From contig CP017039.1 in NCBI GenBank assembly GCA_001717545.1, forward strand, positions 1,674,001 through 1,738,000: a stretch of 64,000 nucleotides of DNA, written 5' to 3'. Below are positions 1-64,000 of the stretch, piece by piece. Position numbers and translations under genes: made by a program. The DNA comes from Anaerolineaceae bacterium oral taxon 439 (GTDB lineage: Bacteria > Chloroflexota > Anaerolineae > Anaerolineales > Anaerolineaceae). The first letter of the stretch is position 1. Each line of letters starts with the position of its first letter. Under the pieces are notes generated by a model. That model was not told where the DNA came from. It saw only the letters and a program-made list of their open reading frames with translations, and did not search any database.

Positions 1-536
1 ATTCCTCGAAAGAATATAATCTGTTTGGAAAAAGCTGCGTCTTTCGATCTGACTTCCAGTTCCCGGCTTACGAGCGGGTCGACCTGTTAATGGTGGACAG
101 ACTGCCGATCGTGGGGCTCTACAAGCGGATCACGAACCGATATTTGGGGATCGAAAAGATATCGGCCGCTTCCGACGAAGAAAAGGCTGGGGAAGCGATT
201 CCGGCGTTGACGGATTGGGACCGGACGACGGAATGGAGCTATGACGAAACGGCGAACGCGAAGAAAATTTCACTGCTGATCGAGTTGCGAGAACCCCAAT
301 CTATTTCCGGGGTGACGCTGCGGACGGTTATCCAGCGGCATGGGGTCCCGGCGAAGGTGGTTATCTCGACGTCCATGGATGGCTCGGCGTATCGACCGGT
401 GACGCTGACGGATACGAGCTATGCGGAGTTCTTCTTTGAACCGGTCGAGGCGCGGTACGTTCGGATCGAAGGCGCTGAAGCGGGGACGGATTGGCGCCTG
501 AGCGAAGTGCAGCTTTGGGCTGGGACGCTTGATTAG
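1..536 (+). CDS. C-terminal part of a membrane glycosyltransferase with discoidin-like domain (cut by window edge)
   Basis: The reading frame is open from the left edge (frame of base 3) to a TAG at 534-536, so only the C-terminal ~177 residues are present. It matches the C-terminal part of the next gene: a short juxtamembrane stretch (VDRLPIVGLYKRI against VDDLPLFGIYRRV), a divergent linker, then ~105 residues that are identical in both. That last block has the pattern of an F5/8 type C (discoidin) beta-sandwich (VVISTSMDGS, ARYVRIEG, LSEVQLW), a fold that often binds carbohydrate. By analogy with the neighbour this is the tail of a multi-pass GT39-like protein with its C-terminal domain outside the membrane. 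Tandem paralogue; 15 bp to the next start. Confidence 0.7.
   Translation, partial: SSKEYNLFGKSCVFRSDFQFPAYERVDLLMVDRLPIVGLYKRITNRYLGIEKISAASDEEKAGEAIPALTDWDRTTEWSYDETANAKKISLLIELREPQSISGVTLRTVIQRHGVPAKVVISTSMDGSAYRPVTLTDTSYAEFFFEPVEARYVRIEGAEAGTDWRLSEVQLWAGTLD
208..524. repeat. 317-bp perfect direct repeat, copy 1 (discoidin-domain coding)
   Basis: Bases 208-524 are identical to 2254-2570 (offset 2046). The match stops abruptly on both sides: 207 is T against C at 2253, and 525 is A against C at 2571. The repeat covers the discoidin-like domain of both tandem genes, while the flanking coding sequence has clearly diverged. Confidence 0.95.
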
Positions 537-551
537 AATGGATATGCTGGC

Positions 552-2630
552 ATGACGAACTTGAATGATTTTTTGAAGCGTTCCTGGAAAACGATTGTTA
601 TTGTGTTTGTTTTCGCGGGAATTCTTCTGATCGGATTGGTCATTTATGATGATTATGGTATAGCGTATGACGAAACGATCGAGCGGACAACGACTTTTGT
701 AAACTTGAAGTATATTCTCGAAACGATTCATCCGCAAATCCGGCTCCCGGAGGTATTTGACGAGATTCCTGATTTGGCTGAATGGAAGGATCGGTATTAC
801 GGCGTCGCGGTTCAGCTTCCGGCTGCAATGATCGAATGGATGACTGGTTTTAAATTCAGCCAATTTACGATTTATAGAATCAGGCACCTGTGGATTTTCC
901 TGCAATTTTATGCTGCATTGATTTTTTTCTTTCTCTTGTTGCGAAGACGTTTCGCCTCTGTCCGGACCGCGATAATCGGCGTTCTTTTGCTATGGTTGAG
1001 TCCGCGAATTTTCAGTGACGCTTTCTATAATATTAAAGACCTTCCGTTTTTATCCTGGATCGTTATTTCGTTGTACTTCATGTTCCGCTGGCTTGAAAAT
1101 CGTTTGAGAAGGTATTTGATTCTTTTCTCGATCGTCTCTGCTGTAGCGATTAATATTCGAATTGTCGGGGGAATGCTGATTGCGGTAGCTGTCGGAATTC
1201 TGATCAGCCAGCTTTTGCGAAAGGAAAAATTACCGAAGACAGTTGTTGCGGAGGCTCTGACTATTTTTTTTGTTTCGGCGGCTGTTTGGATCTTGATTAC
1301 CCCGTTAGCCTGGAAGAATCCGATCCTCGTTTTGGGGGATACGTTGCGGACGTTTTCATCATATCCCCACTATACTCGCGAACTATATTTTGGGAAGCGT
1401 TATTTAAACACACAGCTTCCCTGGCATTATCTTCCGATTTGGATTGGGATTACGACGCCTGTCCTCGTTATTTTCAGCTTTTTGGCTTGTTTGTTGTGGG
1501 AAACTGGAACCTTTGTCTGGCGCTTTTTCAACGGTGATAAGCCCCGAAATATAGCGGGTTCGACGATTCAAAAAAGTTTTGATCGCGGCATTTTGGCGCT
1601 TATTTTTATCCCGATTCTTTTCACGATACTATTTCATTCACCGATATATAACGGATGGCGACACTTTTATTTTGCTTATCCCTGGATTGTTTATTTTGCG
1701 GTTGATTGGATAGATCGTTTATCAAAGTCAAGATTTAGTTTTGTCAGGGCTGCTATTTTTAGTTTGGTTGGGATGAGCCTGATTTATAATGCATCTTGGA
1801 TTATTCGCGTTCATCCTTATCAATTTATCTATTTCAATGAAGTATTCCCGCGGAATATTCGGACGGGGTTTGAAAAGGATTACTAGTGCGTCTCTTGTCG
1901 GGATTTATTGCGGCAGCTTCTTGATCAGGACTCTAACCTGAGAATCGGTATTGATGCCTGGGGAATGATCCTTTCGCAGAGTTTTGATGGGCTACGAACG
2001 GAGGAGGCTGAAAGACTGATCTACGTTTTCGGCGGAGACGATTACTCGGAAATTGATTATTTCCTCGTTTCATATACCGGGTTTGTCGAGTCTCCATTCT
2101 GCAATCCCGCTTACGAAAAGGTTGATGAAATGGTTGTGGATGATTTGCCGCTTTTTGGAATTTACCGCCGCGTTAAGGATCGCTTTGTGGGTTCGCAGAA
2201 TTTAACCGTTCTTGCGGAGGGAGCTGAGAATGAGGTGGTCGTGTCAGAAGCGCTGACGGATTGGGACCGGACGACGGAATGGAGCTATGACGAAACGGCG
2301 AACGCGAAGAAAATTTCACTGCTGATCGAGTTGCGAGAACCCCAATCTATTTCCGGGGTGACGCTGCGGACGGTTATCCAGCGGCATGGGGTCCCGGCGA
2401 AGGTGGTTATCTCGACGTCCATGGATGGCTCGGCGTATCGACCGGTGACGCTGACGGATACGAGCTATGCGGAGTTCTTCTTTGAACCGGTCGAGGCGCG
2501 GTACGTTCGGATCGAAGGCGCTGAAGCGGGGACGGATTGGCGCCTGAGCGAAGTGCAGCTTTGGGCTGGGCGCGAGGCGAAACAGGAGGGGCCGGACGGA
2601 GAGATTTCGCAAGGCTCGCAAATGTCATGA
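552..2630 (+). pseudogene. GT39-like membrane glycosyltransferase with discoidin-like tail, interrupted by an in-frame TAG
   Basis: Two open segments (552-1886 and 1887-2630) lie in the same frame, separated only by TAG at 1884-1886. The first segment is a multi-pass membrane protein of the dolichyl-phosphate-mannosyltransferase-like type: an acidic loop after the first membrane helix (YGIAYDE), an SPRIFSDAFYNIKD loop, and about 10 hydrophobic helices. The stop follows GFEKDY and the frame continues CVSCRDLL; in related proteins this place usually reads DYWG, so a TGG-to-TAG change is the simplest explanation. The second segment ends in the discoidin-like domain shared with the upstream gene. 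The region is visibly more A+T-rich than most of the window. It could be a decaying gene, a suppressed stop or a sequencing error. No clear ribosome-binding site precedes 552. Confidence 0.75.
2254..2570. repeat. 317-bp perfect direct repeat, copy 2
   Basis: Second copy of the repeat at 208-524, identical at every base, coding for the C-terminal discoidin-like domain of the interrupted glycosyltransferase. Confidence 0.95.
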
Positions 2631-2658
2631 CTTTCGCTATGGCGGAGCAGGACGACGG

Positions 2659-2664
2659 TATAAT
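2659..2664 (+). promoter_or_regulatory. Candidate -10 box for rpmF
   Basis: Perfect TATAAT, 55 bp before the rpmF start. No convincing -35 is visible at 16-18 bp, so the call rests on the -10 alone. Confidence 0.35.
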
Positions 2665-2719
2665 CAACATGCCTGAAAGTTGGGTTTATTACGGTGGGCA
2701 GCACGAAGGAGCAAGATCA

Positions 2720-2917
2720 ATGACACCACTTCCAAAACGAAAAGTCGCGGCCGCGCGACGCGATCGACGCCGAGCGCATGATTTTCTGACGCCGAGTAAT
2801 TTAACCGTTTGCAGCAATTGCGGTGAAGTCCGCTTGCCGCATACGGTGTGCCCGAATTGTGGATTTTACAAGGGCCGTGAAGTCGTCAAGGTCAATAGCG
2901 ACGAAAAAGCCGCCTGA
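2720..2917 (+). CDS. rpmF: 50S ribosomal protein L32
   Basis: 65 residues, the usual size for bL32, a small protein of the large ribosomal subunit. It opens with the family signature MTPLPKRKVAAARRDRRRAH and carries two cysteine pairs, CSNC and CPNC, in its C-terminal half. That is the zinc-ribbon (C+) form of the protein. The frame is open further upstream, but the start at 2720 is chosen because it gives the canonical N-terminus and is preceded by AAGGAG (2707-2712). A rho-independent terminator follows directly. Monocistronic here; the usual neighbour (DUF177/YceD) is absent. Confidence 0.95.
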   Translation: MTPLPKRKVAAARRDRRRAHDFLTPSNLTVCSNCGEVRLPHTVCPNCGFYKGREVVKVNSDEKAA

Positions 2918-2939
2918 AGCGTAAACCCGAATTTGAAAA

Positions 2940-2971
2940 GGCCGCCTCATTTTGGAGACGGTCTTTTTTTA
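2940..2971 (+). terminator. Rho-independent terminator after rpmF
   Basis: GGCCGCCTC / GAGACGGTC stem (one mismatch, one G-T pair) with an ATTTTG loop followed by seven T. It lies between convergent rpmF and hflX. Confidence 0.85.
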
Positions 2972-2972
2972 T

Positions 2973-4319
2973 TTACGCCGCGGACGAAGCCGCAGGTTCC
3001 GCGGCGAGATAGGGCTGAAAACGGACGAAATAGCGTCCTGGAATTGAGCCCGCGATGACCACGCCGGAAGTCCGGCTTTCAGTCATCGTTACGAGTCCTT
3101 CGTCATGAAAAAGCGCGATCAGGGCGCCTTCCTGATATGGGAGGAAGAGCTCGACCTCGATCATTTTCTCATACAGCGCTTCCATGATTCCTCTTTTCAG
3201 TTCTTCTAATCCGACGCCAGACTTCGCTGAAATCAGGAACGCATCTGGCTCGGTCCTTTCAAGCAGTTCGCGTGTTGCGGCGGCGTCTTCAAGCGTGTCC
3301 GCTTTGTTGAAAACGTTCAGAGCTGGAATGTGATCCGCGCCGATTTCTTTCAGCGTCTCTTTAACGCTTTCGAACTGCTCGAAGGCGTTGTCATGCGAAA
3401 CGTCGATCAGGTGAATCAGGAGATCGGCTTCGACGATTTCTTCGAGCGTGGAACGGAACGCCGCGATGAGCTGGGTCGGAAGTTTGCGGATGAATCCGAC
3501 CGTATCGGTAAACAGGCAGTAGCGTCCTCCTGGAAGTCGGACGCGGCGCGTCGTCGGGTCGAGCGTTGCGAAAAGCTGGTCAGCGACGTAAACGTCGGCG
3601 TCTGAGAGCGCGTTGAGCAGGGTTGATTTACCGGCGTTCGTATAGCCAATAATCGCAACGATCGGGATACGCGATCGTTTTCGCTGACCGCGATATCGTT
3701 CGCGATGTTCCGAGACTTTCCCGATCTGTTTTTTGAGGATCGCAATCCGTTTTCGGATTTCCCGTTTATCGACTTCAAGCTGCGTTTCGCCGGGGCCGCG
3801 AAGTCCAACGCCGCCCGCGGAGCCGGAACGCCCGGACGCGCCGCCGCCCTGCCGTTCGAGATGGCCCCATGCATGCGACAAGCGCGGAAGGCGGTATTCA
3901 TGCTGTGCCAGTTCAACTTGCAGCCTGCCTTCATGCGTTTGCGCGTGTTGAGCGAAGATATCGAGAATCAGCGCGGTCCGGTCGATGACGCGGAGCGCAT
4001 TCCCCAGACCCTTTGAGATTTCGCGCAGGTGCCTTGGCGAAAGCTCGGTATCGAGAATGACGACGTCGGCCATACGCTCCTCCGCGAGCGCCCTGACCTC
4101 TTCTAATTTGCCTTTGCCGATGTAGGTTGCCGGATCCGGAGCTTGACGTTTCTGCGCAGTTTCGCCGACGACTTCGAGCCCAGCCGTTTCGGCTAACAGC
4201 GCGCATTCTTCCAACGAATCAGCGACCGGGAGCGGTTGGGGTTCGCTGATAATTTCAACGCCGACGAGAAACGCCCGTTCGATCGGGCGATTGGTTGTAC
4301 GCAGATTCGATTCATTCAT
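2973..4319 (-). CDS. hflX: GTPase HflX
   Basis: 448 residues. HflX is a ribosome-associated GTPase that splits stalled or stressed 70S ribosomes. The N-terminal HflX domain (about 1-210) includes a KGKLEE stretch and the glycine-rich linker RGPGETQLE. The G domain follows: G1 GYTNAGKST near residue 225, switch region with DPTTRR, G3 DTVGF, G4 NKAD and G5-like SAKSG. A C-terminal beta-rich tail is present. The ATG at 4319 has no Shine-Dalgarno sequence; a TATAAT sits 9 bp upstream, which points to a leaderless or nearly leaderless message. Convergent with rpmF, separated by a terminator. Confidence 0.95.
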   Translation of the reverse strand: MNESNLRTTNRPIERAFLVGVEIISEPQPLPVADSLEECALLAETAGLEVVGETAQKRQAPDPATYIGKGKLEEVRALAEERMADVVILDTELSPRHLREISKGLGNALRVIDRTALILDIFAQHAQTHEGRLQVELAQHEYRLPRLSHAWGHLERQGGGASGRSGSAGGVGLRGPGETQLEVDKREIRKRIAILKKQIGKVSEHRERYRGQRKRSRIPIVAIIGYTNAGKSTLLNALSDADVYVADQLFATLDPTTRRVRLPGGRYCLFTDTVGFIRKLPTQLIAAFRSTLEEIVEADLLIHLIDVSHDNAFEQFESVKETLKEIGADHIPALNVFNKADTLEDAAATRELLERTEPDAFLISAKSGVGLEELKRGIMEALYEKMIEVELFLPYQEGALIALFHDEGLVTMTESRTSGVVIAGSIPGRYFVRFQPYLAAEPAASSAA

Positions 4320-4328
4320 TAATACAGG

Positions 4329-4364
4329 ATTATAACGGCGTTTTACCGATTACGGACTATCGGT
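4329..4364 (-). promoter_or_regulatory. hflX -10 box with an upstream palindrome
   Basis: Read on the minus strand, TATAAT (4329-4334) ends 9 nt before the hflX ATG. Upstream, ACCGAT (4345-4350) and ATCGGT (4359-4364) form a perfect 6-bp inverted repeat with an 8-bp spacer, placed where the -35 would lie. It may be an operator; no known factor is recognised. Confidence 0.45.
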
Positions 4365-4554
4365 TTATATCGATAAGGAGTCGCGGACATCAGATTCAGA
4401 CAGTCTGGCGGAGCTGGCGCGGCAGGGCGCGAACGCAAACGAAATCATCTGACGGCGAATTATCGGGAGCTGAGCGAGGCAGCGGGACTTCCAACACGAC
4501 GAGAGCGGATGAGAGCGAGCGGAGGGTATGACGTTCAGCTCCCCGGTTCGTTAG
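4365..4554. other. Intergenic region, no confident gene
   Basis: Short open stretches exist in two plus-strand frames. One (frame of 4381) reads SDSLAELARQGANANEII and stops at a TGA at 4450. Another reads LTANYRELSEAAGLPTRRER and then runs into the tRNA. Neither has a start codon with a ribosome-binding site. They look coding-like and might be a decayed gene fragment, but nothing more can be said. Confidence 0.3.
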
Positions 4555-4627
4555 CGCCTCCAACTGGATTCGAACCAGCAACCTACGGTTTAGAAGACCG
4601 CCGCTCTGTCCGTTGAGCTATGGAGGC
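4555..4627 (-). tRNA. tRNA-Arg (anticodon UCU)
   Basis: On the minus strand the acceptor arms GCCTCCA (4621-4627) and TGGAGGC (4556-4562) pair, with discriminator G at 4555. The D-arm reads AGCTCAACGGACAGAGC, the anticodon loop CTTCTAA holds TCT, and the T-arm contains the GGTTCGAATCC core. The 3' CCA is not encoded. Arg-UCU reads AGA/AGG codons. Confidence 0.93.
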
Positions 4628-4639
4628 GGGTACCCGCCT

Positions 4640-4645
4640 ATTATA
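4640..4645 (-). promoter_or_regulatory. -10 box for tRNA-Arg
   Basis: TATAAT on the minus strand, 12 bp before the mature 5' end of the tRNA. No strong -35. Confidence 0.5.
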
Positions 4646-4705
4646 ACAAAATTATTCGATCCCGTACCTGCTTTCCGCGAACGCCGCAGGCCCGATTCGG
4701 GGCGG

Positions 4706-5143
4706 CTAATATGGCTTGATTCCTCGATAAATCCTTGGCCCCGACAGCGTTTTCAGGATCGTCCCCGCCGGCTTCTTCAATATCTCGCTCAGTTCGCGAC
4801 AGGATAGGGGTTGGTTCCCGTTCGCCAGGAAAATCCGGAAAACAGAATCGGTCAACGGACCGTTCGGTTGGAGAAAACTTTCCTGCCGGGCGCAGTGATT
4901 CGTTAAAATCTCCTGAAGCGTATCCCGGCGCGAAACTTCGCCCGTCTCCGGATCGATAAAATCGACCATGGTATCGCTTTCCGGCTGGCTCAGGAAGAAA
5001 TCCCGATGCTCGTCGCACATGCAGCGGACCATCGCGTTCCGCCAGCCTAAATCGCTGGCCTGCCACCACTCGAAGTCGATATGAAACTGCGTATCGATCG
5101 ACGGCTTGAAGAAAAGGCCTTTTTCCGCTTTCGTCTCGCTCAT
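4706..5143 (-). CDS. Conserved protein of unknown function, winged-helix-like C-terminus
   Basis: 145 residues, not recognised. The N-terminal half is rich in aromatic and acidic residues (FEWWQ, a CMCDEH stretch). The last ~55 residues (PLTDSVFRIFLANGNQPLSC, then ELSEILKKPAGTILKTLSG and a basic end) look like a small winged-helix domain. The start at 5143 overlaps the stop of the upstream gene by ATGA (5140-5143), so the two are translationally coupled and probably act together. No membrane segment or signal peptide. Coding is supported by codon use and by the coupling. Confidence 0.65.
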   Translation of the reverse strand: MSETKAEKGLFFKPSIDTQFHIDFEWWQASDLGWRNAMVRCMCDEHRDFFLSQPESDTMVDFIDPETGEVSRRDTLQEILTNHCARQESFLQPNGPLTDSVFRIFLANGNQPLSCRELSEILKKPAGTILKTLSGPRIYRGIKPY

Positions 5144-6747
5144 CCGTTCCCTCCTTCCTCGGCTCCTTCGACAGGATTAAGTTTAAACGATAAATTGGAC
5201 AGGGGCGTAATGTTTTCGTCCTCCAGCAAGGCCGCTAAGAGTTCTTTCGGGGCGCAGCGATGCATCATATTTAAGCCGGCATAGAGTTCGGAAAAATGGA
5301 TAATTCCCTGCGGATTTTCACGGGTGATTTCGCGAAACGTCTGCCGGATGAGGCGTTGAAACTGGATGTCTTGCCTGTTATGGTTTTCCCAGAGAACGTC
5401 CAGCTGCGGCGTATTTTCAACATGGATCGCAAGCCGTTCGTCAAAAGCGGTCGAGACATGCTGCTGCCGTGTTTCGAAAAAAAGACGCCCTTTTGCGTCG
5501 AACTGCGCCGTGCGAATCCAATCCTTTGACGACCGCGGCGGGATTTTCGAAAGCAGGACCTGATCATGCGTTTCGCCAGGGCGAATTCGAATCACGCTTC
5601 CGGGAATAATTTTATTCGCCCGGTACCAAGGCTTCAGGCCGCAGACGTAATTCTCGTCGCGGATGACCCACCCCATGAACGTGTCTTCGGTCGATTCGTC
5701 AACAAAATTAAAAACATAGTGATTCGTTTCGGTCGAGCTTGGAAAGATATCGAGCGTCGCGCCTAAAAGCGGAAGCGTGCCCGCTTTCCAATGCGGATAG
5801 GACACGCAGAAGTCAAAATGATCCGGGGACGCATACGGCTGTTCCAGACTGCCTTCGTCTAATTCGTCATGGATCAGGTATTCCGTCGGATCGAGCTCGA
5901 TTTCTTCGTGGTTCGTCGAGTAGGCTGAAGGACGGTGCCGCAATGTCAGCGGGACCTTCCGAACGTCTTCCGGTTCCAGCGAATACAGCGTCCAGAGAAT
6001 TTTTCCGAGAGAGCCGACCTCGTCGAAACGTTCGTCCTGTTTCAGCGCATAATTAAACGAAAATTCGGTCAACGCTGCGTTGCTGTCGCTTGGATACTCG
6101 ATCATTTCGAGGATTTTCGCGGTCGAAAGCGGGACCCCGTTTTCCATCTCCATCGCCGCTTCGGCCAGGTTCAGGAAGCCGGGATTGACGTCCGCTAAAA
6201 GCGCGGTCGGGAACCAGTAATCCGACATGCCGAAAAGCTCCTCGGATCGGCTCAGGTCGCGCCGAAGCGACTTCAGGATCAGTTTCCCGTATTTCTTCAG
6301 CGTGCCGTTCAGGTCCATGAAATCCGGATAGAACGCGCTGAGCGGATCCAGCTGGTTCAGCGCATGCGTTTCGACGCCGGCGGCAAACTCTTTCTCTTTA
6401 CCGTCGGCGAAGCGAAATTTCGCGACGCTGAATTCAGGCAGATCCGGATTTTTCCCCTTTCGAAGCTCGATAACCGTTCCGACCTGATTCGCTAACTTGG
6501 GAAAGGCAACCTGATCGCCGGGCTGATACGAATCGGCAGGGCGATAAATTTTCCCGAGCTCCGAGATCGATTTCATCAGTTCGTTCCGTTGAACGCGAAT
6601 CCGTTCGCCGATCATCGCTTCCGCGATTTCCCTGGTCGACGCGGGCGTCTCTTTCTCAAGTAAATAGTTATAAATAAAATCCAGATCGGACGAGGATAAG
6701 GAAAACTTCGTCCAGTCAGGTTGTGTGATCGTTTGATTCGGTTCCAT
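5140..6747 (-). CDS. Large conserved protein of unknown function
   Basis: 535 residues, soluble, family not recognised. The N-terminus (residues ~15-70: SSDLDFIYNYLLEKETPAST, REIAEAMIGERI) resembles a helical or winged-helix module. Residues ~90-130 look like a small beta domain that could bind DNA or RNA (YQPGDQVAFP, VGTVIELRKG). The middle is rich in acidic and aromatic residues. A conserved-looking C-terminal helical part (FQRLIRQTFREITRE, GLNMMHRCAPKELLAALLED) follows. GGAG precedes the ATG at 6747. It lies 32 bp after the M23 peptidase gene and is coupled by ATGA to the 145-residue gene, so the pair is likely a functional unit. No function is assigned. Confidence 0.75.
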   Translation of the reverse strand: MEPNQTITQPDWTKFSLSSSDLDFIYNYLLEKETPASTREIAEAMIGERIRVQRNELMKSISELGKIYRPADSYQPGDQVAFPKLANQVGTVIELRKGKNPDLPEFSVAKFRFADGKEKEFAAGVETHALNQLDPLSAFYPDFMDLNGTLKKYGKLILKSLRRDLSRSEELFGMSDYWFPTALLADVNPGFLNLAEAAMEMENGVPLSTAKILEMIEYPSDSNAALTEFSFNYALKQDERFDEVGSLGKILWTLYSLEPEDVRKVPLTLRHRPSAYSTNHEEIELDPTEYLIHDELDEGSLEQPYASPDHFDFCVSYPHWKAGTLPLLGATLDIFPSSTETNHYVFNFVDESTEDTFMGWVIRDENYVCGLKPWYRANKIIPGSVIRIRPGETHDQVLLSKIPPRSSKDWIRTAQFDAKGRLFFETRQQHVSTAFDERLAIHVENTPQLDVLWENHNRQDIQFQRLIRQTFREITRENPQGIIHFSELYAGLNMMHRCAPKELLAALLEDENITPLSNLSFKLNPVEGAEEGGNG

Positions 6748-6779
6748 CGTAAGTAATCTCCTAACCGGAAAGATTCAGT

Positions 6780-8192
6780 CTACGGAAAATCCGTTTTCAG
6801 CCATGTATTCGGGTCGACGTAAATCCCGTTAACGCGGATTTCCCAATGCAGGTGCGGCCCGGCAGAGCGGCCGGAATTCCCGATCAGCCCGATGACCTCG
6901 CCGCGCTTTACTTCCTGTCCGACGGTGACGACCGCTTGAGATTGGTGCGAATAGGTCGAGTATACGCCCCAGCCATGGTCAATAATCGTGTGAAGCCCAT
7001 GAATCGGAAGCTCGGAACAGAAGAGGACTTTCCCGTCCGCAGCGGCGTAGATATTGATATTATTCGCGGTCCAAACGCCGAAGTCAAGCCCTGTGTGGTA
7101 ATTTTTGTAATCGGTATTATTGTACGTCCTGCGGTTTCCGAAACCCGACGCAATATATGGCTCGTCGACAGGGTAGGACATTCGCGTTCCCCATTGCCGG
7201 ATCGGCGACGTCTCGGTCACGCCTTCGAGCGCCTGTCGGTCAATATCGTTGCTGTGATCTTCGAGAGTAGCGGCGTCGACGCCGGAAACGACCTCGTAGG
7301 TAAACAGGCCCGGCTCGATCAGGATTTTCTGGTCGAGCGTAAAGGTTTCGCCGTCTTCAGCAACCGCTCGCAGGCTGATATCGCTCAGGCCGGTGGTCTG
7401 GTCGGCTTTGATCCCGATCATCGCGATCTTCCTGTCGGGAGTCTCTGGATCGTTGAAAAAGCGAAGCGCGGCTCCGGCGAGCGACCCCGAGAGGTCGAGA
7501 TTCTTCGCCTGATCGATTTCCAATACATAGGTCTCGCCCTGAACGAGCGGAAGGCTCCGCAATTCGAGCCTGGTAAACAGCGGCGTAATACTTTGAGCGG
7601 TTGCGTCGCTGCCTTCCGCCGATCTGACAAAAACGAGCTGGCGGTCGGTACGGTCCCAGTTGCCGGCAAGCTGATTTATTTTCTTTAATTCTGCCGGATT
7701 GACGTTCTGCTGAACCGCTTTTTCGATTAGCGTTTCTCCCTCGGCGAACGAAGAGGCGGGGGCGTAGGGCGACGCTTCTTCGGATTCCACGAGGATAATC
7801 GTTTTTCCGATATAAAACTCTGAACGGCTGGCGACATGATTGATTCGAAGGATGTCCTCCGCGCTCATTCCGGACCGGATCGCAACGCTTGAGAGCGTAT
7901 CGCCGATCTGGACAGCGTCGGTTACGAGCTTCCCGGACAGCCCTTTTAGCGAGGGGATTTTAATCTGATCGCCGATCGAAATCGTATCCGCGTTGGCAAT
8001 GTTGTTAATATCGATAATTTCCTGAACAGTTGTTCCAAATCGAATCGCGACCAGCGAAAGAAAATCGCCGGATTCAATCTGATAAATCGGGTAAACGTCG
8101 TTATTTTGAGCGAAAACGACTGCGGCCGGGAGAAGAATAGCGGCGAAAAGAATCGGGAAAAAATGAGCGCGGCGGATCAGCTTGTTCAACAT
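6780..8192 (-). CDS. Secreted LysM-containing M23 metallo-endopeptidase
   Basis: About 470 residues from the ATG at 8192. A signal peptide (MLNKLIRRAHFF, hydrophobic stretch, AxA-type site at VFA) is followed by two clear LysM domains (YPIYQIESGDFLSLVAIRFG; VQIGDTLSSVAIRSG) and a weaker third. A beta-rich middle section follows, then a C-terminal peptidase M23 domain with GFGNRR, the zinc ligands H-x3-D in YHTGLDFG, and HLHWE. Such enzymes cut cross-links in peptidoglycan outside the membrane. The frame opens at 8213, but a TACAAT lies between that ATG and the one at 8192, which also gives a proper signal peptide, so 8192 is preferred. Downstream of the Xer gene on the same strand. Confidence 0.88.
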   Translation of the reverse strand: MLNKLIRRAHFFPILFAAILLPAAVVFAQNNDVYPIYQIESGDFLSLVAIRFGTTVQEIIDINNIANADTISIGDQIKIPSLKGLSGKLVTDAVQIGDTLSSVAIRSGMSAEDILRINHVASRSEFYIGKTIILVESEEASPYAPASSFAEGETLIEKAVQQNVNPAELKKINQLAGNWDRTDRQLVFVRSAEGSDATAQSITPLFTRLELRSLPLVQGETYVLEIDQAKNLDLSGSLAGAALRFFNDPETPDRKIAMIGIKADQTTGLSDISLRAVAEDGETFTLDQKILIEPGLFTYEVVSGVDAATLEDHSNDIDRQALEGVTETSPIRQWGTRMSYPVDEPYIASGFGNRRTYNNTDYKNYHTGLDFGVWTANNINIYAAADGKVLFCSELPIHGLHTIIDHGWGVYSTYSHQSQAVVTVGQEVKRGEVIGLIGNSGRSAGPHLHWEIRVNGIYVDPNTWLKTDFP

Positions 8193-8203
8193 AATACCCG
8201 AAT

Positions 8204-8209
8204 ATTGTA
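8204..8209 (-). promoter_or_regulatory. -10 box for the M23 peptidase gene
   Basis: TACAAT on the minus strand, 11 nt before the preferred ATG at 8192. The resulting leader would be only a few bases. Confidence 0.4.
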
Positions 8210-8233
8210 ACATAATTGTCCGGGCGCTGACCG

Positions 8234-9259
8234 TTATTCATCAGATGCCTTACGCCTGCCCGTTCTGGGCGTGCCGAAAATCGCCTGATACGTGTCGTCG
8301 AGTTCTTCGTTTGCCAGATGCGAATAGCGCTGCGTTACGGCAATATTGCTATGCCGGGCAAATTCCTGCGCGATTTTCAGGTTGCCGGTCGCCTGGAGGA
8401 CCATCGTTACAAAATAGTGGCGGAAGGAGTGGGGCGTGATCGTTCCGACCGCATCTTCGCCCAGGCATTGTTCAACCCGCTCAGAAACGATCATGCGACC
8501 GGTTTTCGTCGTAATCGGGAGCGTCTTTTTCCCGGCGCCTTTATCATGTCGCGAGAAAATCGGGAGAGCGGAGCGGGCGAGCGCGAATTTCTCGCCGAGT
8601 TCGGCGCGGAGACCTAAATAATTTCGCATAGCCAATATAGAACGATCAGAAAACCTGATTATCGCTTCTTTATTCCCCTTCCCAATAATAATAGCCTTTC
8701 CCGTTCGCCAATTAATATCGCCAAGCCGAAGGCCGCAGATTTCATGAATTCGCAGTCCGGTATCGGCAAGCGTCAACAGGAACGCCGAATCCCGGCAGTT
8801 AATTAATCGATCCGTCTCGGTTTCGCATAGGATAGAGGGGAGGGACTCCGCGTATTCAAGGACCTTGCGAATATCTTCTTCCGGGAACTGCGGCAGGCGA
8901 ACGCCGGGTTTCCGCGTTCGATGACGGATCAGCATTTTGACACGATTCAGATTCAGGCTCAGCATATTTTCCGCCGCAAGATATTCTAAAAAGCTTTTGA
9001 GTACGTTGATATACAGCGTTTCTGTCGTCGGTGAATAGCTTTTCAGATAGGTCGAAAAATCCGAGACGATCGTTTCGTCGAGGACTTCGACCAGGACCGA
9101 ATCGAGCTCCGAATCCTCAAGGTTTTCATTTTCCTTGTACATCTCCAAAAAAGCTTTCATTCCATTTTGATAGGTTTTCGCTGTATTTCGGCTGCGTGAA
9201 TTTTCGATCTGGCGGACGAACCGATTCGTCGCGTCTGAAAGCGTTACGGATTCCGGCAT
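8234..9259 (-). CDS. Tyrosine recombinase of the XerC/XerD type
   Basis: 341 residues. An N-terminal SAM-like core-binding domain (about 1-125, TKSYSPTTETLY-like region) is followed by the catalytic domain. The catalytic set is visible: Arg in DTGLRIHEICGLR, HSFRH, then His in FARHSNIAVTQ and the nucleophile Tyr in RYSHL. Xer enzymes resolve chromosome dimers at dif, and relatives act on mobile elements. There is no integrase-type neighbour and no dif-like site nearby, so a housekeeping Xer role is likely but not proven. It has its own strong promoter with an overlapping palindrome. Confidence 0.88.
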   Translation of the reverse strand: MPESVTLSDATNRFVRQIENSRSRNTAKTYQNGMKAFLEMYKENENLEDSELDSVLVEVLDETIVSDFSTYLKSYSPTTETLYINVLKSFLEYLAAENMLSLNLNRVKMLIRHRTRKPGVRLPQFPEEDIRKVLEYAESLPSILCETETDRLINCRDSAFLLTLADTGLRIHEICGLRLGDINWRTGKAIIIGKGNKEAIIRFSDRSILAMRNYLGLRAELGEKFALARSALPIFSRHDKGAGKKTLPITTKTGRMIVSERVEQCLGEDAVGTITPHSFRHYFVTMVLQATGNLKIAQEFARHSNIAVTQRYSHLANEELDDTYQAIFGTPRTGRRKASDE

Positions 9260-9297
9260 GATTAAATGGCTCCTGTTTTGCTGGCTCTTATGCGTAC

Positions 9298-9313
9298 GAT
9301 AATAATTCTTATC
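9298..9313. promoter_or_regulatory. Palindromic operator candidate at the xer transcription start
   Basis: GATAATAATTCTTATC is a 16-bp palindrome with one mismatched pair, located 9 bp downstream of the -10 box and covering the expected transcription start (about 9315). The GATAA/TTATC arms recall Fur-family sites, but the match is short. Confidence 0.45.
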
Positions 9314-9322
9314 GCACCCATA

Positions 9323-9351
9323 ATAATAACCGAGCTGCGTTCGACTGTCAA
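9323..9351 (-). promoter_or_regulatory. Strong sigma-A-type promoter for the Xer recombinase
   Basis: On the minus strand, TTGACA (9346-9351), 17-bp spacer, TATTAT (9323-9328). The leader is about 55 nt. Confidence 0.8.
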
Positions 9352-9559
9352 GATGCTCTTATCCTTGAATTCGCGCCGGTTTGCAAAGCTTTCTATCTCG
9401 ACCCGTGCGTACTTAAAATCCTCCGCATAAATTTTTTTGGACTTTATCGTTTATACTAAAGGTACGTTTTAAGGGCGCTTCGACGATACTGGCAGCGGTC
9501 CCTGAAAGGCGTAAGTGGCTGAATCAGAATCTTTTTTTAGCAGAAAGGTTTATTGAAAA
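9352..9559. other. Intergenic region between divergent xer and asp23
   Basis: The 300 bp between the two genes hold the xer promoter and operator on the left. On the plus side, a TATACT (9452-9457) could serve asp23-nusB but lacks a clear -35. AGAAAGG lies just before the asp23 start. Nothing else is recognised. Confidence 0.4.
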
Positions 9560-9886
9560 ATGGCAGAAGAAAAAGACCGCGCTTCCGGGATAACGACGAT
9601 TGCGGCAGAAGTTATTGAAACGATCATGATCCAGACGGCTGTCGAAACGAAAGGCGTTTCGCGCATCTCCCCGCATTCTTCGCATCCGGGCGTCAAGCTG
9701 AAAATCGATGGGAAAACGGTTAATGCGGACGTTTTCGTCATCCTGAAAGCAAAGGAAAACACGAACAGCGTCGGGGCGGAAATTCAGAAGAATATTTCGC
9801 GCTCGATCGTTGAAACGGTCGGGATGGACGCCGGCGCGATCAACGTCCATATCGATAATTTCGATATTACGCCGCCTGAAGCCTGA
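9560..9886 (+). CDS. Asp23/Gls24 family envelope-stress protein (YqhY-like)
   Basis: 108 residues, a typical length. The Asp23 pattern is clear: ITTIAAEVIETIMIQTAVET at the start, a GVKLKIDGKTV strand, and DVFVILKAKENTNS followed by a helix and a C-terminal amphipathic strand. Asp23-family proteins are cytosolic and linked to the membrane or to acetyl-CoA carboxylase control. An asp23-like gene directly before nusB is the same order as yqhY-nusB in Firmicutes, which supports the call. Ends 7 bp before nusB. Confidence 0.88.
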   Translation: MAEEKDRASGITTIAAEVIETIMIQTAVETKGVSRISPHSSHPGVKLKIDGKTVNADVFVILKAKENTNSVGAEIQKNISRSIVETVGMDAGAINVHIDNFDITPPEA

Positions 9887-9893
9887 TTGCCGT

Positions 9894-10433
9894 ATGAAAC
9901 TTCGCTTTATCGACGACAGCGAGACAAAAGGGATCCCTGCCGATTTTGAAGACGGGGATAAGTATGAATCGGTTGAAATTGAGAACGCGCCGCTTGACGA
10001 TCGGACGCAGGCGCGTGGCGTTGCGCTTCAAATCCTATACGAAAGAGATCTTACGGACCATCCGCTGGGCGCGATTATCCGGGAACGAATGGAAACCGTC
10101 GATTTAGATAACGATCTGGCGAAATTCGTAATTCAAATCGTTGCCGGAACCATTCCGAATACGGCGATGATCGATTCATTTACGGTCAGGTATGCGCCGG
10201 AATGGCCCATCGATCAGATCGCCGTCATCGATCGGAATATTATCCGTATGGCGGTCTGGGAATTCGCGATCGCGGAGCTGAATCCGCTGAAAGTCGTTAT
10301 TAATGAATCGATCGAATTAGCGAAATACTTTGGATCGTTGAGTTCTAAACGCTTTGTGCATGGGGTTTTAGGAAGTCTTTCGGGTCATATCGATGAGATA
10401 AAAGCTGCTGCTAAGCTCCCGGAGGAAGACTAA
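9894..10433 (+). CDS. nusB: Transcription antitermination factor NusB
   Basis: 179 residues. NusB binds boxA RNA with NusE (S10) and helps antitermination of rRNA operons. The family core is visible: TQARGVALQILYERDL near residue 42, then VDLDNDLAKFVIQIVAG, the conserved APEWPIDQIAVIDRNIIRMAVWE stretch (read in two parts), VVINESIELAKYFGS and the final FVHGVLG. The ~40-residue acidic N-terminal extension is longer than in Escherichia coli. The start at 9894 is preferred over the earlier in-frame codon at 9810, which lies inside asp23. Confidence 0.93.
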   Translation: MKLRFIDDSETKGIPADFEDGDKYESVEIENAPLDDRTQARGVALQILYERDLTDHPLGAIIRERMETVDLDNDLAKFVIQIVAGTIPNTAMIDSFTVRYAPEWPIDQIAVIDRNIIRMAVWEFAIAELNPLKVVINESIELAKYFGSLSSKRFVHGVLGSLSGHIDEIKAAAKLPEED

Positions 10434-10740
10434 AATATACTAATTCCTGAACTGGGATTTTCTGTTTTTTCCCGCCTCAGGATACGGCTGTGCTCGCGCG
10501 CAGGCGTCACTTGATCTTTTTACCCCTCTCTCTTTTCTTTTATTGAAGACTGACGCGGATCGCCGGCGTCTTGTCATTATTAATTTAAGCTAACCTAAAG
10601 CCTCGATTCCCAACAAACCGGTTTATAATTATCGTGATTGGAATTCTTTGCGGGGACGACTTGCCCCGTGTCAGTTTCAGGTTAGTTTTTTTCCATAAGA
10701 GACCAATCGAAACACAAAATCTATAAAGGAGTATTGCAAA
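10434..10740 (+). promoter_or_regulatory. pckA leader region with -10 box
   Basis: This 307-bp gap has no gene. TATAAT at 10624-10629 is the best promoter element, with a weak -35, and implies a leader of about 105 nt. That leader contains a small hairpin (CGGGG acgacttg CCCCG, 10651-10668). CTAACCT (10590-10596) and AGGTTAG (10679-10685), the latter followed by seven T, form a long-range inverted repeat of unknown meaning. AAAGGAG precedes the start codon. Confidence 0.4.
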
Positions 10741-12342
10741 ATGGAAATTATTGGCGTTCCTGGAAAATATGGTCTGGAAAATTACGGTATTATCAATCCC
10801 AATAAGGTCTATTGGAACCCGGCTCAAACCGTATTAATTGATGAAGCTGTCTCTCGCGGCGAAGGCGTTTTCTCTCCTGACGGCGCTCTGATGGTTGCCA
10901 CCGGTAAATACACCGGCCGTTCCCCTAACGATCGTTTTGTCGTCGATAACGGAACTGAAGAAGAAAAGAATATCGACTGGGGCAAAGTTAACGTTAAGAT
11001 TTCCCCGGAAAAATTCGACGTTCTTTATAACCGGATGCTCGGATATGTTCAGAATCGCGATCTGTTCGTTTCGGATCTGGCCGTCGGAGCCGACCCGGCG
11101 TATCGGCTCCCGGTTCGCGTTATCTCCGAACTCGCATGGTCGAACCTGTTTGCGACCAACATGTTCCTTCGGCCGCCGCTCGCCGAACGCGTCGACCAGG
11201 TCCCTGGCTTTACGGTCATCTGCGTTCCCGGCCTGCTCGGACGAAAAGAAGACGGATTGAACTCCGAAGCGTTTATTCTCGTTAACTTCGCGAAGAAAAT
11301 CGTCCTGATCGGCGGTTCGCAATATGGCGGAGAAATTAAGAAATCGATCTTCTCGGTCATGAACTTCATGCTCCCGCTTAAGGGCGTCATGACGATGCAC
11401 TGCTCCGCTAACGTCGACAAAGTTAACGGCGATACGGCGCTGTTCTTCGGGCTGTCCGGAACGGGGAAAACGACCCTGTCCTCCGATCCGAATCGGCTCC
11501 TGATCGGAGACGACGAACATGGCTGGAGCGATCATGGGACGTTTAACTTTGAAGGCGGCTGCTATGCGAAAGTAATTCGTCTGAGCCATGAGCATGAGCC
11601 GTTGATCTGGGACGCCATCCATCGCTATGGCGCGATCCTCGAGAACGTCGATTATGACCCGGTGACGCGCGTGATCGATCTTGACAGCGCCCGTCTGACG
11701 GAAAACACGCGCGCTTCCTACCCGATCCATTTCATTGACGGTATCGTCGAAAACGGGCAGGGCGCGATTCCGAATAATATCTTCTTCCTGACGGCTGACG
11801 CCTCCGGCGTCCTTCCTCCGCTTTCGAAATTGGACAAGAACCAGGCGATGTATTACTTCATGTCGGGATATACGTCTAAGCTTGCCGGTACGGAACGCGG
11901 GGTTACCGAGCCGCAGCCGAACTTCTCGGCCTGTTTCGGTTCGCCGTTCCTTCCCCTCCATCCGTCCGTCTACGCCGCGCTTCTCGGAAAGAAAATCGCT
12001 GAGCATGAATCAAACGTTTGGCTGCTGAATACGGGTTGGTCAGGCGGTCCGTACGGTATCGGCTCCCGCTTCAAGCTCCCTTATACGCGCGCGTTTGTGA
12101 CCGCGGCGCTGAACGGGACGCTGAAAGATGTCGAATTCGTCAAGGAACCGTTCTTCGGTTTAGCGATTCCGAAGAGCTGTCCGGGCGTTCCGTCCGAGGT
12201 TTTGAATCCGCGCGATACATGGGCGGATAAGGCTGCATATGACGAAGCCGCGAAGAAACTCGTCGCCTCGTTTGAACAGAACTTCAGGAAATACGCTGCG
12301 CAGACCGCCGCTGAAATCGTCAACGCCGGGCCGAAAGCCTGA
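10741..12342 (+). CDS. pckA: Phosphoenolpyruvate carboxykinase (ATP)
   Basis: 533 residues, normal for the ATP-dependent enzyme, which interconverts oxaloacetate + ATP with PEP + CO2 + ADP. Visible signatures are YTGRSPNDRFVVD near residue 59, the P-loop-like kinase-1a site FGLSGTGKTTLS near 240, the metal/oxaloacetate region IGDDEHGW, and the adenine-binding part ending in TRAFVTAALNG. In fermentative anaerobes it often runs toward oxaloacetate, conserving ATP; direction here is not known. AAAGGAG 6 bp before the ATG, own leader, and a strong terminator behind it: monocistronic. Confidence 0.97.
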   Translation: MEIIGVPGKYGLENYGIINPNKVYWNPAQTVLIDEAVSRGEGVFSPDGALMVATGKYTGRSPNDRFVVDNGTEEEKNIDWGKVNVKISPEKFDVLYNRMLGYVQNRDLFVSDLAVGADPAYRLPVRVISELAWSNLFATNMFLRPPLAERVDQVPGFTVICVPGLLGRKEDGLNSEAFILVNFAKKIVLIGGSQYGGEIKKSIFSVMNFMLPLKGVMTMHCSANVDKVNGDTALFFGLSGTGKTTLSSDPNRLLIGDDEHGWSDHGTFNFEGGCYAKVIRLSHEHEPLIWDAIHRYGAILENVDYDPVTRVIDLDSARLTENTRASYPIHFIDGIVENGQGAIPNNIFFLTADASGVLPPLSKLDKNQAMYYFMSGYTSKLAGTERGVTEPQPNFSACFGSPFLPLHPSVYAALLGKKIAEHESNVWLLNTGWSGGPYGIGSRFKLPYTRAFVTAALNGTLKDVEFVKEPFFGLAIPKSCPGVPSEVLNPRDTWADKAAYDEAAKKLVASFEQNFRKYAAQTAAEIVNAGPKA

Positions 12343-12380
12343 TTCCCTGGCAAAGCAGCGAAAGTTGAAAGTTATCGAAG

Positions 12381-12412
12381 GAGCCCCTGGAAAATCGGGG
12401 CTCTTTCTTCTT
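12381..12412 (+). terminator. Rho-independent terminator after pckA
   Basis: GAGCCCC (12381-12387) and GGGGCTC (12397-12403) form a perfect stem followed by TTTCTTCTT. Confidence 0.85.
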
Positions 12413-13095
12413 CATTCGGAAGAGCCGCTCAGGGCCAGCAGAGCAAGCGCCAGACAAATAAAAGGAATCATGGGAATCGTCGCCTTCCTTCCGCCGATCC
12501 TCTCGCGGAACAGCGCGGCAAAGAGACCCGCGCCGGCCATTCCCAGCCCAAACGCGGAAAATCCGCGCATGAAGCCAACCGCTCCGCAGAGCGCGGCCGT
12601 AAACAGAATATCCCCAAAAGAAAAAATCTCAGCTTTTAAAAATCCGGAGAGGCCGCTTTGAAGAAAAAAGCAGGCAGAAAACGCGGTAAAACCGGGGACG
12701 AGTCAGGTTTGTATATTGCCATGCCTATGCGAAACCAAAAAGCCCGCAACAAACAGCAGCAGGTTCGTCTCGATCGGGATCCGTTCGATCCAGATATCGC
12801 TGATCGCCGCGAGGATCAGCACAACATGGATCGCCATAGCCGGGGGGAGATCGAGGGATGAAGATTTTCCGAGCGTCATCAATAGATAAGACAGCGTAAA
12901 ACTAAATCCGATCCAGAACCGCGCCGTTGAAAAAACGGGCGATTGAATTCCAGCTGCATGAAACTTTATCCGCGCCCGAAGCGTCATAGAAAAAGAGAGA
13001 GATGTCCAGGCGATGAATTGGAGCAGGACGGATAAAAGCAGAATGAGTTCAAGCCGCAAGATATGGATATCTCCTTGCCGGCAAAGTATAACCAA
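12412..13095 (-). pseudogene. Prepilin peptidase (A24 type) interrupted by an in-frame TGA
   Basis: Two open segments on the minus strand (13095-12706 and 12702-12412) share one frame and are split only by TGA at 12703-12705. Together they give about 227 residues with six or seven membrane helices. The first part ends with an A24-like motif (ISDIWIERIPIETN, first catalytic Asp). After the stop comes FSFGDILFTAALCGAVGF, matching the second catalytic motif GxGD-x-K/L with its first Gly replaced, and later IPMIPFICLALALL. The interrupting codon follows GNIQT; CGA-to-TGA is a plausible change. Prepilin peptidases process type IV pilin-like leaders. No pilus genes are nearby. Decay or a sequencing error are both possible. 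Confidence 0.65.
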
Positions 13096-13122
13096 TTTTC
13101 ACCGCTGTGGACGTTCTCGTGA

Positions 13123-13128
13123 TATAAT
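13123..13128 (+). promoter_or_regulatory. -10 box for tmRNA
   Basis: TATAAT, 14 bp before the mature tmRNA 5' end; -35 weak. Confidence 0.5.
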
Positions 13129-13142
13129 GGATATCTAAATTC

Positions 13143-13538
13143 GGGGATGCCATGGCTTCGACGGGGGAGGCTGGATCCGGATTGCGAGTCGAGAGGCGCC
13201 CGATCTCGTAAAATCAGCGCAAAAAATTAAGTGCCAACAATCGCACTTCCTACGCTGCAATGCCGTTAGCCGCTTAAGCGACCGGCGTTCAGCCTGACCT
13301 TTTCAGGTCACGTCCGCCCGAATCGTATCCTGACCGATCGCGGAGCGGGCGCCATAATGTCAGGATGCTGACCGCGAATTCACGGCGCGGGACAAAAGAG
13401 GACTTTCGGGTCTGAGTGAATCGCTTCCGTCGAGTGCGTTCCGTCTCTCGATGATAAGCTAAAATGAAACGGAAATACGCTCGTAGTATATTCGAGGTTC
13501 GATTCTTTCGGACGCGGGTTCGACTCCCGCCATCTCCA
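13143..13538 (+). ncRNA. ssrA: tmRNA (ssrA)
   Basis: The 5' end GGGGATG pairs with CATCTCC at 13531-13537 to form the tRNA-like acceptor stem. The 3' T-arm GCGGGTTCGACTCCCGC is clear, and the 3' CCA is not encoded. The tag frame runs from the resume codon GCC at 13233 to TAA at 13275-13277 and reads ANNRTSYAAMPLAA, with the expected hydrophobic, Ala-rich proteolysis end. tmRNA with SmpB rescues ribosomes stalled on broken messages; smpB is also in this window (54131-54580). A terminator follows. Confidence 0.96.
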
Positions 13539-13542
13539 CTCG

Positions 13543-13580
13543 AAACAGCGCGCTGACGATTCAGACGCGCTGTTTTTATT
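13543..13580 (+). terminator. Rho-independent terminator after tmRNA
   Basis: AACAGCGCG / CGCGCTGTT stem with a 13-nt loop and a run of T. Confidence 0.85.
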
Positions 13581-13595
13581 TTTCACGATTCACGC

Positions 13596-13601
13596 TATAA
13601 T
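13596..13601 (+). promoter_or_regulatory. -10 box of a leaderless promoter for the ABC permease gene
   Basis: TATAAT followed by exactly 7 nt and then the ATG at 13609. No Shine-Dalgarno sequence fits between them, so transcription should start at or next to the start codon. Confidence 0.55.
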
Positions 13602-13608
13602 TTCGTCT

Positions 13609-15282
13609 ATGGAAACCAACCCATCACGACCGATCGCACTCCTGAAAGGCTCCGTACTGATTGCGTTTCCGGTCGCGTTCGCAGTGCTTTTCTTCTATCA
13701 CCCCCTCATCGAAATCTTCCGCGTCTCGTTCAGCGAGCTTTTCGGCAAGGCTGAGATCGACTGGGGCAGGGTCTTTTCCGTCTTCCGCTTCACGGCGTTT
13801 CAGGCGCTCCTTTCAACCGTCCTCACGATCCTCCTTGGACTCCCCGCCGCCTGTATCTTCGGGAGGTACCGGTTCCTCGGGAAACGATTCCTGAACGCGC
13901 TGTTCTCGATCCCGTTCATCCTCCCGACGATCGTCGCCGCGACCGCATTCAACGCGCTGATCGGGCCGAAAGGTTGGATCAACCTGTTGATGATGAAGCT
14001 GAACGGGCTGGCGACGCCCCCAATCCGCGCTTTTGGCACGCTGCAGATAATTATCGTCGCGCATATCTTCTATAATATTTCGATCGTCATCCGCATGGTC
14101 AGCGCCGCATGGTCGGGGCTGGATACGCGCTATGAAGAAGCCGGCCGCGTCTTAGGCTGCTCCGGATGGACGACGTTCCGAAAGGTCGTCTTCCCGCTGC
14201 TCCGTCCCACGCTGCAATCCGCCGCGCTGATCGTCTTCCTGTTTGATTTCACCAGCTACGGCGTCGTGCTCCTGCTCGGCGGCGGCGCCTTTCGGACGGT
14301 TGAAGTCGACATATCGCAGCAAGCCCTGATGTTCCTGAACTTGCCGATGGCGTCGACGCTTTCGATTCTCCAGCTTATCGTAACGCTGGGCATAACTCTG
14401 TTGGACCAGCTGTCCTCGAAAACAATTGCCGCGCTGCGAATTCCCCGGGTTCGCGGCGAGAATCAGCGGAAAATCCAAGGATTTGGCTCACGGCTTTGGA
14501 TATCGCTGTACCTTTTCGGACTGATCTTATTCCTGGGCTTGCCGCTGATCGCGCTGGTAACGCGCTCGTTTTACCTTCTTCCCGCTGAAGCTGAACGTCT
14601 GGGCGGAAACGCCGGCTGGACGCTGACATTTTTCAAGCAGCTCTTTATCAACGAACGGAAATCCTTCTTCTACGTTCCGCCGCTGATGGCGCTGGTCAAT
14701 TCGTTAGCGGTCGGGATCGGCGTCGGCGTTCTCGCAACCCTGACGGGAGGGCTGATCGTCTTCGCCGAGAATCGTTTTCCCTGGACCCGACGGCTTGAAT
14801 GGCTCTTCATGATTTCGATTGGGACCTCCGCCGTCACGCTGGGCCTCGGATATTTAATCGCGTTTCGGAGCCAGATCCGGAATCCGCTGCTGATCGTCGC
14901 CGCGCATGGACTCATCGCGCTTCCCTTCGCGATCCGCTCGCTCAAACCCGCTTTTTCCGCGATTCCACTCTCGCTTCGTCAGAGCGCCGCCGTCTCAGGC
15001 GCGAATCCGTTCAGGACGTTTCTTATGGTTGAACTGCCGCTGATGAAAAACGGGCTTATTCCTGCGTTCGTTTTTTCGATGACAATTTCGCTCGGCGAAT
15101 TCGGCGCTTCGTCGTTCCTATCCAGCCCGGAGCGCCCGACGATTCCAATCGCGATCTACCGCTATCTGGGACAGCCGGGCGCAAAAAATTTCGGTCAGGC
15201 GATGGCGCTGTCGACGATCCTGCTGCTCTTATGCATGCTGAGCGTTTTGGCGCCGGAGCTGCCCGCGAATGACAGGAGCTGA
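13609..15282 (+). CDS. Fused two-module ABC importer permease (iron(III)/thiamine type)
   Basis: 557 residues with about 12 membrane helices, made of two homologous permease halves. Each half carries an EAA-type loop that docks on the ATPase: EEAGRVLGCSGWTTFRKVVF near residue 180 and AVSGANPFRTFLMVELPLM near 470. This double-length arrangement is known for FbpB-like Fe(III) and ThiP-like thiamine importers. The substrate cannot be told from the sequence. It partners with the ATPase gene that begins at its 3' end. No substrate-binding protein gene is adjacent, so that component must lie elsewhere or be lost. Confidence 0.88.
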   Translation: METNPSRPIALLKGSVLIAFPVAFAVLFFYHPLIEIFRVSFSELFGKAEIDWGRVFSVFRFTAFQALLSTVLTILLGLPAACIFGRYRFLGKRFLNALFSIPFILPTIVAATAFNALIGPKGWINLLMMKLNGLATPPIRAFGTLQIIIVAHIFYNISIVIRMVSAAWSGLDTRYEEAGRVLGCSGWTTFRKVVFPLLRPTLQSAALIVFLFDFTSYGVVLLLGGGAFRTVEVDISQQALMFLNLPMASTLSILQLIVTLGITLLDQLSSKTIAALRIPRVRGENQRKIQGFGSRLWISLYLFGLILFLGLPLIALVTRSFYLLPAEAERLGGNAGWTLTFFKQLFINERKSFFYVPPLMALVNSLAVGIGVGVLATLTGGLIVFAENRFPWTRRLEWLFMISIGTSAVTLGLGYLIAFRSQIRNPLLIVAAHGLIALPFAIRSLKPAFSAIPLSLRQSAAVSGANPFRTFLMVELPLMKNGLIPAFVFSMTISLGEFGASSFLSSPERPTIPIAIYRYLGQPGAKNFGQAMALSTILLLLCMLSVLAPELPANDRS

Positions 15283-15289
15283 CACGGCT

Positions 15290-16336
15290 ATGCTGATGAT
15301 CTCGAATTTATCATACCGATATGGGAACGAGCCGCTGCTAAACGATCTGTCTCTTTCGCTCTCTGATCATGAAGTTCTGTGCCTGCTGGGAGAAAGCGGA
15401 AGCGGAAAAAGCACGCTCCTCCGGATTATTGCCGGACTGGAAAAACCGCTGTGTGGCGAGATTCGTTGGAATGGGGTGAAAATCAACAGCCTGCCGCCGC
15501 ATAAGCGAAACTTTGGGCTGATGTTCCAGGATTACGCACTTTTCCCCAATCGGACCGTCGCGGAAAACGTCGCGTTCGGGTTGGAAATGAAAAAAGGTGT
15601 TTCAAAAAAGATGATTCGCGAGCGCGTCAACCTGCTCCTCGGCCAGATCAGCATGACCAGCTTCAGCGACCGGCGCGTGACCGAGCTCTCCGGCGGGGAG
15701 CAGCAGCGCGTCGCGCTCGCCCGTTCGATCGCGCCCAGGCCGCATTTATTAATGCTTGACGAACCGCTGGGCGCGTTGGATCATTCGCTTAAGCGCGGTC
15801 TGCTTGCCGAGCTACGCGAGATTCTCGGGCGAAACGGGATTCCCGCGATCTACGTTACGCATGATCAGGAGGAAGGCTTCTCGATCGGCGACCGGATCGC
15901 GCTTCTCCATGACGGAAGAATTATCCAGAACGGGAGTCCGGAAAGCGTCTACCGGAACCCCGCTTCCGTCTGGGCGGCGAAATTTCTGGGACATCAGAAT
16001 ATGACGCCCGCCGCGGCGATCAGCGCCAATAAAGTCGAATGCAAGCTGGGCGAACGCCTGAGTCGGCTTGAGGTTAACCTGAACCATGACCTCATCCTCG
16101 GGCAGAAAATACATCTCCTCTTTCATGAGCTGACGATCGAAGACAACGCGGACAGTTTCAAGTACCGCATGGACGGCAGCGTCAAAGACGTTATTTTCAA
16201 AGGGTCGGCGTATGAAATTCACGCTGAAATCGCCGAAGGAACGATATTTTCCGTATGGTCGAAGCGCTCGCGCGAAATCGGCGAAAAAATCGTCATTCCA
16301 TTCAGCAGCGACCAGATCAGCGTCCTGTTTACCTGA
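15290..16336 (+). CDS. ABC transporter ATP-binding protein (iron(III)/thiamine/polyamine type)
   Basis: About 348 residues. Walker A GESGSGKST near residue 37, Q-loop at MFQDYALFPN, signature LSGGEQQRVALARS, Walker B LLMLDEPLGALD, and the H-loop in YVTHDQEE. A C-terminal TOBE-like regulatory beta domain (about 240-348) is typical of the CUT2/FbpC/PotA group. The frame also offers an ATG at 15269 inside the permease gene; 15290 is preferred because AGGAG (15274-15278) lies upstream at suitable distance. It powers the fused permease encoded just before it. Confidence 0.88.
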   Translation: MLMISNLSYRYGNEPLLNDLSLSLSDHEVLCLLGESGSGKSTLLRIIAGLEKPLCGEIRWNGVKINSLPPHKRNFGLMFQDYALFPNRTVAENVAFGLEMKKGVSKKMIRERVNLLLGQISMTSFSDRRVTELSGGEQQRVALARSIAPRPHLLMLDEPLGALDHSLKRGLLAELREILGRNGIPAIYVTHDQEEGFSIGDRIALLHDGRIIQNGSPESVYRNPASVWAAKFLGHQNMTPAAAISANKVECKLGERLSRLEVNLNHDLILGQKIHLLFHELTIEDNADSFKYRMDGSVKDVIFKGSAYEIHAEIAEGTIFSVWSKRSREIGEKIVIPFSSDQISVLFT

Positions 16337-17177
16337 AGGCGCTGATTTCCCGAATCCATCCGCCAGCGACCTGATATCGAAAAACGATCATCGAGCCGAC
16401 AAATAAAGCCGTCAGCGCAGCCGCGCCGAGGACGCGATCCCAAACCGGAAGCGGCTCCCGCGCAAAACGGATTAAACGGTCCATCGCCGAAAGCAAAACG
16501 AAAAACAGCGCACCGGTCGCCGCCACCGGAACCAGCCCCAACGTCAGGCCAAACGCGCGCTGAATCGGGATCCAGCGCGGATCAGCGTTCACGAGCAGGT
16601 AAACGCCGGCAATCGACAGGCAAAGCGCAATCAGCAAATCACGCCATCTGATTCGCCGCCCCGCGCTGAAGCGTCCAGGCTCGGTAAATTCGCGGAGCAT
16701 GAGCGTCAAAATCCACCCGACCCAAACGCCCAGCCCGAACCCGGAAAGGCAGCGTATAATCGGGCGGTCCGGGTAAAGATCGGAAAGAAGCGCGCTGCGG
16801 TTCAGGTTCTTCATCCCGTCAAACGCGTAAAATCCAATCGCCGAAACCGCGCCGATCATCGGTACAGGCCCCAGGAGCGAACGGAACGAAACGGCGCGCC
16901 GGCGAAACAGAGAAAAACCTACGGCTATTCCGAGAAACAGCCCGCTGCAGCGATAGCAAAGCGGACAGGCGACGCCGCCAAACGACGGCGTTCGCGTCGG
17001 TAGCTGATGGCAGAACGCAAAGCCCAGCGTATTGAACCGCCCAAATACGCCGGGCTCACCAAACAGAAGCCAAACAAGCAACGCCGCGACGATAAATAAG
17101 ATTGCTCCTATGCGCAGCGCGCGCTGAAGCCCGCTCCCCCTCATCGATCGCTCACGCGCCGTCGTCAGGCGATTCAT
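16329..17177 (-). CDS. DUF2085 membrane protein
   Basis: 282 residues, about 7 membrane helices. The DUF2085 signature is present: FAFCHQLPTRTPSF, then CPLCYRCSGLFLGI, with the Cys and His residues that define the family. Function unknown; the Cys/His arrangement suggests metal binding. The first codon at 17177 overlaps the end of ybaK by 26 bp; an alternative ATG (MRGSG) at 17144 would just avoid the overlap. Its 3' end overlaps that of the convergent ATPase gene by 8 bp. A second DUF2085 protein is encoded at 52380-53036. Confidence 0.75.
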   Translation of the reverse strand: MNRLTTARERSMRGSGLQRALRIGAILFIVAALLVWLLFGEPGVFGRFNTLGFAFCHQLPTRTPSFGGVACPLCYRCSGLFLGIAVGFSLFRRRAVSFRSLLGPVPMIGAVSAIGFYAFDGMKNLNRSALLSDLYPDRPIIRCLSGFGLGVWVGWILTLMLREFTEPGRFSAGRRIRWRDLLIALCLSIAGVYLLVNADPRWIPIQRAFGLTLGLVPVAATGALFFVLLSAMDRLIRFAREPLPVWDRVLGAAALTALFVGSMIVFRYQVAGGWIREISAFR

Positions 17178-17661
17178 TCATGAGGGCCCCTTCCGCAGTT
17201 ACCCAACCGACGGCGGGTTGAATCAGGTCGATCAGGTCCCTTCCGCGAAGACGGACCGACAAGCCGCGCTCTCCGCCTGACAGGATCATCGCTGGCGCCT
17301 CTGCGGCGGAAGCGTCGACGACGAAGCTGAACCTCTTATGGAGAAGACCCAACGGCGATATGCCGCCCGACAGCATTCCGGTCAATTTTTCGGCTTCGGA
17401 CTGCGTTGTCATGAATAATTTTTTCTCTCCCAACAAGGCGGCGACTTTCTTCAAATCAACCGACGCAGGCTCCGGGATGACGACGACGATCGGCTTTCCC
17501 CGTTCCGCTCGCTTCAAGACGATCGATTTATAGACCATCCGAGGATCAACGCCAAGCCGTTCCGCCGATTCGACCGCAGATCGCTTGACCGGTTCGCTTT
17601 CTAAAACCTCGAACACAATCTTTCTCGACAGCAAAAAACGGATAATATTATTCGTCCTCAT
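17152..17661 (-). CDS. ybaK: Aminoacyl-tRNA deacylase, YbaK/EbsC family
   Basis: 169 residues, the usual size. These proteins remove Cys mischarged onto tRNA-Pro or related wrong amino acids in trans. Family features are the VYKSIVLKR strand with the conserved Lys near residue 46, VVVIPEPASVDLKKVAALLG, and the glycine-rich GGISPLGL loop near 110. AAGGA precedes the ATG. It lies 12 bp downstream of the PHP-like gene and overlaps the DUF2085 gene, so the three form a minus-strand operon. Confidence 0.88.
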   Translation of the reverse strand: MRTNNIIRFLLSRKIVFEVLESEPVKRSAVESAERLGVDPRMVYKSIVLKRAERGKPIVVVIPEPASVDLKKVAALLGEKKLFMTTQSEAEKLTGMLSGGISPLGLLHKRFSFVVDASAAEAPAMILSGGERGLSVRLRGRDLIDLIQPAVGWVTAEGALMNESPDDGA

Positions 17662-17673
17662 GGCGCTTCCTTC

Positions 17674-18798
17674 TCAATAAAAATAAATCGGATTCGTATA
17701 AATCCAGCCGCGAAGCTGGAACCGATAGGGGATATAGACTTCGACCCGATAATAACCCGGCCGATTCGCGATCAGCGGGATCGAACGGACATTCTCCCAT
17801 TCCCGAAGGATCTTTCCCTGATGGATCAATCGGCAGACGGATTTCTCAGTCGGAATTTCAATTTTAATCGTCGCGCCAGCGTCCAACGCAGCCCGGTCGC
17901 CTGGATAAACCGTCCCCATAGCCGTATCCGCTTTGAAAACGAAACCGTCCGTCGGGCGGAACCAGTCGATCGAAACGAACCCCCGCCCCAATTTCAACGA
18001 ACGGTAAATATTCGCCCGATCGCTTTCAAGATCGCCGCTGAGCGGTTCCGAAAGATAGAGATGGTTCTTCGCCGCCGCGAACAGGTGCGATTCGTCCAGA
18101 ATTTCCAAACGACGGCCCGCAGCCCATTGCGCAAAGTTAACGCAGGCTGATCCGCAATACGCGGCGACGCGCCGACCTGCGGTCAGGAACTCATCCCATT
18201 TCTGAAGCGCCGCCAGCGACGCATGCGTCAACCTGTCTACGCCGGTTGACCGGATGAAGAAGTCGGATAATCCGAATCGTCTCCGCTGCCCGGCTGTTTT
18301 ATATTCGCTTTGCAGGTTTAAAATCTCGATCCCGGTAAAGTTTTGAATCTCCCAGTTTACCCATGGCGAATTCAGCGGCGAACGGGCGGAATCCGCCCGT
18401 CCTGAAATCAGGCCTTCCCGATTCGCCGTCAGAACTTCCCGTTCCGTAAGGCCGTCGAACGGATGTGCGATAATCGTCAGCCCTTCCCACTGGCTGCAAA
18501 AGTTAATCAGCTGCTGCGGCGTATCCGCCTGATTCGCCATTTCCCGTCCCCCGTTCAGGATCAGCATATGCCCCGTGTCGTTCGGGAACGACCGGAACAC
18601 TTCTTCGCCGGTCAACAGGAGCAGCCTGCGTTCGTCGCGGTAATAATACTGTTCCTTTCCAGAAACGTAAACGTTCGCGTCAGTAACGATCAGGACGTCG
18701 ATCCCGGCGGTCAGGCCTGCCTGCGCGAGCGAATGATACTTTTGCTCGCCGCGGGAGAATGACGAATGATTATGTAAATTAACCGTGATTTCCTGCAT
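17674..18798 (-). CDS. PHP-domain-like protein with degenerate metal site
   Basis: About 374 residues from the ATG at 18796-18798, preceded by GGAGACGG. Earlier in-frame codons lie inside the divergent secG gene and are rejected. The N-terminal PHP pattern is clear (NLHNHSSFSRGEQKYHSLAQ, IDVLIVTDAN, IIAHPFDGL), but metal-binding positions are changed: the usual TDH(N/D) is TDAN, and the usual GSDAH is GSACVN. The C-terminal ~110 residues look like a beta sandwich (TIKIEIPTEKSVCRLIHQGK, PGYYRVEVYIPY). Members of this superfamily are phosphoesterases; loss of ligands suggests altered or lost catalysis. Divergent from secG. Confidence 0.72.
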   Translation of the reverse strand: MQEITVNLHNHSSFSRGEQKYHSLAQAGLTAGIDVLIVTDANVYVSGKEQYYYRDERRLLLLTGEEVFRSFPNDTGHMLILNGGREMANQADTPQQLINFCSQWEGLTIIAHPFDGLTEREVLTANREGLISGRADSARSPLNSPWVNWEIQNFTGIEILNLQSEYKTAGQRRRFGLSDFFIRSTGVDRLTHASLAALQKWDEFLTAGRRVAAYCGSACVNFAQWAAGRRLEILDESHLFAAAKNHLYLSEPLSGDLESDRANIYRSLKLGRGFVSIDWFRPTDGFVFKADTAMGTVYPGDRAALDAGATIKIEIPTEKSVCRLIHQGKILREWENVRSIPLIANRPGYYRVEVYIPYRFQLRGWIYTNPIYFY

Positions 18799-18828
18799 AT
18801 ATCCGTCTCCGCTTTTCAAGATTTCATG

Positions 18829-18834
18829 TATAAT
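18829..18834 (+). promoter_or_regulatory. -10 box for secG
   Basis: TATAAT preceded directly by TG, 31 bp before the secG start; no good -35. Confidence 0.45.
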
Positions 18835-18865
18835 AGCCATGTTAACAAAACATGGAGGATTTTTA

Positions 18866-19090
18866 ATGGAGACTTTTTTTGATATCGCCCTGATTATAAC
18901 GTCGATCGCTACGATTGCCTGCGTCGTATTACAGAACCGGGGCCTTGGATTGGGAAGCCTGGGCGGAAACGAACCGGGCGCGTCCGTTTTTAACGCTCGC
19001 CGCGGGATCGAAAAAATCCTGTTCAACATGACGATCGGCTTCTCGGGCTTACTGCTGGTTTTAGTCCTCCTGCGCGTCATTATTTTCTAA
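18866..19090 (+). CDS. secG: Preprotein translocase subunit SecG
   Basis: 74 residues, typical for this small SecYEG subunit of the inner membrane. Two membrane helices (FFDIALIITSIATIACVVLQ and the final GFSGLLLVLVLLRVIIF) flank a glycine-rich cytoplasmic loop (NRGLGLGSLGG). The ATG at 18866 is chosen because TGGAGG lies 7 bp before it; an in-frame codon at 18839 lacks such a site. Confidence 0.92.
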   Translation: METFFDIALIITSIATIACVVLQNRGLGLGSLGGNEPGASVFNARRGIEKILFNMTIGFSGLLLVLVLLRVIIF

Positions 19091-19409
19091 AGCCCGGTTG
19101 GTTCCCGCGCCAGATTAAACCATTCGGCGGCGCTCTTCCGGAAACGGCTTTCATCGAGCCATGCAGTATGTAAGGAATATGAAAAGGCGGATTCATTCCT
19201 GACGGAATCCTTTCAAAACAGGCTATAGTCTGGCTTTTGGGACCGGTTCAGAAACGGAACGCTTTTTTTTCGCCAGTTCATGGGAAAATATACGATGGCC
19301 GTCATGGTTTCTGAAACAAAATCCATTATTTCTTCAGTTTTTCACAAATTCCGACTATACTTTTCCTATAAATAAAGGGAAATACATAATGGGTTAGGGA
19401 AGCAAGGCC
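19091..19409. other. Intergenic region before the LacI-type regulator
   Basis: 319 bp without a gene. GGATTC (19189-19194) and GAATCC (19205-19210) form a short hairpin that might end secG transcription. GTTTCTGAAAC (19307-19317) is an 11-bp palindrome. TATACT (19356-19361) with TTCAGT (19333-19338, 17-bp spacer) is the best promoter candidate for the regulator gene. The palindrome lies just upstream of it and could be an autoregulatory operator. Confidence 0.35.
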
Positions 19410-20444
19410 ATGAATATCAAGATCACGCTGAAAAAAATCGCGCAGGAAGCCGGCGTTTCGCAGGCGACCGTATCCAGGATCGTTAACCAAAATACGAACG
19501 TCAGTCCGGAGCTTACCGAAAAAGTCGAGGCCGCTGCGCGGAAGCTCGGCGTAGAGCTCCCCAGAGAACATAATAATATCAGCCAGACGCACGAACGCTG
19601 CCACGTCGTCGGGATCCTTTTGTCCGATCTTTCGAACCCGTATTTTCAGGAAATTCTGAAAGGAGTTGTCGACGAGGCAAAGCTCCTGGATTACGGCGTT
19701 CAGGTTTTCGAAACGTACGAAGACCCAAGATCCGAAGAAGAATCCTTTCAGCATATCGGCCGTTTCAACCTGGACGGAGTGATCATGTGTGCGTCGCGAT
19801 TATCGCGCTACCGGCTCCTGAATTTTTATCAGAAAACGCAGCTGCCGATGGTCCTCGTAAACCGCTATATCAAGAATTCCAATATCTGTTCTATTCTGAT
19901 TGACTATGAAAAAGCCATGATTCAGGCGACAGCGCACCTGATCGCGCTGGGGCATAAGCGGATCGGCTTTTTAGCCGGTCCGGCCAGCAGCGAATCAGCG
20001 AAGGTTCGGATGAACGGGATCCGGATCGCGATGGAACGCGATGGACTCGAACTGGACGAGGAGTACTGCCCGCGCTGCTTCCCGACGATCGAAGGCGGAT
20101 TTCAGGCGATGACCTCGCTTCTCAGTATCACGAAGAACCGCCAGCCGACCGCGATCCTGGCGTACAACGACCTGATCGCGATTGGCGCGCTGCGCGCCGT
20201 CCGCTCCCGGGGGCTGCGGATTCCGGAAGATATCTCGCTGATCGGGATCGATAATATTGAAATGGCGTCGCATTCCAACCCACCGTTAACGACGATTTCC
20301 CCGCCCAAGAAACAGATGGGATCGCTGGCAATGCGGACGATTTACCGAATGAACACCGGCGACTATGAGCACAGCGAAGGATATATCGAACTGGACGCCC
20401 CGCTGACGCTGCGCTCGTCGACGACGGTCTGCGCCGAGAGATAA
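19410..20444 (+). CDS. LacI/GalR-family transcriptional regulator
   Basis: 344 residues. The N-terminal helix-turn-helix (ITLKKIAQEAGVSQATVSRI, then VNQNTNVSPE) and hinge are standard, followed by a periplasmic-binding-protein-like sensor domain (VVGILLSDLSNPYFQEILKG near residue 66; AILAYNDLIAIGALRA; LIGIDNIEMASHSNPPLTTI). It should bind a sugar or nucleoside ligand. It converges with a lone sugar-type permease gene 39 bp away, which is a plausible regulatory target. Confidence 0.93.
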   Translation: MNIKITLKKIAQEAGVSQATVSRIVNQNTNVSPELTEKVEAAARKLGVELPREHNNISQTHERCHVVGILLSDLSNPYFQEILKGVVDEAKLLDYGVQVFETYEDPRSEEESFQHIGRFNLDGVIMCASRLSRYRLLNFYQKTQLPMVLVNRYIKNSNICSILIDYEKAMIQATAHLIALGHKRIGFLAGPASSESAKVRMNGIRIAMERDGLELDEEYCPRCFPTIEGGFQAMTSLLSITKNRQPTAILAYNDLIAIGALRAVRSRGLRIPEDISLIGIDNIEMASHSNPPLTTISPPKKQMGSLAMRTIYRMNTGDYEHSEGYIELDAPLTLRSSTTVCAER

Positions 20445-20483
20445 CGAAAACGGCGCAGCCGAAAGACGTCCGCTCAACGCCGG

Positions 20484-21503
20484 CTAATTCAAAGGCGCGG
20501 CGCGGCCGCTTTTCCGTCGATAGCGATAAAACTCGATCGCGACGCCGACGAGAATGACGACGCCTTTAATAACGAATCGCCAATAGCTATTAATCGTCAG
20601 GATCATCAGCGCGCTCGCCAGGACCGTAATCAGTACGCAGCCAAAAAACGTCCCGCTGAGCCGCCCTGAACCGCCGCGAATCGACGTCCCGCCGATAACA
20701 ATCGCCGCCAACGCGTCAATTTCATAGTCATACCCGGAGGTCGGAACGACAGAGCTCAACCGCGACGCCGCGATCACTCCGGCCATTCCAGCGCTGAAAC
20801 CAGAAAGAAGGTAGGCGATCCGCCGCACCTTTGAGACGTTGATGCCAGAGAAATCGGCGGCCTGCGGATTCTCGCCGATCGCGTAAATATGCTTTCCAAA
20901 CGTCGTTTTATTCAGCAGTATCCAGGCCGGAACGTATATCAGCAGCGCGGCGAAGAAACAGACGGGAATTCCGAAAAGCGTCGCCTTCCCGAGCCAATCC
21001 CAGCCGTCGACACTGACGCGTACCGACGCGCCGTTGGAGAGCAGGAAAGCCGCGCCGCGAAAGATACTGAACGTCGCGATCGTGACGATAAACGGCGGAA
21101 TCGTCATCCAGCTGATCAACGCGCCGTTCAGCGCCCCGATCGCGATCCCGGCCGCCAGACCTGAAAGAATCCCCAACCCGAGCGGGAGCCCGCGCGTTCC
21201 GACCGCTACCGCCGCGGCCATTGCGGCGAAGCTCAGCGTCGACCCGACCGAAATATCGATCCCGCCGGACAGGATGACGAACGTCAATCCGCAGCTGACC
21301 AGTAAGTACACCGACAGCTGCCGCAGCACGAAAACGAGGTTGCTGGGGCGGAAGAAAACGTTTCGCAGGCTATCCGACGCAAAGATCATCAGCAGCAACA
21401 CGATAATCGTCAGGATCGACCCGAAATTTCTTTTCAGGAAAAATCGGGCGTAGCGAATCGGATCCCTCAAATCCGGATCGGTTCTTTCTGAAAGCTGGTT
21501 CAT
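20484..21503 (-). CDS. RbsC-type ABC sugar transporter permease
   Basis: 339 residues with 8-10 membrane helices, of the ribose/xylose/galactose permease family (CUT2). Family signatures are LTFVILSGGIDISVGSTLSF near residue 80, GALNGALISWMTIPPFIVTI, and AAIVIGGTSIRGGSGRLSGT near 245. Unusually, the matching ATPase (RbsA) and binding protein (RbsB) genes are absent; instead the ATG overlaps the stop of icd (ATGA, 21500-21503), so it is translated as the last gene of the hydratase-icd operon. Confidence 0.88.
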   Translation of the reverse strand: MNQLSERTDPDLRDPIRYARFFLKRNFGSILTIIVLLLMIFASDSLRNVFFRPSNLVFVLRQLSVYLLVSCGLTFVILSGGIDISVGSTLSFAAMAAAVAVGTRGLPLGLGILSGLAAGIAIGALNGALISWMTIPPFIVTIATFSIFRGAAFLLSNGASVRVSVDGWDWLGKATLFGIPVCFFAALLIYVPAWILLNKTTFGKHIYAIGENPQAADFSGINVSKVRRIAYLLSGFSAGMAGVIAASRLSSVVPTSGYDYEIDALAAIVIGGTSIRGGSGRLSGTFFGCVLITVLASALMILTINSYWRFVIKGVVILVGVAIEFYRYRRKSGRAAPLN

Positions 21504-22735
21504 GACAACCTTCCGCGTTTTTCCATCAAACGGTTCAGGACTTCGGATAAAAACGCCCTCGTCGAAACGGCTCGCGGGCGCGTCCCTGTTTCATACAAGT
21601 TTACCAAATCCTTCGTACAAACGCCTTCGGAAAACGCCGCCAGAACGGCGCTTTCCAGACGATCGGCGAATTCCGCCAACTCCGCCGCCCCGTCGAGCTC
21701 CCCGCGCTTTCGCAGCGCGCCGCTCCAGGCAAAGATCGTTGCGGCTGGATTCGTCGACGTTTCTTCCCCGTTCCGGAAGCGATAATAGTGCTGCGTGACA
21801 GTCCCATGCGCAGCCTCGTATTCATAGCAGCCGTCAGGACTGACCAATACGCTCGTCATCATCGCCAGCGAACCGAACGCGGTCGCGACCATGTCGCTCA
21901 TGACGTCGCCGTCATAGTTCTTGCACGCCCAGACGAAACCGCCTTTCGAGCGCATAACGCGGGCGACCGCGTCGTCGATCAGCGTATAAAAATACGAAAG
22001 CCCGGCCGCCTCGAAGGCGGACCGGTACTCGCTCTCGTAAACGGACTGAAAAATTCGCCGGAACGTCCCGTCGTACGTCTTCGAGATCGTATCTTTCGTC
22101 GAAAACCAGAGATCCTGACCAACCGACAGCGCGTATGAAAAGCAGGCGCGGGCGAACGATTCGATCGAATCGTCTTTATTAAACGTCCCCTGAAGGACGC
22201 CGGGGGACTCGAATTCATAAATCGTTTCCGCGCTGCGCCGGCCGTCCGCGTCCGTAACGACGAGCTCCGCCCTCGATCCGGCGGGGACGCGCAGCTCCGT
22301 ACCTTTATAAACGTCTCCGTACGCATGGCGCGCGATCGTAATCGGAAGCTCCCAGTTCCGGACAGCCGGTTTAATCGGCGGAATGACGATCGGCGTCCGG
22401 AAAACCGTCCCGTCTAAAATCGCGCGGATCGTTCCGTTCGGACTTTTCCAAAGCTGTTTCAGGCCATATTCCTCCTGCCGCTGACGATTCGGGGTAATCG
22501 TTGCGCATTTGACCCCCACGCCCAGCCTTCGGATCGCCGCGCCGGCTTCCTGCGTGACCCGATCGTCGGTCGCGTCGCGGTTCTCCAGCCCCAGATCATA
22601 GTACGCTGTCTTCAGTTCAACGAACGGCTCGATCAGCGTCTCCCTGATCCAACGCCACAGAACCCGCGTCATCTCGTCCCCGTCCAACTCAACAATCGGG
22701 GTCTTCATTTCAATTTTCGTCATTTTCTTGCTCAT
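21500..22735 (-). CDS. icd: Isocitrate dehydrogenase (NADP), type II
   Basis: 411 residues. It oxidises isocitrate to 2-oxoglutarate and CO2 with NADP. The sequence is the eukaryote-like homodimeric type II: IVELDGDEMTRVLW at the start, CATITPN, substrate loop SPNGTIR, RHAYGDVYKGTE, the metal-binding CKNYDGDVMSDMVA, and the NADP region EAAHGTVTQHYYR. It sits between the aconitase-like hydratase (ATGA overlap at 22732-22735) and the sugar-type permease. Together with the hydratase it would feed 2-oxoglutarate for glutamate synthesis. Confidence 0.95.
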   Translation of the reverse strand: MSKKMTKIEMKTPIVELDGDEMTRVLWRWIRETLIEPFVELKTAYYDLGLENRDATDDRVTQEAGAAIRRLGVGVKCATITPNRQRQEEYGLKQLWKSPNGTIRAILDGTVFRTPIVIPPIKPAVRNWELPITIARHAYGDVYKGTELRVPAGSRAELVVTDADGRRSAETIYEFESPGVLQGTFNKDDSIESFARACFSYALSVGQDLWFSTKDTISKTYDGTFRRIFQSVYESEYRSAFEAAGLSYFYTLIDDAVARVMRSKGGFVWACKNYDGDVMSDMVATAFGSLAMMTSVLVSPDGCYEYEAAHGTVTQHYYRFRNGEETSTNPAATIFAWSGALRKRGELDGAAELAEFADRLESAVLAAFSEGVCTKDLVNLYETGTRPRAVSTRAFLSEVLNRLMEKRGRLS

Positions 22736-25023
22736 TTTCGGTCCGTCCTCTGCGTCGCGATGCGCTTTGCGTAGAAATTCATCAGGCTCCCGGAAAGCAG
22801 GATCTCTTTTTCTTCGACAGTCAGCTCGCCGATCCGCAGTTCAATATCATCGAAACCGTCCGCGCGGTATACCCGCGCCGGAAACGTTCGTTCGCCCTTC
22901 TCAAGCTTTTCGCGGATAGATTCTACCCAGACGATATCTCCGGTCGCATAATCAAACGAAGCGGACGATATCAAAAAAGGAACCAATCCCCAATTAATAC
23001 AATTGCTCCGATAGCGTTTCGTCGCGTATTCGATCGCCAGGTTCGCGTTTCCGCCTAAAACCCGCTGGCAGGAGGCAGCCTGTTCCCGGGCAGAACCATC
23101 GCCGGGCTTCCTCGCGAAAATCGCAGAACCAATCGACGTTTTTTCCCAATCGATCGCCGCCGCCTTCAACCGCTTTAATTCCGCCTGGAGCCTGAGAGAA
23201 TCGATATCGCCCGTTCGCCGGAGCGCTTCCAGCTCCGCGATCCGTTTCGCGTCGCCGACGTACGAAGGGACGCGCCGCGACAGCGTAAATTCGGCCAATT
23301 TCAGCGGATTTGACCGGTACGAGGACGTTTCTCCCGAAGGGATCAGTTCGTCGGTCGTCGTGACCGCGTCCTGAATGACCGCCGCAAGGATCATGATCAT
23401 CCCCTCCACCATCGGGTACGCCTTCGGCCAGGGCGTAATATTCGGCCCCATCCGCAGCGATTCAGCGCTAAGCGGATTCCCAACGCCACGATACACGCGC
23501 TTCCGATAGATCTCGCCTTCGAACTGATACGGAAGCGCTTTCTCCTCGTAGTCGATATCCGCCGCCGAAGTCAGCGCGCCGCCGCGCGCCGAGGTCGCCG
23601 CGATCGACCGCGCGTCCATGAGCGCCACGCCGGTCGCCTGCCCTTGGTCCGGCTTGGAACCGTCCCGGTTCGGGAAGTTCCGCGTCGTATGGCGGATACT
23701 GAGCGAATGGTTCGCGCCGATATCGCCCGCCCCGAAACAGGGGCCGCAAAAAGCGGACTTCGTCACAACACCCGCCGCCTGAAGCCGATAGACGACCTGA
23801 TTCTTCGCTAACGCCGCGTACACGGGCAAGCTCGACGGGTAAACGCTGAGCTCGAAAAAGCCGTCGCCTATCGACCCGGTCTCCATAATATCGGCGGCAG
23901 CGCATATATTTTCGTACATCCCCCCGGCGCAGCCCGCAATCTCGCCCTGATCGATCCGGATTTTTCCGTCGATGACCTTATCCGTCAGCTTTAATCCGCG
24001 CTCCGCGCCATAAAGCGCCTCGGATTCGATTTCAACTGCGCGGAGATGGTCCCCCGGATTTTCAAGCAGTTCACGGATCGGAAGCGCGTTGCTCGGGTGG
24101 AACGGAAGCGCGATCATCGGCTCAATCTCCGAAAGCTCGATTTCAACCAGCCGGTCATAAAAGCTGCGCGCTCCCGGTCGAAGCGGACGATACGCGTCCG
24201 GACGACCATGAAGCGCGAAATAATCGCGGACGCTGCCGTCCGTCGCCCAGACCGACGACAGGCAGGTCGTTTCCGTTGTCATCACGTCGATCCCATTCCT
24301 GAAATCGATCGAGAGCGAAGAAATTCCCGGTCCGGCGAACTCGAGAACGCGGTTCTTGACGAACCCCTGCGGAAAAACCGCCTGGATCAGCGCCAACGCG
24401 ACGTCCTGAGGCCCGACGCCATGCCGCGGCGCGCCCGTCAGATAAACGAGAACGACTTCCGGATCGTCGATATCATACGTGTTCGCCAGCAGCTGCTTGA
24501 CCAATTCGGGACCGCCCTCGCCAATCGCCATCGTTCCAAGCGCGCCATAGCGCGTATGACTATCCGATCCAAGGATCATCCGGCCGCATCCGCTCATCAT
24601 CTCCCGTTCGAACTGGTGAATAACCGCCAGATTCGGCGGAACGTATACGCCGCCGAATCTGCGCGCGGCCGACAGTCCGAAAGCATGATCGTCAGCGTTG
24701 ATCGTCCCGCCAACGGCGCAAAGACTGTTATGGCAGTTGGTCAGAACGTACGGGATCGGGAACCGGTCCAATCCGCTGGCGATTGCGGATTGAATTATCC
24801 CGACATACGTAATATCATGCGAAGTAATCGAATCGAACCGGATCCGGAGTTTTCCGGGAATCTCTGACGAGTCGTGCGCGCGGAGAATCTGATAGGCGAT
24901 CGTATGGTTACGGAGCGCTTTCAGCGATTCGATCCCCAGCCCGGTCTCGGCCTGAACGTCGGGCAGGGTTCTAACACGTTGACCGTCGGTAAGAATAACG
25001 GGGGCGGATGTCAATCTGATCAT
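22732..25023 (-). CDS. Aconitase-family hydratase (YbhJ-like), probable aconitate hydratase
   Basis: 763 residues. Aconitase-superfamily features: ITSHDITYVGIIQSA, SDSHTRYGALGTM near residue 155, an iron-sulfur CxxC (AFCGPCFGAGDIG near 425), and a C-terminal swivel domain with GGNANLAIEYATKRYRSNCINWG. The layout and length match the E. coli YbhJ-type hydratases rather than AcnA or AcnB. Coupling by ATGA to icd strongly suggests that it converts citrate to isocitrate for the next enzyme. No citrate synthase gene is nearby. It starts 33 bp after bcp. Confidence 0.85.
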   Translation of the reverse strand: MIRLTSAPVILTDGQRVRTLPDVQAETGLGIESLKALRNHTIAYQILRAHDSSEIPGKLRIRFDSITSHDITYVGIIQSAIASGLDRFPIPYVLTNCHNSLCAVGGTINADDHAFGLSAARRFGGVYVPPNLAVIHQFEREMMSGCGRMILGSDSHTRYGALGTMAIGEGGPELVKQLLANTYDIDDPEVVLVYLTGAPRHGVGPQDVALALIQAVFPQGFVKNRVLEFAGPGISSLSIDFRNGIDVMTTETTCLSSVWATDGSVRDYFALHGRPDAYRPLRPGARSFYDRLVEIELSEIEPMIALPFHPSNALPIRELLENPGDHLRAVEIESEALYGAERGLKLTDKVIDGKIRIDQGEIAGCAGGMYENICAAADIMETGSIGDGFFELSVYPSSLPVYAALAKNQVVYRLQAAGVVTKSAFCGPCFGAGDIGANHSLSIRHTTRNFPNRDGSKPDQGQATGVALMDARSIAATSARGGALTSAADIDYEEKALPYQFEGEIYRKRVYRGVGNPLSAESLRMGPNITPWPKAYPMVEGMIMILAAVIQDAVTTTDELIPSGETSSYRSNPLKLAEFTLSRRVPSYVGDAKRIAELEALRRTGDIDSLRLQAELKRLKAAAIDWEKTSIGSAIFARKPGDGSAREQAASCQRVLGGNANLAIEYATKRYRSNCINWGLVPFLISSASFDYATGDIVWVESIREKLEKGERTFPARVYRADGFDDIELRIGELTVEEKEILLSGSLMNFYAKRIATQRTDRK

Positions 25024-25055
25024 AATGGCGCTTGTCCTGTGGAAATGGCCGGAGC

Positions 25056-25523
25056 CTATCCAGCCTTAGATAAGAAATCGACGATCTGCTGCGCGTTGGT
25101 ATCCGGCTTCGCGCGTGGAAAGATCCTGGCAACGACGCCGTCCGGATCGATCACGAACGTAGAACGAACGACTCCCATCGTCGTTTTTCCAAAATTCGTT
25201 TTCTCCCGCCAGACGCCGTACGCTTCGATCGCCGTCCGCTCCGGATCAGCGCATAAAATAAACGGCAGCGCGTATTTCTCCGCGAATCTGGCGTGCGATT
25301 CGACGCTGTCCTTGCTGATACCGATGACAACCGCGTTCAGCGACCGCAGCGCCGCGAACGAATCGCGGAACGCGCAGGCCTGCCGCGTGCATCCGGGCGT
25401 ATCGTCCTTCGGATAAAAATACACGACCACGGTCTGACCCCGAAAATCTGTTAACCGCCGAACGATCCCGTCCTTATCCGCCAGCGCAAAATCCGGCGCG
25501 GTCATTCCAACCTCAAGCTTCAT
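25056..25523 (-). CDS. bcp: Thioredoxin-dependent peroxiredoxin, Bcp/PrxQ type
   Basis: 155 residues, typical for PrxQ. It reduces hydrogen and organic peroxides. The active site is in FYPKDDTPGCTRQACAFRD: the peroxidatic Cys is in PGCT, and the second Cys five residues later (QAC) is the resolving Cys of the alpha2 subtype. GGAGGG precedes the ATG. A TATGATTATAA-like -10 region upstream includes one half of a PerR-type box. It is first in a minus-strand run with the hydratase and icd; protection of the iron-sulfur hydratase would make sense, as an inference. Confidence 0.93.
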   Translation of the reverse strand: MKLEVGMTAPDFALADKDGIVRRLTDFRGQTVVVYFYPKDDTPGCTRQACAFRDSFAALRSLNAVVIGISKDSVESHARFAEKYALPFILCADPERTAIEAYGVWREKTNFGKTTMGVVRSTFVIDPDGVVARIFPRAKPDTNAQQIVDFLSKAG

Positions 25524-25724
25524 CGTTTTTCCCTCCAGTTCAGAACCCTTATAATCATATCATCGCGGAGAACAAATCTGCGAATCAGCATACAGATCAT
25601 AACGAATCCAGTCCCAGCGGGGCCGTCTTTCGGCTGGAGCACAGCCAGACAAAACTGCTATCCGGTCATAATTTATCGAAGCTGCGGAAATTATCGGGTA
25701 GAATAAAATCTGCGCTTTGCGCTA

Positions 25725-25776
25725 CCTCTCTTAAAGGGCGAGGGTAACGAGAGGAACGTTCTCGTGAGAGGCGCCC
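25725..25776 (+). promoter_or_regulatory. rplY 5' leader with mutually exclusive hairpins
   Basis: CCTCTC (25725-25730) can pair with GAGAGG at 25749-25754 or with GAGAGG at 25766-25771. A competing fold pairs GGGCG (25736-25740) with CGCCC (25772-25776) outside ACGAG (25747-25751) with CTCGT (25761-25765). The folds cannot coexist. They lie just before the GAAGGA ribosome-binding site. A TAGAAT at 25699-25704 is the likely -10. Confidence 0.4.
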
Positions 25777-25789
25777 GAAGGATAAAAAA

Positions 25790-26431
25790 ATGGAAAAAAT
25801 GTTGATTAATGCTGAGAAGCGAACGGTCTTCGGTAAGAAGGTCGGCGCTTTACGCCGGCAGGGGCTCGTTCCCGGGGTTATTTACGGTCATCATACCGAA
25901 CCGCTCTCGATCCAGATGAACGCGCGCGAATTAGCCCGCTTCCTGACCAAAATTACGTCGTCCAGTATCGTTTCGGTTTCGGTTGACGGTAAGGACCACC
26001 CGGCGCTCGTTCGCGAACTTCAGCGCAATTACATCCGCAACGAAGTTATCCATGTCGACTTTCAGGAAGTCTCGCTTAAGGAAAAGATCCGCACCCGTAT
26101 CATGATCACGCTGAGCGGCGTTGCGCCCGCGGTCAAGAATTTCGGCGGGATTGTGCTGCACGAACGCGAATGGGTTGAAGTCGAAGCGCTCCCGACGGAT
26201 TTACCGGAACGGATTACGGTCGATATCTCTGGTCTCGAAAATATCGGAGACGCGATCCGCGTTTCCTCGCTGAACCTTCCCGACAACATCACGGTCCATG
26301 CCGAACCGGAAGACGTTATCGTCTCGATCAGCGGCGTTTCAGCCTCCGCGGAAGTTGAAGAAGAAGAAACCGCGGTGGACGAAGCTGAACCTGAAGTCGT
26401 CGAAAAGGGAAAGAAAACCGAGGAAGAGTAG
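25790..26431 (+). CDS. rplY: 50S ribosomal protein L25/Ctc
   Basis: 213 residues: the long Ctc form, with an N-terminal 5S-rRNA-binding L25 domain (RTVFGKKVGALRRQGLVPGV, then IYGHHTEPLS) and a C-terminal beta domain (about 95-185), followed by an acidic tail of ~30 residues. Ctc is a general-stress variant of L25 in Bacillus. GAAGGA precedes the ATG. The leader contains alternative hairpins that may regulate translation. A long bidirectional terminator follows. Confidence 0.94.
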   Translation: MEKMLINAEKRTVFGKKVGALRRQGLVPGVIYGHHTEPLSIQMNARELARFLTKITSSSIVSVSVDGKDHPALVRELQRNYIRNEVIHVDFQEVSLKEKIRTRIMITLSGVAPAVKNFGGIVLHEREWVEVEALPTDLPERITVDISGLENIGDAIRVSSLNLPDNITVHAEPEDVIVSISGVSASAEVEEEETAVDEAEPEVVEKGKKTEEE

Positions 26432-26442
26432 GTTTTCTTATG

Positions 26443-26486
26443 AGGATAAAAAAATGGACCCCAATCCGGGTCCATTTTTTTATCCT
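26443..26486. terminator. Bidirectional terminator between rplY and trmI
   Basis: A perfect 19-bp stem (26443-26461 with 26468-26486) and a 6-nt loop, with A7 and T7 runs inside the stem, so it works on both strands for the convergent genes. Confidence 0.9.
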
Positions 26487-26492
26487 CCGTCG

Positions 26493-27425
26493 TCAGCCGC
26501 GAATATCGTCATAAAAATCCGGTTCATCGATAAAATCATGCCTTTGGCCCTTTCCCGCGTTGAGATCGTCAATTGCCTTCTTAAGTCTTCCAAGATTCTC
26601 TTCACTGTAGAAAGGATCTGTATCCACCAAGGAACGGCCAAAGATCAGGTAGCCTGTATGACCGACCATACGATCGGACGGGCGGAACTTCGCCGCGTCC
26701 GCGCGGTAATACCGGAGCATGACCTCGCACACCTCGATAAATCCGAACCGGTTCGTCTCCAATGCTTCAATCAGGAGCGAAACCTGGTTCGCGGTTGGGA
26801 GAAGCGATCCGAAAAAGCCGCCCGATTTCAGCGCGCGTTTAGTCTGCGGCAGGTAGTCATAAGCGTTCGGGACGTCTAAAAACAGCGCGTCGACGTTCCG
26901 TTCGTCAAACCCTTCCTCGATATTGCGGACTTTAAACTCGACCCGCGATTCAAGCCCGATGCGCGAAACGTTTTGCTTCGCGAGCTGCTGGAACGGTTCC
27001 TTTGCCTCGTACGAATAAACTTTCCCGGTCTCGCCGACCGCGTTCGCGAGCGCGATCGTCATCGCGCCCGAGCCGCTCCCAGCCTCGATCACCCGCTGGC
27101 CCGGGGCGATCGCCAGATTCAGCAGCAGAAAGCCGATATCCTTAGGATAAAGAATTTGCGTCTTGCGCGGAATAAATTTAATTAAATCCGCCAGCGCCGG
27201 CTGAAGCGCGCAGAAACGATGACCGTTATGCGTTTCGATGACCGACCCGAACGGCTTCCCGAGAAGATCCTCTGCACGGATAATCCCCTTATGCGTATGG
27301 ATCGTTTGACCAACGTCGATCTTTACGATCTGATGAATATGCCCTCGCCCAACGATCTCAACCAGATCGCCGATCTGAATTTCGCTTGACGCTTCGTCCG
27401 CAGGATTCGTTTTCAATTCGTCCAT
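26493..27425 (-). CDS. trmI: tRNA (adenine-58-N1)-methyltransferase TrmI
   Basis: 310 residues. TrmI makes m1A58 in the T-loop of tRNA with SAM. An N-terminal beta domain (IQIGDLVEIVGRGHIHQIVK) precedes a Rossmann-type methyltransferase domain: YPKDIGFLL, SAM motif I VIEAGSGSGAMTIALA near residue 115, acidic loop YSYEAKEPF, and DALFLDVPNAYDYL. Length and order match bacterial/archaeal TrmI. A C-terminal tail of ~25 residues is extra. Convergent with rplY. Confidence 0.92.
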   Translation of the reverse strand: MDELKTNPADEASSEIQIGDLVEIVGRGHIHQIVKIDVGQTIHTHKGIIRAEDLLGKPFGSVIETHNGHRFCALQPALADLIKFIPRKTQILYPKDIGFLLLNLAIAPGQRVIEAGSGSGAMTIALANAVGETGKVYSYEAKEPFQQLAKQNVSRIGLESRVEFKVRNIEEGFDERNVDALFLDVPNAYDYLPQTKRALKSGGFFGSLLPTANQVSLLIEALETNRFGFIEVCEVMLRYYRADAAKFRPSDRMVGHTGYLIFGRSLVDTDPFYSEENLGRLKKAIDDLNAGKGQRHDFIDEPDFYDDIRG

Positions 27426-27636
27426 TTACATTCCATTCCAAAGCAATTTGAACTAATCATAGTTGATTTTCATCGTCCCACTTAAAATTTCGCACAAATC
27501 GATTGTCCCGTTTCCATATCAGCAGGAACGCGATTGAGGCGGAACTTGAGTACAATAAAAGCATCATTCGCCGGGCGGCCCGTCCTTCCGGTTTTCTATA
27601 TCAATCGATTCAAAAGAGAACAGGGAGTCCGCAACT

Positions 27637-29601
27637 TTGAACCCATCCTCGCGAAAACGAATTATCTCCGGCCTGATCTCGTATACGCTCGCGCTGGTCG
27701 GACTGATCGCCGCCGTTTACGTCCTGACGGTCGTCCCGATTCCAAGACAGTTTGGCCTGATCTTTCGGCAGGAAATTTACATCCTGCCCTTCGTCGTCAT
27801 TCTGGTCATGTTCACGTTTTCCATCCAGAGCCCGTTTCTCAAGCGGATCGGATACGCGTTCCTGATCGCTTTTTTCTTTATCCCATTTTCCGGATTGCTA
27901 AACAGCGGAACGTCGGATCAGTATATTCTCGGCGGAACGATCCCCTGGTCCGACGCATTTACGAATCATATCAACGCGCTGCGCTTCCTGTATGGCGGAG
28001 AAATGGGCCAGTCGACCGCCCTCCGTCCAATATCAGCGGTCTTCTACGATTTGATCCTATATATTTCAGGGAATAATTTCCTGGCGCTGCAGCTTACCGT
28101 CACCCTGCTGATCGGGGTTTCCGTCATCCTCCTCGTTCAGAAGATCGAAACCGGCTTCAGCGGGATCGCCGCGCTTTTTGTTTACTGCAACGCGTTTTTT
28201 TATGTTCGCCGCTATATCGGAACGTTCATGACCGAGCCGGTTGGATTCATTCTCGGAAACCTCGCGCTGTATTTCTTTCTGAAAGCGATCTTTGACGGGA
28301 AACAGCAGGCCTATATTTTCGCCTGCTTTCTCCTGTCGCTCTCGCTGAACGCACGCCCGGGGCCGATGCTCGTGTTAGCGACGGCTGGGCTCTGGTATTT
28401 CTTCCGGTTCGCGAAATACGAACGGCGCCGCTTCCTCCTCGCCGCGCTGGCGCTCCTCGCGATGGCGGCCGGGTTCGCGATCAACGAGCTCAGCGCAAGA
28501 ATCGTTACCAACAACGCGAAACTCGTCAACCGTCAGTTCGCCGAATTCGTTTATGGGATGTGCCTGGGCGGGAAATCCGGCTATGAAACGATGTTCATGT
28601 CGGAAATGAGTTCGCTCGATACCTCGCCGCGGCCAACCGCTGAACTGATCGGCCTCTGCCGCGAGGCGATCCGCGAAAATCCGGCGAATCCGATCCGGTC
28701 GATCGTCGAAATATTCAAAGTCCTGATCTTTGATCCGGTCCGCGGCGCGTTTTCCTACTTTGACGGCGGGAACGCGCTGCTGATATCCGCGCTCCGATAT
28801 TTATCGATGACGTTTTGGCTGGGCGGCGTCGGAATCGCGATCCGAAAACGAAAAAAACCGCTCTATGCTTTTTTCTTAGCAGTCTCGCTCGGCTTCCTGC
28901 TATCGCAGCTGATCGCGCCGCCGTTCGCCGCTTTCCGGATGCGTTACCACGCCGGCGTAATCGCTTTTCCTGCGATCCTGTCCGCGCTTCCGTTCGAATT
29001 CGCCTACGTCCGTTATTTAAAAAAAGGCGACGATAAAAAAACCGGCGCGGGGTCGGTTACCCAAAGCCAGACGAATTCAATCGGCCCCGATCGCTTTGCC
29101 GCCATTATCTCGACCCTGTTGACGATCCTGATCTGCGTTTCGCCGTTCCTGATCCGCGCGAATCCGCTCCGCCCGCCGGAAGGCGCGCTGGAGCTTCGCT
29201 GCGCCAGGGGCGAGGCCCGGCTCTTCACGCGGATCGACCCGGGCGCGTATTTTTACATGATCCATCGGGAAAATCTCCGTGCGGATCATTACCCGAATTT
29301 CCGTCTCGCTTACGTTCGGCAGGAATTCCATAACAGCGCTTCGATCGAGATGTTTGGGTTTACCGACCTGATCGACGAAGAAACCGCCGTTTTCCGCGGG
29401 CTCGATTTTGATACGTATCAGGACGCGCTCGTCTTCGCGCCGCTGCCGCTGGTTCGCGGGAAAGAAGGCTATGCGCAGCTCTGCGGGACCTGGATCGAGC
29501 CGCCAATTCTTCGGAACGACCGCTTCTTTATCGCTACCGGCGCCGTTTTTCTATCCGATCTCGAAGCGTCTGAAACTGACTCACCAAAGGAACTTGATTA
29601 A
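27637..29601 (+). CDS. Large multi-pass membrane protein, probable GT-C-type glycosyltransferase
   Basis: 654 residues with about 11-13 membrane helices up to residue ~490 and a soluble C-terminal part of ~150 residues. An acidic loop after an early helix (GGTIPWSDAFTNH) and a following RPISAVFYDLI resemble the layout of GT-C mannosyl/arabinosyltransferases, which use lipid-linked sugars. No family is recognised with certainty. The start codon is TTG at 27637, preceded by GGGAG at 9 bp. It ends one base before the phosphatase-family gene, so the two are likely cotranscribed. Confidence 0.65.
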   Translation: MNPSSRKRIISGLISYTLALVGLIAAVYVLTVVPIPRQFGLIFRQEIYILPFVVILVMFTFSIQSPFLKRIGYAFLIAFFFIPFSGLLNSGTSDQYILGGTIPWSDAFTNHINALRFLYGGEMGQSTALRPISAVFYDLILYISGNNFLALQLTVTLLIGVSVILLVQKIETGFSGIAALFVYCNAFFYVRRYIGTFMTEPVGFILGNLALYFFLKAIFDGKQQAYIFACFLLSLSLNARPGPMLVLATAGLWYFFRFAKYERRRFLLAALALLAMAAGFAINELSARIVTNNAKLVNRQFAEFVYGMCLGGKSGYETMFMSEMSSLDTSPRPTAELIGLCREAIRENPANPIRSIVEIFKVLIFDPVRGAFSYFDGGNALLISALRYLSMTFWLGGVGIAIRKRKKPLYAFFLAVSLGFLLSQLIAPPFAAFRMRYHAGVIAFPAILSALPFEFAYVRYLKKGDDKKTGAGSVTQSQTNSIGPDRFAAIISTLLTILICVSPFLIRANPLRPPEGALELRCARGEARLFTRIDPGAYFYMIHRENLRADHYPNFRLAYVRQEFHNSASIEMFGFTDLIDEETAVFRGLDFDTYQDALVFAPLPLVRGKEGYAQLCGTWIEPPILRNDRFFIATGAVFLSDLEASETDSPKELD

Positions 29602-29602
29602 A

Positions 29603-30199
29603 ATGACCCGTTTTATCCTTCTCCGCCATGGGCAGACCGACTGGAACGTTGAACGCAGATATCAGGGGCAAGCCGATATTCAGTTAAACGCCGTAGGCGT
29701 TGAGCAGGCGTATAAAGCCGCCGAAGCGCTGAGAGATGAAAAAATTGACGTCGCGTACAGCTCAGATCTCAGCCGCGCGCTGGATACCGCCCACGCCGTG
29801 CTGAAGTATCACGCAGATACAGAATTAATTGTCGACCCGCTTTTACGCGAACGCGCATTCGGCGAACTTGAGGGAACCTTTTATCAGCGCGACCTGCTGA
29901 ACCCGACCGTACGGAAGCAGATCGACCAGGACCCGTACGGATATCGTTTCGAAAACGGCGGCGAATCGCTCCGCGACGTTTACGCGCGGGCGGAGAACGT
30001 CTACCGAAAAATTTCGGACGAATCGCCGGATAAAACGGTTCTCGTCGTTTCGCATGGGACTTTTCTGAGCTTATTCATGGTTATCATGAAGGGCTTGCCA
30101 ATTTCCGCCAGGAAAAATTTCGTCGTCGAGAACGCGGCGCCGATTTTCGTCGGACCGAACGGCAAGACCGGCCCGGAAATCATGGCCCACCCGAAATAA
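29603..30199 (+). CDS. Histidine phosphatase family protein (phosphoglycerate-mutase-like)
   Basis: 198 residues. The phosphohistidine motif FILLRHGQTDWN is at residues 4-15, followed by SDLSRALDTAH, the acidic RERAFGELEG loop and the second catalytic His in VVSHGTF. The family includes GpmB-like broad phosphatases, alpha-ribazole phosphatase and related enzymes; the substrate cannot be assigned. The frame is open upstream inside the previous gene; the ATG at 29603 gives the standard N-terminus and follows AAAGGAACTTG. Confidence 0.9.
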   Translation: MTRFILLRHGQTDWNVERRYQGQADIQLNAVGVEQAYKAAEALRDEKIDVAYSSDLSRALDTAHAVLKYHADTELIVDPLLRERAFGELEGTFYQRDLLNPTVRKQIDQDPYGYRFENGGESLRDVYARAENVYRKISDESPDKTVLVVSHGTFLSLFMVIMKGLPISARKNFVVENAAPIFVGPNGKTGPEIMAHPK

Positions 30200-30219
30200 A
30201 GCGCGGCTGCTGATCCCGA

Positions 30220-30930
30220 TCAAGGGCGCCGGCGCCACCCCCAGATCAGATCCGGCGCTTTTTCCCCGACGTTCAGCAGCAAATCGAGAATCGAAACGGC
30301 GGGATAAAATTCGTCAGACCGCTGCGGATAGGCGGGATACCCGGCGTAATCCTTCCAGACAACTTCGATCCCCGCATCCCGGAACGCGGGCAGCTCCAGA
30401 TACGACCGGGCCGCCGGCCCGGATACGTACGTCGATGCGCCGGACGATTTCAGCAGTGACAACAATTTCTCGCTCCGCTTTCCCTGCGACAGGAAATCGC
30501 TGCTTTGACGGAACTGCGTTCGAATTCCCAGGAAATCGCGCGCGATCTTTTGGATCAGCGCCTGATTCAGCGCTGAAAGCGATCTCCAGTCCTGCCGGTA
30601 GACTTCTTCCAACCAGGGGCGATACATTTCGAAAAACGGCGCTTTCCCGTAATTCGTACGCAGCGCCTGATAATGTTTCTCGCCCCAACGGCCCGGAACG
30701 ATCTCAACCTCGCGAATCGATTTTCCGGTCGAACCGAAAACCGGAACCGTCAGCCATTGCGGCCCGTTCGGCGTGACGATCCGGTTGCGGTTGCGCCAAT
30801 CGTTTTTGGTATATTGGACCTCGTCGTAAAAAATAAAAACGTCGACGTCATGGATCAGGTCGAAGTACCCGCGCCAGGGCACATAATTCGACTGCAGGAC
30901 TGCGACACGTCGCCCGCCGGTATCGCCCAT
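30220..30930 (-). CDS. WbqC-like family protein
   Basis: About 236 residues. The WbqC pattern is clear: VAVLQSNYVPWRGYFDLIHD at the N-terminus, DEVQYTKNDWRNRN near residue 40, and LTVPV. WbqC-like proteins occur in O-antigen and surface-sugar gene clusters; their activity is not settled. A TTG codon at 30936 overlaps the stop of the wecE-like gene; the ATG at 30930 is preferred for its spacing from the G-rich site upstream. Coupled to the aminotransferase gene. Confidence 0.88.
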   Translation of the reverse strand: MGDTGGRRVAVLQSNYVPWRGYFDLIHDVDVFIFYDEVQYTKNDWRNRNRIVTPNGPQWLTVPVFGSTGKSIREVEIVPGRWGEKHYQALRTNYGKAPFFEMYRPWLEEVYRQDWRSLSALNQALIQKIARDFLGIRTQFRQSSDFLSQGKRSEKLLSLLKSSGASTYVSGPAARSYLELPAFRDAGIEVVWKDYAGYPAYPQRSDEFYPAVSILDLLLNVGEKAPDLIWGWRRRP

Positions 30931-30932
30931 TC

Positions 30933-32075
30933 TCAATTCCCCCGGTAAAAAGCCTCGACCGCCTCGACGACCGTCTCAACCTGATCGCGGCGCAGCCCGT
31001 AATACAGCGGCAGCCGCAGCAAGCGGTCGCTTTCACGCGTCGTAAACGTATCTTCGCCATGGAAAACGCCGAACTCGCGTCCCGCTGGAGACGAATGAAG
31101 CGGGACGTAGTGGAAAACCGCTTCGATCCCACGCTCTTTCAGGCAGCGCAGAAGGCGCGTCCGCTCGTCCAGGTCCGCCGCCTTGATATAAAACATGTGC
31201 GCGTTATGTTCGCAGCCGGGAGGAACCGTCGGTAGCGTGATCCGGCCGCTGGACGCCAACGGCGTCAGCAGCTCGCGGTACAGCTTCCAGCTCCGCATCC
31301 GGTCCTCGATAATCAGCTCCGCATTTTCAAGCTGCGCAAGGAGATAAGCCGCGTTGATATCGCTGGGAAGAAACGACGAGCCGACCGAAACCCAGGTATA
31401 TTTATCGACCTGCCCGCGCCAGAACTGACTTCGGTTCGTCCCTTTTTCCCGGATAATCTCGGCGGCTTCGATCCGATCTTCGTCCTGGATCAGGATCGCG
31501 CCGCCCTCGCCCATGCTGATATTTTTCGTCTCATGGAAGCTCAGACAACCGAACGCGCCGATCGTTCCCAACGCCCGGCCTTTATAGCTGGAAAAAATTC
31601 CCTGCGCCGCGTCTTCGACGACGATCAGGCGATGCGCGTCCGCGATCCGCATGATTTCGTCCATTTCGCAGGCGACGCCGGCGTAATGAACCGGGACGAT
31701 CGCGCGGGTCCGCGGCGTCAGCGCGGCTTCGATTTTCCTCTCGTCCAGGTTCATCGTGTCCGGACGGATGTCGACAAAAACGATCTTCGCGCCACGGAGA
31801 ACGAACGCGTTTGCGGTTGAAACGAACGTATAAGAAGGGCAGATGACTTCGTCGCCGGGGCGGATATCGGCGAGAAGCGCCGACAGCTCCAGCGCGTCGG
31901 AGCAGGACGTCGTCAGGAGCGCTTTTTTCGACCCGGTCTCCGCCTCGAGCCAGGCGGCGCAGCGTTTCGAAAACGCGCCGTCGCCGGAAATCTTTCGCTG
32001 CGCAATCGCTTCCTGGATTTTATTCATTTCAGAGCCGATAAACGGCGGAACGTTAAACGGAATTCGAATTTCCAA
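30933..32075 (-). CDS. wecE: dTDP-4-amino-4,6-dideoxygalactose transaminase (WecE/RffA type)
   Basis: 380 residues, DegT/DnrJ/EryC1 aminotransferase family. It transfers an amino group from glutamate to a dTDP-4-keto-6-deoxyhexose. The N-terminus IPFNVPPFIGSEMNKIQEAI and GDGAFSKRC are characteristic of RffA/WecE. The PLP lysine is in SFHETKNISMGEGG near residue 181; VEDAAQG and SYTFVSTANAF are also standard. With the WbqC-like gene it points to surface polysaccharide modification. It has a divergent intergenic region with lysA. Confidence 0.9.
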   Translation of the reverse strand: MEIRIPFNVPPFIGSEMNKIQEAIAQRKISGDGAFSKRCAAWLEAETGSKKALLTTSCSDALELSALLADIRPGDEVICPSYTFVSTANAFVLRGAKIVFVDIRPDTMNLDERKIEAALTPRTRAIVPVHYAGVACEMDEIMRIADAHRLIVVEDAAQGIFSSYKGRALGTIGAFGCLSFHETKNISMGEGGAILIQDEDRIEAAEIIREKGTNRSQFWRGQVDKYTWVSVGSSFLPSDINAAYLLAQLENAELIIEDRMRSWKLYRELLTPLASSGRITLPTVPPGCEHNAHMFYIKAADLDERTRLLRCLKERGIEAVFHYVPLHSSPAGREFGVFHGEDTFTTRESDRLLRLPLYYGLRRDQVETVVEAVEAFYRGN

Positions 32076-32157
32076 TTCTTTTTATTTAACCAGCCTTTAC
32101 GTTAAAATAATCCTGTCAGTCCTGCTATTATACTATCGAAGTTTTTCAAGGAGATTC

Positions 32158-33480
32158 ATGACCGCGTCCTTCCCCTCGCAACAGGATATTTTCCCGATCA
32201 CAACTGAAGTTCCCGCCGACGGAGCGATCCGTATCGCCGGGCATGACCTGAGCAAGTTAGCCGATGATTTCAAAACGCCGCTCTACGTCTACGACGCCAG
32301 GACCGTCCGCGCGCAGATCCGGGACATCCGCCAGACGCTCACGGATTTCTATCCGGGCGAATCGTCGATCGCTTACGCGGCCAAGGCGTATTTTTCAGCG
32401 AAATTCTCATCGCTGATATCGCGGGAAGCGGTCGAGCTGGACGTCGTTTCTTACGCCGAAGCGCGTCTCGCGCTTCTTCACGGCTTCAATCCCGACCGGA
32501 TCCACCTGCACGGCAACAATAAATCTTACGAAGAACTGACGTTAGCGGTCGAAAACGATTTCCATTCGATCGTCGTCGACAATTTCGATGAAATCGAGAT
32601 GGTCGAAGAAGTCGCGAAAGCGCTCGGGAAACGGGCGCGCGTCTGGCTTCGAATTACCCCGGATATCCGCGTCAGGACCCATCCGCACGTCGAAACTTCG
32701 GCGAAAAACAGCAAGTTCGGCTTCCATATCGTCAACGGCGACGCGGAAACCGCGATCCGCCGGGTCGAACTCCAGCCAAACCTGACGCTTACAGGGCTGC
32801 ATTTTCATCTGGGTTCGCTCCTGTTCGACGCGGACGTTTACGTCGCCGCGATCGAGGAGCTTTTCAGCCTGGTTGAAAAAACGGGAATACGGCTCGAAGA
32901 GCTGTCGCCGGGCGGAGGCTGGGGAATCCGCTACACGCCCGCCGCGCCGAAAAATCCGGTCGAAAACTGGATCGCGCCGATCGCGAATATGGTCGTCGGC
33001 AGCTGTCAAAAACGCAGGCTGCCGCTGCCTCGACTGTCGCTCGAATCGGGACGCTTTATCGTCGGACGCGCCGGCGTCTCGGTTTACACGATCGGAACCG
33101 TCAAAGAAGGTCTGGACGGAACGCTGATCGCGGCGATTGACGGCGGCATGGCGGATAACCCGCGGTACGCGCTTTACGAAGCGGCGTACTGCGCCGCGAT
33201 CGTTGAGAACCCGTTGGGCGAAGCGTCCGACCGACCGATCCGCGTCGTCGGGAAATACTGCGAAAGCGGGGACCAGCTTATCGCCGCGACTGAACTCCCC
33301 CGTCCGCGCTTTGGCCAGCGTCTGGCGATTCCGGCCTCCGGCGCGTATCATCTTTCAATGGCGTCGAATTACAATCTGGCCCCCCGCCCCGCCGTTTTAT
33401 GGCTGGAGGAAAACGAGCCGCCGATGCTTCTCCAGTATCGGGAGAGGCCGGAGATCAGCTCCTGGTGGCTTGCGGATTAG
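32158..33480 (+). CDS. lysA: Diaminopimelate decarboxylase
   Basis: About 440 residues, group IV PLP decarboxylase fold. It converts meso-diaminopimelate to lysine. The PLP lysine is in IAYAAKAYFSAKF near residue 62; HFHLGS, ELSPGGGWGIRYTP and the CESGDQLIA motif near 385 follow. The ATG at 32158 is preceded by AAGGAG and gives the expected N-terminus; the frame is open further upstream across the divergent promoter region but without support. Diaminopimelate is also a cell-wall precursor. Confidence 0.92.
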   Translation: MTASFPSQQDIFPITTEVPADGAIRIAGHDLSKLADDFKTPLYVYDARTVRAQIRDIRQTLTDFYPGESSIAYAAKAYFSAKFSSLISREAVELDVVSYAEARLALLHGFNPDRIHLHGNNKSYEELTLAVENDFHSIVVDNFDEIEMVEEVAKALGKRARVWLRITPDIRVRTHPHVETSAKNSKFGFHIVNGDAETAIRRVELQPNLTLTGLHFHLGSLLFDADVYVAAIEELFSLVEKTGIRLEELSPGGGWGIRYTPAAPKNPVENWIAPIANMVVGSCQKRRLPLPRLSLESGRFIVGRAGVSVYTIGTVKEGLDGTLIAAIDGGMADNPRYALYEAAYCAAIVENPLGEASDRPIRVVGKYCESGDQLIAATELPRPRFGQRLAIPASGAYHLSMASNYNLAPRPAVLWLEENEPPMLLQYRERPEISSWWLAD

Positions 33481-33534
33481 GGAAGGAAGTCAATTGTTGG
33501 ACAAATGCCACATAAAAAATGTTACAGGTGTATC

Positions 33535-33564
33535 TTGCTTAGAACGGGGTATTTGTCGTACAAT
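33535..33564 (+). promoter_or_regulatory. Promoter for serC-serA
   Basis: TTGCTT (33535-33540), 18-bp spacer, TACAAT (33559-33564), about 70 bp before the serC start. Confidence 0.6.
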
Positions 33565-33635
33565 TAAAAGTATCAAAAGAGGGAGATTGGCGTGTCGCCG
33601 CGTTTCCCGAACAATCAAACCACGGAGGCTCAGGA

Positions 33636-34703
33636 ATGAAACATAATTTCAACGCAGGACCGGCAATACTACCGGAATATACGATTCAGAAGAGCATTGA
33701 AGCGATCCAGGACTTCAACGGCAGCGGTTTGTCGCTGCTCTGCATCTCCCATCGCTCCAAGGATTTCGATAAAGTCATGGACGACGCGATTGCGATGACG
33801 AAAAAGCTCCTCGATATCCCGGAAGGATATTCGGTTCTTTTCGTCGGCGGCGGCGCTACGACGCAATTCTACAACGTCCCGTTCAACTTCTTTGGAAAGA
33901 AAGCCGCATATTTAGATACCGGTACGTGGCCGAGCGGCGCGATCCGCGAAGCGAAAATCTGGGGCGAGCCCGAGGTCGTCGCGAGCTCATCCGATAAAAA
34001 ATACAATTATATTCCGCGGGGCTATACGATTCCAGCCGACGCCGATTATTTTGAAATCTGCTCGAATAATACGATCGAAGGCACGGAAATTTTCGAAGAC
34101 TTTGATTCGCCGGCGCCGTTGATTTCGGACATGTCCAGCGATATCTTCAGCCGTCCGGTCGATATTTCAAAATACAGCCTGATTTTCGCGGGCGCGCAGA
34201 AGAACTTCGCCCCGGCTGGCGTCACCATGGTCATCATCAAGGATTCCTTCATGGAAAAACAGGTCCGGAAAGTCCCGACTCTCAGCAACTACAAGAAACT
34301 CGCTGAAAAGAAATCCATGTTCAATACGCCGCCGGTATTCCCGATTTTCGCCGGGCTGAAAACGATGGAATGGATTGAAGCCGAAGGCGGCGTCAAAGAA
34401 ATGGAAAAACGAGCGATCGCCCGTTCGACCAAGGTCTACGACGCGCTCGAAGCCTCGAAATTCTTCGTCCCGAATATTCCGGATCCGCGAGACCGCTCGC
34501 GCATGAACATTACATTCTCGATGAAGCCCGGATACGAAGAGCTCGGAGCCGATTTCCTGTCGCTGAGCAAGGAACGCGGCTGCGTCGGACTCGCGGGCCA
34601 TCGCTCGGTCGGCGGCTTCCGCGCTTCCTGTTACAACGCGCTGCCAATGGAATCCGTCGACACGCTCGTCGCCCTGATTAAAGAATTTGAAGCCGCCCAT
34701 TAA
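33636..34703 (+). CDS. serC: Phosphoserine aminotransferase
   Basis: 355 residues. It makes 3-phosphoserine from 3-phosphohydroxypyruvate and glutamate. Family features: FNAGPAILP at the N-terminus, SHRSKDF, FVGGGATTQF, the PLP lysine in AGAQKNFAPAG near residue 191, and LAGHRSVGGFRASCYNA. Length is normal. GGAGG precedes the ATG at 12 bp. It is followed after 23 bp by serA, giving a two-gene serine operon closed by a terminator. Confidence 0.96.
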   Translation: MKHNFNAGPAILPEYTIQKSIEAIQDFNGSGLSLLCISHRSKDFDKVMDDAIAMTKKLLDIPEGYSVLFVGGGATTQFYNVPFNFFGKKAAYLDTGTWPSGAIREAKIWGEPEVVASSSDKKYNYIPRGYTIPADADYFEICSNNTIEGTEIFEDFDSPAPLISDMSSDIFSRPVDISKYSLIFAGAQKNFAPAGVTMVIIKDSFMEKQVRKVPTLSNYKKLAEKKSMFNTPPVFPIFAGLKTMEWIEAEGGVKEMEKRAIARSTKVYDALEASKFFVPNIPDPRDRSRMNITFSMKPGYEELGADFLSLSKERGCVGLAGHRSVGGFRASCYNALPMESVDTLVALIKEFEAAH

Positions 34704-34726
34704 TTCCGGGGGAAAGAAAGGAAATC

Positions 34727-35653
34727 ATGAAAAAAGTTTTGATTGCGACCGTAAAACCGTTCTCGAAAGACGCGGCGAACGCGATCGTTGAAATCTTAAA
34801 AGGCGCGGGACATGAAGTCGTCCTCCTTGAAAAATACGCCGACGCGGCGCAGCTTCACGAAGCGGTCAAAGACGTCAACGCCATGATCGTCCGTTCGGAT
34901 ATTATCGACAAAGCCGTGATCGATCACGCGGAAAAACTCGAAATTATCGTCCGCGCCGGCGCCGGCTACGACTCGATCGATACCGCGTACGCCGCCGGGA
35001 AGGGGATTATCGTCGAAAACACGCCGGGGCAGAACGCCAACGCCGTGGCCGAACTCGTTCTTGGCTTAATGATCTCCCACGCGCGCAACTTCTTCGACGG
35101 AACGTCCGGAACTGAACTCAAGGGCAAGAAGCTGGGGATCCTCGGCTTCGGCGCGGTCGGTTCGCGAATCGCGGCGCTTGGTTACGGCTTCGGAATGGAC
35201 GTGTACACGTTTACCGGCGACGGCGTCTTCGCCACGATCAGCCCGGAACAGAGCTATGTCAAGGATCTGGACAGCTACGACGCGCTCTTCAAAGAATGCC
35301 AATACCTGTCCGTCAACCTGCCGCTCGACGACCTGACACGCCATTTAGTTAACTACGACCGCCTGATGATGTCGCCCAGGAACGCGACGATTATCAACTC
35401 CGCCCGCGTCGAAATTATCGACGAGGCCGGATTAGCGAAGGCGATGGCGGAACGCGCGGACCTGACGTATATTTCCGACGTTGCGCCGAAAAGCTACGCG
35501 GATCTGAAAGAAAAATTCGGCGCACGGATTTTCGCGACGCCGAAGAAATGCGGCGCGCAGACAGCCGAGGCGAATAATAACGCTGGAACCGCCGCCGCTA
35601 ACCAGATCAACAGCTTCTTCGAGACCGGGAAACCGAAGTTTAAAGTCAACTGA
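34727..35653 (+). CDS. serA: D-3-phosphoglycerate dehydrogenase, short type with Lys in place of catalytic His
   Basis: 308 residues, lacking the C-terminal regulatory (ACT/ASB) domains. It catalyses the first step of serine synthesis. The NAD-binding Rossmann motif LGILGFGAVGSR is near residue 137; VRAGAGYDSIDT and ENTPGQNANAVAEL are standard. Where most enzymes have TPHIGA, this one reads ATPKKCGAQTAEAN: the catalytic His is replaced by Lys, as in the type IIIK enzymes described from Entamoeba and Bacteroides-like lineages. Hence feedback inhibition by serine through an ACT domain is not expected. Second gene of the operon. Confidence 0.93.
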   Translation: MKKVLIATVKPFSKDAANAIVEILKGAGHEVVLLEKYADAAQLHEAVKDVNAMIVRSDIIDKAVIDHAEKLEIIVRAGAGYDSIDTAYAAGKGIIVENTPGQNANAVAELVLGLMISHARNFFDGTSGTELKGKKLGILGFGAVGSRIAALGYGFGMDVYTFTGDGVFATISPEQSYVKDLDSYDALFKECQYLSVNLPLDDLTRHLVNYDRLMMSPRNATIINSARVEIIDEAGLAKAMAERADLTYISDVAPKSYADLKEKFGARIFATPKKCGAQTAEANNNAGTAAANQINSFFETGKPKFKVN

Positions 35654-35671
35654 CTTTAATTCTGAAAAAGG

Positions 35672-35705
35672 AAACGGCGTGGGCATGATCCGCGCCGTTT
35701 TTTCA
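35672..35705 (+). terminator. Rho-independent terminator after serA
   Basis: AAACGGCG (35672-35679) and CGCCGTTT (35693-35700) with a 13-nt loop and a T-run. Confidence 0.85.
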
Positions 35706-35978
35706 TACGCGCATGCCCAGATAAAACAGCCCGAAAACCAGAATTGCAAAAATGAAACAATCCGGACATACTTATTAAAAGCATCGATCAACCGCGCTGA
35801 AATCGCCAGGATCAGAGATAAACTCAGACAAGAGACGCAATCTTTGCTCAACATTCAGGACGCGTTCAAAAAATTCATTCTCGTCAAAGACGATATCAAG
35901 CCGTGGCAGAATGAAGACGGGGTCATTGTGATGGGCGCGCTCGATTTCCTGCTGAATCCGAATAGCCTGGACTATTAA
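35679..35978 (+). CDS. Small protein of unknown function
   Basis: 99 residues in the longest form. Codon use is coding-like from about residue 25 on (helical stretch INRAEIARIRDKLRQETQSL, then FKKFILVKDDIKPWQNEDG). The only ATG (35679) lies inside the serA terminator hairpin and gives an unconvincing N-terminus, so either the true start is non-standard or the gene is a 5'-truncated remnant. Not recognised. It precedes the 36088 gene by 109 bp with a separate promoter between. Confidence 0.45.
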   Translation: MGMIRAVFSYAHAQIKQPENQNCKNETIRTYLLKASINRAEIARIRDKLRQETQSLLNIQDAFKKFILVKDDIKPWQNEDGVIVMGALDFLLNPNSLDY

Positions 35979-36046
35979 AAACAGGGCTTGACCAGCATAA
36001 GGCCTGTAGTTTTCGAGGTCATTCCGTTCGGAACCGCCGAATTCGA

Positions 36047-36052
36047 TATAAT
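36047..36052 (+). promoter_or_regulatory. -10 box for the 36088-38335 operon
   Basis: TATAAT, 35 bp before the ATG at 36088; the -35 is weak (TTCGGA lies 14 bp upstream). Confidence 0.4.
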
Positions 36053-36087
36053 CAGAGGCATCAAAGAAACGAGGCAGGGAAAAGTTC

Positions 36088-36813
36088 ATGAGCCTAATCG
36101 AAACAGCAGACCCAGTGGGCCAAGTTCTCTCCGTCGGCGACGTCGTCCGAATTTCGGATTTCGCCGCTGAATTTGAAATCGGCGGAAGCTATGACGTCTC
36201 CGGAATGAAAGGAGTCGTTACCGATCTCTTTTCCGAAGACGAGAATCAGGTCCGGGTCACGCACGCAATGATCCGCTGGACGGCGGATACGATCCGCGCG
36301 ATCCCGGAAGCCTACGTCAGCCAATGCGTTGAGAACGAGTATTGCTGGACGATGACGAACGTTCCGGCGGATCGCCTCGAAATAACCGGCGAGCCGTTCA
36401 ACGAGATCGAATGGCAATGGACCGTGAACGAAAAAGCTTCGGAATTCTTCTGGGGAGCTTCGCCGGAAGGCCGAAAACTACGGCAGCTGTTCTATGCCGC
36501 GGACCGAAAGAAAGCGATGATCCCCGCCCAAGTCGTTCTGGATTTTCTCCGTGATCAGGTCCGGCTGCCAGCGGGCGCGGTCGTCAGCTATGAATCGCCG
36601 GATCCGGAAGACGTCAAGCTGGATACCGGGACAAGAGTGGAGCTCGTGGCGTTTAATAGCGCCGATATCCGAATGAATCTCTACTGCGAGGTTGTCGAGA
36701 GCGGACGTTCTTACCTGCTGCCGCTTGAGGATCTAGAATCGACCGAAAAAAGGAGCTCGAAGAATTCGCGGCTGTTTGAGATTTATTATCTATGGGTATC
36801 GTCGCGCCTATGA
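36088..36813 (+). CDS. Conserved protein of unknown function
   Basis: 241 residues, soluble and acidic, not recognised. The N-terminal ~95 residues look like a small beta-barrel (VLSVGDVVRISDFAAEF, GMKGVVTDLFSEDENQVRVT), reminiscent of SH3-like domains. A helical middle (RKLRQLFYAADRKKAMIPAQ) and another beta-rich end follow. AGGGAA precedes the ATG. It overlaps the dus start by ATGA and is therefore the first gene of an operon with dus and a cysteine-cluster protein. Confidence 0.7.
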   Translation: MSLIETADPVGQVLSVGDVVRISDFAAEFEIGGSYDVSGMKGVVTDLFSEDENQVRVTHAMIRWTADTIRAIPEAYVSQCVENEYCWTMTNVPADRLEITGEPFNEIEWQWTVNEKASEFFWGASPEGRKLRQLFYAADRKKAMIPAQVVLDFLRDQVRLPAGAVVSYESPDPEDVKLDTGTRVELVAFNSADIRMNLYCEVVESGRSYLLPLEDLESTEKRSSKNSRLFEIYYLWVSSRL

Positions 36814-37823
36814 CGGTTTCCCTCCGGACCCCGATTCAAATCGGGACCGTCCGCTTCGACGCGCGAATCGTTTTGGCCCCGATGGATGGGTACAGCGACC
36901 TGCCATTCCGCGTCCTGACCCGGCGACTCGGCTCTGGGGCCTCGTTCACCGAGTTTATTAACACGATCGAAGTCATGTCGAAAAATACGAAATATCAGGA
37001 CCGCTGCAGGTTTACCGACGCGGAAAAACCGGTCGCGATCCAGATTTTTGACGACGACGTCGATCGACTGATCGCGGGGGGGATTCGGATATACGAACGA
37101 TTCCGCCCGGATATCGTCGACGTCAACATGGGCTGTTCCGTCAATCATGTTTCCAACCGAGGCGCCGGCGCCGGCCTTCTCCGCCGTCCGGATAAAGTCG
37201 AACGGATTATCGCCGGACTGGTCAAAGCCCTGCCCTGTCCGATTACCGCGAAAATCCGGCTTGGCTGGGACGAGGCATCGGTCAATTATCTCGAAATCGG
37301 GAAGATCTGCGCGGATCAGGGCGCCGCGCTCGTCACGCTCCACGCCCGTACCCGCGAGCAGCTTTTCAAAGGCAAGGTCGATTGGGACGCAATCGCGGCG
37401 CTGAAATCGAGCCTGCCGATCCCGGTCTTTGGGAACGGAGACGTTCGGAGTTTCGCCGAAGCCGAACGCATGGTCGAAGAAACCGGCTGCGACGGCGTCA
37501 TGATCGGACGGGCCGCGATCGAGAACCCATGGATTTTCGCGGGCTACGACCCGGAAACCGTCCCGTTCGCGCTGTTCTACGCGACCGTCATGGATCATTA
37601 CGCTCTCGTCAAGCAGCGTTACGCGCCGGAGCGGGCGTTTATCGTCTTCCGGAAATTCGCGAAAAAATACCTGACGAAGCTGGGGACGTCAAAAGACGAA
37701 ATCCGCGGGATCCTGACAATGAAAAATCCGGATGAATTTGAAGCCGCGCTGAGCCGTCTCGCCTCGGATGACCGCCGCGGCCGCGCCCCGAGTACCGGAG
37801 CGGACGAGGAAGGCGACGGGTGA
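36810..37823 (+). CDS. dus: tRNA-dihydrouridine synthase
   Basis: 337 residues from the ATG at 36810, which overlaps the previous stop (ATGA); an in-frame ATG at 36792 is the alternative. FMN-dependent TIM-barrel enzyme that reduces uridines in tRNA. Visible motifs: LAPMDGYSDLPFR at the N-terminus, the catalytic Cys in VNMGCSVNHV, KIRLGWD, TLHARTREQLFKG, and the FMN-binding end GNGDVRS ... CDGVMIGRAAIENPW. Closest in style to DusB. Middle gene of the operon. Confidence 0.92.
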   Translation: MTVSLRTPIQIGTVRFDARIVLAPMDGYSDLPFRVLTRRLGSGASFTEFINTIEVMSKNTKYQDRCRFTDAEKPVAIQIFDDDVDRLIAGGIRIYERFRPDIVDVNMGCSVNHVSNRGAGAGLLRRPDKVERIIAGLVKALPCPITAKIRLGWDEASVNYLEIGKICADQGAALVTLHARTREQLFKGKVDWDAIAALKSSLPIPVFGNGDVRSFAEAERMVEETGCDGVMIGRAAIENPWIFAGYDPETVPFALFYATVMDHYALVKQRYAPERAFIVFRKFAKKYLTKLGTSKDEIRGILTMKNPDEFEAALSRLASDDRRGRAPSTGADEEGDG

Positions 37824-38335
37824 AGCTGCCCCAGATTTTCAGCGACGAAGAATGGGAACTGCTCTGCGATCAATGCGGCGTATGTTGCTTTTACAAAATC
37901 GAAGACGAAGATACCGAAGAAATCTTCTTTACGACGGTTTACTGCCCTTTCCTGTCGCTTCGACAGGCGCGCTGCGAAGTTTATTCTGAACGGTTCCAGC
38001 GAATGCCGAGCTGCGTCAAGATCGCGCCGGAAACGATTCGACGCCAGGCGAAATGGATGCCGGCAAGCTGCGCTTATCGCCGGATCGTCGAAAACCGCCC
38101 GCTTCCAGCCTGGCACCCGCTTTTCAGGCAACCCAGCGCGGATTCGCTCCGCCTGATCGAGAAGTTGAAGGGAATGGAGCTGACGCCGCCCGAGCCGTTC
38201 GGCGGCGAAGAGCCGAACGGAATCCGAAAGCTGAAGCGGCGCGCGAAAAAAGGACGGCCTGACGATCCGGATTTCGTCGACACGCTCATCAGCAGCGTTT
38301 TTCCGGACCCGCTTGACGAGCCGGATCAAGGCTGA
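37820..38335 (+). CDS. YcgN/YkgJ-type cysteine-cluster protein (UPF0260-like)
   Basis: 171 residues. Cysteines are arranged as CDQCGVCC near residue 16, then YCPFLS, RCEVY, MPSCVKI and a later ASCAYR, the pattern of UPF0260/YkgJ zinc- or iron-binding proteins. Function unknown. The start is GTG at 37820, overlapping the dus stop (GTGA), which shows translational coupling. The ~60-residue C-terminus is basic and proline-rich. Confidence 0.85.
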   Translation: MKLPQIFSDEEWELLCDQCGVCCFYKIEDEDTEEIFFTTVYCPFLSLRQARCEVYSERFQRMPSCVKIAPETIRRQAKWMPASCAYRRIVENRPLPAWHPLFRQPSADSLRLIEKLKGMELTPPEPFGGEEPNGIRKLKRRAKKGRPDDPDFVDTLISSVFPDPLDEPDQG

Positions 38336-38407
38336 AGCCAGACTGGATACGCTCTTTCGCCAGCGCACCAATTTCAGCGAAATCGCCCTGTTCAACGCGA
38401 ATTTCGC

Positions 38408-38413
38408 TATAAT
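38408..38413 (+). promoter_or_regulatory. -10 box before the 38.4-kb glycosyltransferase
   Basis: TATAAT. A GTG codon in frame with the gene lies exactly 7 nt downstream (38421), the spacing seen at other leaderless starts here. Confidence 0.45.
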
Positions 38414-38447
38414 ATTCGTTGTGCAAGATTTCTCCAGCGAAACGCAA

Positions 38448-39599
38448 ATGCATCCTATCCATATCGCAGCCTTTATCTCCTCCCATGGCTTCGGACACGC
38501 GTCCCGGTTGTCCGCGATCATTGAATCGATCACGTGGAAGAACCCGGCCGTTAAAATCTCAATTTTTACTGAAACGCCGCGCTGGGTCTTCGAAGATTCG
38601 CTGAGCTGTCCCTTCGCCTATCAGAAAGCCCGGACCGACGTCGGAATCGTTCAGTTGACGCCGATCGAGATGGATATTCCGGGAACGCTCCGGAAACTCG
38701 AAACGTTTATCGCCGAACTTCCGCTGAACGCGGACATGATCGCGGAAAAGCTCCGGAAGGAGGCGGTCGACTTCGTCGTCGCCGATATTTCGCCGCTCGG
38801 GATCGTCAGCGCGAACCGGGCGGGAATCCCGGTACTCCTCCTTGAAAATTTTACCTGGGACTGGATTTACGAACCGTTCTCCCGAAAATACCCACGCTTC
38901 ACGGAAATTTCCGCCGCGATGAAACGCATTTTTGAATCCGCTTCGATTCACGGCCAATATCTTCCCGCCTGCGTACCGAGCGAGAGCTGCGACTTCGAGC
39001 TTCCGCCGGTCAGCCGGAAACCGCGGACTTCCGCCGACGCAGTGCGTCAAAGGTTAGGCGTTCGGCCAGACGAGAAATTAGCGATCGTAGCGATGGGCGG
39101 AATTCCCGCCGAATACCGAACGCTGGAGCGGATCCGGAGCGCCTATCCGGACGTCGTTTTCGCCTTTACCGGGATTTTCCCGGAAATGAGCCGGAAAAAT
39201 AATGTGCTGCAAATTCCGCATCATTCCGATTTCTTTCATCCGGATTTGGTTCAGGCCGCTGATTTCGTATTCGGGAAAGTCGGCTACAGTACCTACAGCG
39301 AAATTTACAACCTGCAAAAGCCGTTCGCGTACCTGATCCGTTCAGACTTCCGCGAATCGTCTGTCTTGAAAGAAGCGCTGACCGCCCTCCCGTCCGCGTT
39401 CGAAATCGATCAGCTTTCCTTCAACAACTTCGTTTTCGATCCATGGTTAGAAAAGATGGCGTCCTGCGCGAAGAACCCCGTCGCGACGAACGGCTGCGAC
39501 ATCGCCGCGGATAATATCCTGTATTTTATTCGGTCGGGAAAACCGCGTCCGGTTCTATCGCCGTGCGCACTGGACGGGCTGCGCCGGTCGTCAATTTGA
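38448..39599 (+). CDS. Predicted GT-B glycosyltransferase
   Basis: About 383 residues from the ATG at 38448 (MHPIHIAAFISSHGFGHASR). The N-terminal glycine/histidine loop HGFGHASR, the second Rossmann domain starting at LAIVAMGGIPAEY, and the FVFGKVGYSTYSEI nucleotide-binding region are typical of MurG-like/UDP-glycosyltransferases and of the N-terminal domain of L-arabinokinases. Substrates unknown. GTG at 38421, directly behind a TATAAT, would add nine residues and make a leaderless start. The last 74 bp overlap the convergent yigZ gene. Confidence 0.8.
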   Translation: MHPIHIAAFISSHGFGHASRLSAIIESITWKNPAVKISIFTETPRWVFEDSLSCPFAYQKARTDVGIVQLTPIEMDIPGTLRKLETFIAELPLNADMIAEKLRKEAVDFVVADISPLGIVSANRAGIPVLLLENFTWDWIYEPFSRKYPRFTEISAAMKRIFESASIHGQYLPACVPSESCDFELPPVSRKPRTSADAVRQRLGVRPDEKLAIVAMGGIPAEYRTLERIRSAYPDVVFAFTGIFPEMSRKNNVLQIPHHSDFFHPDLVQAADFVFGKVGYSTYSEIYNLQKPFAYLIRSDFRESSVLKEALTALPSAFEIDQLSFNNFVFDPWLEKMASCAKNPVATNGCDIAADNILYFIRSGKPRPVLSPCALDGLRRSSI

Positions 39600-40152
39600 C
39601 GACCGCGTTCTCGAACGCCGGAAAAACCTGAGTCAGGATCCGGCCGCTGAGCCGAACCCGGTCGGTAAACGTCTCGGCGAGCGTCTGGACCCGGTAATCC
39701 GCCGCAATCAGGAGATAGCGATCGTACAGCCCGTAAGGAAGATCGAGCGAAAAAACGGTCGCGGATTTCAGCTCGCCGCGCTTTGTTCGTTCCAGAACCG
39801 CCTTACCGGCATCTCCATATGCGCGAACCAGACCGCCGACGCCTAATTTTGTCCCGCCAAAATAACGCGTTACGACAATCGCCGCGTCGCCGAGCCCGCT
39901 GCCCTGTAAAACGGCCAGGAGCGGCCGCCCCGACGATCCTGACGGCTCGCCGTCATCCGAACAGAACGCCATCGTCGAATTGCCATGCCCGATCAGATAC
40001 GCCGGGACGTTATGCGTCGCGTCGGCGTACTTCTCTCTCATCTCATAAATAAACGCCCGAGCCGCTTCACTCGTCCGGACAGGTCCGATCGTCGCGATGA
40101 AGCGCGAATTGACGACTGTAAGCTCCGCTTCCGCCCGCTCAAGCGGAATCAT
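39526..40152 (-). CDS. yigZ: YigZ/IMPACT family protein
   Basis: 208 residues, the normal length. Signatures: NSRFIATIGPV near the N-terminus, ATHNVPAYLIG, SDDGEPSGSSGRPLL near residue 67, and VVTRYFGGTKLGVGGLVRAYG. The family has an RNase PH/EF-G-like fold and is linked to translation control; the exact role in bacteria is unclear. The ATG at 40152 is chosen by homology; the open frame continues upstream through the next gene as a shadow. The C-terminus overlaps the convergent glycosyltransferase by 74 bp. Confidence 0.9.
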   Translation of the reverse strand: MIPLERAEAELTVVNSRFIATIGPVRTSEAARAFIYEMREKYADATHNVPAYLIGHGNSTMAFCSDDGEPSGSSGRPLLAVLQGSGLGDAAIVVTRYFGGTKLGVGGLVRAYGDAGKAVLERTKRGELKSATVFSLDLPYGLYDRYLLIAADYRVQTLAETFTDRVRLSGRILTQVFPAFENAVVKLTTGAARPVRTAIEPDAVFPTE

Positions 40153-40223
40153 CCGGCGAGCCTCGCAGGGACCGTTTTCCGCCGGCGCTTTCTGTAGCGG
40201 TCGCTTTTTCGCCACCGTCCGCC

Positions 40224-40649
40224 CTATCCTTCGCGCGATCCGGAAATAAGCCGTTCCCAGCTTCCGACCCAGGGTTTTCCCAAACGATGATGCTCGGAAA
40301 CGGTCGTATCCGAAAGCGCCTGCCCTAGGCTGACGAGGTCCGGAATTAATCCGGCGACGTCCTGCGCGAGGACCTTCGGGCGGATCCGTTCGGCTAAAAT
40401 CGAGGCCCAGCTCCATTCCCGTCGGAACTGATCGGCTTTCAGCCAATAATCCCGTTTTTCCCAGGCTTCGACCGACAAATCGATCGTTTCGGTAATCCGA
40501 TCCAGCGAAAGCAGGATATAAGCGATCAGGTCCCGCGCGCTGTCGTCAACTTCGCGCTGCCGCATAAGTTCCCGAATTGCCAACGCCATGCCCTTTTTCA
40601 ACCGGGCCCGTTCCGTCCGGACGCTATCGGTAGCGATAACTCTTCCCAT
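40224..40649 (-). CDS. Conserved helical protein of unknown function
   Basis: 141 residues, almost entirely alpha-helical (MALAIRELMRQREVDDSARD, LIAYILLSLDRITETIDLSV, WEKRDYWLKADQFRREWSWA). Not recognised. AGAGGTGA lies 7 bp before the ATG, and a strong TTGGAC-17-TATAAT promoter lies upstream. It is followed after 71 bp by yigZ and probably shares its transcript. Confidence 0.75.
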   Translation of the reverse strand: MGRVIATDSVRTERARLKKGMALAIRELMRQREVDDSARDLIAYILLSLDRITETIDLSVEAWEKRDYWLKADQFRREWSWASILAERIRPKVLAQDVAGLIPDLVSLGQALSDTTVSEHHRLGKPWVGSWERLISGSREG

Positions 40650-40687
40650 TTATTTCACCTCTGTAATACGCTGCCATCATCGGCTTT

Positions 40688-40716
40688 ATTATATTGTATA
40701 AGGTTTCGCCGTCCAA
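40688..40716 (-). promoter_or_regulatory. Promoter for the 40224-40649 gene and yigZ
   Basis: On the minus strand, TTGGAC (40711-40716), 17-bp spacer, TATAAT (40688-40693). Confidence 0.75.
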
Positions 40717-40778
40717 ACTTTTCGGGAGAATCGGCCCGGCCGCGCCGATATCCGTTAAAATCTATATCGGAATTTTCT

Positions 40779-42272
40779 ATGTCAAAAGCTACTCGGATCG
40801 GTTTGATTTTTCTGGCCTGCTCGCTGCTCTTCATGTCAGGGTTGCTTTTCATCCTTGCACGCTCCCGTTTTGATCAGGGCTGCGCAGAGCTGCCGGACGG
40901 CTCCACGATCGGCGCATATTCGATCGCCGGGCTTACCGACGAACAGATCGTCGAGGGATCAGAAGCGATTTACAATTCGCCGATTGCGGTCAGCTATCTT
41001 GAAAACGAGATTCAGCTTTCCGCGCCTGAGATCGGGCTGACGCTGGTCGATTCGGACGCGATCCGCCGCGATCTTCAGGCCGCCCGATCGAAACAATGCA
41101 GCCGGGGGGCGTTTCTGAACAGCCTCTTCGGCAAGAATGCCGCCGAGCCGGTTCATATCGAGATTCGCTGCAGCGCGGAAAAAGAGCCGGTTCGTTCCTG
41201 GCTCGAACGCGAAATCGTTCCGCGTTACGACAGCGAACCGCTTTCTGCGCAGCCGAATACGGGAGGCGTCGGATTTTACCCGAGCCGGGAAGGTCGGAAA
41301 ATGAACGTCGACGCCGCCGTTGAGCGGATCGCGGAAGCCCTTTGCGCAGTTTCCGGACGCAGCGCCGCGATCCCGGTTGAAACGGTCGCCGCTCTGCCGC
41401 CAGTCCTCGATAATCTCGCGATCCAGGTTCGATCGGTGATCGACCAGCTCCAGGACGCTGGGCAAATTACCGAAGTCGTCCTGATCGACCCGAAAACGGA
41501 AACGGGTTTCGATATCGCCCGCCGGGATCGGGCCGACGTCCCGCCCGAAATTTCGTTTACCGCCGCCAGCACGATCAAAGTTCCGGTCATGATCTCTTCG
41601 TTTATCCGCATGGACGACGAACCCGACGCGCTGACAACCCGGCAGCTGACGCTGATGATTACAGAATCCAAAAATGACCAGACGGATTGGATGATGGAAA
41701 ATCATGTCGGCGGGAACCTTGCCCCGCTGACGATTACGGAAGACATGCGAAAGCTTGGGCTCGAAAACGTCTTCTTAGCCGGCTACTTTTATATGGGCGC
41801 GCCGTTGCTTCAGGACTACCGCACGCCTGCAAACAGCCGCGCCGATATCGACCTGAAGCCCGACCGCTATAACCAGACGACCGCGTCGGATATGGCGAAG
41901 CTGATGGAAGGATTGTACCGCTGCGCCGAAAACGGAACCGGGTTGCTGATTGAGGCCTTTCCGGAAGCGTTAACCCAGCGGGAATGCGGCACGATGATTG
42001 ACCTGCTGAAAAATAATAAACTTCCCTACCTGATTACCGCCGGGATTCCCGACTCCGTCGAAATCGCGCATAAACACGGTTGGATCGAGGAGAGCGACGG
42101 CCTGTTGCATACGATGAGCAATATTGCGATCGTTTTTTCCCCGAACGGTGATTACATACTCAGTATTTACACCTGGCACCCGACCAATCTTGTATTCGAA
42201 AACGGGAACCGCCTGTTCTCCGCGATTTCGAACGCCGTCTATAATTACTTCAATCCGAACCTTGAACGATAG
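40779..42272 (+). CDS. Membrane-anchored class A beta-lactamase/PBP-like serine hydrolase
   Basis: 497 residues: one N-terminal membrane helix (IGLIFLACSLLFMSGLLFIL), an extracellular ~200-residue N-terminal region, and a C-terminal serine beta-lactamase-like domain. The catalytic S-x-x-K is in TAASTIKVPVM near residue 267. ESKNDQTDWM may serve as the SxN-like motif, and AHKHGW replaces the usual KTG. The changed third motif argues against a classical lactamase; a transpeptidase-like or esterase role at the cell wall is possible. A TAAAAT 17 bp before the ATG is a weak -10. Confidence 0.8.
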   Translation: MSKATRIGLIFLACSLLFMSGLLFILARSRFDQGCAELPDGSTIGAYSIAGLTDEQIVEGSEAIYNSPIAVSYLENEIQLSAPEIGLTLVDSDAIRRDLQAARSKQCSRGAFLNSLFGKNAAEPVHIEIRCSAEKEPVRSWLEREIVPRYDSEPLSAQPNTGGVGFYPSREGRKMNVDAAVERIAEALCAVSGRSAAIPVETVAALPPVLDNLAIQVRSVIDQLQDAGQITEVVLIDPKTETGFDIARRDRADVPPEISFTAASTIKVPVMISSFIRMDDEPDALTTRQLTLMITESKNDQTDWMMENHVGGNLAPLTITEDMRKLGLENVFLAGYFYMGAPLLQDYRTPANSRADIDLKPDRYNQTTASDMAKLMEGLYRCAENGTGLLIEAFPEALTQRECGTMIDLLKNNKLPYLITAGIPDSVEIAHKHGWIEESDGLLHTMSNIAIVFSPNGDYILSIYTWHPTNLVFENGNRLFSAISNAVYNYFNPNLER

Positions 42273-42327
42273 GGAACCAGCCTGCGGAACAGACGCGGGC
42301 AGTCCAAATTCCACAAGATCAGTTTCC

Positions 42328-42984
42328 TTAAACGTATTCTTTTAAATTATGCTCGACGGCGTAAGCCGCCGCCTCGGCGCGATTGCTTGTCCCCAGCTTC
42401 GACAGGATACTGCTGACGTAATTGCGGACCGTCCCCTCGCCGAGAAACAGCGACTTCGCAATTTCCCGGTTCGTCTTTCCTTCGGAAACCAGCATCAGGA
42501 CATGCTTTTCCTGCTGGGAAAGGACGGCGAACGCCGAAGCCTCCTCTTCTTTGACCGCGCGCCGTACTTCCTGGAAAACCCGCTGCGTGACCATGGGGTC
42601 CAAAAGCGCCGCGTCGCCGCGCGCGACCGAATTCAGCGACCGGATCAGGTCCTCGCTGCTGATCTGTTTCAACAGGTAGCCTGAAGCGCCGGCCCGGATC
42701 GCCGCGAACAGCATTTCATCCTCCGCATATGACGTCAGCATGACAACCTTCACGTCCTTGTTTTTCTGGGTAATCTCTTCGCAAGCCTCGATCCCGGACA
42801 TCCCCGGCAGACGAATATCCATTAAAACAATATCAGGCATGATCTCAGCGGTTAATTCAATCGACTCTCGCGCGTTGCTGGCCTCTCCGACAACCTCAAA
42901 GCCCTCGCTTTGGTTCAGTAAGGCTCGAATCCCTAATCGTACGACTTCATGATCATCTACGAGGAGAACACGTAATTTATCCAT
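42328..42984 (-). CDS. NarL/FixJ-family response regulator (orphan)
   Basis: 218 residues from the ATG at 42984 (MDKLRVLLVDD), preceded by GGGAGCGG. Receiver domain with the acidic pair VDDH, phospho-acceptor Asp in DIVLMDIRLPG near residue 54, and the conserved Lys in LLKQI. The C-terminal LuxR-type helix-turn-helix is complete (LSQQEKHVLMLVSEGKTNRE, IAKSLFLGEGTVRNYVSSIL). No histidine kinase gene is adjacent. The upstream region has four TGTCA/TGACA elements with 22-16-22 bp spacing that could be its own binding sites. Confidence 0.92.
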   Translation of the reverse strand: MDKLRVLLVDDHEVVRLGIRALLNQSEGFEVVGEASNARESIELTAEIMPDIVLMDIRLPGMSGIEACEEITQKNKDVKVVMLTSYAEDEMLFAAIRAGASGYLLKQISSEDLIRSLNSVARGDAALLDPMVTQRVFQEVRRAVKEEEASAFAVLSQQEKHVLMLVSEGKTNREIAKSLFLGEGTVRNYVSSILSKLGTSNRAEAAAYAVEHNLKEYV

Positions 42985-43125
42985 AAAATTTTCCGCTCCC
43001 TTTAAGCATGTTTCCATATCTGTCATCATTCTTTTTTACAAATGTCACTTTCAGACCATGTCAAATGTTTTAAAATAACCTGACAAGTTTCATTGTAATC
43101 GAATTACTTTTGTAAGGCAATAAAA
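42985..43125. promoter_or_regulatory. Divergent regulatory region with spaced TGTCA repeats
   Basis: TGTCA at 43021, 43043 and 43059, and its reverse complement TGACA at 43081: starts spaced 22, 16 and 22 bp. On the minus strand a TTGACA overlaps the third element (43059-43064) and could be the -35 of the response-regulator gene. Confidence 0.4.
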
Positions 43126-44361
43126 ATGAGGGTGTCAATTTTAGGAGCAGGCGCATCAGGAATCTTCTCCGCGCTGGAAATCAGGCGGAACACGGCGATC
43201 GAAACGACGGTCTTCGATCTCAATCCGGCGCCGGGGAGAAAATTAGCGGTCACGGGCAGCGGCCGCGGGAACCTGACCAACATGAATCAGGACGAGAGCG
43301 CTTATCGGAGCTTCACGATCAAGAACGTTTTCCGGTCTTTCCCGCTCCTCGATCCACGGGAACTTCGGAAGCGCCTCGCCGACCTCGGAATCCCCACGGA
43401 CCAGACCGCAGACGGCTGGGTCTATCCGATGTCTGACTCCGCCGCAAACGCGGCGGCGACGCTCCGCGCGCAGCTATCCGCCTCCGGCGTCCGATCAGCC
43501 GCAAATACCAGGATCACGCGCGTCATCGTCGATCATGACGGAAAATTCACGCTCCAGTCCGATCAGGGCGAAACCTTCGCCGGCTTTGACGCGCTCGTCG
43601 TCGCGACAGGATCAAAATCCTATCCGCAGCTCGGCGGCGACGCTTCGATCCTGGAATCGATCCGCGCGCTCGGGATTCGTGTTGCGGAGTTTCAACCTGC
43701 GCTTACTGGCCTGATCCTCAAAAAAGCGGAGAAGCGTCTTTCCGGTGTCCGCCTTGACGTAAAAGCCTCGCTTCGCGCCGACGGTCGGCTTCTCGGGGAG
43801 GAAGCCGGAAACCTGATCTTTACCGACTTCGGCGTGAACGGGCCCGCCGCGATGAACCTGAGCCACCTCGTTCATCGTCCGCTTTCGCAGCAAAAACCGA
43901 TCACGCTGACGATCGATTTCCTTCCGGAAGGCGCCGCCGCAACCATGCGGCGCTATTTCCGTTCGCGCGCGTTCCGTCGGATCCCGTACGCGACGATCTG
44001 GCACGCGTTCCTCCCTGATAAGCTTTGCGCGTTTTTTTCAGATCGATGGGGCGCGACCGCGGATCAGCCCGTCAATTCCGTCTCCGACGCGCAATTTAAG
44101 GCGCATCTCCAATCGCTCGCCGCCTTCGACCTCCCCGTCGTGGGAACGAAATCCTTCGCCGACGCGCAGGTTTCGATCGGCGGCGTCGATCTGAACGAAG
44201 TGAACCCCGCGACGATGGAATCCAAAAAAATCCCCGGACTTTACTTTGCCGGGGAAGTTTTAGACTGTATTGGGAAATGCGGCGGGTACAATTTGCACTG
44301 GGGATTTTCAACCGGCGTTATCGCCGGCAGAGCCATCGTCAACAACGCCGCGGGCGGCTAA
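43126..44361 (+). CDS. HI0933/BaiN-family flavoprotein oxidoreductase
   Basis: 411 residues. FAD-binding GxGxxG at the N-terminus (VSILGAGASGIFSALEI), then GRKLAVTGSGRGNLTN near residue 37, the ALVVATGSKSYPQLGGDG-like region, and the C-terminal FAD motif LYFAGEVLDCIGKCGGYNLH (HI0933 family end). Members are NAD(P)H- or unknown-donor-dependent; BaiN acts on bile-acid intermediates, but substrate is not predictable here. GTAAGG lies before the ATG. Its stop overlaps that of typA by 4 bp (tail to tail). Confidence 0.9.
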   Translation: MRVSILGAGASGIFSALEIRRNTAIETTVFDLNPAPGRKLAVTGSGRGNLTNMNQDESAYRSFTIKNVFRSFPLLDPRELRKRLADLGIPTDQTADGWVYPMSDSAANAAATLRAQLSASGVRSAANTRITRVIVDHDGKFTLQSDQGETFAGFDALVVATGSKSYPQLGGDASILESIRALGIRVAEFQPALTGLILKKAEKRLSGVRLDVKASLRADGRLLGEEAGNLIFTDFGVNGPAAMNLSHLVHRPLSQQKPITLTIDFLPEGAAATMRRYFRSRAFRRIPYATIWHAFLPDKLCAFFSDRWGATADQPVNSVSDAQFKAHLQSLAAFDLPVVGTKSFADAQVSIGGVDLNEVNPATMESKKIPGLYFAGEVLDCIGKCGGYNLHWGFSTGVIAGRAIVNNAAGG

Positions 44362-46220
44362 GCGCCCTCGATCCGTTCCCGTTCCCGGCGCTGCACTTTG
44401 CCGCGTTCTTCGGTATCCAGAATCTTTTTTCGGATCCGGAAATTTTTCGGCGTAACCTCTAAAAGCTCGTCGTCCGCTAAATATTCGATCGCTTCGTCGA
44501 TGCTCATCTGCCGAACGGCGTTCAACCGGACCTCGATATCCTTATTCGATTGTCGCATGTTGGTCAAATGTTTCTTCTTACAGACGTTGACCGCCAGGTC
44601 CGTCACACGCATCGACTCTCCGATGACCATGCCCTCGTAAACCTCAACGCCGGGGCCGACAAACAGAACGCCGCGCTCTTCCGCGTTCTTCAGTCCATAC
44701 GTCGTCGTTATCCCGTTTTCCCAGGCGACGATTGAATTCGTCAACCGCGACTGAATCGGACCCGCGTACGGCGCGTATTCAAGGAACGACGTATTGAGAA
44801 CGCCCATGCCGTGCGTCGCGGTCAGGAACTGGTACCGGAAGCCGAGCAGCCCGCGCGTCGGAATAACGTACGTCAGGTGTGTCGAGCCATCCGGATTATC
44901 CGACATATCCTGCATCCGCCCGCGACGCGCGCCCAACATCTCGACAATCGTCCCCACCGACTCCGGCGCGGTCTCGATATAAACCTCCTCAAACGGCTCC
45001 AACGTCTCGCCGTTTTCGCCGGTCTCAAGAATAACTTCAGGCCGCGATACCTGAAACTCATACCCCTCGCGGCGCATCGTCTCGATCAGGATCGCCAGGT
45101 GCAGCTCGCCGCGGCCGGCGACAACAAACGCGTCCGAGGTATCGGTATCTTCAACGCGAAGCGCAACGTTGTTGCGCAACTCGTTATACAATCGTTCACG
45201 CAGGTTGCGCGACGTACTGAACTTCCCTTCGCGCCCGCCCATCGGCGACGAGTTGATCGCGAACGTCATCTTTACCGTCGGTTCCTCGACGCGAATAATC
45301 GGGAGCGCTTCCGGCGTATTCGGATCGGTCAGCGTTTCTCCGATCGCGACCGCCTCCAACCCCATAATCGCGATAATTTCGCCCGCATCCGCCGATTCAA
45401 TATCTACCCGACTCAACCCATTATACGTCATCAGGTAGCGGATCCGCTCAGGGACCGCGACGCCGCTGAAATCGATCCGCGCCAGACTCATTCCCGCGAC
45501 CGCGCGTCCGCGATTGATCTTCCCCAACGCGCTCAAACCGCGATATTCGTCATAGAAAATATTGGTAACCATCATCTGGAACGGCCCGTCGACGTCCAGC
45601 TCCGGCGGATCGATCTTGCGTAAAATCGTATCAAACAGCGGCTGGAGCGAATCAGAAAGCGCAGGTGTCGTACCGGCGCGGCCCTCGATCCCGTTCGCGT
45701 AAATAACCGGGAAATCCGCCTGTTCGTCGCTCGCGCCCAGATCGATAAATAAATCGAACGTCCGGTTCAGCGTCCGTTCCGGATCGGCGTCCTTCCGATT
45801 CATTTTATTAATCACGACAATCACCTTCAATCCGCGGTGAAGCGCTTTTTTCAAGACAAAACGCGTCTGCGCCATGGGCCCTTCGGCGGCGTCGACAAGG
45901 AGAATCGCCCCGTCGACCATATTCATGACGCGCTCGACCTCGCCGCCGAAATCAGCGTGCCCCGGCGTATCGACAATATTAATTTTGACCAGCCCGCCCG
46001 ATTCCGGATCCGGAATCGTAATCGCGGTATTCTTCGCCAGGATCGTAATCCCGCGCTCACGTTCAAGCGCGTTTGAATCCATGATCCGCTCGTCAACCTG
46101 TTGATTCTCGCGGAATACTTTCGCCTGTTTCAGCATCGCGTCGACCAGCGTCGTCTTACCATGATCGACATGCGCAATAATCGCAATATTTCTTAAATCC
46201 GTTCGTTTTCGAAGTCCCAT
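44358..46220 (-). CDS. typA: Ribosome-associated GTPase TypA/BipA
   Basis: 620 residues. Translational GTPase of the EF-G type that helps ribosome assembly and stress adaptation. N-terminal G domain: G1 [10 protein letters not shown] near residue 18, switch I with [15 protein letters not shown]3 [13 protein letters not shown]4 NKMNRKD. Domain II, III and V follow ([33 protein letters not shown]) and the BipA-specific C-terminal domain ([11 protein letters not shown] ... [10 protein letters not shown]). Full length. 21 bp behind the YhhQ-like gene. Confidence 0.97.
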
Positions 46221-46241
46221 AAAGTAAAGCGCTTTCCCCTC

Positions 46242-46931
46242 TTATTCCAAATCCGAACCTTCGCCTTTTCCAAGGTATATCATCGGAATACTGACCAGCG
46301 TCACGGCAAATTTAATCAGGACATTGCCGTAAAAAATCTGCATAACAATATCTGACGGAAACAATCCGTAAAACGCAATAAACGCGAACAGCAGCGAATC
46401 GACCGGAATCGACACCGCGTTCGACAATACGACCCGTCCCCATATATGTCGATCACGGAAACGCCGGACGTAAAGCGCGTACATCTCCGTGTCGACCAGC
46501 TCAGAAATCAGCTCCGCAAGAATCGACGCAGCCGTAATTCGCCAGACCGGCGTCAGGATCGCCGCCCATTCCGCCCTTCCGCCGCCTTCAACGTTAATCG
46601 GCAGCGCCGCGACCAGATAAAAGTACGCGGCCATCAGCGCGTTGATCGCCGCCGCCGCGGCCACGACCCAGCGAACCATGCGCTTGCCTAAAATCCGATG
46701 CGCCAGGTCGCGAAGCGTAAACGAAATCGGATAAATAAACGTCCCGGCGTCGAGCGCCAGCCCAAAAACAGTGACGACCTGGAGAGACGCGATATCGGAG
46801 ATCATCTGGACCCCGATATACGCGGCGATAACGAGAACCGCGCCGCGCGTCAACCGGATCGACGTCTCCCGAAGCGCGGCCGTCCGCGATCCGCCTGTGG
46901 CGACAAAAGTTTGCCCTTGCGCTTTTTCCAT
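46242..46931 (-). CDS. Queuosine-precursor transporter, YhhQ/VUT family
   Basis: About 229 residues with six membrane helices. The VUT/YhhQ family takes up queuosine precursors (preQ0/preQ1). Typical parts: IPISFTLRDLAHRILGKRM-like loop (FIYPISFTLRDLAHRILGK), ASILAELISELVDTEMYALY, and SNAVSIPVDSLLFAFIAFYG. An in-frame ATG exists at 46949, but a TATAAT overlaps its following codons; the ATG at 46931, 9 nt after that -10, is preferred. Likely cotranscribed with typA. Confidence 0.85.
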   Translation of the reverse strand: MEKAQGQTFVATGGSRTAALRETSIRLTRGAVLVIAAYIGVQMISDIASLQVVTVFGLALDAGTFIYPISFTLRDLAHRILGKRMVRWVVAAAAAINALMAAYFYLVAALPINVEGGGRAEWAAILTPVWRITAASILAELISELVDTEMYALYVRRFRDRHIWGRVVLSNAVSIPVDSLLFAFIAFYGLFPSDIVMQIFYGNVLIKFAVTLVSIPMIYLGKGEGSDLE

Positions 46932-46940
46932 AACCGGTTT

Positions 46941-46946
46941 ATTATA
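46941..46946 (-). promoter_or_regulatory. -10 box of a near-leaderless promoter for the YhhQ-like gene
   Basis: TATAAT on the minus strand, 9 nt before the ATG at 46931. An A-rich tract occupies the -35 position. Confidence 0.5.
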
Positions 46947-47151
46947 CATTTCTTTTCAGGTCGTTTTTTTATTTTCTCCGAAACGATGATAGAAAAAGGC
47001 GGAAGCAAGACGGGAAACGCCGGAAAACACGGATGAAGAAGCCAATCTTCGAAATCGTTTCGTTTCAGCGCGTTTTCAAGCCAAATAACAGTTACAATTA
47101 AGCGCGTTATACGAACGAATCATGCGGCTTACGCCACCCGGGGGGAGACTT

Positions 47152-48399
47152 ATGCAAAAAATTGTCATCTTAACAGCAGACGCGGGCTTTGGGCATCGCA
47201 GCGCGGCGAACGCGATATACGACGGATTGGTGAACCACGCGCAAATCCCGCTTTCTGTAGAGATTATCAACCTGCTCGACGCGCCCGGCGTTCCCAAGGC
47301 TTTTTCGAATACGCAATCGGAATATGACAAAATCGTCAAATCGATCCCAAAAATTTACGAGTTTGGCTACACGCAATCCGACCGCACCGTTCCCGCCAAT
47401 CTGGGAAAAATCGGATTCTCCGCCGTGCTTTATCGCGCGTATGATGAAATGATCCAGACGCGCAACCCAGACGTTATTATCAGCACGTATCCGTTCTATC
47501 AGGCGCCGGCGCAAACCTGGTCTTATATCAACGAAGAAACGTTCAAGGAACAGAACGTTTCAGACGTCAAAGCCGAAATTGAAAAAGAACTCCCTGGCGT
47601 TTTCAACATGTTTACCACGAAACGCCGGCCGCACATTCCCTATATCACCGTTACCACCGACTTCATCTCGCTGCACCAGCTCTGGATGAGCAAGATGCCG
47701 GATATTTACACGGTCGCGAACGAAGACACGAAAAAAATCGCGGTTGAATACGGGATCGATCCCAACCGCGTCGTGATTACCGGAATTCCGGTCAAACCGA
47801 TTTTTTCCCTCGAAACGCGTTCAAAACCGGAAATTCGCGAATCGCTCGGCTGGGAGCTAAATCGGACGACAGTCATCGCCATCGGCTCCAAGCGCGTTTC
47901 GAAATTGGTTGAGAACCTGTGCATAATTGATCATTCCGGCTTCGACTTTCAGCTGATCATGATCGCAGGCGGCGACGACAAGCTGTATCGGGAGATGAGA
48001 AAAACCGAATGGCACCATCCCGTTCAAATTTATAATTTCACCAGTCAGATGCCGGAGATGCTCCTGGCGTCGGACGTCGCGATTACGAAGTCGGGCGGAC
48101 TGATTACCAGCGAATGCCTGGCGGCGGGACTGCCGATGCTGCTAATCGACGTTCTCCCGGGACAGGAGGAAGGAAACGCCAATCTGGTCACGACCAACCG
48201 GGCCGGGATCCTGACCGGATCGCCGACTGAGCTGCTGGAAGCGTTTTTCCACCTCATGACCAACGATCAGGCGCAGCTGAAACGAATGAGCCTGAACGCG
48301 AAGAAAATCGGGCGTCCGCGCGCGAGCCTGGATGTCTGCGATATTATTCTGTACTACCTGAAAAAACAGAACGACGCTCAAAATAAACCTCAGAGTTAA
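47152..48399 (+). CDS. MGDG-synthase/UgtP-like glycolipid glycosyltransferase
   Basis: 415 residues. GT28-type enzyme like those that glycosylate diacylglycerol. The N-terminal lipid-side motif is ILTADAGFGHRSAANAI near residue 6, followed by VITGIPVKPIF, the second domain (IAIGSKRVSKLVENL) and the nucleotide-sugar site SDVAITKSGGLITSECLAAG with LPGQEEGNANLV. It would make membrane glycolipids on the cytoplasmic face. GGGGGAG lies 5 bp before the ATG at 47152; an upstream in-frame ATG (47122) lacks this. Confidence 0.87.
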   Translation: MQKIVILTADAGFGHRSAANAIYDGLVNHAQIPLSVEIINLLDAPGVPKAFSNTQSEYDKIVKSIPKIYEFGYTQSDRTVPANLGKIGFSAVLYRAYDEMIQTRNPDVIISTYPFYQAPAQTWSYINEETFKEQNVSDVKAEIEKELPGVFNMFTTKRRPHIPYITVTTDFISLHQLWMSKMPDIYTVANEDTKKIAVEYGIDPNRVVITGIPVKPIFSLETRSKPEIRESLGWELNRTTVIAIGSKRVSKLVENLCIIDHSGFDFQLIMIAGGDDKLYREMRKTEWHHPVQIYNFTSQMPEMLLASDVAITKSGGLITSECLAAGLPMLLIDVLPGQEEGNANLVTTNRAGILTGSPTELLEAFFHLMTNDQAQLKRMSLNAKKIGRPRASLDVCDIILYYLKKQNDAQNKPQS

Positions 48400-48414
48400 A
48401 GGAGACGAACTGAA

Positions 48415-48639
48415 ATGCCGATTTACGAATACACCTGCCCAAACTGCGGGAACCATTTTGAATTATTACGATCCATTCGCGACGCCGATCGGGACGCGGA
48501 ATGCCCCGCATGTCACGAGCCGCGGGCCAGGCGCAAAATTGCCGTCGTGTTCAGCGCGTCCGGAGGGGCGAACAGTTCGTCTTCCTGCGCCAGCTGCGGC
48601 GGCGGAAGCTGCTCCAGCTGTGGGCATCAGGCAAGTTAA
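48415..48639 (+). CDS. FmdB-family zinc-ribbon protein
   Basis: 74 residues. MPIYEYTCPNCGNHFE with a second CPAC pair forms a zinc ribbon; the C-terminal tail is rich in Gly, Ser and Cys (SCASCGGGSCSSCG), as usual for this family. Annotated elsewhere as putative regulators; the true role is unknown. AAAGGAG precedes the ATG. It lies between the glycolipid transferase (15 bp) and argF (52 bp) on the same strand. Confidence 0.9.
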   Translation: MPIYEYTCPNCGNHFELLRSIRDADRDAECPACHEPRARRKIAVVFSASGGANSSSSCASCGGGSCSSCGHQAS

Positions 48640-48691
48640 AATCCGAATTGCCGGTAAGTCCGGCGCAAAAATCTAAAATAAGGAAGAACTC

Positions 48692-49621
48692 ATGAAACAT
48701 ACCGCCTTTCTATCCGTCATGGATTATTCAACCGATGAACTGGCGCATCTTTTCGACGTCGCGATCGATCTGAAGAAAAAGCTCAAAGCCGGCGTCCCGA
48801 CGCCCATCCTGCAAGGCAAGACGTTAGCCATGATCTTTCAGAAGCCTTCGCTCCGAACGCGCGTCAGCTTTGAAATCGGGATGCATCAGCTCGGCGGATA
48901 CGCGTTCTATCTATCGCCCGACGAAATCGGGCTTGGGAAACGTGAAGCTATCAAAGACGTCGCGCAGGTCATCGCCGGATACGTCGACGGGATCATGGCG
49001 CGCGTTTTCAGCCATCAGCATCTCGTCGAACTCGCGCAGTACGCCGGGATTCCGGTTATCAACGGGCTCTCCGATTTCAATCACCCGTGTCAGGCGATGG
49101 CCGATGGGCTGACGATGATCGAAGAATTCGGAACGCTGAAAGGGATCCATATTGCCTATATCGGCGATGGGAATAACGTCGCGGTCTCGCTAATGGATAT
49201 CGCCGTGAAGATGGGCGCGAATTTCGCGATCGCCAATCCGGAGAAGTACGCAATGCCGGACGAGGCAATCGCGGCGGCGAAAGACGTTGCGAAAACGACG
49301 GGAAGCCGCCTGAGCTTTGAGCTCGATCCGTTCGCCGCGGTCAAAGGCGCGAACGTTATTTACACGGACACCTGGGTCAGCATGGGACAGGAAAGCGAAA
49401 AAGCCGAACGCGAAAAAATCTTCGCGCCCTATCAGGTCAACCGGGAACTGGTCGCCGCCGCCGACCCGAACTGTATCGTCATGCACTGTCTCCCGTCGCA
49501 TCGCGGACAGGAAATCACCGACGAAGTTCAGGATGGCCCAAAGTCCCGCGTCTTCCCCGAAGCGCATAACCGTATGCATGCGCAGAAAGCGATTCTGGCG
49601 TACCTGCTGGGAAATGCGTAA
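48692..49621 (+). CDS. argF: Ornithine carbamoyltransferase
   Basis: 309 residues, the usual length. It makes citrulline from ornithine and carbamoyl phosphate. The carbamoyl-phosphate loop is [13 protein letters not shown] near residue 53, HPCQAMADG near 133, and the ornithine-binding [10 protein letters not shown] near 268. The other carbamoyltransferase families have different loops, so the ornithine assignment is good. AGGAAG precedes the ATG. An 18-bp perfect terminator follows. Confidence 0.95.
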
Positions 49622-49640
49622 GGCTTTAATCCTGTAACGG

Positions 49641-49686
49641 ATAACAGAAAAGCTCCGGTTCATTTGTCCCGGAGCTTTTCTGTTAT
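49641..49686. terminator. Bidirectional terminator between argF and the toxin gene
   Basis: A perfect 18-bp stem (49641-49658 with 49669-49686) and a 10-nt loop, with A4/T4 runs. It overlaps the presumed stop codon of the toxin gene. Confidence 0.85.
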
Positions 49687-49996
49687 TTTCGGTATGCACT
49701 GGCAATATTCATACGATTATCTAATATTCTTACAATTAACACTTTATCATCTGTTATGCAGTAATAAACCGAATATCTATCAACGACCATCCTTCTAACC
49801 CCGCCTGATTTTTCCGGTTCAAAATCAACCAGGGAATATCGTTCAGGCATTTCTTCAAGGCTGTGATGGCAACATAAAGTCTTTTTATCTGCCTTTTAGC
49901 AGAATCAACAGAAAACAACACGTTCGCAATATACACATAAATTCTATTTAAATCATCACTGGCCTTATCCGAGATGACGAATGAAAAGCTATCCAT
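49683..49996 (-). pseudogene. RelE/ParE-type toxin with a single-base frameshift
   Basis: The frame from the ATG at 49996 encodes a ParE/RelE-like N-terminus (FVISDKASDDLNRIYVYIAN, then a helix to AITALKK), then continues out of register and stops after 80 residues. Another frame, entered at an A-run near 49855, restores the family C-terminus: MPERYSLVDFEPEKSGGVRR, MVVDRYSVYY, VLIVRILDNRMN, ending at TAA 49683-49685. Adding one A to the run would join both parts into a normal ~103-residue toxin. Overlaps the antitoxin gene by one base. More A+T-rich than the surroundings. Either an inactivated toxin or a sequencing error. Confidence 0.75.
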
Positions 49997-50280
49997 CAGA
50001 GATCGCCCAAGACCTTCGCAAAGACGTCATCCAAATCCTTGTACCGCCCCTCCGCAAAATCTTTCACACCTTCCGCTACAGCGGCCTGAAGTTCCTCATC
50101 CGTCATCAACGCAGCATTCAGCTCGTCCGGAACCACGGGAACCGATAAATGAAGAGGGATCCTCCCTTCAAAAGCGATCTGCTTCAGGTACATTTCTACA
50201 GCCGCCCGCATCGAAATTCCCAACTTATCCAAAATCCGTTCCGCGCTTTCTTTTACGCCAGCCTCAACACTGATATTCAA
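49996..50280 (-). CDS. RelB/DinJ-family antitoxin
   Basis: 94 residues. The N-terminal ribbon-helix-helix region resembles RelB/DinJ (ISVEAGVKESAERILDKLGI, then SMRAAVEMYLKQIAFEGRIP), followed by an acidic C-terminal part that would wrap the toxin. The start is TTG at 50280 with a weak ribosome-binding site. It overlaps the frameshifted toxin gene by one base, the standard order antitoxin then toxin. Such complexes usually repress their own promoter. Confidence 0.8.
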   Translation of the reverse strand: MNISVEAGVKESAERILDKLGISMRAAVEMYLKQIAFEGRIPLHLSVPVVPDELNAALMTDEELQAAVAEGVKDFAEGRYKDLDDVFAKVLGDL

Positions 50281-50331
50281 AACTACTGGTCATAACATTC
50301 ACGAAAGGCTTTCCCCTTAGCTATCGTCATC

Positions 50332-50580
50332 TCAGATCATCGACGCAGCTGACTGAAGCAGGATCAGCAGGAACCAAAGCGCCATAAACGCCATATCGAA
50401 CGGTCCCGCCTGCGGAATGACGCGCCGGAGCGGCGCAAGGAAAAATTCAACGATACTGTCGACAAAAGCGCGGAAACGGTTATCCGGCGGGACGAAAAAC
50501 GGGAGGATCACGTAAACGATCAGGACCGCTTCCATCACGTTTACGAACGTGTTAATAAAAACTGCAAGAAAATCCATCAT
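50332..50580 (-). CDS. YggT-family membrane protein (copy 2)
   Basis: 82 residues, two membrane helices separated by a loop with RAFVDSIVEFFLAPLRRVIP, the YggT motif (F-x-P-x-R-IP). The family is linked to cell division site and osmotic response; precise role unclear. Last gene of the smpB-yggT operon, 12 bp after the first YggT gene. Confidence 0.82.
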   Translation of the reverse strand: MMDFLAVFINTFVNVMEAVLIVYVILPFFVPPDNRFRAFVDSIVEFFLAPLRRVIPQAGPFDMAFMALWFLLILLQSAASMI

Positions 50581-50592
50581 TTCTGCCGACCA

Positions 50593-50844
50593 TTAAAATA
50601 CGCTGAGAATAATCCGCTGAAAAAACCAGACCAGCAGCAACAGGATCATCGGCGAAAAGTCGATCCCGTTTCCCGTCGGGAAAAGGCCGCGAATCCGATC
50701 CAGAACCGCGTCCAGAACGTCGGCGACGGGACGGAACCAGCGCTGATTCCGGTTTCCGGTATACCCTAAAATAACGTAAAGAACAACGCAGAAATAAATC
50801 AGATTCGAAAGCAGATTAACGATAATACGGATTGCATGATTCAT
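50593..50844 (-). CDS. YggT-family membrane protein (copy 1)
   Basis: 83 residues, two membrane helices (LIYFCVVLYVILGYTG; MILLLLVWFFQRIILSVF) around FRPVADVLDAVLDRIRGLFP. The ATG overlaps the yggS stop (ATGA). The yggS-yggT order is conserved in many bacteria, which supports the call; the tandem duplication is less usual. Confidence 0.82.
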   Translation of the reverse strand: MNHAIRIIVNLLSNLIYFCVVLYVILGYTGNRNQRWFRPVADVLDAVLDRIRGLFPTGNGIDFSPMILLLLVWFFQRIILSVF

Positions 50845-51587
50845 TTGACTGTCTCCTCGGCCGGGCGGCGGTAATTCCGCGCGCCGACCAGTTTCGTTCC
50901 AATTCGCACGATCGTCGCGCCTTCTTCGATCGCCGTCTCAAAATCGTCGCTCGTCCCCATTGAAAGCGTCCGCCACGCCAGCCCGAACGTTCGATTAACC
51001 CGGTCGAGCAGCTCCCGCATCCGCGCGAAATATCCGCGGTTCGCTTCGGCGATCGGAGAATACGGCGGAAGCGTCATCAACCCGGACGGCATGATCCGCG
51101 AAAACGTCAGCAGCCGTTCAATATCCCGAAAAAGCGCGTCCGCCGCGCCGTCGATCGTCCAACCATGCTTTGAAGCTTCGCCGCCAACGTTAATTTCCAG
51201 CAGCGCCGGCATCGTTCGATCCAGTTCTGTCAGCAGCCGTTCCATCCGCCCGGCAGTCTTCACGCTGTCCAGCGAATGGAACTCGTCAAAATTCGCCGCG
51301 ACGAGTTTCGCTTTCCGACTTTGCAGGCTGCCGATCATGCATAAGCGCGTATCCGCCGGGGAGGCGCGAAACGCGTCAATTTTCCCAGCCGTCTCGTCCG
51401 GATAGTTCTCGCCAAAGTCCCGGACACCCAACGCGATCAGCGATCGGATCACCTCGGCCGGCTTCGTCTTCGTCACCGCCATCAGCGTCACGTCCGAAAC
51501 CGACCGCCCGCTCCGGACGCAGGCATCCCGGATCGCAGCGCGAACCGATTCCAGCCGTTCCCGAACTTTATCATCAATCTCAGGCAT
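50841..51587 (-). CDS. yggS: PLP homeostasis protein YggS
   Basis: 248 residues, single-domain PLP-binding TIM-barrel protein without known catalysis, which controls pyridoxal-phosphate supply. LMAVTKTKPAEVIRSLIALG carries the PLP lysine near residue 38; FGENYPDE, CMIGSLQSRK, LLEINVGGEASKHGW and LSMGTSDDFETAIEEGATIV follow. Overlaps the pgeF stop by 8 bp and the yggT start by 4 bp. Confidence 0.94.
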   Translation of the reverse strand: MPEIDDKVRERLESVRAAIRDACVRSGRSVSDVTLMAVTKTKPAEVIRSLIALGVRDFGENYPDETAGKIDAFRASPADTRLCMIGSLQSRKAKLVAANFDEFHSLDSVKTAGRMERLLTELDRTMPALLEINVGGEASKHGWTIDGAADALFRDIERLLTFSRIMPSGLMTLPPYSPIAEANRGYFARMRELLDRVNRTFGLAWRTLSMGTSDDFETAIEEGATIVRIGTKLVGARNYRRPAEETVK

Positions 51588-52389
51588 ACTTCATCCCATC
51601 CAACGATACCAATACGCCGAAGCGCCCCGTTTTTCCAGAATCACCGCGATGCGAAAACCAATCGCCGCGATTCTGAACTGTGCAGATCCCGGCAACGTCG
51701 ATCCGCTCAACGCCGCAGCCTTCCAGCGTCAGGCGATTCGCCGTCCATAGATCAAAAAAGATTCGTCCCTGCGCGTCGCGCCGTTCGATTTTTCCCCGCT
51801 CGCCCGGGAAAGCGGCGCGCAGCTGCCCCGCGACGTCCTCTTTTACCTCAAAGCGGTCTGGACCGATCGACGGGCCAATCCCGGCGATCACGTTGCACGG
51901 ATCGCAGCCGTAAACCTTCTCCATCACGCGCACGACGTTCGCGCCGATTTTCTTTACCGTCCCGGGCCAGCCCGCATGATAAACCGCGGCGACGCGGCGG
52001 ACCGGATCAACCAGAATCACAGGAACGCAGTCGCCAAACCGCATCACCAACGTCACATCCGGTCGATCCGTCACGAGCGCGTCGGTTCGCAGCGACCGCG
52101 CCCGCGGATCGCGCGGCGCCGTCACGCACGTCACCGTACCGGAATGCACCTGCCACCCGTCGTAACGCGTCGCCAGGTCCAGCCCGAAAACGGAAAACAT
52201 CCTCTTCAGATTTTCCAACACGTTCTCATTCCTGTCGCCGACCGTCGTCGCCATGTTCAGCGAGTCAAACGGTTTCGGGCTGACGCCGCCATGACGCGTA
52301 AAAAAACCATGACGCAGTCCCAGTCCGCACATTGACTCAAACTGAATATATTTCAAACCATCCCTGGTCCGCTCCGCGATTATTGGCAT
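51580..52389 (-). CDS. pgeF: Peptidoglycan editing factor PgeF / polyphenol oxidase family
   Basis: 269 residues from the ATG at 52389 (MPIIAERTRDG), preceded by AAGGATGG. Signatures: GFFTRHGGVSPKPFDSLN near residue 35, the zinc/copper ligands His in WQVHSGTV, FGDCVPV and YHAGWPGTVKKI. In E. coli YfiH/PgeF removes wrongly placed serine from peptidoglycan precursors. It overlaps the DUF2085 stop by 10 bp; an upstream in-frame start (52428) would overlap more and is less likely. Confidence 0.92.
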   Translation of the reverse strand: MPIIAERTRDGLKYIQFESMCGLGLRHGFFTRHGGVSPKPFDSLNMATTVGDRNENVLENLKRMFSVFGLDLATRYDGWQVHSGTVTCVTAPRDPRARSLRTDALVTDRPDVTLVMRFGDCVPVILVDPVRRVAAVYHAGWPGTVKKIGANVVRVMEKVYGCDPCNVIAGIGPSIGPDRFEVKEDVAGQLRAAFPGERGKIERRDAQGRIFFDLWTANRLTLEGCGVERIDVAGICTVQNRGDWFSHRGDSGKTGRFGVLVSLDGMKYA

Positions 52390-53036
52390 AATCCATCCTT
52401 CTTCTCTAAATATGAGAGCGCCAACCACGCTGTGGAAACGCCGAAGATCAGCCCCGTCAAAACGCGCAGCTCCCAGGTCGACTCGCGCAGCCGCTCCTGC
52501 GCCGTCCAGAACGCCGGAAGAAACTGACTCCCTCCGTCAATCGCCATCGGCGCGCATCCGCAAAAAATCCAGATCCAAAACGGAATCGGACGGATCCGCC
52601 GCCGAAAGATCAGGAAGCCCGCGGTAAAAATCGCCATTCCGCCGATAATCGCCAAATCCCGCTGGCAGAGCGCCGCTTTATACCCGAAACGATCGTCCCC
52701 ATAAAATTCCCCCGCCGCGCGGTAGATCGGTTCGCCGCTTTCGAGAACACGCTCATAATTCATGCCGACCGACGCTCCCGCCAGCGCTAACGGATAGACG
52801 CGCTGCGCGCCGAAGAGAAAAAACGACCGATATCCTTTTTCATGACAGATCGGACGATAAAGCCAATAACCGACCCGCGCCGCGCTATGGAACCCGTTCT
52901 TCGCCAGAATCGGCGGGACGAACGCGCCGAACCAGAGAACGATCAATCCGCCCAGCAGCAGCCATAAGAAAATCCGCCGTTTCCGGCGCGGTAAGATGTC
53001 ACCGCGCCCTGCGCCGTCCAGGATCGAACCGCTCAA
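52380..53036 (-). CDS. DUF2085 membrane protein
   Basis: 218 residues, 4-5 membrane helices. Family motifs RPICHEKGYRSFFLFG and ALCQRDLAIIGGM are intact, and the C-terminus has the usual PMAIDGGSQ with a final helix. Function unknown. Coupled by ATGA to the L,D-transpeptidase gene upstream and by a 10-bp overlap to pgeF downstream, so in this genome it is embedded in a cell-wall operon. Paralogue of the protein at 16329-17177. Confidence 0.82.
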   Translation of the reverse strand: MSGSILDGAGRGDILPRRKRRIFLWLLLGGLIVLWFGAFVPPILAKNGFHSAARVGYWLYRPICHEKGYRSFFLFGAQRVYPLALAGASVGMNYERVLESGEPIYRAAGEFYGDDRFGYKAALCQRDLAIIGGMAIFTAGFLIFRRRIRPIPFWIWIFCGCAPMAIDGGSQFLPAFWTAQERLRESTWELRVLTGLIFGVSTAWLALSYLEKKDGLCQ

Positions 53037-54127
53037 CTGACCACTTCAATTAACGTCCCGACCGGACCGGAAACCGTCAGGTCGCCGGGATCGTATCCTA
53101 CGACCGGATTCGTCCAGCGCCAAACCCATTTCGCCACTTCCGGTTTAACGTTGACGCAGCCATGCGAACGCGGCGTCCCATAAGCGTTATGCCAGAAAAC
53201 GCCATGGATCGCCGCGCCGCCGGTCGCGAAGAGCGTATTCCAGGGAACGCCGGGCGTGTCCCAGCCGCTCCCGGTCAGCGAACCGGCCATATGCAGCGAG
53301 ATCGATTTTCGCCAGGGATGATGTTTCCCGACCGGCGTCGAATAATTATCGGTAACGACGCCGTCGTTGGTATATAACGTTCCCGACGAGACGCGGCTGA
53401 AATACACTTCCTGCTCATTTTCATAGGCGGTCATCGTCTGATAACTGACGTTGACCAGGATCCGTTTATTCTCGACTTCAGGCGAAATCGGCGCAACTTC
53501 CTCCGGCGTGATCCGCCGGAACGCGCGCGCGTCGGCGTAAATAATATCTCCGAACGAACCGATTTTCTCGTTCGCGCGGTACAGCGTCGTCGTCCCATCG
53601 GAAGACTGGCGAATTTCGTCGATCCAGAAAACCTGCTGATAATAGAGCCGCGGATTATGGTCCTGGATCTCCTGGTACCAGGCCGATATCGGTTCCGCGC
53701 CATAGATAATTCCCACGTATGGAACCGTGACCTCGGCCCAGAAGCCAGGCCCCGTCGACGAAGGCGGAAGTTCAGTCTCCGGCTCATTCAATTCGATCTT
53801 AACCAGCTGGACCCCCGGCGCGAACGCGTACCCATACGGCGTTTCATACCAGGTCGACGTATACGTTCCGGCGACATCTTCGCCGACGACCTCGCGATAA
53901 ACCGGGAACAGCGTATCTTCGTAAACGATCTTATTAATCTCGGCGGTCGCGCTCGGGCGAACCCGAAAATTCAGGATCCCCGACTGACAATTTCGCCCCA
54001 GGAATTCCGCGTCGGGAAAGCTGTCAAATTGATCCTGCGCATACGTCGCGGAAGCGGTCTTCGGCAGTAAGAGAAGCCCGCCCGCCATCAGCGTCGTTTT
54101 TAAAAAATCTCTCCGCGATAATTTCAT
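53033..54127 (-). CDS. Tat-exported L,D-transpeptidase (YkuD domain)
   Basis: 364 residues. The N-terminus MKLSRRDFLKTTLMAGGLLL is a twin-arginine (Tat) signal, so it is exported folded. The C-terminal YkuD domain has the catalytic signature IHGVFWHN ... SHGCVNVKPEVAKW (catalytic Cys near residue 328). It would form 3-3 cross-links or anchor proteins in peptidoglycan. The middle (about 40-230) is beta-rich. It starts 3 bp after smpB and overlaps the DUF2085 gene by ATGA. Confidence 0.92.
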   Translation of the reverse strand: MKLSRRDFLKTTLMAGGLLLLPKTASATYAQDQFDSFPDAEFLGRNCQSGILNFRVRPSATAEINKIVYEDTLFPVYREVVGEDVAGTYTSTWYETPYGYAFAPGVQLVKIELNEPETELPPSSTGPGFWAEVTVPYVGIIYGAEPISAWYQEIQDHNPRLYYQQVFWIDEIRQSSDGTTTLYRANEKIGSFGDIIYADARAFRRITPEEVAPISPEVENKRILVNVSYQTMTAYENEQEVYFSRVSSGTLYTNDGVVTDNYSTPVGKHHPWRKSISLHMAGSLTGSGWDTPGVPWNTLFATGGAAIHGVFWHNAYGTPRSHGCVNVKPEVAKWVWRWTNPVVGYDPGDLTVSGPVGTLIEVVS

Positions 54128-54130
54128 CCG

Positions 54131-54580
54131 TTATTCTTTTCCCCTGCGCGACGATTCGCGCTCAAAATCGCGTTTCGCAATCTCCTGACGTTTATCATAA
54201 TTCTTCTTCCCGCGCGCGACGCCGATTTCTATTTTCGCGTACCCGCGCGAAAAATAGATCCGAAGCGGGACGATTGTCAGCCCTTTCATCCGGACCTGAT
54301 CCCAGAGCTCGCGAATCTCCTTTTTATTCAGGAGCAGCCTCCGCTCGCGCAGCGGTTGATGATTGAACCGGCTGGCGGGATCGTACGGCGAAACGTGGCA
54401 ATTGATCAGCCAAGCCTCGCGCCCGTTTTTAATCTGAACGTAGGCTTCGCTGATGCTGACCTGTCCGGCGCGGATCGATTTAATTTCCGTCCCCTGAAGC
54501 GCCAACCCGGCTTCGTACGTTTCCAGAATAAAGTATTCGAACCGCGCTTTCCGGTTCGTCGCGACAGTTTTCTCACCCAT
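54131..54580 (-). CDS. smpB: SsrA-binding protein SmpB
   Basis: 149 residues. SmpB brings tmRNA to stalled ribosomes. Signatures: ATNRKARFEYFILETYEAGL at the N-terminus, LQGTEIKSIRAG, SISEAYVQIKNGREAWLINCH, and the C-terminal basic tail IEIGVARGKKNYDKRQ. The tmRNA gene is at 13143-13538. A TAAAAT lies 7 nt before the ATG with no Shine-Dalgarno site, which suggests a leaderless message. First gene of a seven-gene operon. Confidence 0.96.
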   Translation of the reverse strand: MGEKTVATNRKARFEYFILETYEAGLALQGTEIKSIRAGQVSISEAYVQIKNGREAWLINCHVSPYDPASRFNHQPLRERRLLLNKKEIRELWDQVRMKGLTIVPLRIYFSRGYAKIEIGVARGKKNYDKRQEIAKRDFERESSRRGKE

Positions 54581-54587
54581 GCACTCT

Positions 54588-54593
54588 ATTTTA
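54588..54593 (-). promoter_or_regulatory. -10 box of a leaderless promoter for smpB
   Basis: TAAAAT on the minus strand with 7 nt to the ATG at 54580; weak -35. Confidence 0.45.
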
Positions 54594-54725
54594 GCACAAC
54601 GCCGCCGCAGCGTCGGGCGCCGCGTGCGGCCCTGTTTCCGCCCGGTTCACACTTCCACTGAATGCGCCGAGGACCTCGCGCCGAAGGCTGAGGGAGGCTG
54701 AAAACGGCGGGGCGTCGCTTAATAA

Positions 54726-54757
54726 CGGAATCCCGCCCAAACTGCGGCGGGATTCCG
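54726..54757 (-). terminator. Hairpin terminator after the peroxiredoxin gene
   Basis: A perfect 12-bp stem, CGGAATCCCGCC with GGCGGGATTCCG, 8-nt loop, 17 bp after the stop. The following TTATTAA is a weak U-tract. Confidence 0.65.
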
Positions 54758-54774
54758 AACGGCTGCGTTCGAGC

Positions 54775-55494
54775 TCAGGCCTTCCTGAAGAGTTCTTTTT
54801 CGATCGCGGCCTGATCCAGCTTCTTCATACAGAAGAACCAATCGTAGCAATGCGTTTCGCCGCTTTGATCTCCCATGCGCTCCTTCGCAACGCCGCAGGA
54901 ACCCGCGGGCGGAACGATCACGTCGTCGCCCGGGCGCCAATCCGCCGGCAGCGCGACGTCGAACGCATCCGCCGTCTGCAAGCCGACGACGACGCGGTAC
55001 AATTCGTCGAAATTCCGGCCAAGGCTCAGCGGGTAGTAAATAATCGTTCGGATAACGCCCTTCGGATCGATAACGAAGACGGCGCGAACCGCTCGCGTGC
55101 TGCTTTCGCCCGGCTGGATCATCCCGTATTTCGTCGCAACTTCCATCGTGATATCTTCGATAAGCGGGAACCTGACTTCAACGTTCTTCATTCCCTTATA
55201 TTCAATTTTTTCGTTAATTGTACGCAGCCAGGCGATATGGCTGTACAGGCCGTCGACCGACAGGCCGACCAGCTTCGTATTAACTTTCGCGAATTTCTCT
55301 TCGAGCGACGCGAAGGTCATGAATTCCGACGTGCAGACCGGAGTAAAGTCAGCCGGATGGCTGAACAGGATAACCCAGCTGCCGCTGAAGTCAGCAGGGA
55401 AATTGATATCGCCCTGCGTCGTAACGGCGTGGAAGGAGGGAGCTTTATCGCCAATACGCGGCATCATCACAACTTGATTTTCAACAGATTCCAT
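54775..55494 (-). CDS. Peroxiredoxin, Prx6/AhpC-TSA type
   Basis: 239 residues. Thiol peroxidase that destroys hydrogen and organic peroxides. The peroxidatic Cys is in HPADFTPVCTSEF near residue 53; the catalytic Arg lies in RAVFVIDPKGVIR. The long C-terminal domain (VVGLQTADAFDVALPADWRP) marks the Prx6/archaeal-type class, with extra cysteines near the end (GSCGVAKERM, HCYDWFFC) that could resolve the sulfenic acid. GGAGAAG precedes the ATG. The promoter carries a near-perfect PerR box, so peroxide induction is likely. Confidence 0.94.
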   Translation of the reverse strand: MESVENQVVMMPRIGDKAPSFHAVTTQGDINFPADFSGSWVILFSHPADFTPVCTSEFMTFASLEEKFAKVNTKLVGLSVDGLYSHIAWLRTINEKIEYKGMKNVEVRFPLIEDITMEVATKYGMIQPGESSTRAVRAVFVIDPKGVIRTIIYYPLSLGRNFDELYRVVVGLQTADAFDVALPADWRPGDDVIVPPAGSCGVAKERMGDQSGETHCYDWFFCMKKLDQAAIEKELFRKA

Positions 55495-55584
55495 GATTCT
55501 TCTCCATAACTTATGTGCTTATAAAATTTCTTTCGACCCGTCAGGATTACTGACTGCGATCGACACGATAGAATAACTTCTAAC

Positions 55585-55620
55585 TTGTAATGATTATAAC
55601 CTGGCTGGCAGGAATGTCAA
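55585..55620 (-). promoter_or_regulatory. Peroxiredoxin promoter with overlapping PerR box
   Basis: On the minus strand: TTGACA (55615-55620), 16-bp spacer, TATAAT (55593-55598). Across the -10, TTATAATCATTACAA (55585-55599) matches the Bacillus PerR consensus TTATAATNATTATAA at 14 of 15 positions, counting the free middle base. A bound repressor would block the -10. Confidence 0.75.
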
Positions 55621-55688
55621 CTGGAACCGCAGAACTGATGACAGCCGATTAAACACAAAAAAAAGCGCAAACGCGCGACCAAAAACCC

Positions 55689-55717
55689 TTGACAATATAG
55701 AATTAAAGTTCTATAAT
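55689..55717 (+). promoter_or_regulatory. Consensus promoter with LexA-like operator for the PolB cassette
   Basis: TTGACA (55689-55694), 17-bp spacer, TATAAT (55712-55717): every position is consensus. TATAGAA (55696-55702) and TTCTATA (55709-55715) form a perfect 7-bp inverted repeat that fills the spacer and enters the -10. Its core GAATTAAAGTTC (55700-55711) differs by one base from GAAC-N4-GTTC, the Gram-positive-type LexA box. The ATG at 55725 is 7 nt behind the -10, so the message should be leaderless. Confidence 0.75.
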
Positions 55718-55724
55718 TTGAAAT

Positions 55725-56321
55725 ATGAAACCGCTCGCCGCTATCCAACCGCAGCTTCCGCTTCCGTCCGACCGGCAATCAGGATTATACACCATTTCCG
55801 GCCCGCATGCGGCCGGGACGCCGCTGCTGCAGCTGGCCGCGCATCTCGCGCTGAACCGGACCGTCCGAATCCTCGACTGCGGAAATCGCGGCGACATGTA
55901 CCGGATCGCGAAAACGCTGCGCGGCCTGACGCCGGATCCGGCCGCGGTGATGAGCCGCGTCCTCCTGTCGCGCGCGTTTACCTGTTATCAGGCGGAAGCG
56001 CTGCTCAGGAACAGCCGCGACCTGGCGCGGACGCCAATCCTGGTCCTGGATCTTCTCGCGACGTTTTTTGACGAAAGTGTCGGCACGTCTGAGATCGGCC
56101 GCCTGTTCCGCGATACGCAGGATCACCTGAAAACGATCGCGGCGCAAAATTTCGTTATCGTCAGCGTCAGCCCGCCCGGCGAAGCCACGGCGGAACGCGC
56201 CGCCCTCTGGAACGGGCTGACGCGGCTGTCAACAGGATTTATCCAACTGGATGAGCGGAGCGAAGCGCGGGACGGCGAACGGGTCCGGGAACCGCCCGCG
56301 GACCAGCTACCGTTATTCTAA
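55725..56321 (+). CDS. Degenerate RecA/RadA-like protein with C-terminal beta-clamp motif
   Basis: 198 residues. The start (LYTISGPHAAGTPLLQLAAH, residues 21-40) looks like a RecA-type P-loop strand and helix, but the Walker A Lys and Ser/Thr are gone (GPHAAGTP, residues 26-33). A Walker-B-like strand TPILVLDLLATFFDE is near residues 103-117, then NFVIVSVSPPGEATAERAAL as in RadA-like folds. The last five residues are QLPLF, which fits the bacterial sliding-clamp-binding pentapeptide QL[S/D]LF-like consensus; PQLPLP occurs near the N-terminus too. Probably a non-ATPase accessory factor linking the polymerase to the clamp, comparable in logic to ImuA. First gene of the cassette, under the LexA-like promoter. 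Confidence 0.75.
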   Translation: MKPLAAIQPQLPLPSDRQSGLYTISGPHAAGTPLLQLAAHLALNRTVRILDCGNRGDMYRIAKTLRGLTPDPAAVMSRVLLSRAFTCYQAEALLRNSRDLARTPILVLDLLATFFDESVGTSEIGRLFRDTQDHLKTIAAQNFVIVSVSPPGEATAERAALWNGLTRLSTGFIQLDERSEARDGERVREPPADQLPLF

Positions 56322-56359
56322 ATAAAAAGACAACTTCTGGACACTGAGGAGGAAAGAAA

Positions 56360-56704
56360 ATGGGAAGAACGATCCGATCCGCGTCACAAACCTGGTATGA
56401 AGAAGAGAAAGCGTTAGCGCGTTTTGCACGCGCGCTGCGGCGCGAAGATCAGCGCTGTTTAAGCGAATTGCTGGATCTTTCCAGGCTGCATATCGCCGAA
56501 GCCTCTTACGCCGCCAACCTGTATCCGATGGATATCTTTCTGATCAGTATGCTGATCGAAACGTATAAGAAACTGGTCCGATCGGAAGCGAAGGTTTCGG
56601 AACTCTGCGCAAGGCTCGGAATCGAAGCGCCGCAGGAACGCGAACTCCCGATTTCGACCGATATTCAATCCCTGATCGCCTCGCTCGGAGACGCGGAGGA
56701 CTGA
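56360..56704 (+). CDS. Small helical protein of the PolB cassette
   Basis: 114 residues, predicted mostly alpha-helical (SQTWYEEEKALARFARALRR, LSELLDLSRLHIAEASYAAN, MDIFLISMLIETYKKLVRSE). Not recognised as a named family. GGAGG (56349-56353) precedes the ATG at 56360. It lies 38 bp after the RadA-like gene and 5 bp before the polymerase gene, so it is cotranscribed and likely a subunit of the same complex. Confidence 0.75.
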   Translation: MGRTIRSASQTWYEEEKALARFARALRREDQRCLSELLDLSRLHIAEASYAANLYPMDIFLISMLIETYKKLVRSEAKVSELCARLGIEAPQERELPISTDIQSLIASLGDAED

Positions 56705-56709
56705 CCGGA

Positions 56710-58947
56710 ATGAACGAGACCTCCCGGGGCTGGCTTCTGGATCTTTATGAAGATGAAAACGACGGCGTCCGCCTCTGGTTCATCCTTGAAGACGGAACGC
56801 GCCGAATGTTCCGGCAGCCGTTTCAAGTCGCGTTTTACCTCGCCGGCGCGACGGACCGGCTCCATCAATGCTGCCTTGAGCTGCGAAACGCGCCGGGCGT
56901 ACTGAAACTCAGCCGCGCCGTCAAGCAGGACGTTTTCAAACCGGATCCGATCTGCGCTTTAGAAATATGGACCGATAATCCGACGCGGCAGGCGGCGCTC
57001 TTCCGCCGGCTCAAAAAACGCTACGCCGAGCTGACGTTCTACAACACCGATCTCCCTGTCCAGATTCATCACGCCGCCCGATACGGAACGTTCCCGCTGG
57101 CGTACTGCGAGCTGCGTTATGAAAAGGAAAGCCGGACGCTGGAAACGATCCGTATCCTGAATTCGCGCTGGGACGTCGCGCCGGTCCTGCCGCCCCTACG
57201 CGTCATGACGATCGAACCCGACCGTAACCCGGCGCAGGAAGCGCCGCGCTTTCTTCGGATCGAAACGGCCGGAACCCGTCCGCAGCGCGTCAGGCTCGCC
57301 GAGCGGAAAAAAATTATTCCAGCGCTGAATCAGGCCATCGCCGCGCAGGATCCCGACCTGATCCTGACGCAAAATGGCGACGACTGGCTGTTTCCCTTCC
57401 TGCTCGACGTAGAAAACGAGCGTGCGGACGCCGCGCCGGCGGAAAAGCTCGTGATCAGCCGCGATCCCGAACGCGGGGTCCAGAAAAAAAAAGAAACCAG
57501 CTATTTCTCCTATGGGCAGGTTATTTACCGCAGCTGTGAAGCGCATCTTTTTGGACGCTGCCATATCGATACGCAAAACACACTTCTCTGGAAAGATTAC
57601 GGGCTGGACGGGACGATCGAAACCGCCCGCGTAACCGTGCTCCCGATCGAACAGGCCGCCCGCGCTTCGTCGGGTTCCGGAATCTCCGCGATGCAGATGC
57701 TGACCGCGCTCGAACGCGGGATCCTTGTCCCGGAGCAGAAGCAGCAGGTCGAAACGATTAAAACCGGCCCCGAGCTCATCCGTTCCGACCGCGGCGGGCT
57801 CATCTATCAGCCGGTCACCGGCTTTCATACCAACGTCGCGCAGCTCGATTTCACCTCGATGTACCCCGCGATTATTATCAACAGCAATATCTCGCCGGAG
57901 ATTCCGCTCCCGGACGGACTGGAAGCGGCGTCGCCGGAACTGGGCGTCGTCCCTGCGACGCTGAAACCGCTGTATGAAAAACGCGTTGAACTGAAACATA
58001 AGCTCCTGACGATCCCCGATAAACACGGAGCGCTCTGGAAAAGTTACGCCGCCCGGGCTTCCGCGCTGAAATGGCTGCTGGTCGTCTGCTTTGGGTTTCT
58101 CGGCTATAAAAACGCGCGGTTCGGACGGATCGAAGCGCACGAAGCGGTAACGGCCGGCGGGCGCGAGGTCCTGATGCGCGCGAAGCAGGTCTGCGAATCG
58201 ATGGGTTTCCGCGTGCTGCATATGTACGTAGACGCGCTTTGGATCGCGAAGCCCGGCTGCCGAACGGTCGCGGATTTCGACGACGTCCTCGCCGAAATCT
58301 CCCGCCAGACGCGGTTGCTGATCTCGTTGGACGGGATTTATCGATGGGTCGCGTTCCTGCCGTCGCGCGCGAACGACCGCGTTCCCGTTCCGAATCGATA
58401 TTTTGGCTGTTTTCAGGACGGGAGCCTGAAAATCCGCGGGCTGGAACTCCGCCGGCATGACAGCCCGCCCTGGGTCGCCGGCGTCCAGAAACAGATCCTG
58501 AACGTTCTCGCCTCCGCCTGGGACGTTCGGCAGATTTCCGACCTGCTCCCGAAAGCTTTCCGGATTTTCGTCGACGCGCTGAATTGCCTGAACGAAGGGA
58601 ACGTCGCGATCGAGGAATTGATCCTGACGATTCGGATCAGCCGCGAGCCCGAAGCGTATAAATCGCCGACCGCCGCCGTCCGCGCCGCGATGCAGCTTCA
58701 GGAACGAACCGGGAAACGCACGGCGCCGGGGCAAAAGGTGCGGTTCCTGTTCGTTGAAAGCGAATCCGGCGTTTATAACTGGGATCAGCCGATCGAGCAA
58801 TATCCGCCCGAACCGATCGACCGTCCGAAATACCGCGAGCTGCTAGCCCGCGCGGTCGGCTCGGTTCTTTGGCCATTCGGCATTAAAGCGAAAGATCTCA
58901 GCGACTACGCAAATAATTCATTGCAGCTGCGCTTCGAGGGTGTGTAA
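56710..58947 (+). CDS. PolB2-like family-B DNA polymerase with altered catalytic motifs
   Basis: 745 residues. Palm motif A is intact (LDFTSMYPAIII, Asp380). Motif B reads ALKWLLVVCFGFLG: Lys454 is kept, but the usual N-S is V-V. Motif C reads YVDALW (506-511) in place of YGDTDS: Asp508 is kept, the second Asp is Leu510. In the exonuclease half, the DxE of ExoI is RIE (FLRIETAG), and ExoII (TQNGDDWLFPF) lacks the second acidic position, so proofreading is unlikely. This combination matches the description of PolB2 (Dpo2-like) polymerases, archaeal members of which are damage-inducible; whether it still polymerises must be tested. The C-terminal ~300 residues are thumb-like and well conserved in character (VRFLFVESESGVYNWDQPIE). 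Confidence 0.85.
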   Translation: MNETSRGWLLDLYEDENDGVRLWFILEDGTRRMFRQPFQVAFYLAGATDRLHQCCLELRNAPGVLKLSRAVKQDVFKPDPICALEIWTDNPTRQAALFRRLKKRYAELTFYNTDLPVQIHHAARYGTFPLAYCELRYEKESRTLETIRILNSRWDVAPVLPPLRVMTIEPDRNPAQEAPRFLRIETAGTRPQRVRLAERKKIIPALNQAIAAQDPDLILTQNGDDWLFPFLLDVENERADAAPAEKLVISRDPERGVQKKKETSYFSYGQVIYRSCEAHLFGRCHIDTQNTLLWKDYGLDGTIETARVTVLPIEQAARASSGSGISAMQMLTALERGILVPEQKQQVETIKTGPELIRSDRGGLIYQPVTGFHTNVAQLDFTSMYPAIIINSNISPEIPLPDGLEAASPELGVVPATLKPLYEKRVELKHKLLTIPDKHGALWKSYAARASALKWLLVVCFGFLGYKNARFGRIEAHEAVTAGGREVLMRAKQVCESMGFRVLHMYVDALWIAKPGCRTVADFDDVLAEISRQTRLLISLDGIYRWVAFLPSRANDRVPVPNRYFGCFQDGSLKIRGLELRRHDSPPWVAGVQKQILNVLASAWDVRQISDLLPKAFRIFVDALNCLNEGNVAIEELILTIRISREPEAYKSPTAAVRAAMQLQERTGKRTAPGQKVRFLFVESESGVYNWDQPIEQYPPEPIDRPKYRELLARAVGSVLWPFGIKAKDLSDYANNSLQLRFEGV

Positions 58948-58983
58948 ACTTCGCGGCAGCAGCGCTTACCCGCATACCTACAT

Positions 58984-59022
58984 TAAAGAAAAACCGTGTC
59001 TTCTACAGACTGGAAGACACGG
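58984..59022 (-). terminator. Rho-independent terminator for the LysM gene
   Basis: CCGTGTCTTC (58994-59003) and GAAGACACGG (59013-59022) pair perfectly. On the minus strand the stem is followed by TTTTTCTTT. On the plus strand, behind the polymerase gene, the T-run is poor but the hairpin may still act. Confidence 0.85.
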
Positions 59023-59050
59023 CCTTGTCGTTTCGGGTCCCGGCGAAAGC

Positions 59051-59827
59051 TTATTCGGGAATCTGCGTAAACGTTGGGACCGGCGTCGGCGTCGGCGTTA
59101 CCAGATTCACCGGAATCAGCAGGACCTGACCGGCGCGCAGCACGGCGTTCTCGTCCTCAAGCTTATTCAATTGGATAACTTCTTCGAACGTTGAGTTAAA
59201 GTTCGAGACAATTTCCCGCAGCGAATCATTCAGCTTAACTTCATACTCGATCTGCTGTCCGGCGCTGTACTGGCTCAACGCGATCGGCGTCTCCGTCGGA
59301 AGCTCGGTATCCGGTCCCGGAATAATAATCTCCTGCCCCGGAGACACGGAACAATTCAGCATCGTAAATCCGTTGATCGCCAGGAAAACGTCCATCGGGA
59401 CCTTGAATTTTTCGGTCGCGATATACCAGCAATTATCGCCCTCTTCAACCGTGTACATCTGCGGACCTTCCGGCGTCGGCGTCATCGTTACCGTCGGCGT
59501 CATCGTCTCCGTCGGCGTAATCGTCGGCGTCGAGGTCGGAACGGTCGGCGTCATCGTCGGCGTTTCCGTCGGCGTCGGCGTCGGGGACGCGAACAAATCA
59601 GAGATCATCCGAATCGGATTAAAACTGAACCCGCTCCCGGGCGTCGCTTCCGCGCTTATCCCCGTCTCCGGGTTCACGGAAGAATTTCCGCCCATGAACC
59701 AGAAGTAAATCAACAATACGCCGCTGGCAAAAATAATCCCCGCCAGACCCCAGATAATAAAAGGCAGAAGTTTTCGTTTCTTCTTATACGACTTGATTAC
59801 ATATTGTGGGTTGTTTCGTCTCGCCAT
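59051..59827 (-). CDS. Membrane-anchored protein with Thr/Pro linker and two LysM domains
   Basis: 258 residues. A short basic N-terminus (YVIKSYKKKRKLLPF) and one membrane helix are followed by a ~60-residue Thr-Pro-Glu-Met linker (TPTPTETPTMTP type), probably extended across the envelope and possibly glycosylated. Two LysM domains follow: MYTVEEGDNCWYIATEKFKV and YEVKLNDSLREIVSNFNST, which bind peptidoglycan. A second short Thr/Pro tail closes the protein. AAGGA precedes the ATG. Terminated by a strong hairpin. Confidence 0.88.
   Translation of the reverse strand: MARRNNPQYVIKSYKKKRKLLPFIIWGLAGIIFASGVLLIYFWFMGGNSSVNPETGISAEATPGSGFSFNPIRMISDLFASPTPTPTETPTMTPTVPTSTPTITPTETMTPTVTMTPTPEGPQMYTVEEGDNCWYIATEKFKVPMDVFLAINGFTMLNCSVSPGQEIIIPGPDTELPTETPIALSQYSAGQQIEYEVKLNDSLREIVSNFNSTFEEVIQLNKLEDENAVLRAGQVLLIPVNLVTPTPTPVPTFTQIPE
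59470..59590. repeat. GTCGGCGT-rich low-complexity repeat
   Basis: Degenerate tandem units of GTCGGCGT(C/A)ATC encode the Thr/Pro linker of the LysM protein on the minus strand. Such arrays expand and contract easily. Confidence 0.8.
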
Positions 59828-59911
59828 GTCCGCGTCCTTTCGTTCAATCGGGGCCCCCGATTCGCTTTCTCTTCGTATATTTTACACAATTGCAGGCAGT
59901 TTGCCAACCGG

Positions 59912-62830
59912 TCAGCGCGCGTTCGCCTTCATCAGCTCGCGTGTCTTCCGAAGCGTCTCGCGCAAATACTGCCCTGTATACGATCTTTCGACAGCCGCGA
60001 CTTCGTCGGGCGTTCCGGTCGCGACAACCTCTCCGCCGCGAACCCCGCCCTCGGGGCCCAGATCGATAATGTAATCCGCGACTTTAATAATATCCAGGTT
60101 GTGCTCGATGATCAAAACGGAATTCCCTGCGTCGACCAGCTGATCCAGCACGTCGACCAGCCGGTGTACGTCGGCGGCATGCAGCCCGACCGACGGCTCG
60201 TCAAGAACATACAGCGTCCGTCCGGTCGCCCGCTTCGACAGCTCTTTCGCTAATTTGACCCGCTGCGCCTCGCCGCCGGAGAGCGTCGTTCCGGCCTGAC
60301 CGATCCGGATATAGCCCAGTCCAACCTCCTGAAGAACGCGGAGTTTATTCCTGATCGGTTCGAAAGCGTCAAAAAATTCAATCCCCTCGTCGATCGTCAT
60401 ATCCAAAACGTCAGCGATATTTTTCCCTTTATATTTGACCTGAAGCGTTTCATTATTAAACCGCTTCCCATGACAAACGTCGCATTCAACGAAAATATCC
60501 GGCAGGAAATGCATCTCGATCTTGGTCACGCCCTGCCCTTCGCAGGCCTCGCACCGTCCGCCATGAACATTGAACGAAAACCGCCCCGCCGAATACCCGC
60601 GCAGATTACTTTCCGGCAGCCCGGCAAACAGCTTCCGGATTTCGTCGAAAACGCCGGTATACGTCCCGGGGTTCGATCGCGGCGTCCGTCCGATCGGAGA
60701 TTGATCGATGTCGATAACCTTATCAAGATAGGAAATCCCTTCGATCTTCTTAAATTTACCCGGCGTCGTTTTCGCATGGTTCAAATCGCGCGCCAGAACG
60801 TTATATAAAATATCGTTCATCAGCGTCGACTTTCCGCTTCCCGACGATCCGGTAATACAGACCAGCTTTCCCAGCGGAATTTCGACGTCGATGTTTTTGA
60901 GGTTGTTTTCCGCCGCTCCAATGATCCAAAGCGATTTCCCATGTCCTTCGCGGAGACGCGCCGGAACGGGAACGACCTTCCGCCCGGTAATATAATCGGC
61001 GGTCAACGAATCCTCATGCGCCAAAATTGACGTCAGCGGCCCCGAGGCGACGACATTTCCGCCGTTGACGCCCGCGCCCGGGCCGATATCGACGATCCAA
61101 TCCGCCGCTTCGATCGTATCGGCGTCATGCTCCACGACCAGAACGGTATTGCCCTGGTCGCGAAGCTGTTTCAGCGTCATCAGCAATTTATCGTTATCGC
61201 GCGGATGGAGCCCGATCGACGGCTCGTCCAGGACGTACAGGACGCCCATCAGCCGCGAACCGATCTGCGTCGCCAGCCGGATCCGCTGCGCCTCGCCGCC
61301 GGAAAGCGTCCCCGCGGATCGGTCCAGCGTCAGGTAATCAAGCCCGACGTTGACAAGAAACTCGAGCCGGTTATGAATCTCTTTAAAAATCTTATCCGCG
61401 ATCTGATGTTCCCTGTCGGAGAACATTTCATGATCCTTCTCGATCTCGGAAATCCAGCGGTACGATTCGGCGACGTTCTGTTCCGTGACTTCGATGATAT
61501 TCGTATTCTTAACCGTGACCGCTAACGACGAAGGGCAGAGCCGTTTCCCACCGCAATGCGGACAGGGCCTGACCGCCATGAAATCGGCAATCCGCGTCCG
61601 GATCCATTCAGAATTCGTCTCGCGGAAACGCCGCTCCAGGTTGGGGATAACGCCTTCGAACGGCGCTTCGATCGAAGAAACGCGGTTGTTTCTCCCTGAA
61701 AACTGCATTTTTATTTTCCGCGCCTTCGAGCCGAAAAGGATGACGTTCTGCTGTTCCTTTGTCAGCTTACCGAACGGCGTCGTCAGGTCGAATGCGTACG
61801 CCGCCGCGACCGCTTGCAGCTCCTGCCAGGTGTACGACATGTCGCCGTTCGACCCCGCGTGCCATTCAAGAACACGGATCGCCCCGTCCTGAAGCGAAAG
61901 ACTGCGATCCGGAACGATTAAATCCGGATCGATTTCCTGCTTGAATCCCAACCCCTGGCATTCGGGACACGCGCCGTTCGGCGTATTAAACGAAAACGAA
62001 CTCGGTTCAATCTCCGGGATCGAAATCCCATGGACCGGGCAGGCTAAAAATTCGGAGAACGCGTGGTCGACGGGAGGCTCCTGCGTCAGGTCGCAGACCG
62101 TCATATAGCCTTCCCCAACCTTCAGCGCGGTTTCAACCGAATCCGCCAGCCGCGTTCGGTTCTGCGCCGCTTCCTCGTCGGACTCAGCCGCGCGGATAAC
62201 GATCCGATCGACGACGGCTTCGATCGTATGCTTTTTATAGCGATCGAGCGTGATTTCTTCGTCGAGCGAATAAATCGTCCCGTCGATCCGGACGCGGACG
62301 AAACCACCTTTGCGAATCTCGTCTAAGACGACCTGATACGTTCCCTTCCGCGCGCGAACGACCGGCGCGAGAATCAGGAGACGCGTCCCGTTCGGGAATT
62401 TTTCAATCTGCGCGATGATCTCGTCGGAAGTCTGCTTGAAAACCTCCCTGCCGCATTCGGGACAATGCGGAACGCCGACCCGAGCGAAAAGCAGCCGCAA
62501 ATAATCGTAAATTTCGGTAATCGTGCCGACCGTCGAGCGCGGGTTGCGGTTCGTTCCTTTCTGATCGATCGAAACCGCCGGCGAAAGTCCTTCGATCGCG
62601 TCGACATCCGGTTTATCCATCTGTCCCAGAAATTGACGCGCGTAAGAAGAAAGCGATTCGACGTAGCGCCGCTGACCCTCGGCGAAAATCGTATCGAACG
62701 CCAGCGACGATTTTCCCGACCCGGAAAGACCGGTAATAACGACGAGTTTTTCGCGTGGGATCTCGACAGTAATATTTTTCAGATTATGCGTCCGCGCCCC
62801 GATGACGCGAATGGTATTCAAATCAGTCAT
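59912..62830 (-). CDS. uvrA: Excinuclease ABC subunit A
   Basis: 972 residues, full length. UvrA dimer finds bulky DNA lesions and loads UvrB in nucleotide excision repair. Walker A of the first ATPase [10 protein letters not shown] near residue 34; first zinc module with CPECG and later [12 protein letters not shown] signatures [12 protein letters not shown] and [12 protein letters not shown]; second Walker [11 protein letters not shown] near 655; and the zinc finger CEACEGQGV ... CDVCHGKRF, which holds the DNA-contacting loop. It follows ruvA by 29 bp in a repair operon. Confidence 0.98.
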
Positions 62831-62859
62831 AAACTCTTTTATCGTTTCCTATCCGCGAA

Positions 62860-63438
62860 TTATCCGAACGATTGAAGCGCAGCGCGAATCCGGTCCTCGA
62901 CCGTCCCGGGCGTATCCTTCGGGATCGACTGGACGGCGGCCTGCGCCTGAACCAGACTGTAGCCAAGCGCTGTCAGCGCTTCTACGACCTCGAAATCGAC
63001 CGCGCTCGAAGGAACGTTCTCCGAAAACGCGCCGCTTTCCGCCGGAACCTTCCCTTGAAGATGGAGCAGGATCTTCTGCGCCGTTTTTTTTCCCACGCCC
63101 GGAACGCGCGAAAGCAATCCCGCCTCCTCGCTCGCGACCGCTCGCCGGATCGCCGCAGGATTCAACGTCGACAGGATCGCCAGCGCCATTTTCGGACCGA
63201 CGCCGTTCGCGCCGATCAGGAGCTCAAAATATTCCAGCTCCTCTTCGGTCGTAAACCCGAACAGCAGCATTGCGTCCTGCCGAACGATAAACGCAGTAAA
63301 TAAAAACAGCTCTTTTCCAATTTCAGCGTTCGAAATCGTCTCGATCGGAGCGAATACCTGCAGGCCCAGACCCTGAACCGAGACGACAATCGAATCTTTT
63401 TTCTTCCGCTGAACGATTCCCTGAATACTCGCGATCAT
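62860..63438 (-). CDS. ruvA: Holliday junction branch-migration protein RuvA
   Basis: 192 residues. RuvA tetramer binds Holliday junctions and recruits RuvB. N-terminal OB fold ([20 protein letters not shown]), two helix-hairpin-helix motifs ([17 protein letters not shown] near residue 75 and [18 protein letters not shown] near 110), and the C-terminal RuvB-binding helical domain ([20 protein letters not shown]). The start lies 2 bp after the SpoU gene. ruvB and ruvC are not in the window. Confidence 0.95.
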
Positions 63439-63440
63439 AG

Positions 63441-64000
63441 TTACTTTCTTAAATGATAGCCCCGCTGAACGTTATACGCCTGATACAGCATGACGCCCGC
63501 CGCCACCGCCAGATTCAGCGAGTCGCAGCTCCGCAGCATCGGGATCCGCGCGACCGCGTCGCAGTCAGCGATCTGCGCTCCGGTCAGGCCTTCCCGTTCC
63601 GACCCCATCATGACGATCGCGGTATCGGGTATATCAACCTCCAGATAATCCGACGCCGCGCTGTCGTCCGTCCCGATCAGGCGGATCCCATTTTCCCGTT
63701 TCCAGTCTAAAAACGCGCCGTACGCGGCCGTCACGATCTTCTGGGTAAAAACAGCGCCCATCGATCCGCGGATCGCGCCGATATCGTACGGGCTGACCGA
63801 ATCGCCGATCAGGAAAACCCCACGGCAGTCCACCGCGTCCGCCGTCCGGATCATCGTTCCCAGATTCCCGGGATCCGCGACCGAATTCAGCGCCAGATAC
63901 AGTCCCGGTTCGATCGCTAAATCCGCGAAGGAAGCCGATCGCTTACGCCCGAGCGCCGCGATTCCCTGCGGATTTTCCTTGATCGAGATGGATCCGAACG
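63441..64000 (-). CDS. TrmH/SpoU-family RNA 2'-O-methyltransferase (N-terminus outside window)
   Basis: The frame is open to the right edge, so the N-terminal part is missing; about 186 residues remain. SPOUT-fold motifs are complete: motif 1 ADPGNLGTMIRTADAVD (Asn and Arg for catalysis and SAM), motif 2 IVMMGSEREGLT, and motif 3 IPMLRSCDSLNLAVAAGVML. It modifies rRNA or tRNA ribose; the site is unknown. Upstream gene of ruvA-uvrA in the same operon. Confidence 0.92.
   Translation of the reverse strand, partial: FGSISIKENPQGIAALGRKRSASFADLAIEPGLYLALNSVADPGNLGTMIRTADAVDCRGVFLIGDSVSPYDIGAIRGSMGAVFTQKIVTAAYGAFLDWKRENGIRLIGTDDSAASDYLEVDIPDTAIVMMGSEREGLTGAQIADCDAVARIPMLRSCDSLNLAVAAGVMLYQAYNVQRGYHLRK

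Follow-up and report, generated by a model that had tools for sequence, protein, structure and literature searches.

What do three closely spaced genes in the genome of Anaerolineaceae bacterium oral taxon 439 encode, and which signal turns them on? The window analyzed here, a stretch of 64 kb, covers positions 1674001-1738000 of the single-contig 2.95 Mb genome of this bacterium, to which, among named organisms, Leptolinea-like and other Anaerolineaceae of the Chloroflexota are closest. A first-pass annotation had described three close genes behind one promoter and had read them as a bacterial mutasome built on PolB2. The ORFs, their coordinates, order and gaps were reproduced exactly, with all three genes on the + strand and separated by spacers of 38 and 5 bp, and at 55689, the start given to the locus, a perfect TTGACA-N17-TATAAT promoter begins. 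In our view, the locus very probably encodes a bacterial PolB2 mutasome, with the genes for iRadA, PPB2 and PolB2 forming one operon controlled by LexA. Its features and neighbors are the following:

54775-55494, divergent to the operon: peroxiredoxin gene, upstream neighbor
55689-55717, + strand: sigma-70-type promoter TTGACA-N17-TATAAT, exact consensus; layout shared by the regions upstream of the relatives' iRadA
55698-55713, no strand assigned: putative LexA-type operator, palindrome TAGAATTAAAGTTCTA, with the core GAAT-N4-GTTC at 55700-55711
55725-56321, + strand: iRadA, 198 aa, RadA/Rad51 homologue without the Walker A Lys and with a C-terminal DQLPLF (by profile and fold)
56360-56704, + strand: PPB2 (arCOG07300 family), 114 aa, helical, MGRT N-terminus (motif according to PMC11791011)
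56710-58947, + strand: PolB2 (bacterial G2 group), 745 aa, family-B DNA polymerase (by motifs and profiles)
59912-62830, - strand: uvrA, downstream of the operon
62860-63438, - strand: ruvA, downstream of the operon

Upstream, a gene for SmpB accompanies the divergent peroxiredoxin gene, and the downstream genes, coding for a LysM protein and, further on, for UvrA and RuvA, are convergent with the operon. The clustering of the DNA-repair genes uvrA and ruvA near the operon (59912-63438, opposite strand) is suggestive; they are neighbors only and lie outside the operon.

Gene content and family membership

An association of such genes, which the first-pass annotation thought might have been noted by others, was indeed described in 2014 by Makarova and colleagues: in archaea and in several bacteria they linked PolB2 and arCOG07300 to an inactivated RadA, they placed the lexA of some bacteria in the predicted operon of the trio, and they suggested that the products form a complex responding to damage (PMC4104785). 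In 2025, Timinskas, Timinskas and Venclovas named the parts iRadA, PPB2 and PolB2, reported iRadA-PPB2-PolB2 as the sole gene order found in bacteria, defined the MGRT arm, assigned the clamp motifs mostly to iRadA, and modelled a heteropentamer PolB2:iRadA:PPB2(3), called the PolB2 mutasome (PMC11791011). A survey from 2026 repeats this description for bacteria (PMC12926913).

Neither iRadA nor PPB2 received a useful family name from Pfam or NCBIfam. An iRadA profile with 18 relatives matched archaeal RadA chains (Pyrococcus RadA variants) at E = 2.7e-5, and the AlphaFold2 model of iRadA (pLDDT 86.5, pTM 0.82) matched structures of the RAD51 paralogue RAD51D and of RadA at a Foldseek E of about 1e-7, both in line with the RadA-like identity proposed before. 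In the Walker A loop, GPHAAGTP takes the place of GxxxxGK[ST], so the reported loss of its Lys was correct as well, and the protein displays the hallmark of the family, a RadA/Rad51 core domain without the N-terminal domain and without Walker A. Its C-terminus, DQLPLF, is an exact QLxLF beta-clamp motif situated on a low-confidence tail of the model, and a QxxLF tail was revealed in 14 of the 18 aligned iRadA sequences. In the family, the clamp motif is found in iRadA or in PolB2 and rarely in both, and here the end of PolB2, SLQLRFEGV, is without QLxLF.

The second protein, previously noticed as a small helical protein of 114 aa, is also predicted to be all-helical in our model of moderate confidence (pLDDT 72.5), with helices at residues 8-24, 28-50, 57-86 and 102-112. 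Because its MGRT N-terminus is invariant in the alignment of 18 sequences, it is, as judged from this motif, a member of the known family arCOG07300/PPB2. Comparison of the model with the PDB gave no reliable match (best E 2.6), and the published sigma-factor-like similarity of PPB2 was not recovered with this model, which derives from a shallow alignment.

Among 35 related GTDB loci, all 33 with enough upstream DNA kept the order iRadA-PPB2-PolB2, the three genes hence staying together in relatives more than chance would allow. Of 400 Chloroflexota genomes sampled, 24 gave a strong match (>670 bits) to a PolB2 profile, namely ten of the same family (the own genome included), twelve of the same order and two of the same class, while the matches outside the class (<=78 bits) probably represent other family-B polymerases. 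Within the genus, PolB2 was detected in 13 of 14 genomes, in one of them by a partial match only. Nearly all family hallmarks that a sequence can reveal are seen here: together with the gene order, the locus shows MGRT, the loss of Walker A, the clamp tail of iRadA, lost exonuclease residues and a replaced first Asp of motif C. Going by these sequence hallmarks and the published family (PMC4104785, PMC11791011), the idea of a bacterial mutasome built on PolB2 stands, and the locus is a member of the known PolB2 mutasome family and not of a new kind.

Some relatives revealed variations of this arrangement. In other families of the Anaerolineae, a gene of about 137 aa with a LuxR/GerE-type HTH comes first after the LexA-type promoter and is followed by the trio (L096, L097, L098, L103, L104, L105, L106, L107 and L111; for example L097:171-593 and L103:103-516). 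Its product could be a second-layer regulator, and the main text of PMC11791011 contains no such first gene. PolB2 was matched more than once within G145 and within G025, perhaps through operon duplication or, in the case of G025, through contig fragments. In a few relatives PolB2 is interrupted by an in-frame stop or the ORF of iRadA is split (G006, G013, G137; iRadA of L011), which may indicate pseudogenes or assembly errors.

The promoter and its LexA-type operator

The TTGACA-N17-TATAAT promoter is the sole exact match in the window, and the palindrome lies inside its -35/-10 spacer, overlapping the -10 element. After removing near-identical PPB2 sequences, a set of 27 operons was compared with 100 dinucleotide shuffles: a promoter-embedded GAAY-N4-RTTC was present in 19 operons (shuffle mean 0.01, maximum 1), and the strict GAACN4GTTC in 13 (0.24 in shuffles). 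In the same genus, TTGACA, palindrome and TATAAT were in register in all 11 operons examined. Taken out of this context, the box is frequent and does not rise above the controls. GAACN4GTTC occurs at 72 sites in the genome, some of them inside genes such as that of a LysM-type protein at 8024; the bare box TAGAAYN4RTTC showed no excess genome-wide (12 versus 14 in the reversed control), and sites with one mismatch to GAACN4GTTC were not enriched in the window (41 versus 36 expected). Therefore, only the promoter position and the conservation of the site carry weight.

The genome carries a single LexA gene (near 458717 of the contig; L003:1294-2172), encoding a winged helix and an S24 peptidase domain. 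Its own promoter, TTGACG-GC-GAACAGTTGTTC-TGATATAGT, displays the same layout as that of iRadA, and the comparison of the lexA site TTGACGGCGAACAGTTGTTCTGATATAGT with the iRadA site TTGACAATATAGAATTAAAGTTCTATAAT reveals an operator common to both with one mismatch in the core. TTGAC followed by GAACN4GTTC was found for 21 of 27 located lexA genes including the own one, and accordingly for 20 of 26 in relatives. Judged by the position and conservation of the site, control of the operon by LexA, and hence by the SOS response, appears well supported. The first-pass annotation had proposed damage induction without naming a site, and the palindrome in the promoter now lends this proposal indirect support.

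Some observations count against LexA control. The palindrome of the window is one mismatch away from GAACN4GTTC, the recA promoter of the genome holds only a degenerate site, GAACATCCGTGC, and the dinB promoter no full site. In an alignment made by eye, the cleavage dipeptide of LexA appears to be Ala-Ser (GRIVASAP), compared with Ala-Gly in E. coli. In five genomes of the same genus (L079, L083, L084, L086 and L087), the lexA promoters are without the strict GAACN4GTTC, and the palindrome in the iRadA promoter is looser as well, GAAN6TTC, so that any operator consensus for the genus is provisional; judging from these promoters, LexA may be drifting in its specificity inside this single genus. 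The palindrome might be the operator of a regulator other than LexA, answering to another signal, e.g., oxidative stress or a stationary-phase cue, a reading to which the drift of the same-genus sites from the strict LexA consensus, the adjoining divergent peroxiredoxin gene and the LuxR-type regulator gene heading the operon in other families lend some weight. We nevertheless hold it to be rather unlikely, since the same box is found at the same promoter position at lexA, both in the own genome and in most relatives, B. subtilis and Gram-positives have GAAC-N4-GTTC as their established LexA motif (PMC3323433), and LexA is the one regulator repeatedly linked to the operon in bacteria (PMC4104785, PMC11791011).

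With LexA as the likely regulator, the new aspect of this locus would be its regulatory link, a LexA-type operator common to the operon and lexA across the Anaerolineae. In the literature searched, no earlier report of a LexA-type operator in a PolB2 mutasome promoter was found, and an operator shared with lexA is absent from the main text of PMC11791011.

The polymerase and related mutasomes

The third protein had been announced as a family-B polymerase with altered active-site residues. Its family is confirmed by PF00136 (3e-27) and by solved family-B polymerases, of which 5mdn was the best match to a profile of 14 relatives (E = 1.6e-61); the NCBIfam type-B polymerase model PRK05761 was matched with 1.1e-114, yet below the cut-off of that family. 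Aligned to 5mdn, the protein has YVD in place of the DxD of motif C: Tyr506 stands for the first Asp, and the second is kept as Asp508. The Asp of ExoII is replaced too, with FD of 5mdn aligning to WL. Asp380 of motif A is kept, and neither D380 nor D508 varies among the aligned relatives. The two metal ligands of RB69 and archaeal polymerases are the Asp of motif A and the second Asp of motif C. Since both are kept here, the residue pattern does not imply inactivity; the active site is altered, as claimed, and this is not the same as an inactive enzyme. For the D(K/R) motif, which precedes the palm domain and contacts the PPB2 arm (PMC11791011), a candidate was placed by spacing only: Asp360-Arg361 (DRGG), with an invariant D360, lies 148 residues before Asp508, and the corresponding distance in S. 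islandicus is 150 (253-DK to 403).

In 2008 and 2014, the family was read as catalytically dead (PMC2527604, PMC4104785), in which case PolB2 would be a scaffold and the trio a regulatory or structural complex loading or protecting other polymerases. The replacement of the first motif-C Asp and the loss of the exonuclease residues agree with such a role, but the invariance of the two remaining metal-ligand positions and the example of archaeal PolB2 (Sulfolobus Dpo2), which has lost the same Asp and is an active extender polymerase (PMC8764526), make it improbable.

Regarded as a PolB2 mutasome, the locus differs in nothing structural from the published one; the three families, the bacterial gene order, MGRT, the clamp motif of iRadA, the motif-C loss and the LexA link are the same, and a LexA-type operator is added for this locus. 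Dpo2 of Sulfolobus islandicus belongs to a related polymerase group and shows the same lost proofreading, lost first motif-C Asp and operon partner genes (PMC7390963, PMC8764526), whereas it is archaeal, works with PCNA and not with the beta clamp, and is under Orc1/Cdc6-type damage control and not under LexA. Archaeal PolB2 has no proofreading and strongly extends mismatched and lesion-ended primers (PMC8764526); damage induces it, and targeted mutagenesis depends on it (PMC7390963, cited after PMC11791011). The Pol V mutasome (UmuD'2C-RecA) likewise places a polymerase on a RecA/Rad51 homologue together with a small subunit and an inserted N-terminal arm (PMC11791011), but its polymerase is of the Y-family, its RecA is active, and UmuD undergoes self-cleavage.

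One Y-family gene (1131962-1132396), with a 415-aa ORF keeping the motifs LDAFFCAVE and SVDEAF, and a single DnaE were found in the genome, which thus lacks both ImuA-ImuB-DnaE2 and a second Y-family enzyme. That the locus is a disguised member of the ImuA-ImuB-DnaE2 type, with which it would share the logic of a RecA-like protein, a clamp-binding element and a polymerase under SOS control, can be dismissed almost with certainty, as its polymerase belongs to family B and not C, no Y-family-like subunit comparable to the inactive ImuB is encoded, for PPB2, which that system does not have, no homology to Y-family proteins was detected, and the genome offers no ImuB or DnaE2. Membership is refuted, and the likeness stands as a functional analogy.

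Proposed mode of action and its meaning

In the undamaged cell, LexA would occupy the palindrome between the -35 and -10 elements and block the promoter. Upon damage, RecA filaments would trigger the self-cleavage of LexA, in keeping with established knowledge of the SOS response, and the three proteins would be made together. Following the published AlphaFold models of the family, PolB2 would bind iRadA via a RadA-type oligomerization motif, and a PPB2 trimer would insert a single MGRT arm close to the active site, while the iRadA tail, in which the motif of the family models is seen, would dock the complex on the beta clamp. Having no working proofreading domain, PolB2 would extend distorted primer ends past lesions, as can be expected from Sulfolobus Dpo2, the insertion opposite the lesion being made beforehand, probably by DinB or the replicase. 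The outcome would be survival at the cost of mutations, as shown for Sulfolobus Dpo2.

To our knowledge, there is no experimental study of any bacterial PolB2 complex. With neither ImuA-ImuB-DnaE2 nor a second Y-family enzyme in this genome, its chief SOS mutator may be the PolB2 complex. For the Anaerolineae as a whole, we consider the chances evenly balanced that an archaeal-derived PolB2 mutasome with a LexA operator in its promoter is the main machine of SOS mutagenesis, forming inserter/extender partners with a single DinB-type enzyme where, as in this genome, neither ImuA-ImuB-DnaE2 nor UmuDC is present. A damage switch in the promoter, similar to that before lexA, suggests how this machine is turned on in the group. 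In many Anaerolineae, an operon for a polymerase of archaeal origin would carry its bacterial hosts' own LexA-type operator, at the promoter position that it has at lexA; this operator provides a concrete, testable link and a direct route to ask when bacterial PolB2 complexes act.

Follow-up and report, generated by a model that had tools for sequence, protein, structure and literature searches.

The genome of Anaerolineaceae bacterium oral taxon 439 carries a cassette for PolB2, a family-B DNA polymerase of the archaeal branch, behind a consensus promoter that is overlapped by a palindrome, and the question raised by this locus is whether that promoter is controlled by an SOS-type repressor. 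Genes for LexA are enriched near bacterial polB2, from which a damage response has been inferred (PMC11791011, PMC4104785); the available text of these two papers describes no operator alongside the lexA-polB2 neighbourhood, and that of PMC12926913 mentions PolB2 without LexA. No publication was found on a LexA operator at polB2, on its leaderless start, or on LexA boxes in Anaerolineae (subscription journals lay mostly outside the search), and no paper was found on the SOS response of this bacterial group. Here, we analyse a stretch of 64,000 nucleotides (the window; GCA_001717545.1, contig CP017039.1, positions 1,674,001 to 1,738,000) together with lexA, recA and orthologous operons, and read the locus, with a probability of about 0.85, as the SOS-controlled promoter of an iRadA-PPB2-PolB2 operon in an Anaerolineaceae-type bacterium.

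The cassette is a bacterial PolB2 "mutasome" operon as known from the literature. Its three genes lie on the same strand in the order iRadA-PPB2-PolB2 (Table 1), and the features given in the available text of PMC11791011 for the bacterial operon are an MGRT start, a Walker-A-less RadA-like protein and replacement of the first Asp of DxD. The window shares the gene order, the PPB2 MGRT, the Walker-A-less RadA-like protein and the DxD substitution, as far as the available text of PMC11791011 and PMC4104785 goes. Among 91 operons counted, 85 have the MGRT start of PPB2, as does the window, and motif C of PolB2 aligns with the P. abyssi polymerase sequence VLYIDTDGLY, with Tyr as the first residue of DxD. 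Sequence-level support for iRadA is weak (RadA match, E 0.0013); its AlphaFold2 model (mean pLDDT 87.8) retrieves RAD51-complex chains and RadA ATPase domains with Foldseek (E about 2e-7 to 3e-7), and the Walker A motif GxxxxGK[ST] occurs in 0/40 aligned rows; these results agree with a RadA fold and a predicted inactivated ATPase. In the available text, an enrichment of lexA genes near bacterial polB2 is reported (PMC11791011, PMC4104785), whereas the lexA of this genome is not adjacent but lies about 1.27 Mb from the cassette, and no candidate regulator gene was recognised beside the cassette within the window.

Table 1. Promoter, palindrome and genes of the polB2 cassette (positions in the window)
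Feature	Position	Strand	Basis
-35 hexamer TTGACA	55689..55694	+	sequence; invariant in 10/10 aligned genus sequences
-10 hexamer TATAAT	55712..55717	+	sequence
Full inverted repeat TATAGAA-N6-TTCTATA	55696..55715	+	sequence
Putative LexA-type operator core GAATTAAAGTTC, abutting the -10	55700..55711	+	sequence and orthologous boxes
iRadA-like gene, 198 aa, first cistron, predicted leaderless	55725..56321	+	RadA/Rad51 fold, no Walker A
PPB2-like gene, 114 aa, N-terminal MGRT	56360..56704	+	sequence; motif as in available text of PMC11791011
PolB2 gene, 745 aa, family-B polymerase	56710..58947	+	motif C VLHMYVDALW

The preliminary description had claimed a perfect promoter, a perfect 7+7-bp inverted repeat, a core one base from GAAC-N4-GTTC and a start codon 7 nt after the -10, and the sequence bears out all four. 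TTGACA-N17-TATAAT spans 55689-55717, and the arms TATAGAA (55696-55702) and TTCTATA (55709-55715) flank the six nucleotides TTAAAG. The core GAATTAAAGTTC departs from GAAC-N4-GTTC by a single C to T mismatch in its left half and is placed between the hexamers in the register TTGACA-ATATA-GAATTAAAGTTC-TATAAT; TTGAAAT then separates TATAAT from the ATG at 55725. With spacers of 15-19 nt, the exact promoter pattern occurs twice in the window, against 0.02 expected by chance, and perfect promoters with spacers of 16-18 nt number 21 in the genome (9 forward, 12 reverse; reversed control 0). The perfect promoter is not unique to the cassette, because the second one in the window sits in the same intergenic region: TTGACA-N16-TATAAT at 55593-55620 (minus strand) is divergent and faces a peroxiredoxin gene (54775-55494, minus), so that two consensus promoters stand back to back. 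Elsewhere in the genome, perfect promoters also occur as two identical pairs, with about 100 nt between the members of each pair (G000:C1:2685419-2685574 and 2874941-2875096), possibly before duplicated rRNA operons. Another perfect promoter, at G000:C1:2768000 (L007:1501-1562), contains the palindrome TATAGAATGATATTCTATA and precedes TetR-like and then SDR-like genes (named by eye), probably an autoregulated operon.

GAAC-N4-GTTC is the Gram-positive LexA motif according to PMC3323433, and the sites described here share with that type of box the core, a position within the promoter and a box at lexA itself. Profile search of this genome yielded one LexA_DNA_bind match and one RecA match. The lexA promoter reads TTGACG-GC-GAACAGTTGTTC-TGA-TATAGT, with an exact box in the spacer, and the recA promoter reads TTGCAA-AGTCC-GAACATCCGTGC-TACAAT, with a box one mismatch off that has the same register relative to -35 and -10 as that of the polB2 operon. 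The preliminary description had proposed that the same palindrome should stand before lexA and recA; when this was checked, the GAAC/GTTC core proved common to all, and the outer TATA arms were absent from those two promoters. Among 51 lexA loci, one (L110) had no LexA match and 50 were scored, giving 41 exact boxes, 4 one base off and 5 without a box. Within the window's genus the box is exact in 8/13 lexA genes, and the five lexA genes without a canonical box belong to genus members of one sub-clade (G041, G042, G045, G046, G047), whose recA genes likewise have none (lexA, L112, L113, L116, L117 and L118; recA, L135-L139). In this sub-clade, TAGAACAAnnTAGAAAA-like stretches lie past the lexA -10 and TATAATnTGTTCTA-like stretches ahead of several recA genes. 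Across the genus, a one-off box stands between -35 and -10 of recA in 7/13 genes and not in the other 6, one of which (L134) has an exact box farther upstream, outside the promoter.

On the protein side, the LexA stretch STSLVDYY is identical in all genus members read, and LexA keeps both motifs typical of a self-cleaving LexA, GDSM with its Ser and TLK with its Lys, which we take to hold the catalytic residues. The cleavage dyad in the genus is Ala-Ser, not Ala-Gly, and this was counted against the SOS reading. Over the LexA proteins as a whole (L009, L108-L127, L078-L107), the dyad is Ala-Ser in 26/50, the window's genome included, and Ala-Gly in 22, with 2 cut off.

PolB2 was matched in 112/147 genomes of the family and in 55/301 genomes drawn from across the phylum; in the phylum sample, many matches were weak ones to other family-B polymerases. 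From these, 114 loci were taken (65 family loci, 40 more for breadth of genera and 9 from the phylum sample), and the operon sample covers these fetched loci rather than all 112 family genomes with PolB2. After removal of 16 duplicates, 5 loci without an iRadA match and 1 with too short an upstream region, 92 operons remained, window included; the named relatives are Anaerolineaceae/Leptolinea metagenome-assembled genomes, and the operons are related by descent, so that counts from them are not independent. In another family of the order, full-length PolB2 is encoded twice in a single genome (G265:C6:137410-139506 and G265:C10:119077-121167).

Within 200 nt of the iRadA match, 35/92 operons have an exact box and 60/92 a box with at most one mismatch, with 4.6 expected from dinucleotide shuffles (L023 is among the 60 through a tRNA-like match, its promoter box being two-off). 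When the first gene of the operon was taken as reference and a box together with a sigma-70-like -35 and -10 was required, 77/92 operons passed (49 exact, 21 one-off, 7 two-off), as did 2/92 coding stretches and 5/92 reversed upstreams used as controls. The 15 failing operons comprise 4 exact and 4 one-off boxes without a good promoter, 5 two-off boxes outside the promoter and 2 with none, and exact boxes at the operon are found in other families of the order and class as well. Loss of the box at iRadA in distant genera was considered and rejected, being mostly explained by an extra first gene: a LuxR-type gene of about 139 aa with a GerE helix-turn-helix (Pfam E 4e-14 and 7e-15 for two example proteins) precedes iRadA in 26/92 operons (e.g. 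L140, L142 and L184, in the last ahead of an iRadA match on the minus strand, 4431-4018), mostly behind a LexA-type box. It is absent from the window's operon, and in L141 and L165 the box occurs twice, before the LuxR gene and before iRadA. The motif is present in the promoter itself, in front of the organism's own lexA and recA and at orthologous promoters, and the suggestion made at the outset, that an SOS-type repressor acts here, gains support from the lexA and recA boxes, the 77 orthologous promoters and the conserved geometry.

Within the genus the operator is degenerate. Ten aligned upstream regions share TTGACA, AGAA and TTCTATAAT without variation, while the flanks vary and little else is common, and the left half-site of the 12 genus operators reads GAAT nine times, GAAA three times and never GAAC, with the right half-site (read on the other strand) GAAC in 7 and GAAT in 5. 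This left half sets the site apart from the Gram-positive-type box. By a matrix built from the relatives' lexA boxes, the polB2 site scores 5.35 bits, against 19.3 for the genome's own lexA and 9.4 for its recA, and ranks 15th in the window. A sequence match alone is insufficient, because the best-scoring box, an exact GAACAGTTGTTC at 8024-8035, lies inside a LysM/M23-peptidase-like coding gene. The genome holds 72 exact boxes, of which only that of lexA stands in a good promoter, and no wider regulon was recovered from them. Given the genus half-site pattern and the unchanged LexA stretch, the polB2 site may be read as a LexA operator in which one half-site has weakened; from the degenerate left half-site, an operator weaker than that of lexA is predicted, and hence some basal or early expression.

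DinB was considered as a co-regulated polymerase and rejected. The genome has one Y-family match, and of 20 genus loci, 9 lacked a detected start motif and 11 were scored; a box with at most one mismatch was present in 2 of these 11, in neither case between -35 and -10. The dinB-like gene of the window's genome (L290, IMS motif at 1497) is apparently leaderless (TATAAT-AGAACGT-ATG), and its promoter has no full LexA-type box.

If LexA control has been lost in the genus, the palindrome could instead be the operator of another repressor, of the TetR family or some other palindrome-binding kind. The inner C/G of GAAC/GTTC is gone from the left half in 12/12 genus operators and from the right in 5/12, while the outer AGAA/TTCTA is invariant, and the similar palindrome TATAGAATGATATTCTATA stands in a perfect promoter before a TetR gene. 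That site, however, has a half-site distance of N5 rather than N6, and its TetR gene is unlinked to the cassette, beside which no regulator gene was recognised; the window's operator retains a perfect GTTC half, and orthologues in other genera have exact LexA boxes at the same promoter position. Another repressor is on this evidence distinctly unlikely. DdrO/IrrE-type control was set aside as a further candidate, its motif being different from GAAC-N4-GTTC; the E. coli LexA motif is different too. It is very improbable that no repressor acts at all and that an ordinary strong constitutive promoter owes its palindrome only to an AT-rich spacer that mirrors the -10. The low matrix score would fit such a promoter, as would the frequency of the arms: TAGAA-N6-TTCTA occurs at 4 places in the 2.95 Mb genome against 3 for the reversed-pattern control, because of which the palindrome alone is statistically unremarkable and its rarity was rejected as evidence. 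What is remarkable about it is its position in the promoter and its conservation, and the half-sites are kept over tens of orthologues though the spacer is otherwise free, with coding and reversed controls near zero.

The LexA-operator reading leaves the form of the message to be considered. A TANNNT hexamer ending 5-8 nt before the start codon, next to the box, is found in 50/92 operons, and 31 of these 50 read exactly TATAAT-6-ATG; the window entered this count via an overlapping TAATTT, its actual -10 being TATAAT at 7 nt. There is no Shine-Dalgarno sequence between the -10 and the ATG of iRadA, the alignment column of its N-terminal Met is conserved to at least 90%, and PPB2 has a Shine-Dalgarno-like GAGGAGG. 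A -10 placed 6-7 nt before the start, with no Shine-Dalgarno, is the sequence pattern of a leaderless mRNA, and the first cistron is accordingly predicted, on these grounds, to be leaderless, with a near-zero leader conserved among orthologues. In the available text of PMC3160421, leaderless genes make up 4.0-5.7% in 4/12 Chloroflexi genomes and in bacteria a TATAAT-like signal precedes the start by about 12 nt, which the TATAAT spacing at iRadA resembles. That a LexA operator is followed instead by an ordinary short leader, or by a downstream start codon, is unlikely: lexA and recA of this genome do have leaders with Shine-Dalgarno-like sequences, and the box-to-start distance is longer in some relatives, but the recurrence of TATAAT-N6/7-ATG, the empty interval before the ATG and the conserved Met column argue against it.

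With LexA as the repressor, the operon would work as follows. In an undamaged cell, LexA would occupy GAATTAAAGTTC between the -35 and -10 of this perfect sigma-70 promoter and exclude RNA polymerase; upon DNA damage, RecA-stimulated self-cleavage of LexA would release the promoter, giving a strong burst of transcript predicted to start at the ATG or one base earlier. Translation of iRadA would begin directly on the leaderless message, that of PPB2 and PolB2 at internal ribosome sites, and the products may form a multisubunit, mutation-prone translesion polymerase of archaeal type. A comparable arrangement is that of the SOS-inducible polB (Pol II) and umuDC (Pol V) of E. coli, which are LexA-controlled accessory or translesion polymerases, Pol II also being of family B; unlike Pol II, the PolB2 of the window belongs to a different family-B branch (archaeal PolB2) and has a leaderless operon and a RadA-like partner. 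The operator-promoter, its conservation, the leaderless start and the LuxR-type leading gene elsewhere are new relative to the published mutasome operon. The finding, though solid, fits what the published lexA-polB2 neighbourhood link led one to expect; its less expected parts are the one-sided weakening of the operator, the predicted lack of a leader and the variants led by a LuxR-type gene.

A wider joint reading is tentative, with some chance of holding in full. The LexA-controlled translesion polymerase throughout the Anaerolineae would then be the archaeal-derived PolB2 mutasome, not DinB, expressed via a conserved leaderless SOS promoter; in this genus, selection for early or partial induction would have degraded one side of the operator (GAAT/GAAA); in the sub-clade the LexA target would have been rewritten with the recognition helix unchanged; and elsewhere a LexA-controlled LuxR-type leader may add a second tier of control.

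The tie between bacterial PolB2 and the SOS response that was found in the literature is one of gene neighbourhood, and the conserved operator makes it a directly testable claim. The orthologous operators, with their graded half-sites, offer a ready-made series along which LexA affinity could be followed, and the conserved zero-leader start marks this message as a candidate leaderless SOS transcript. The operator also points to the conditions under which a translesion polymerase would be induced in these bacteria, and suggests that they may make PolB2 mainly after DNA damage.
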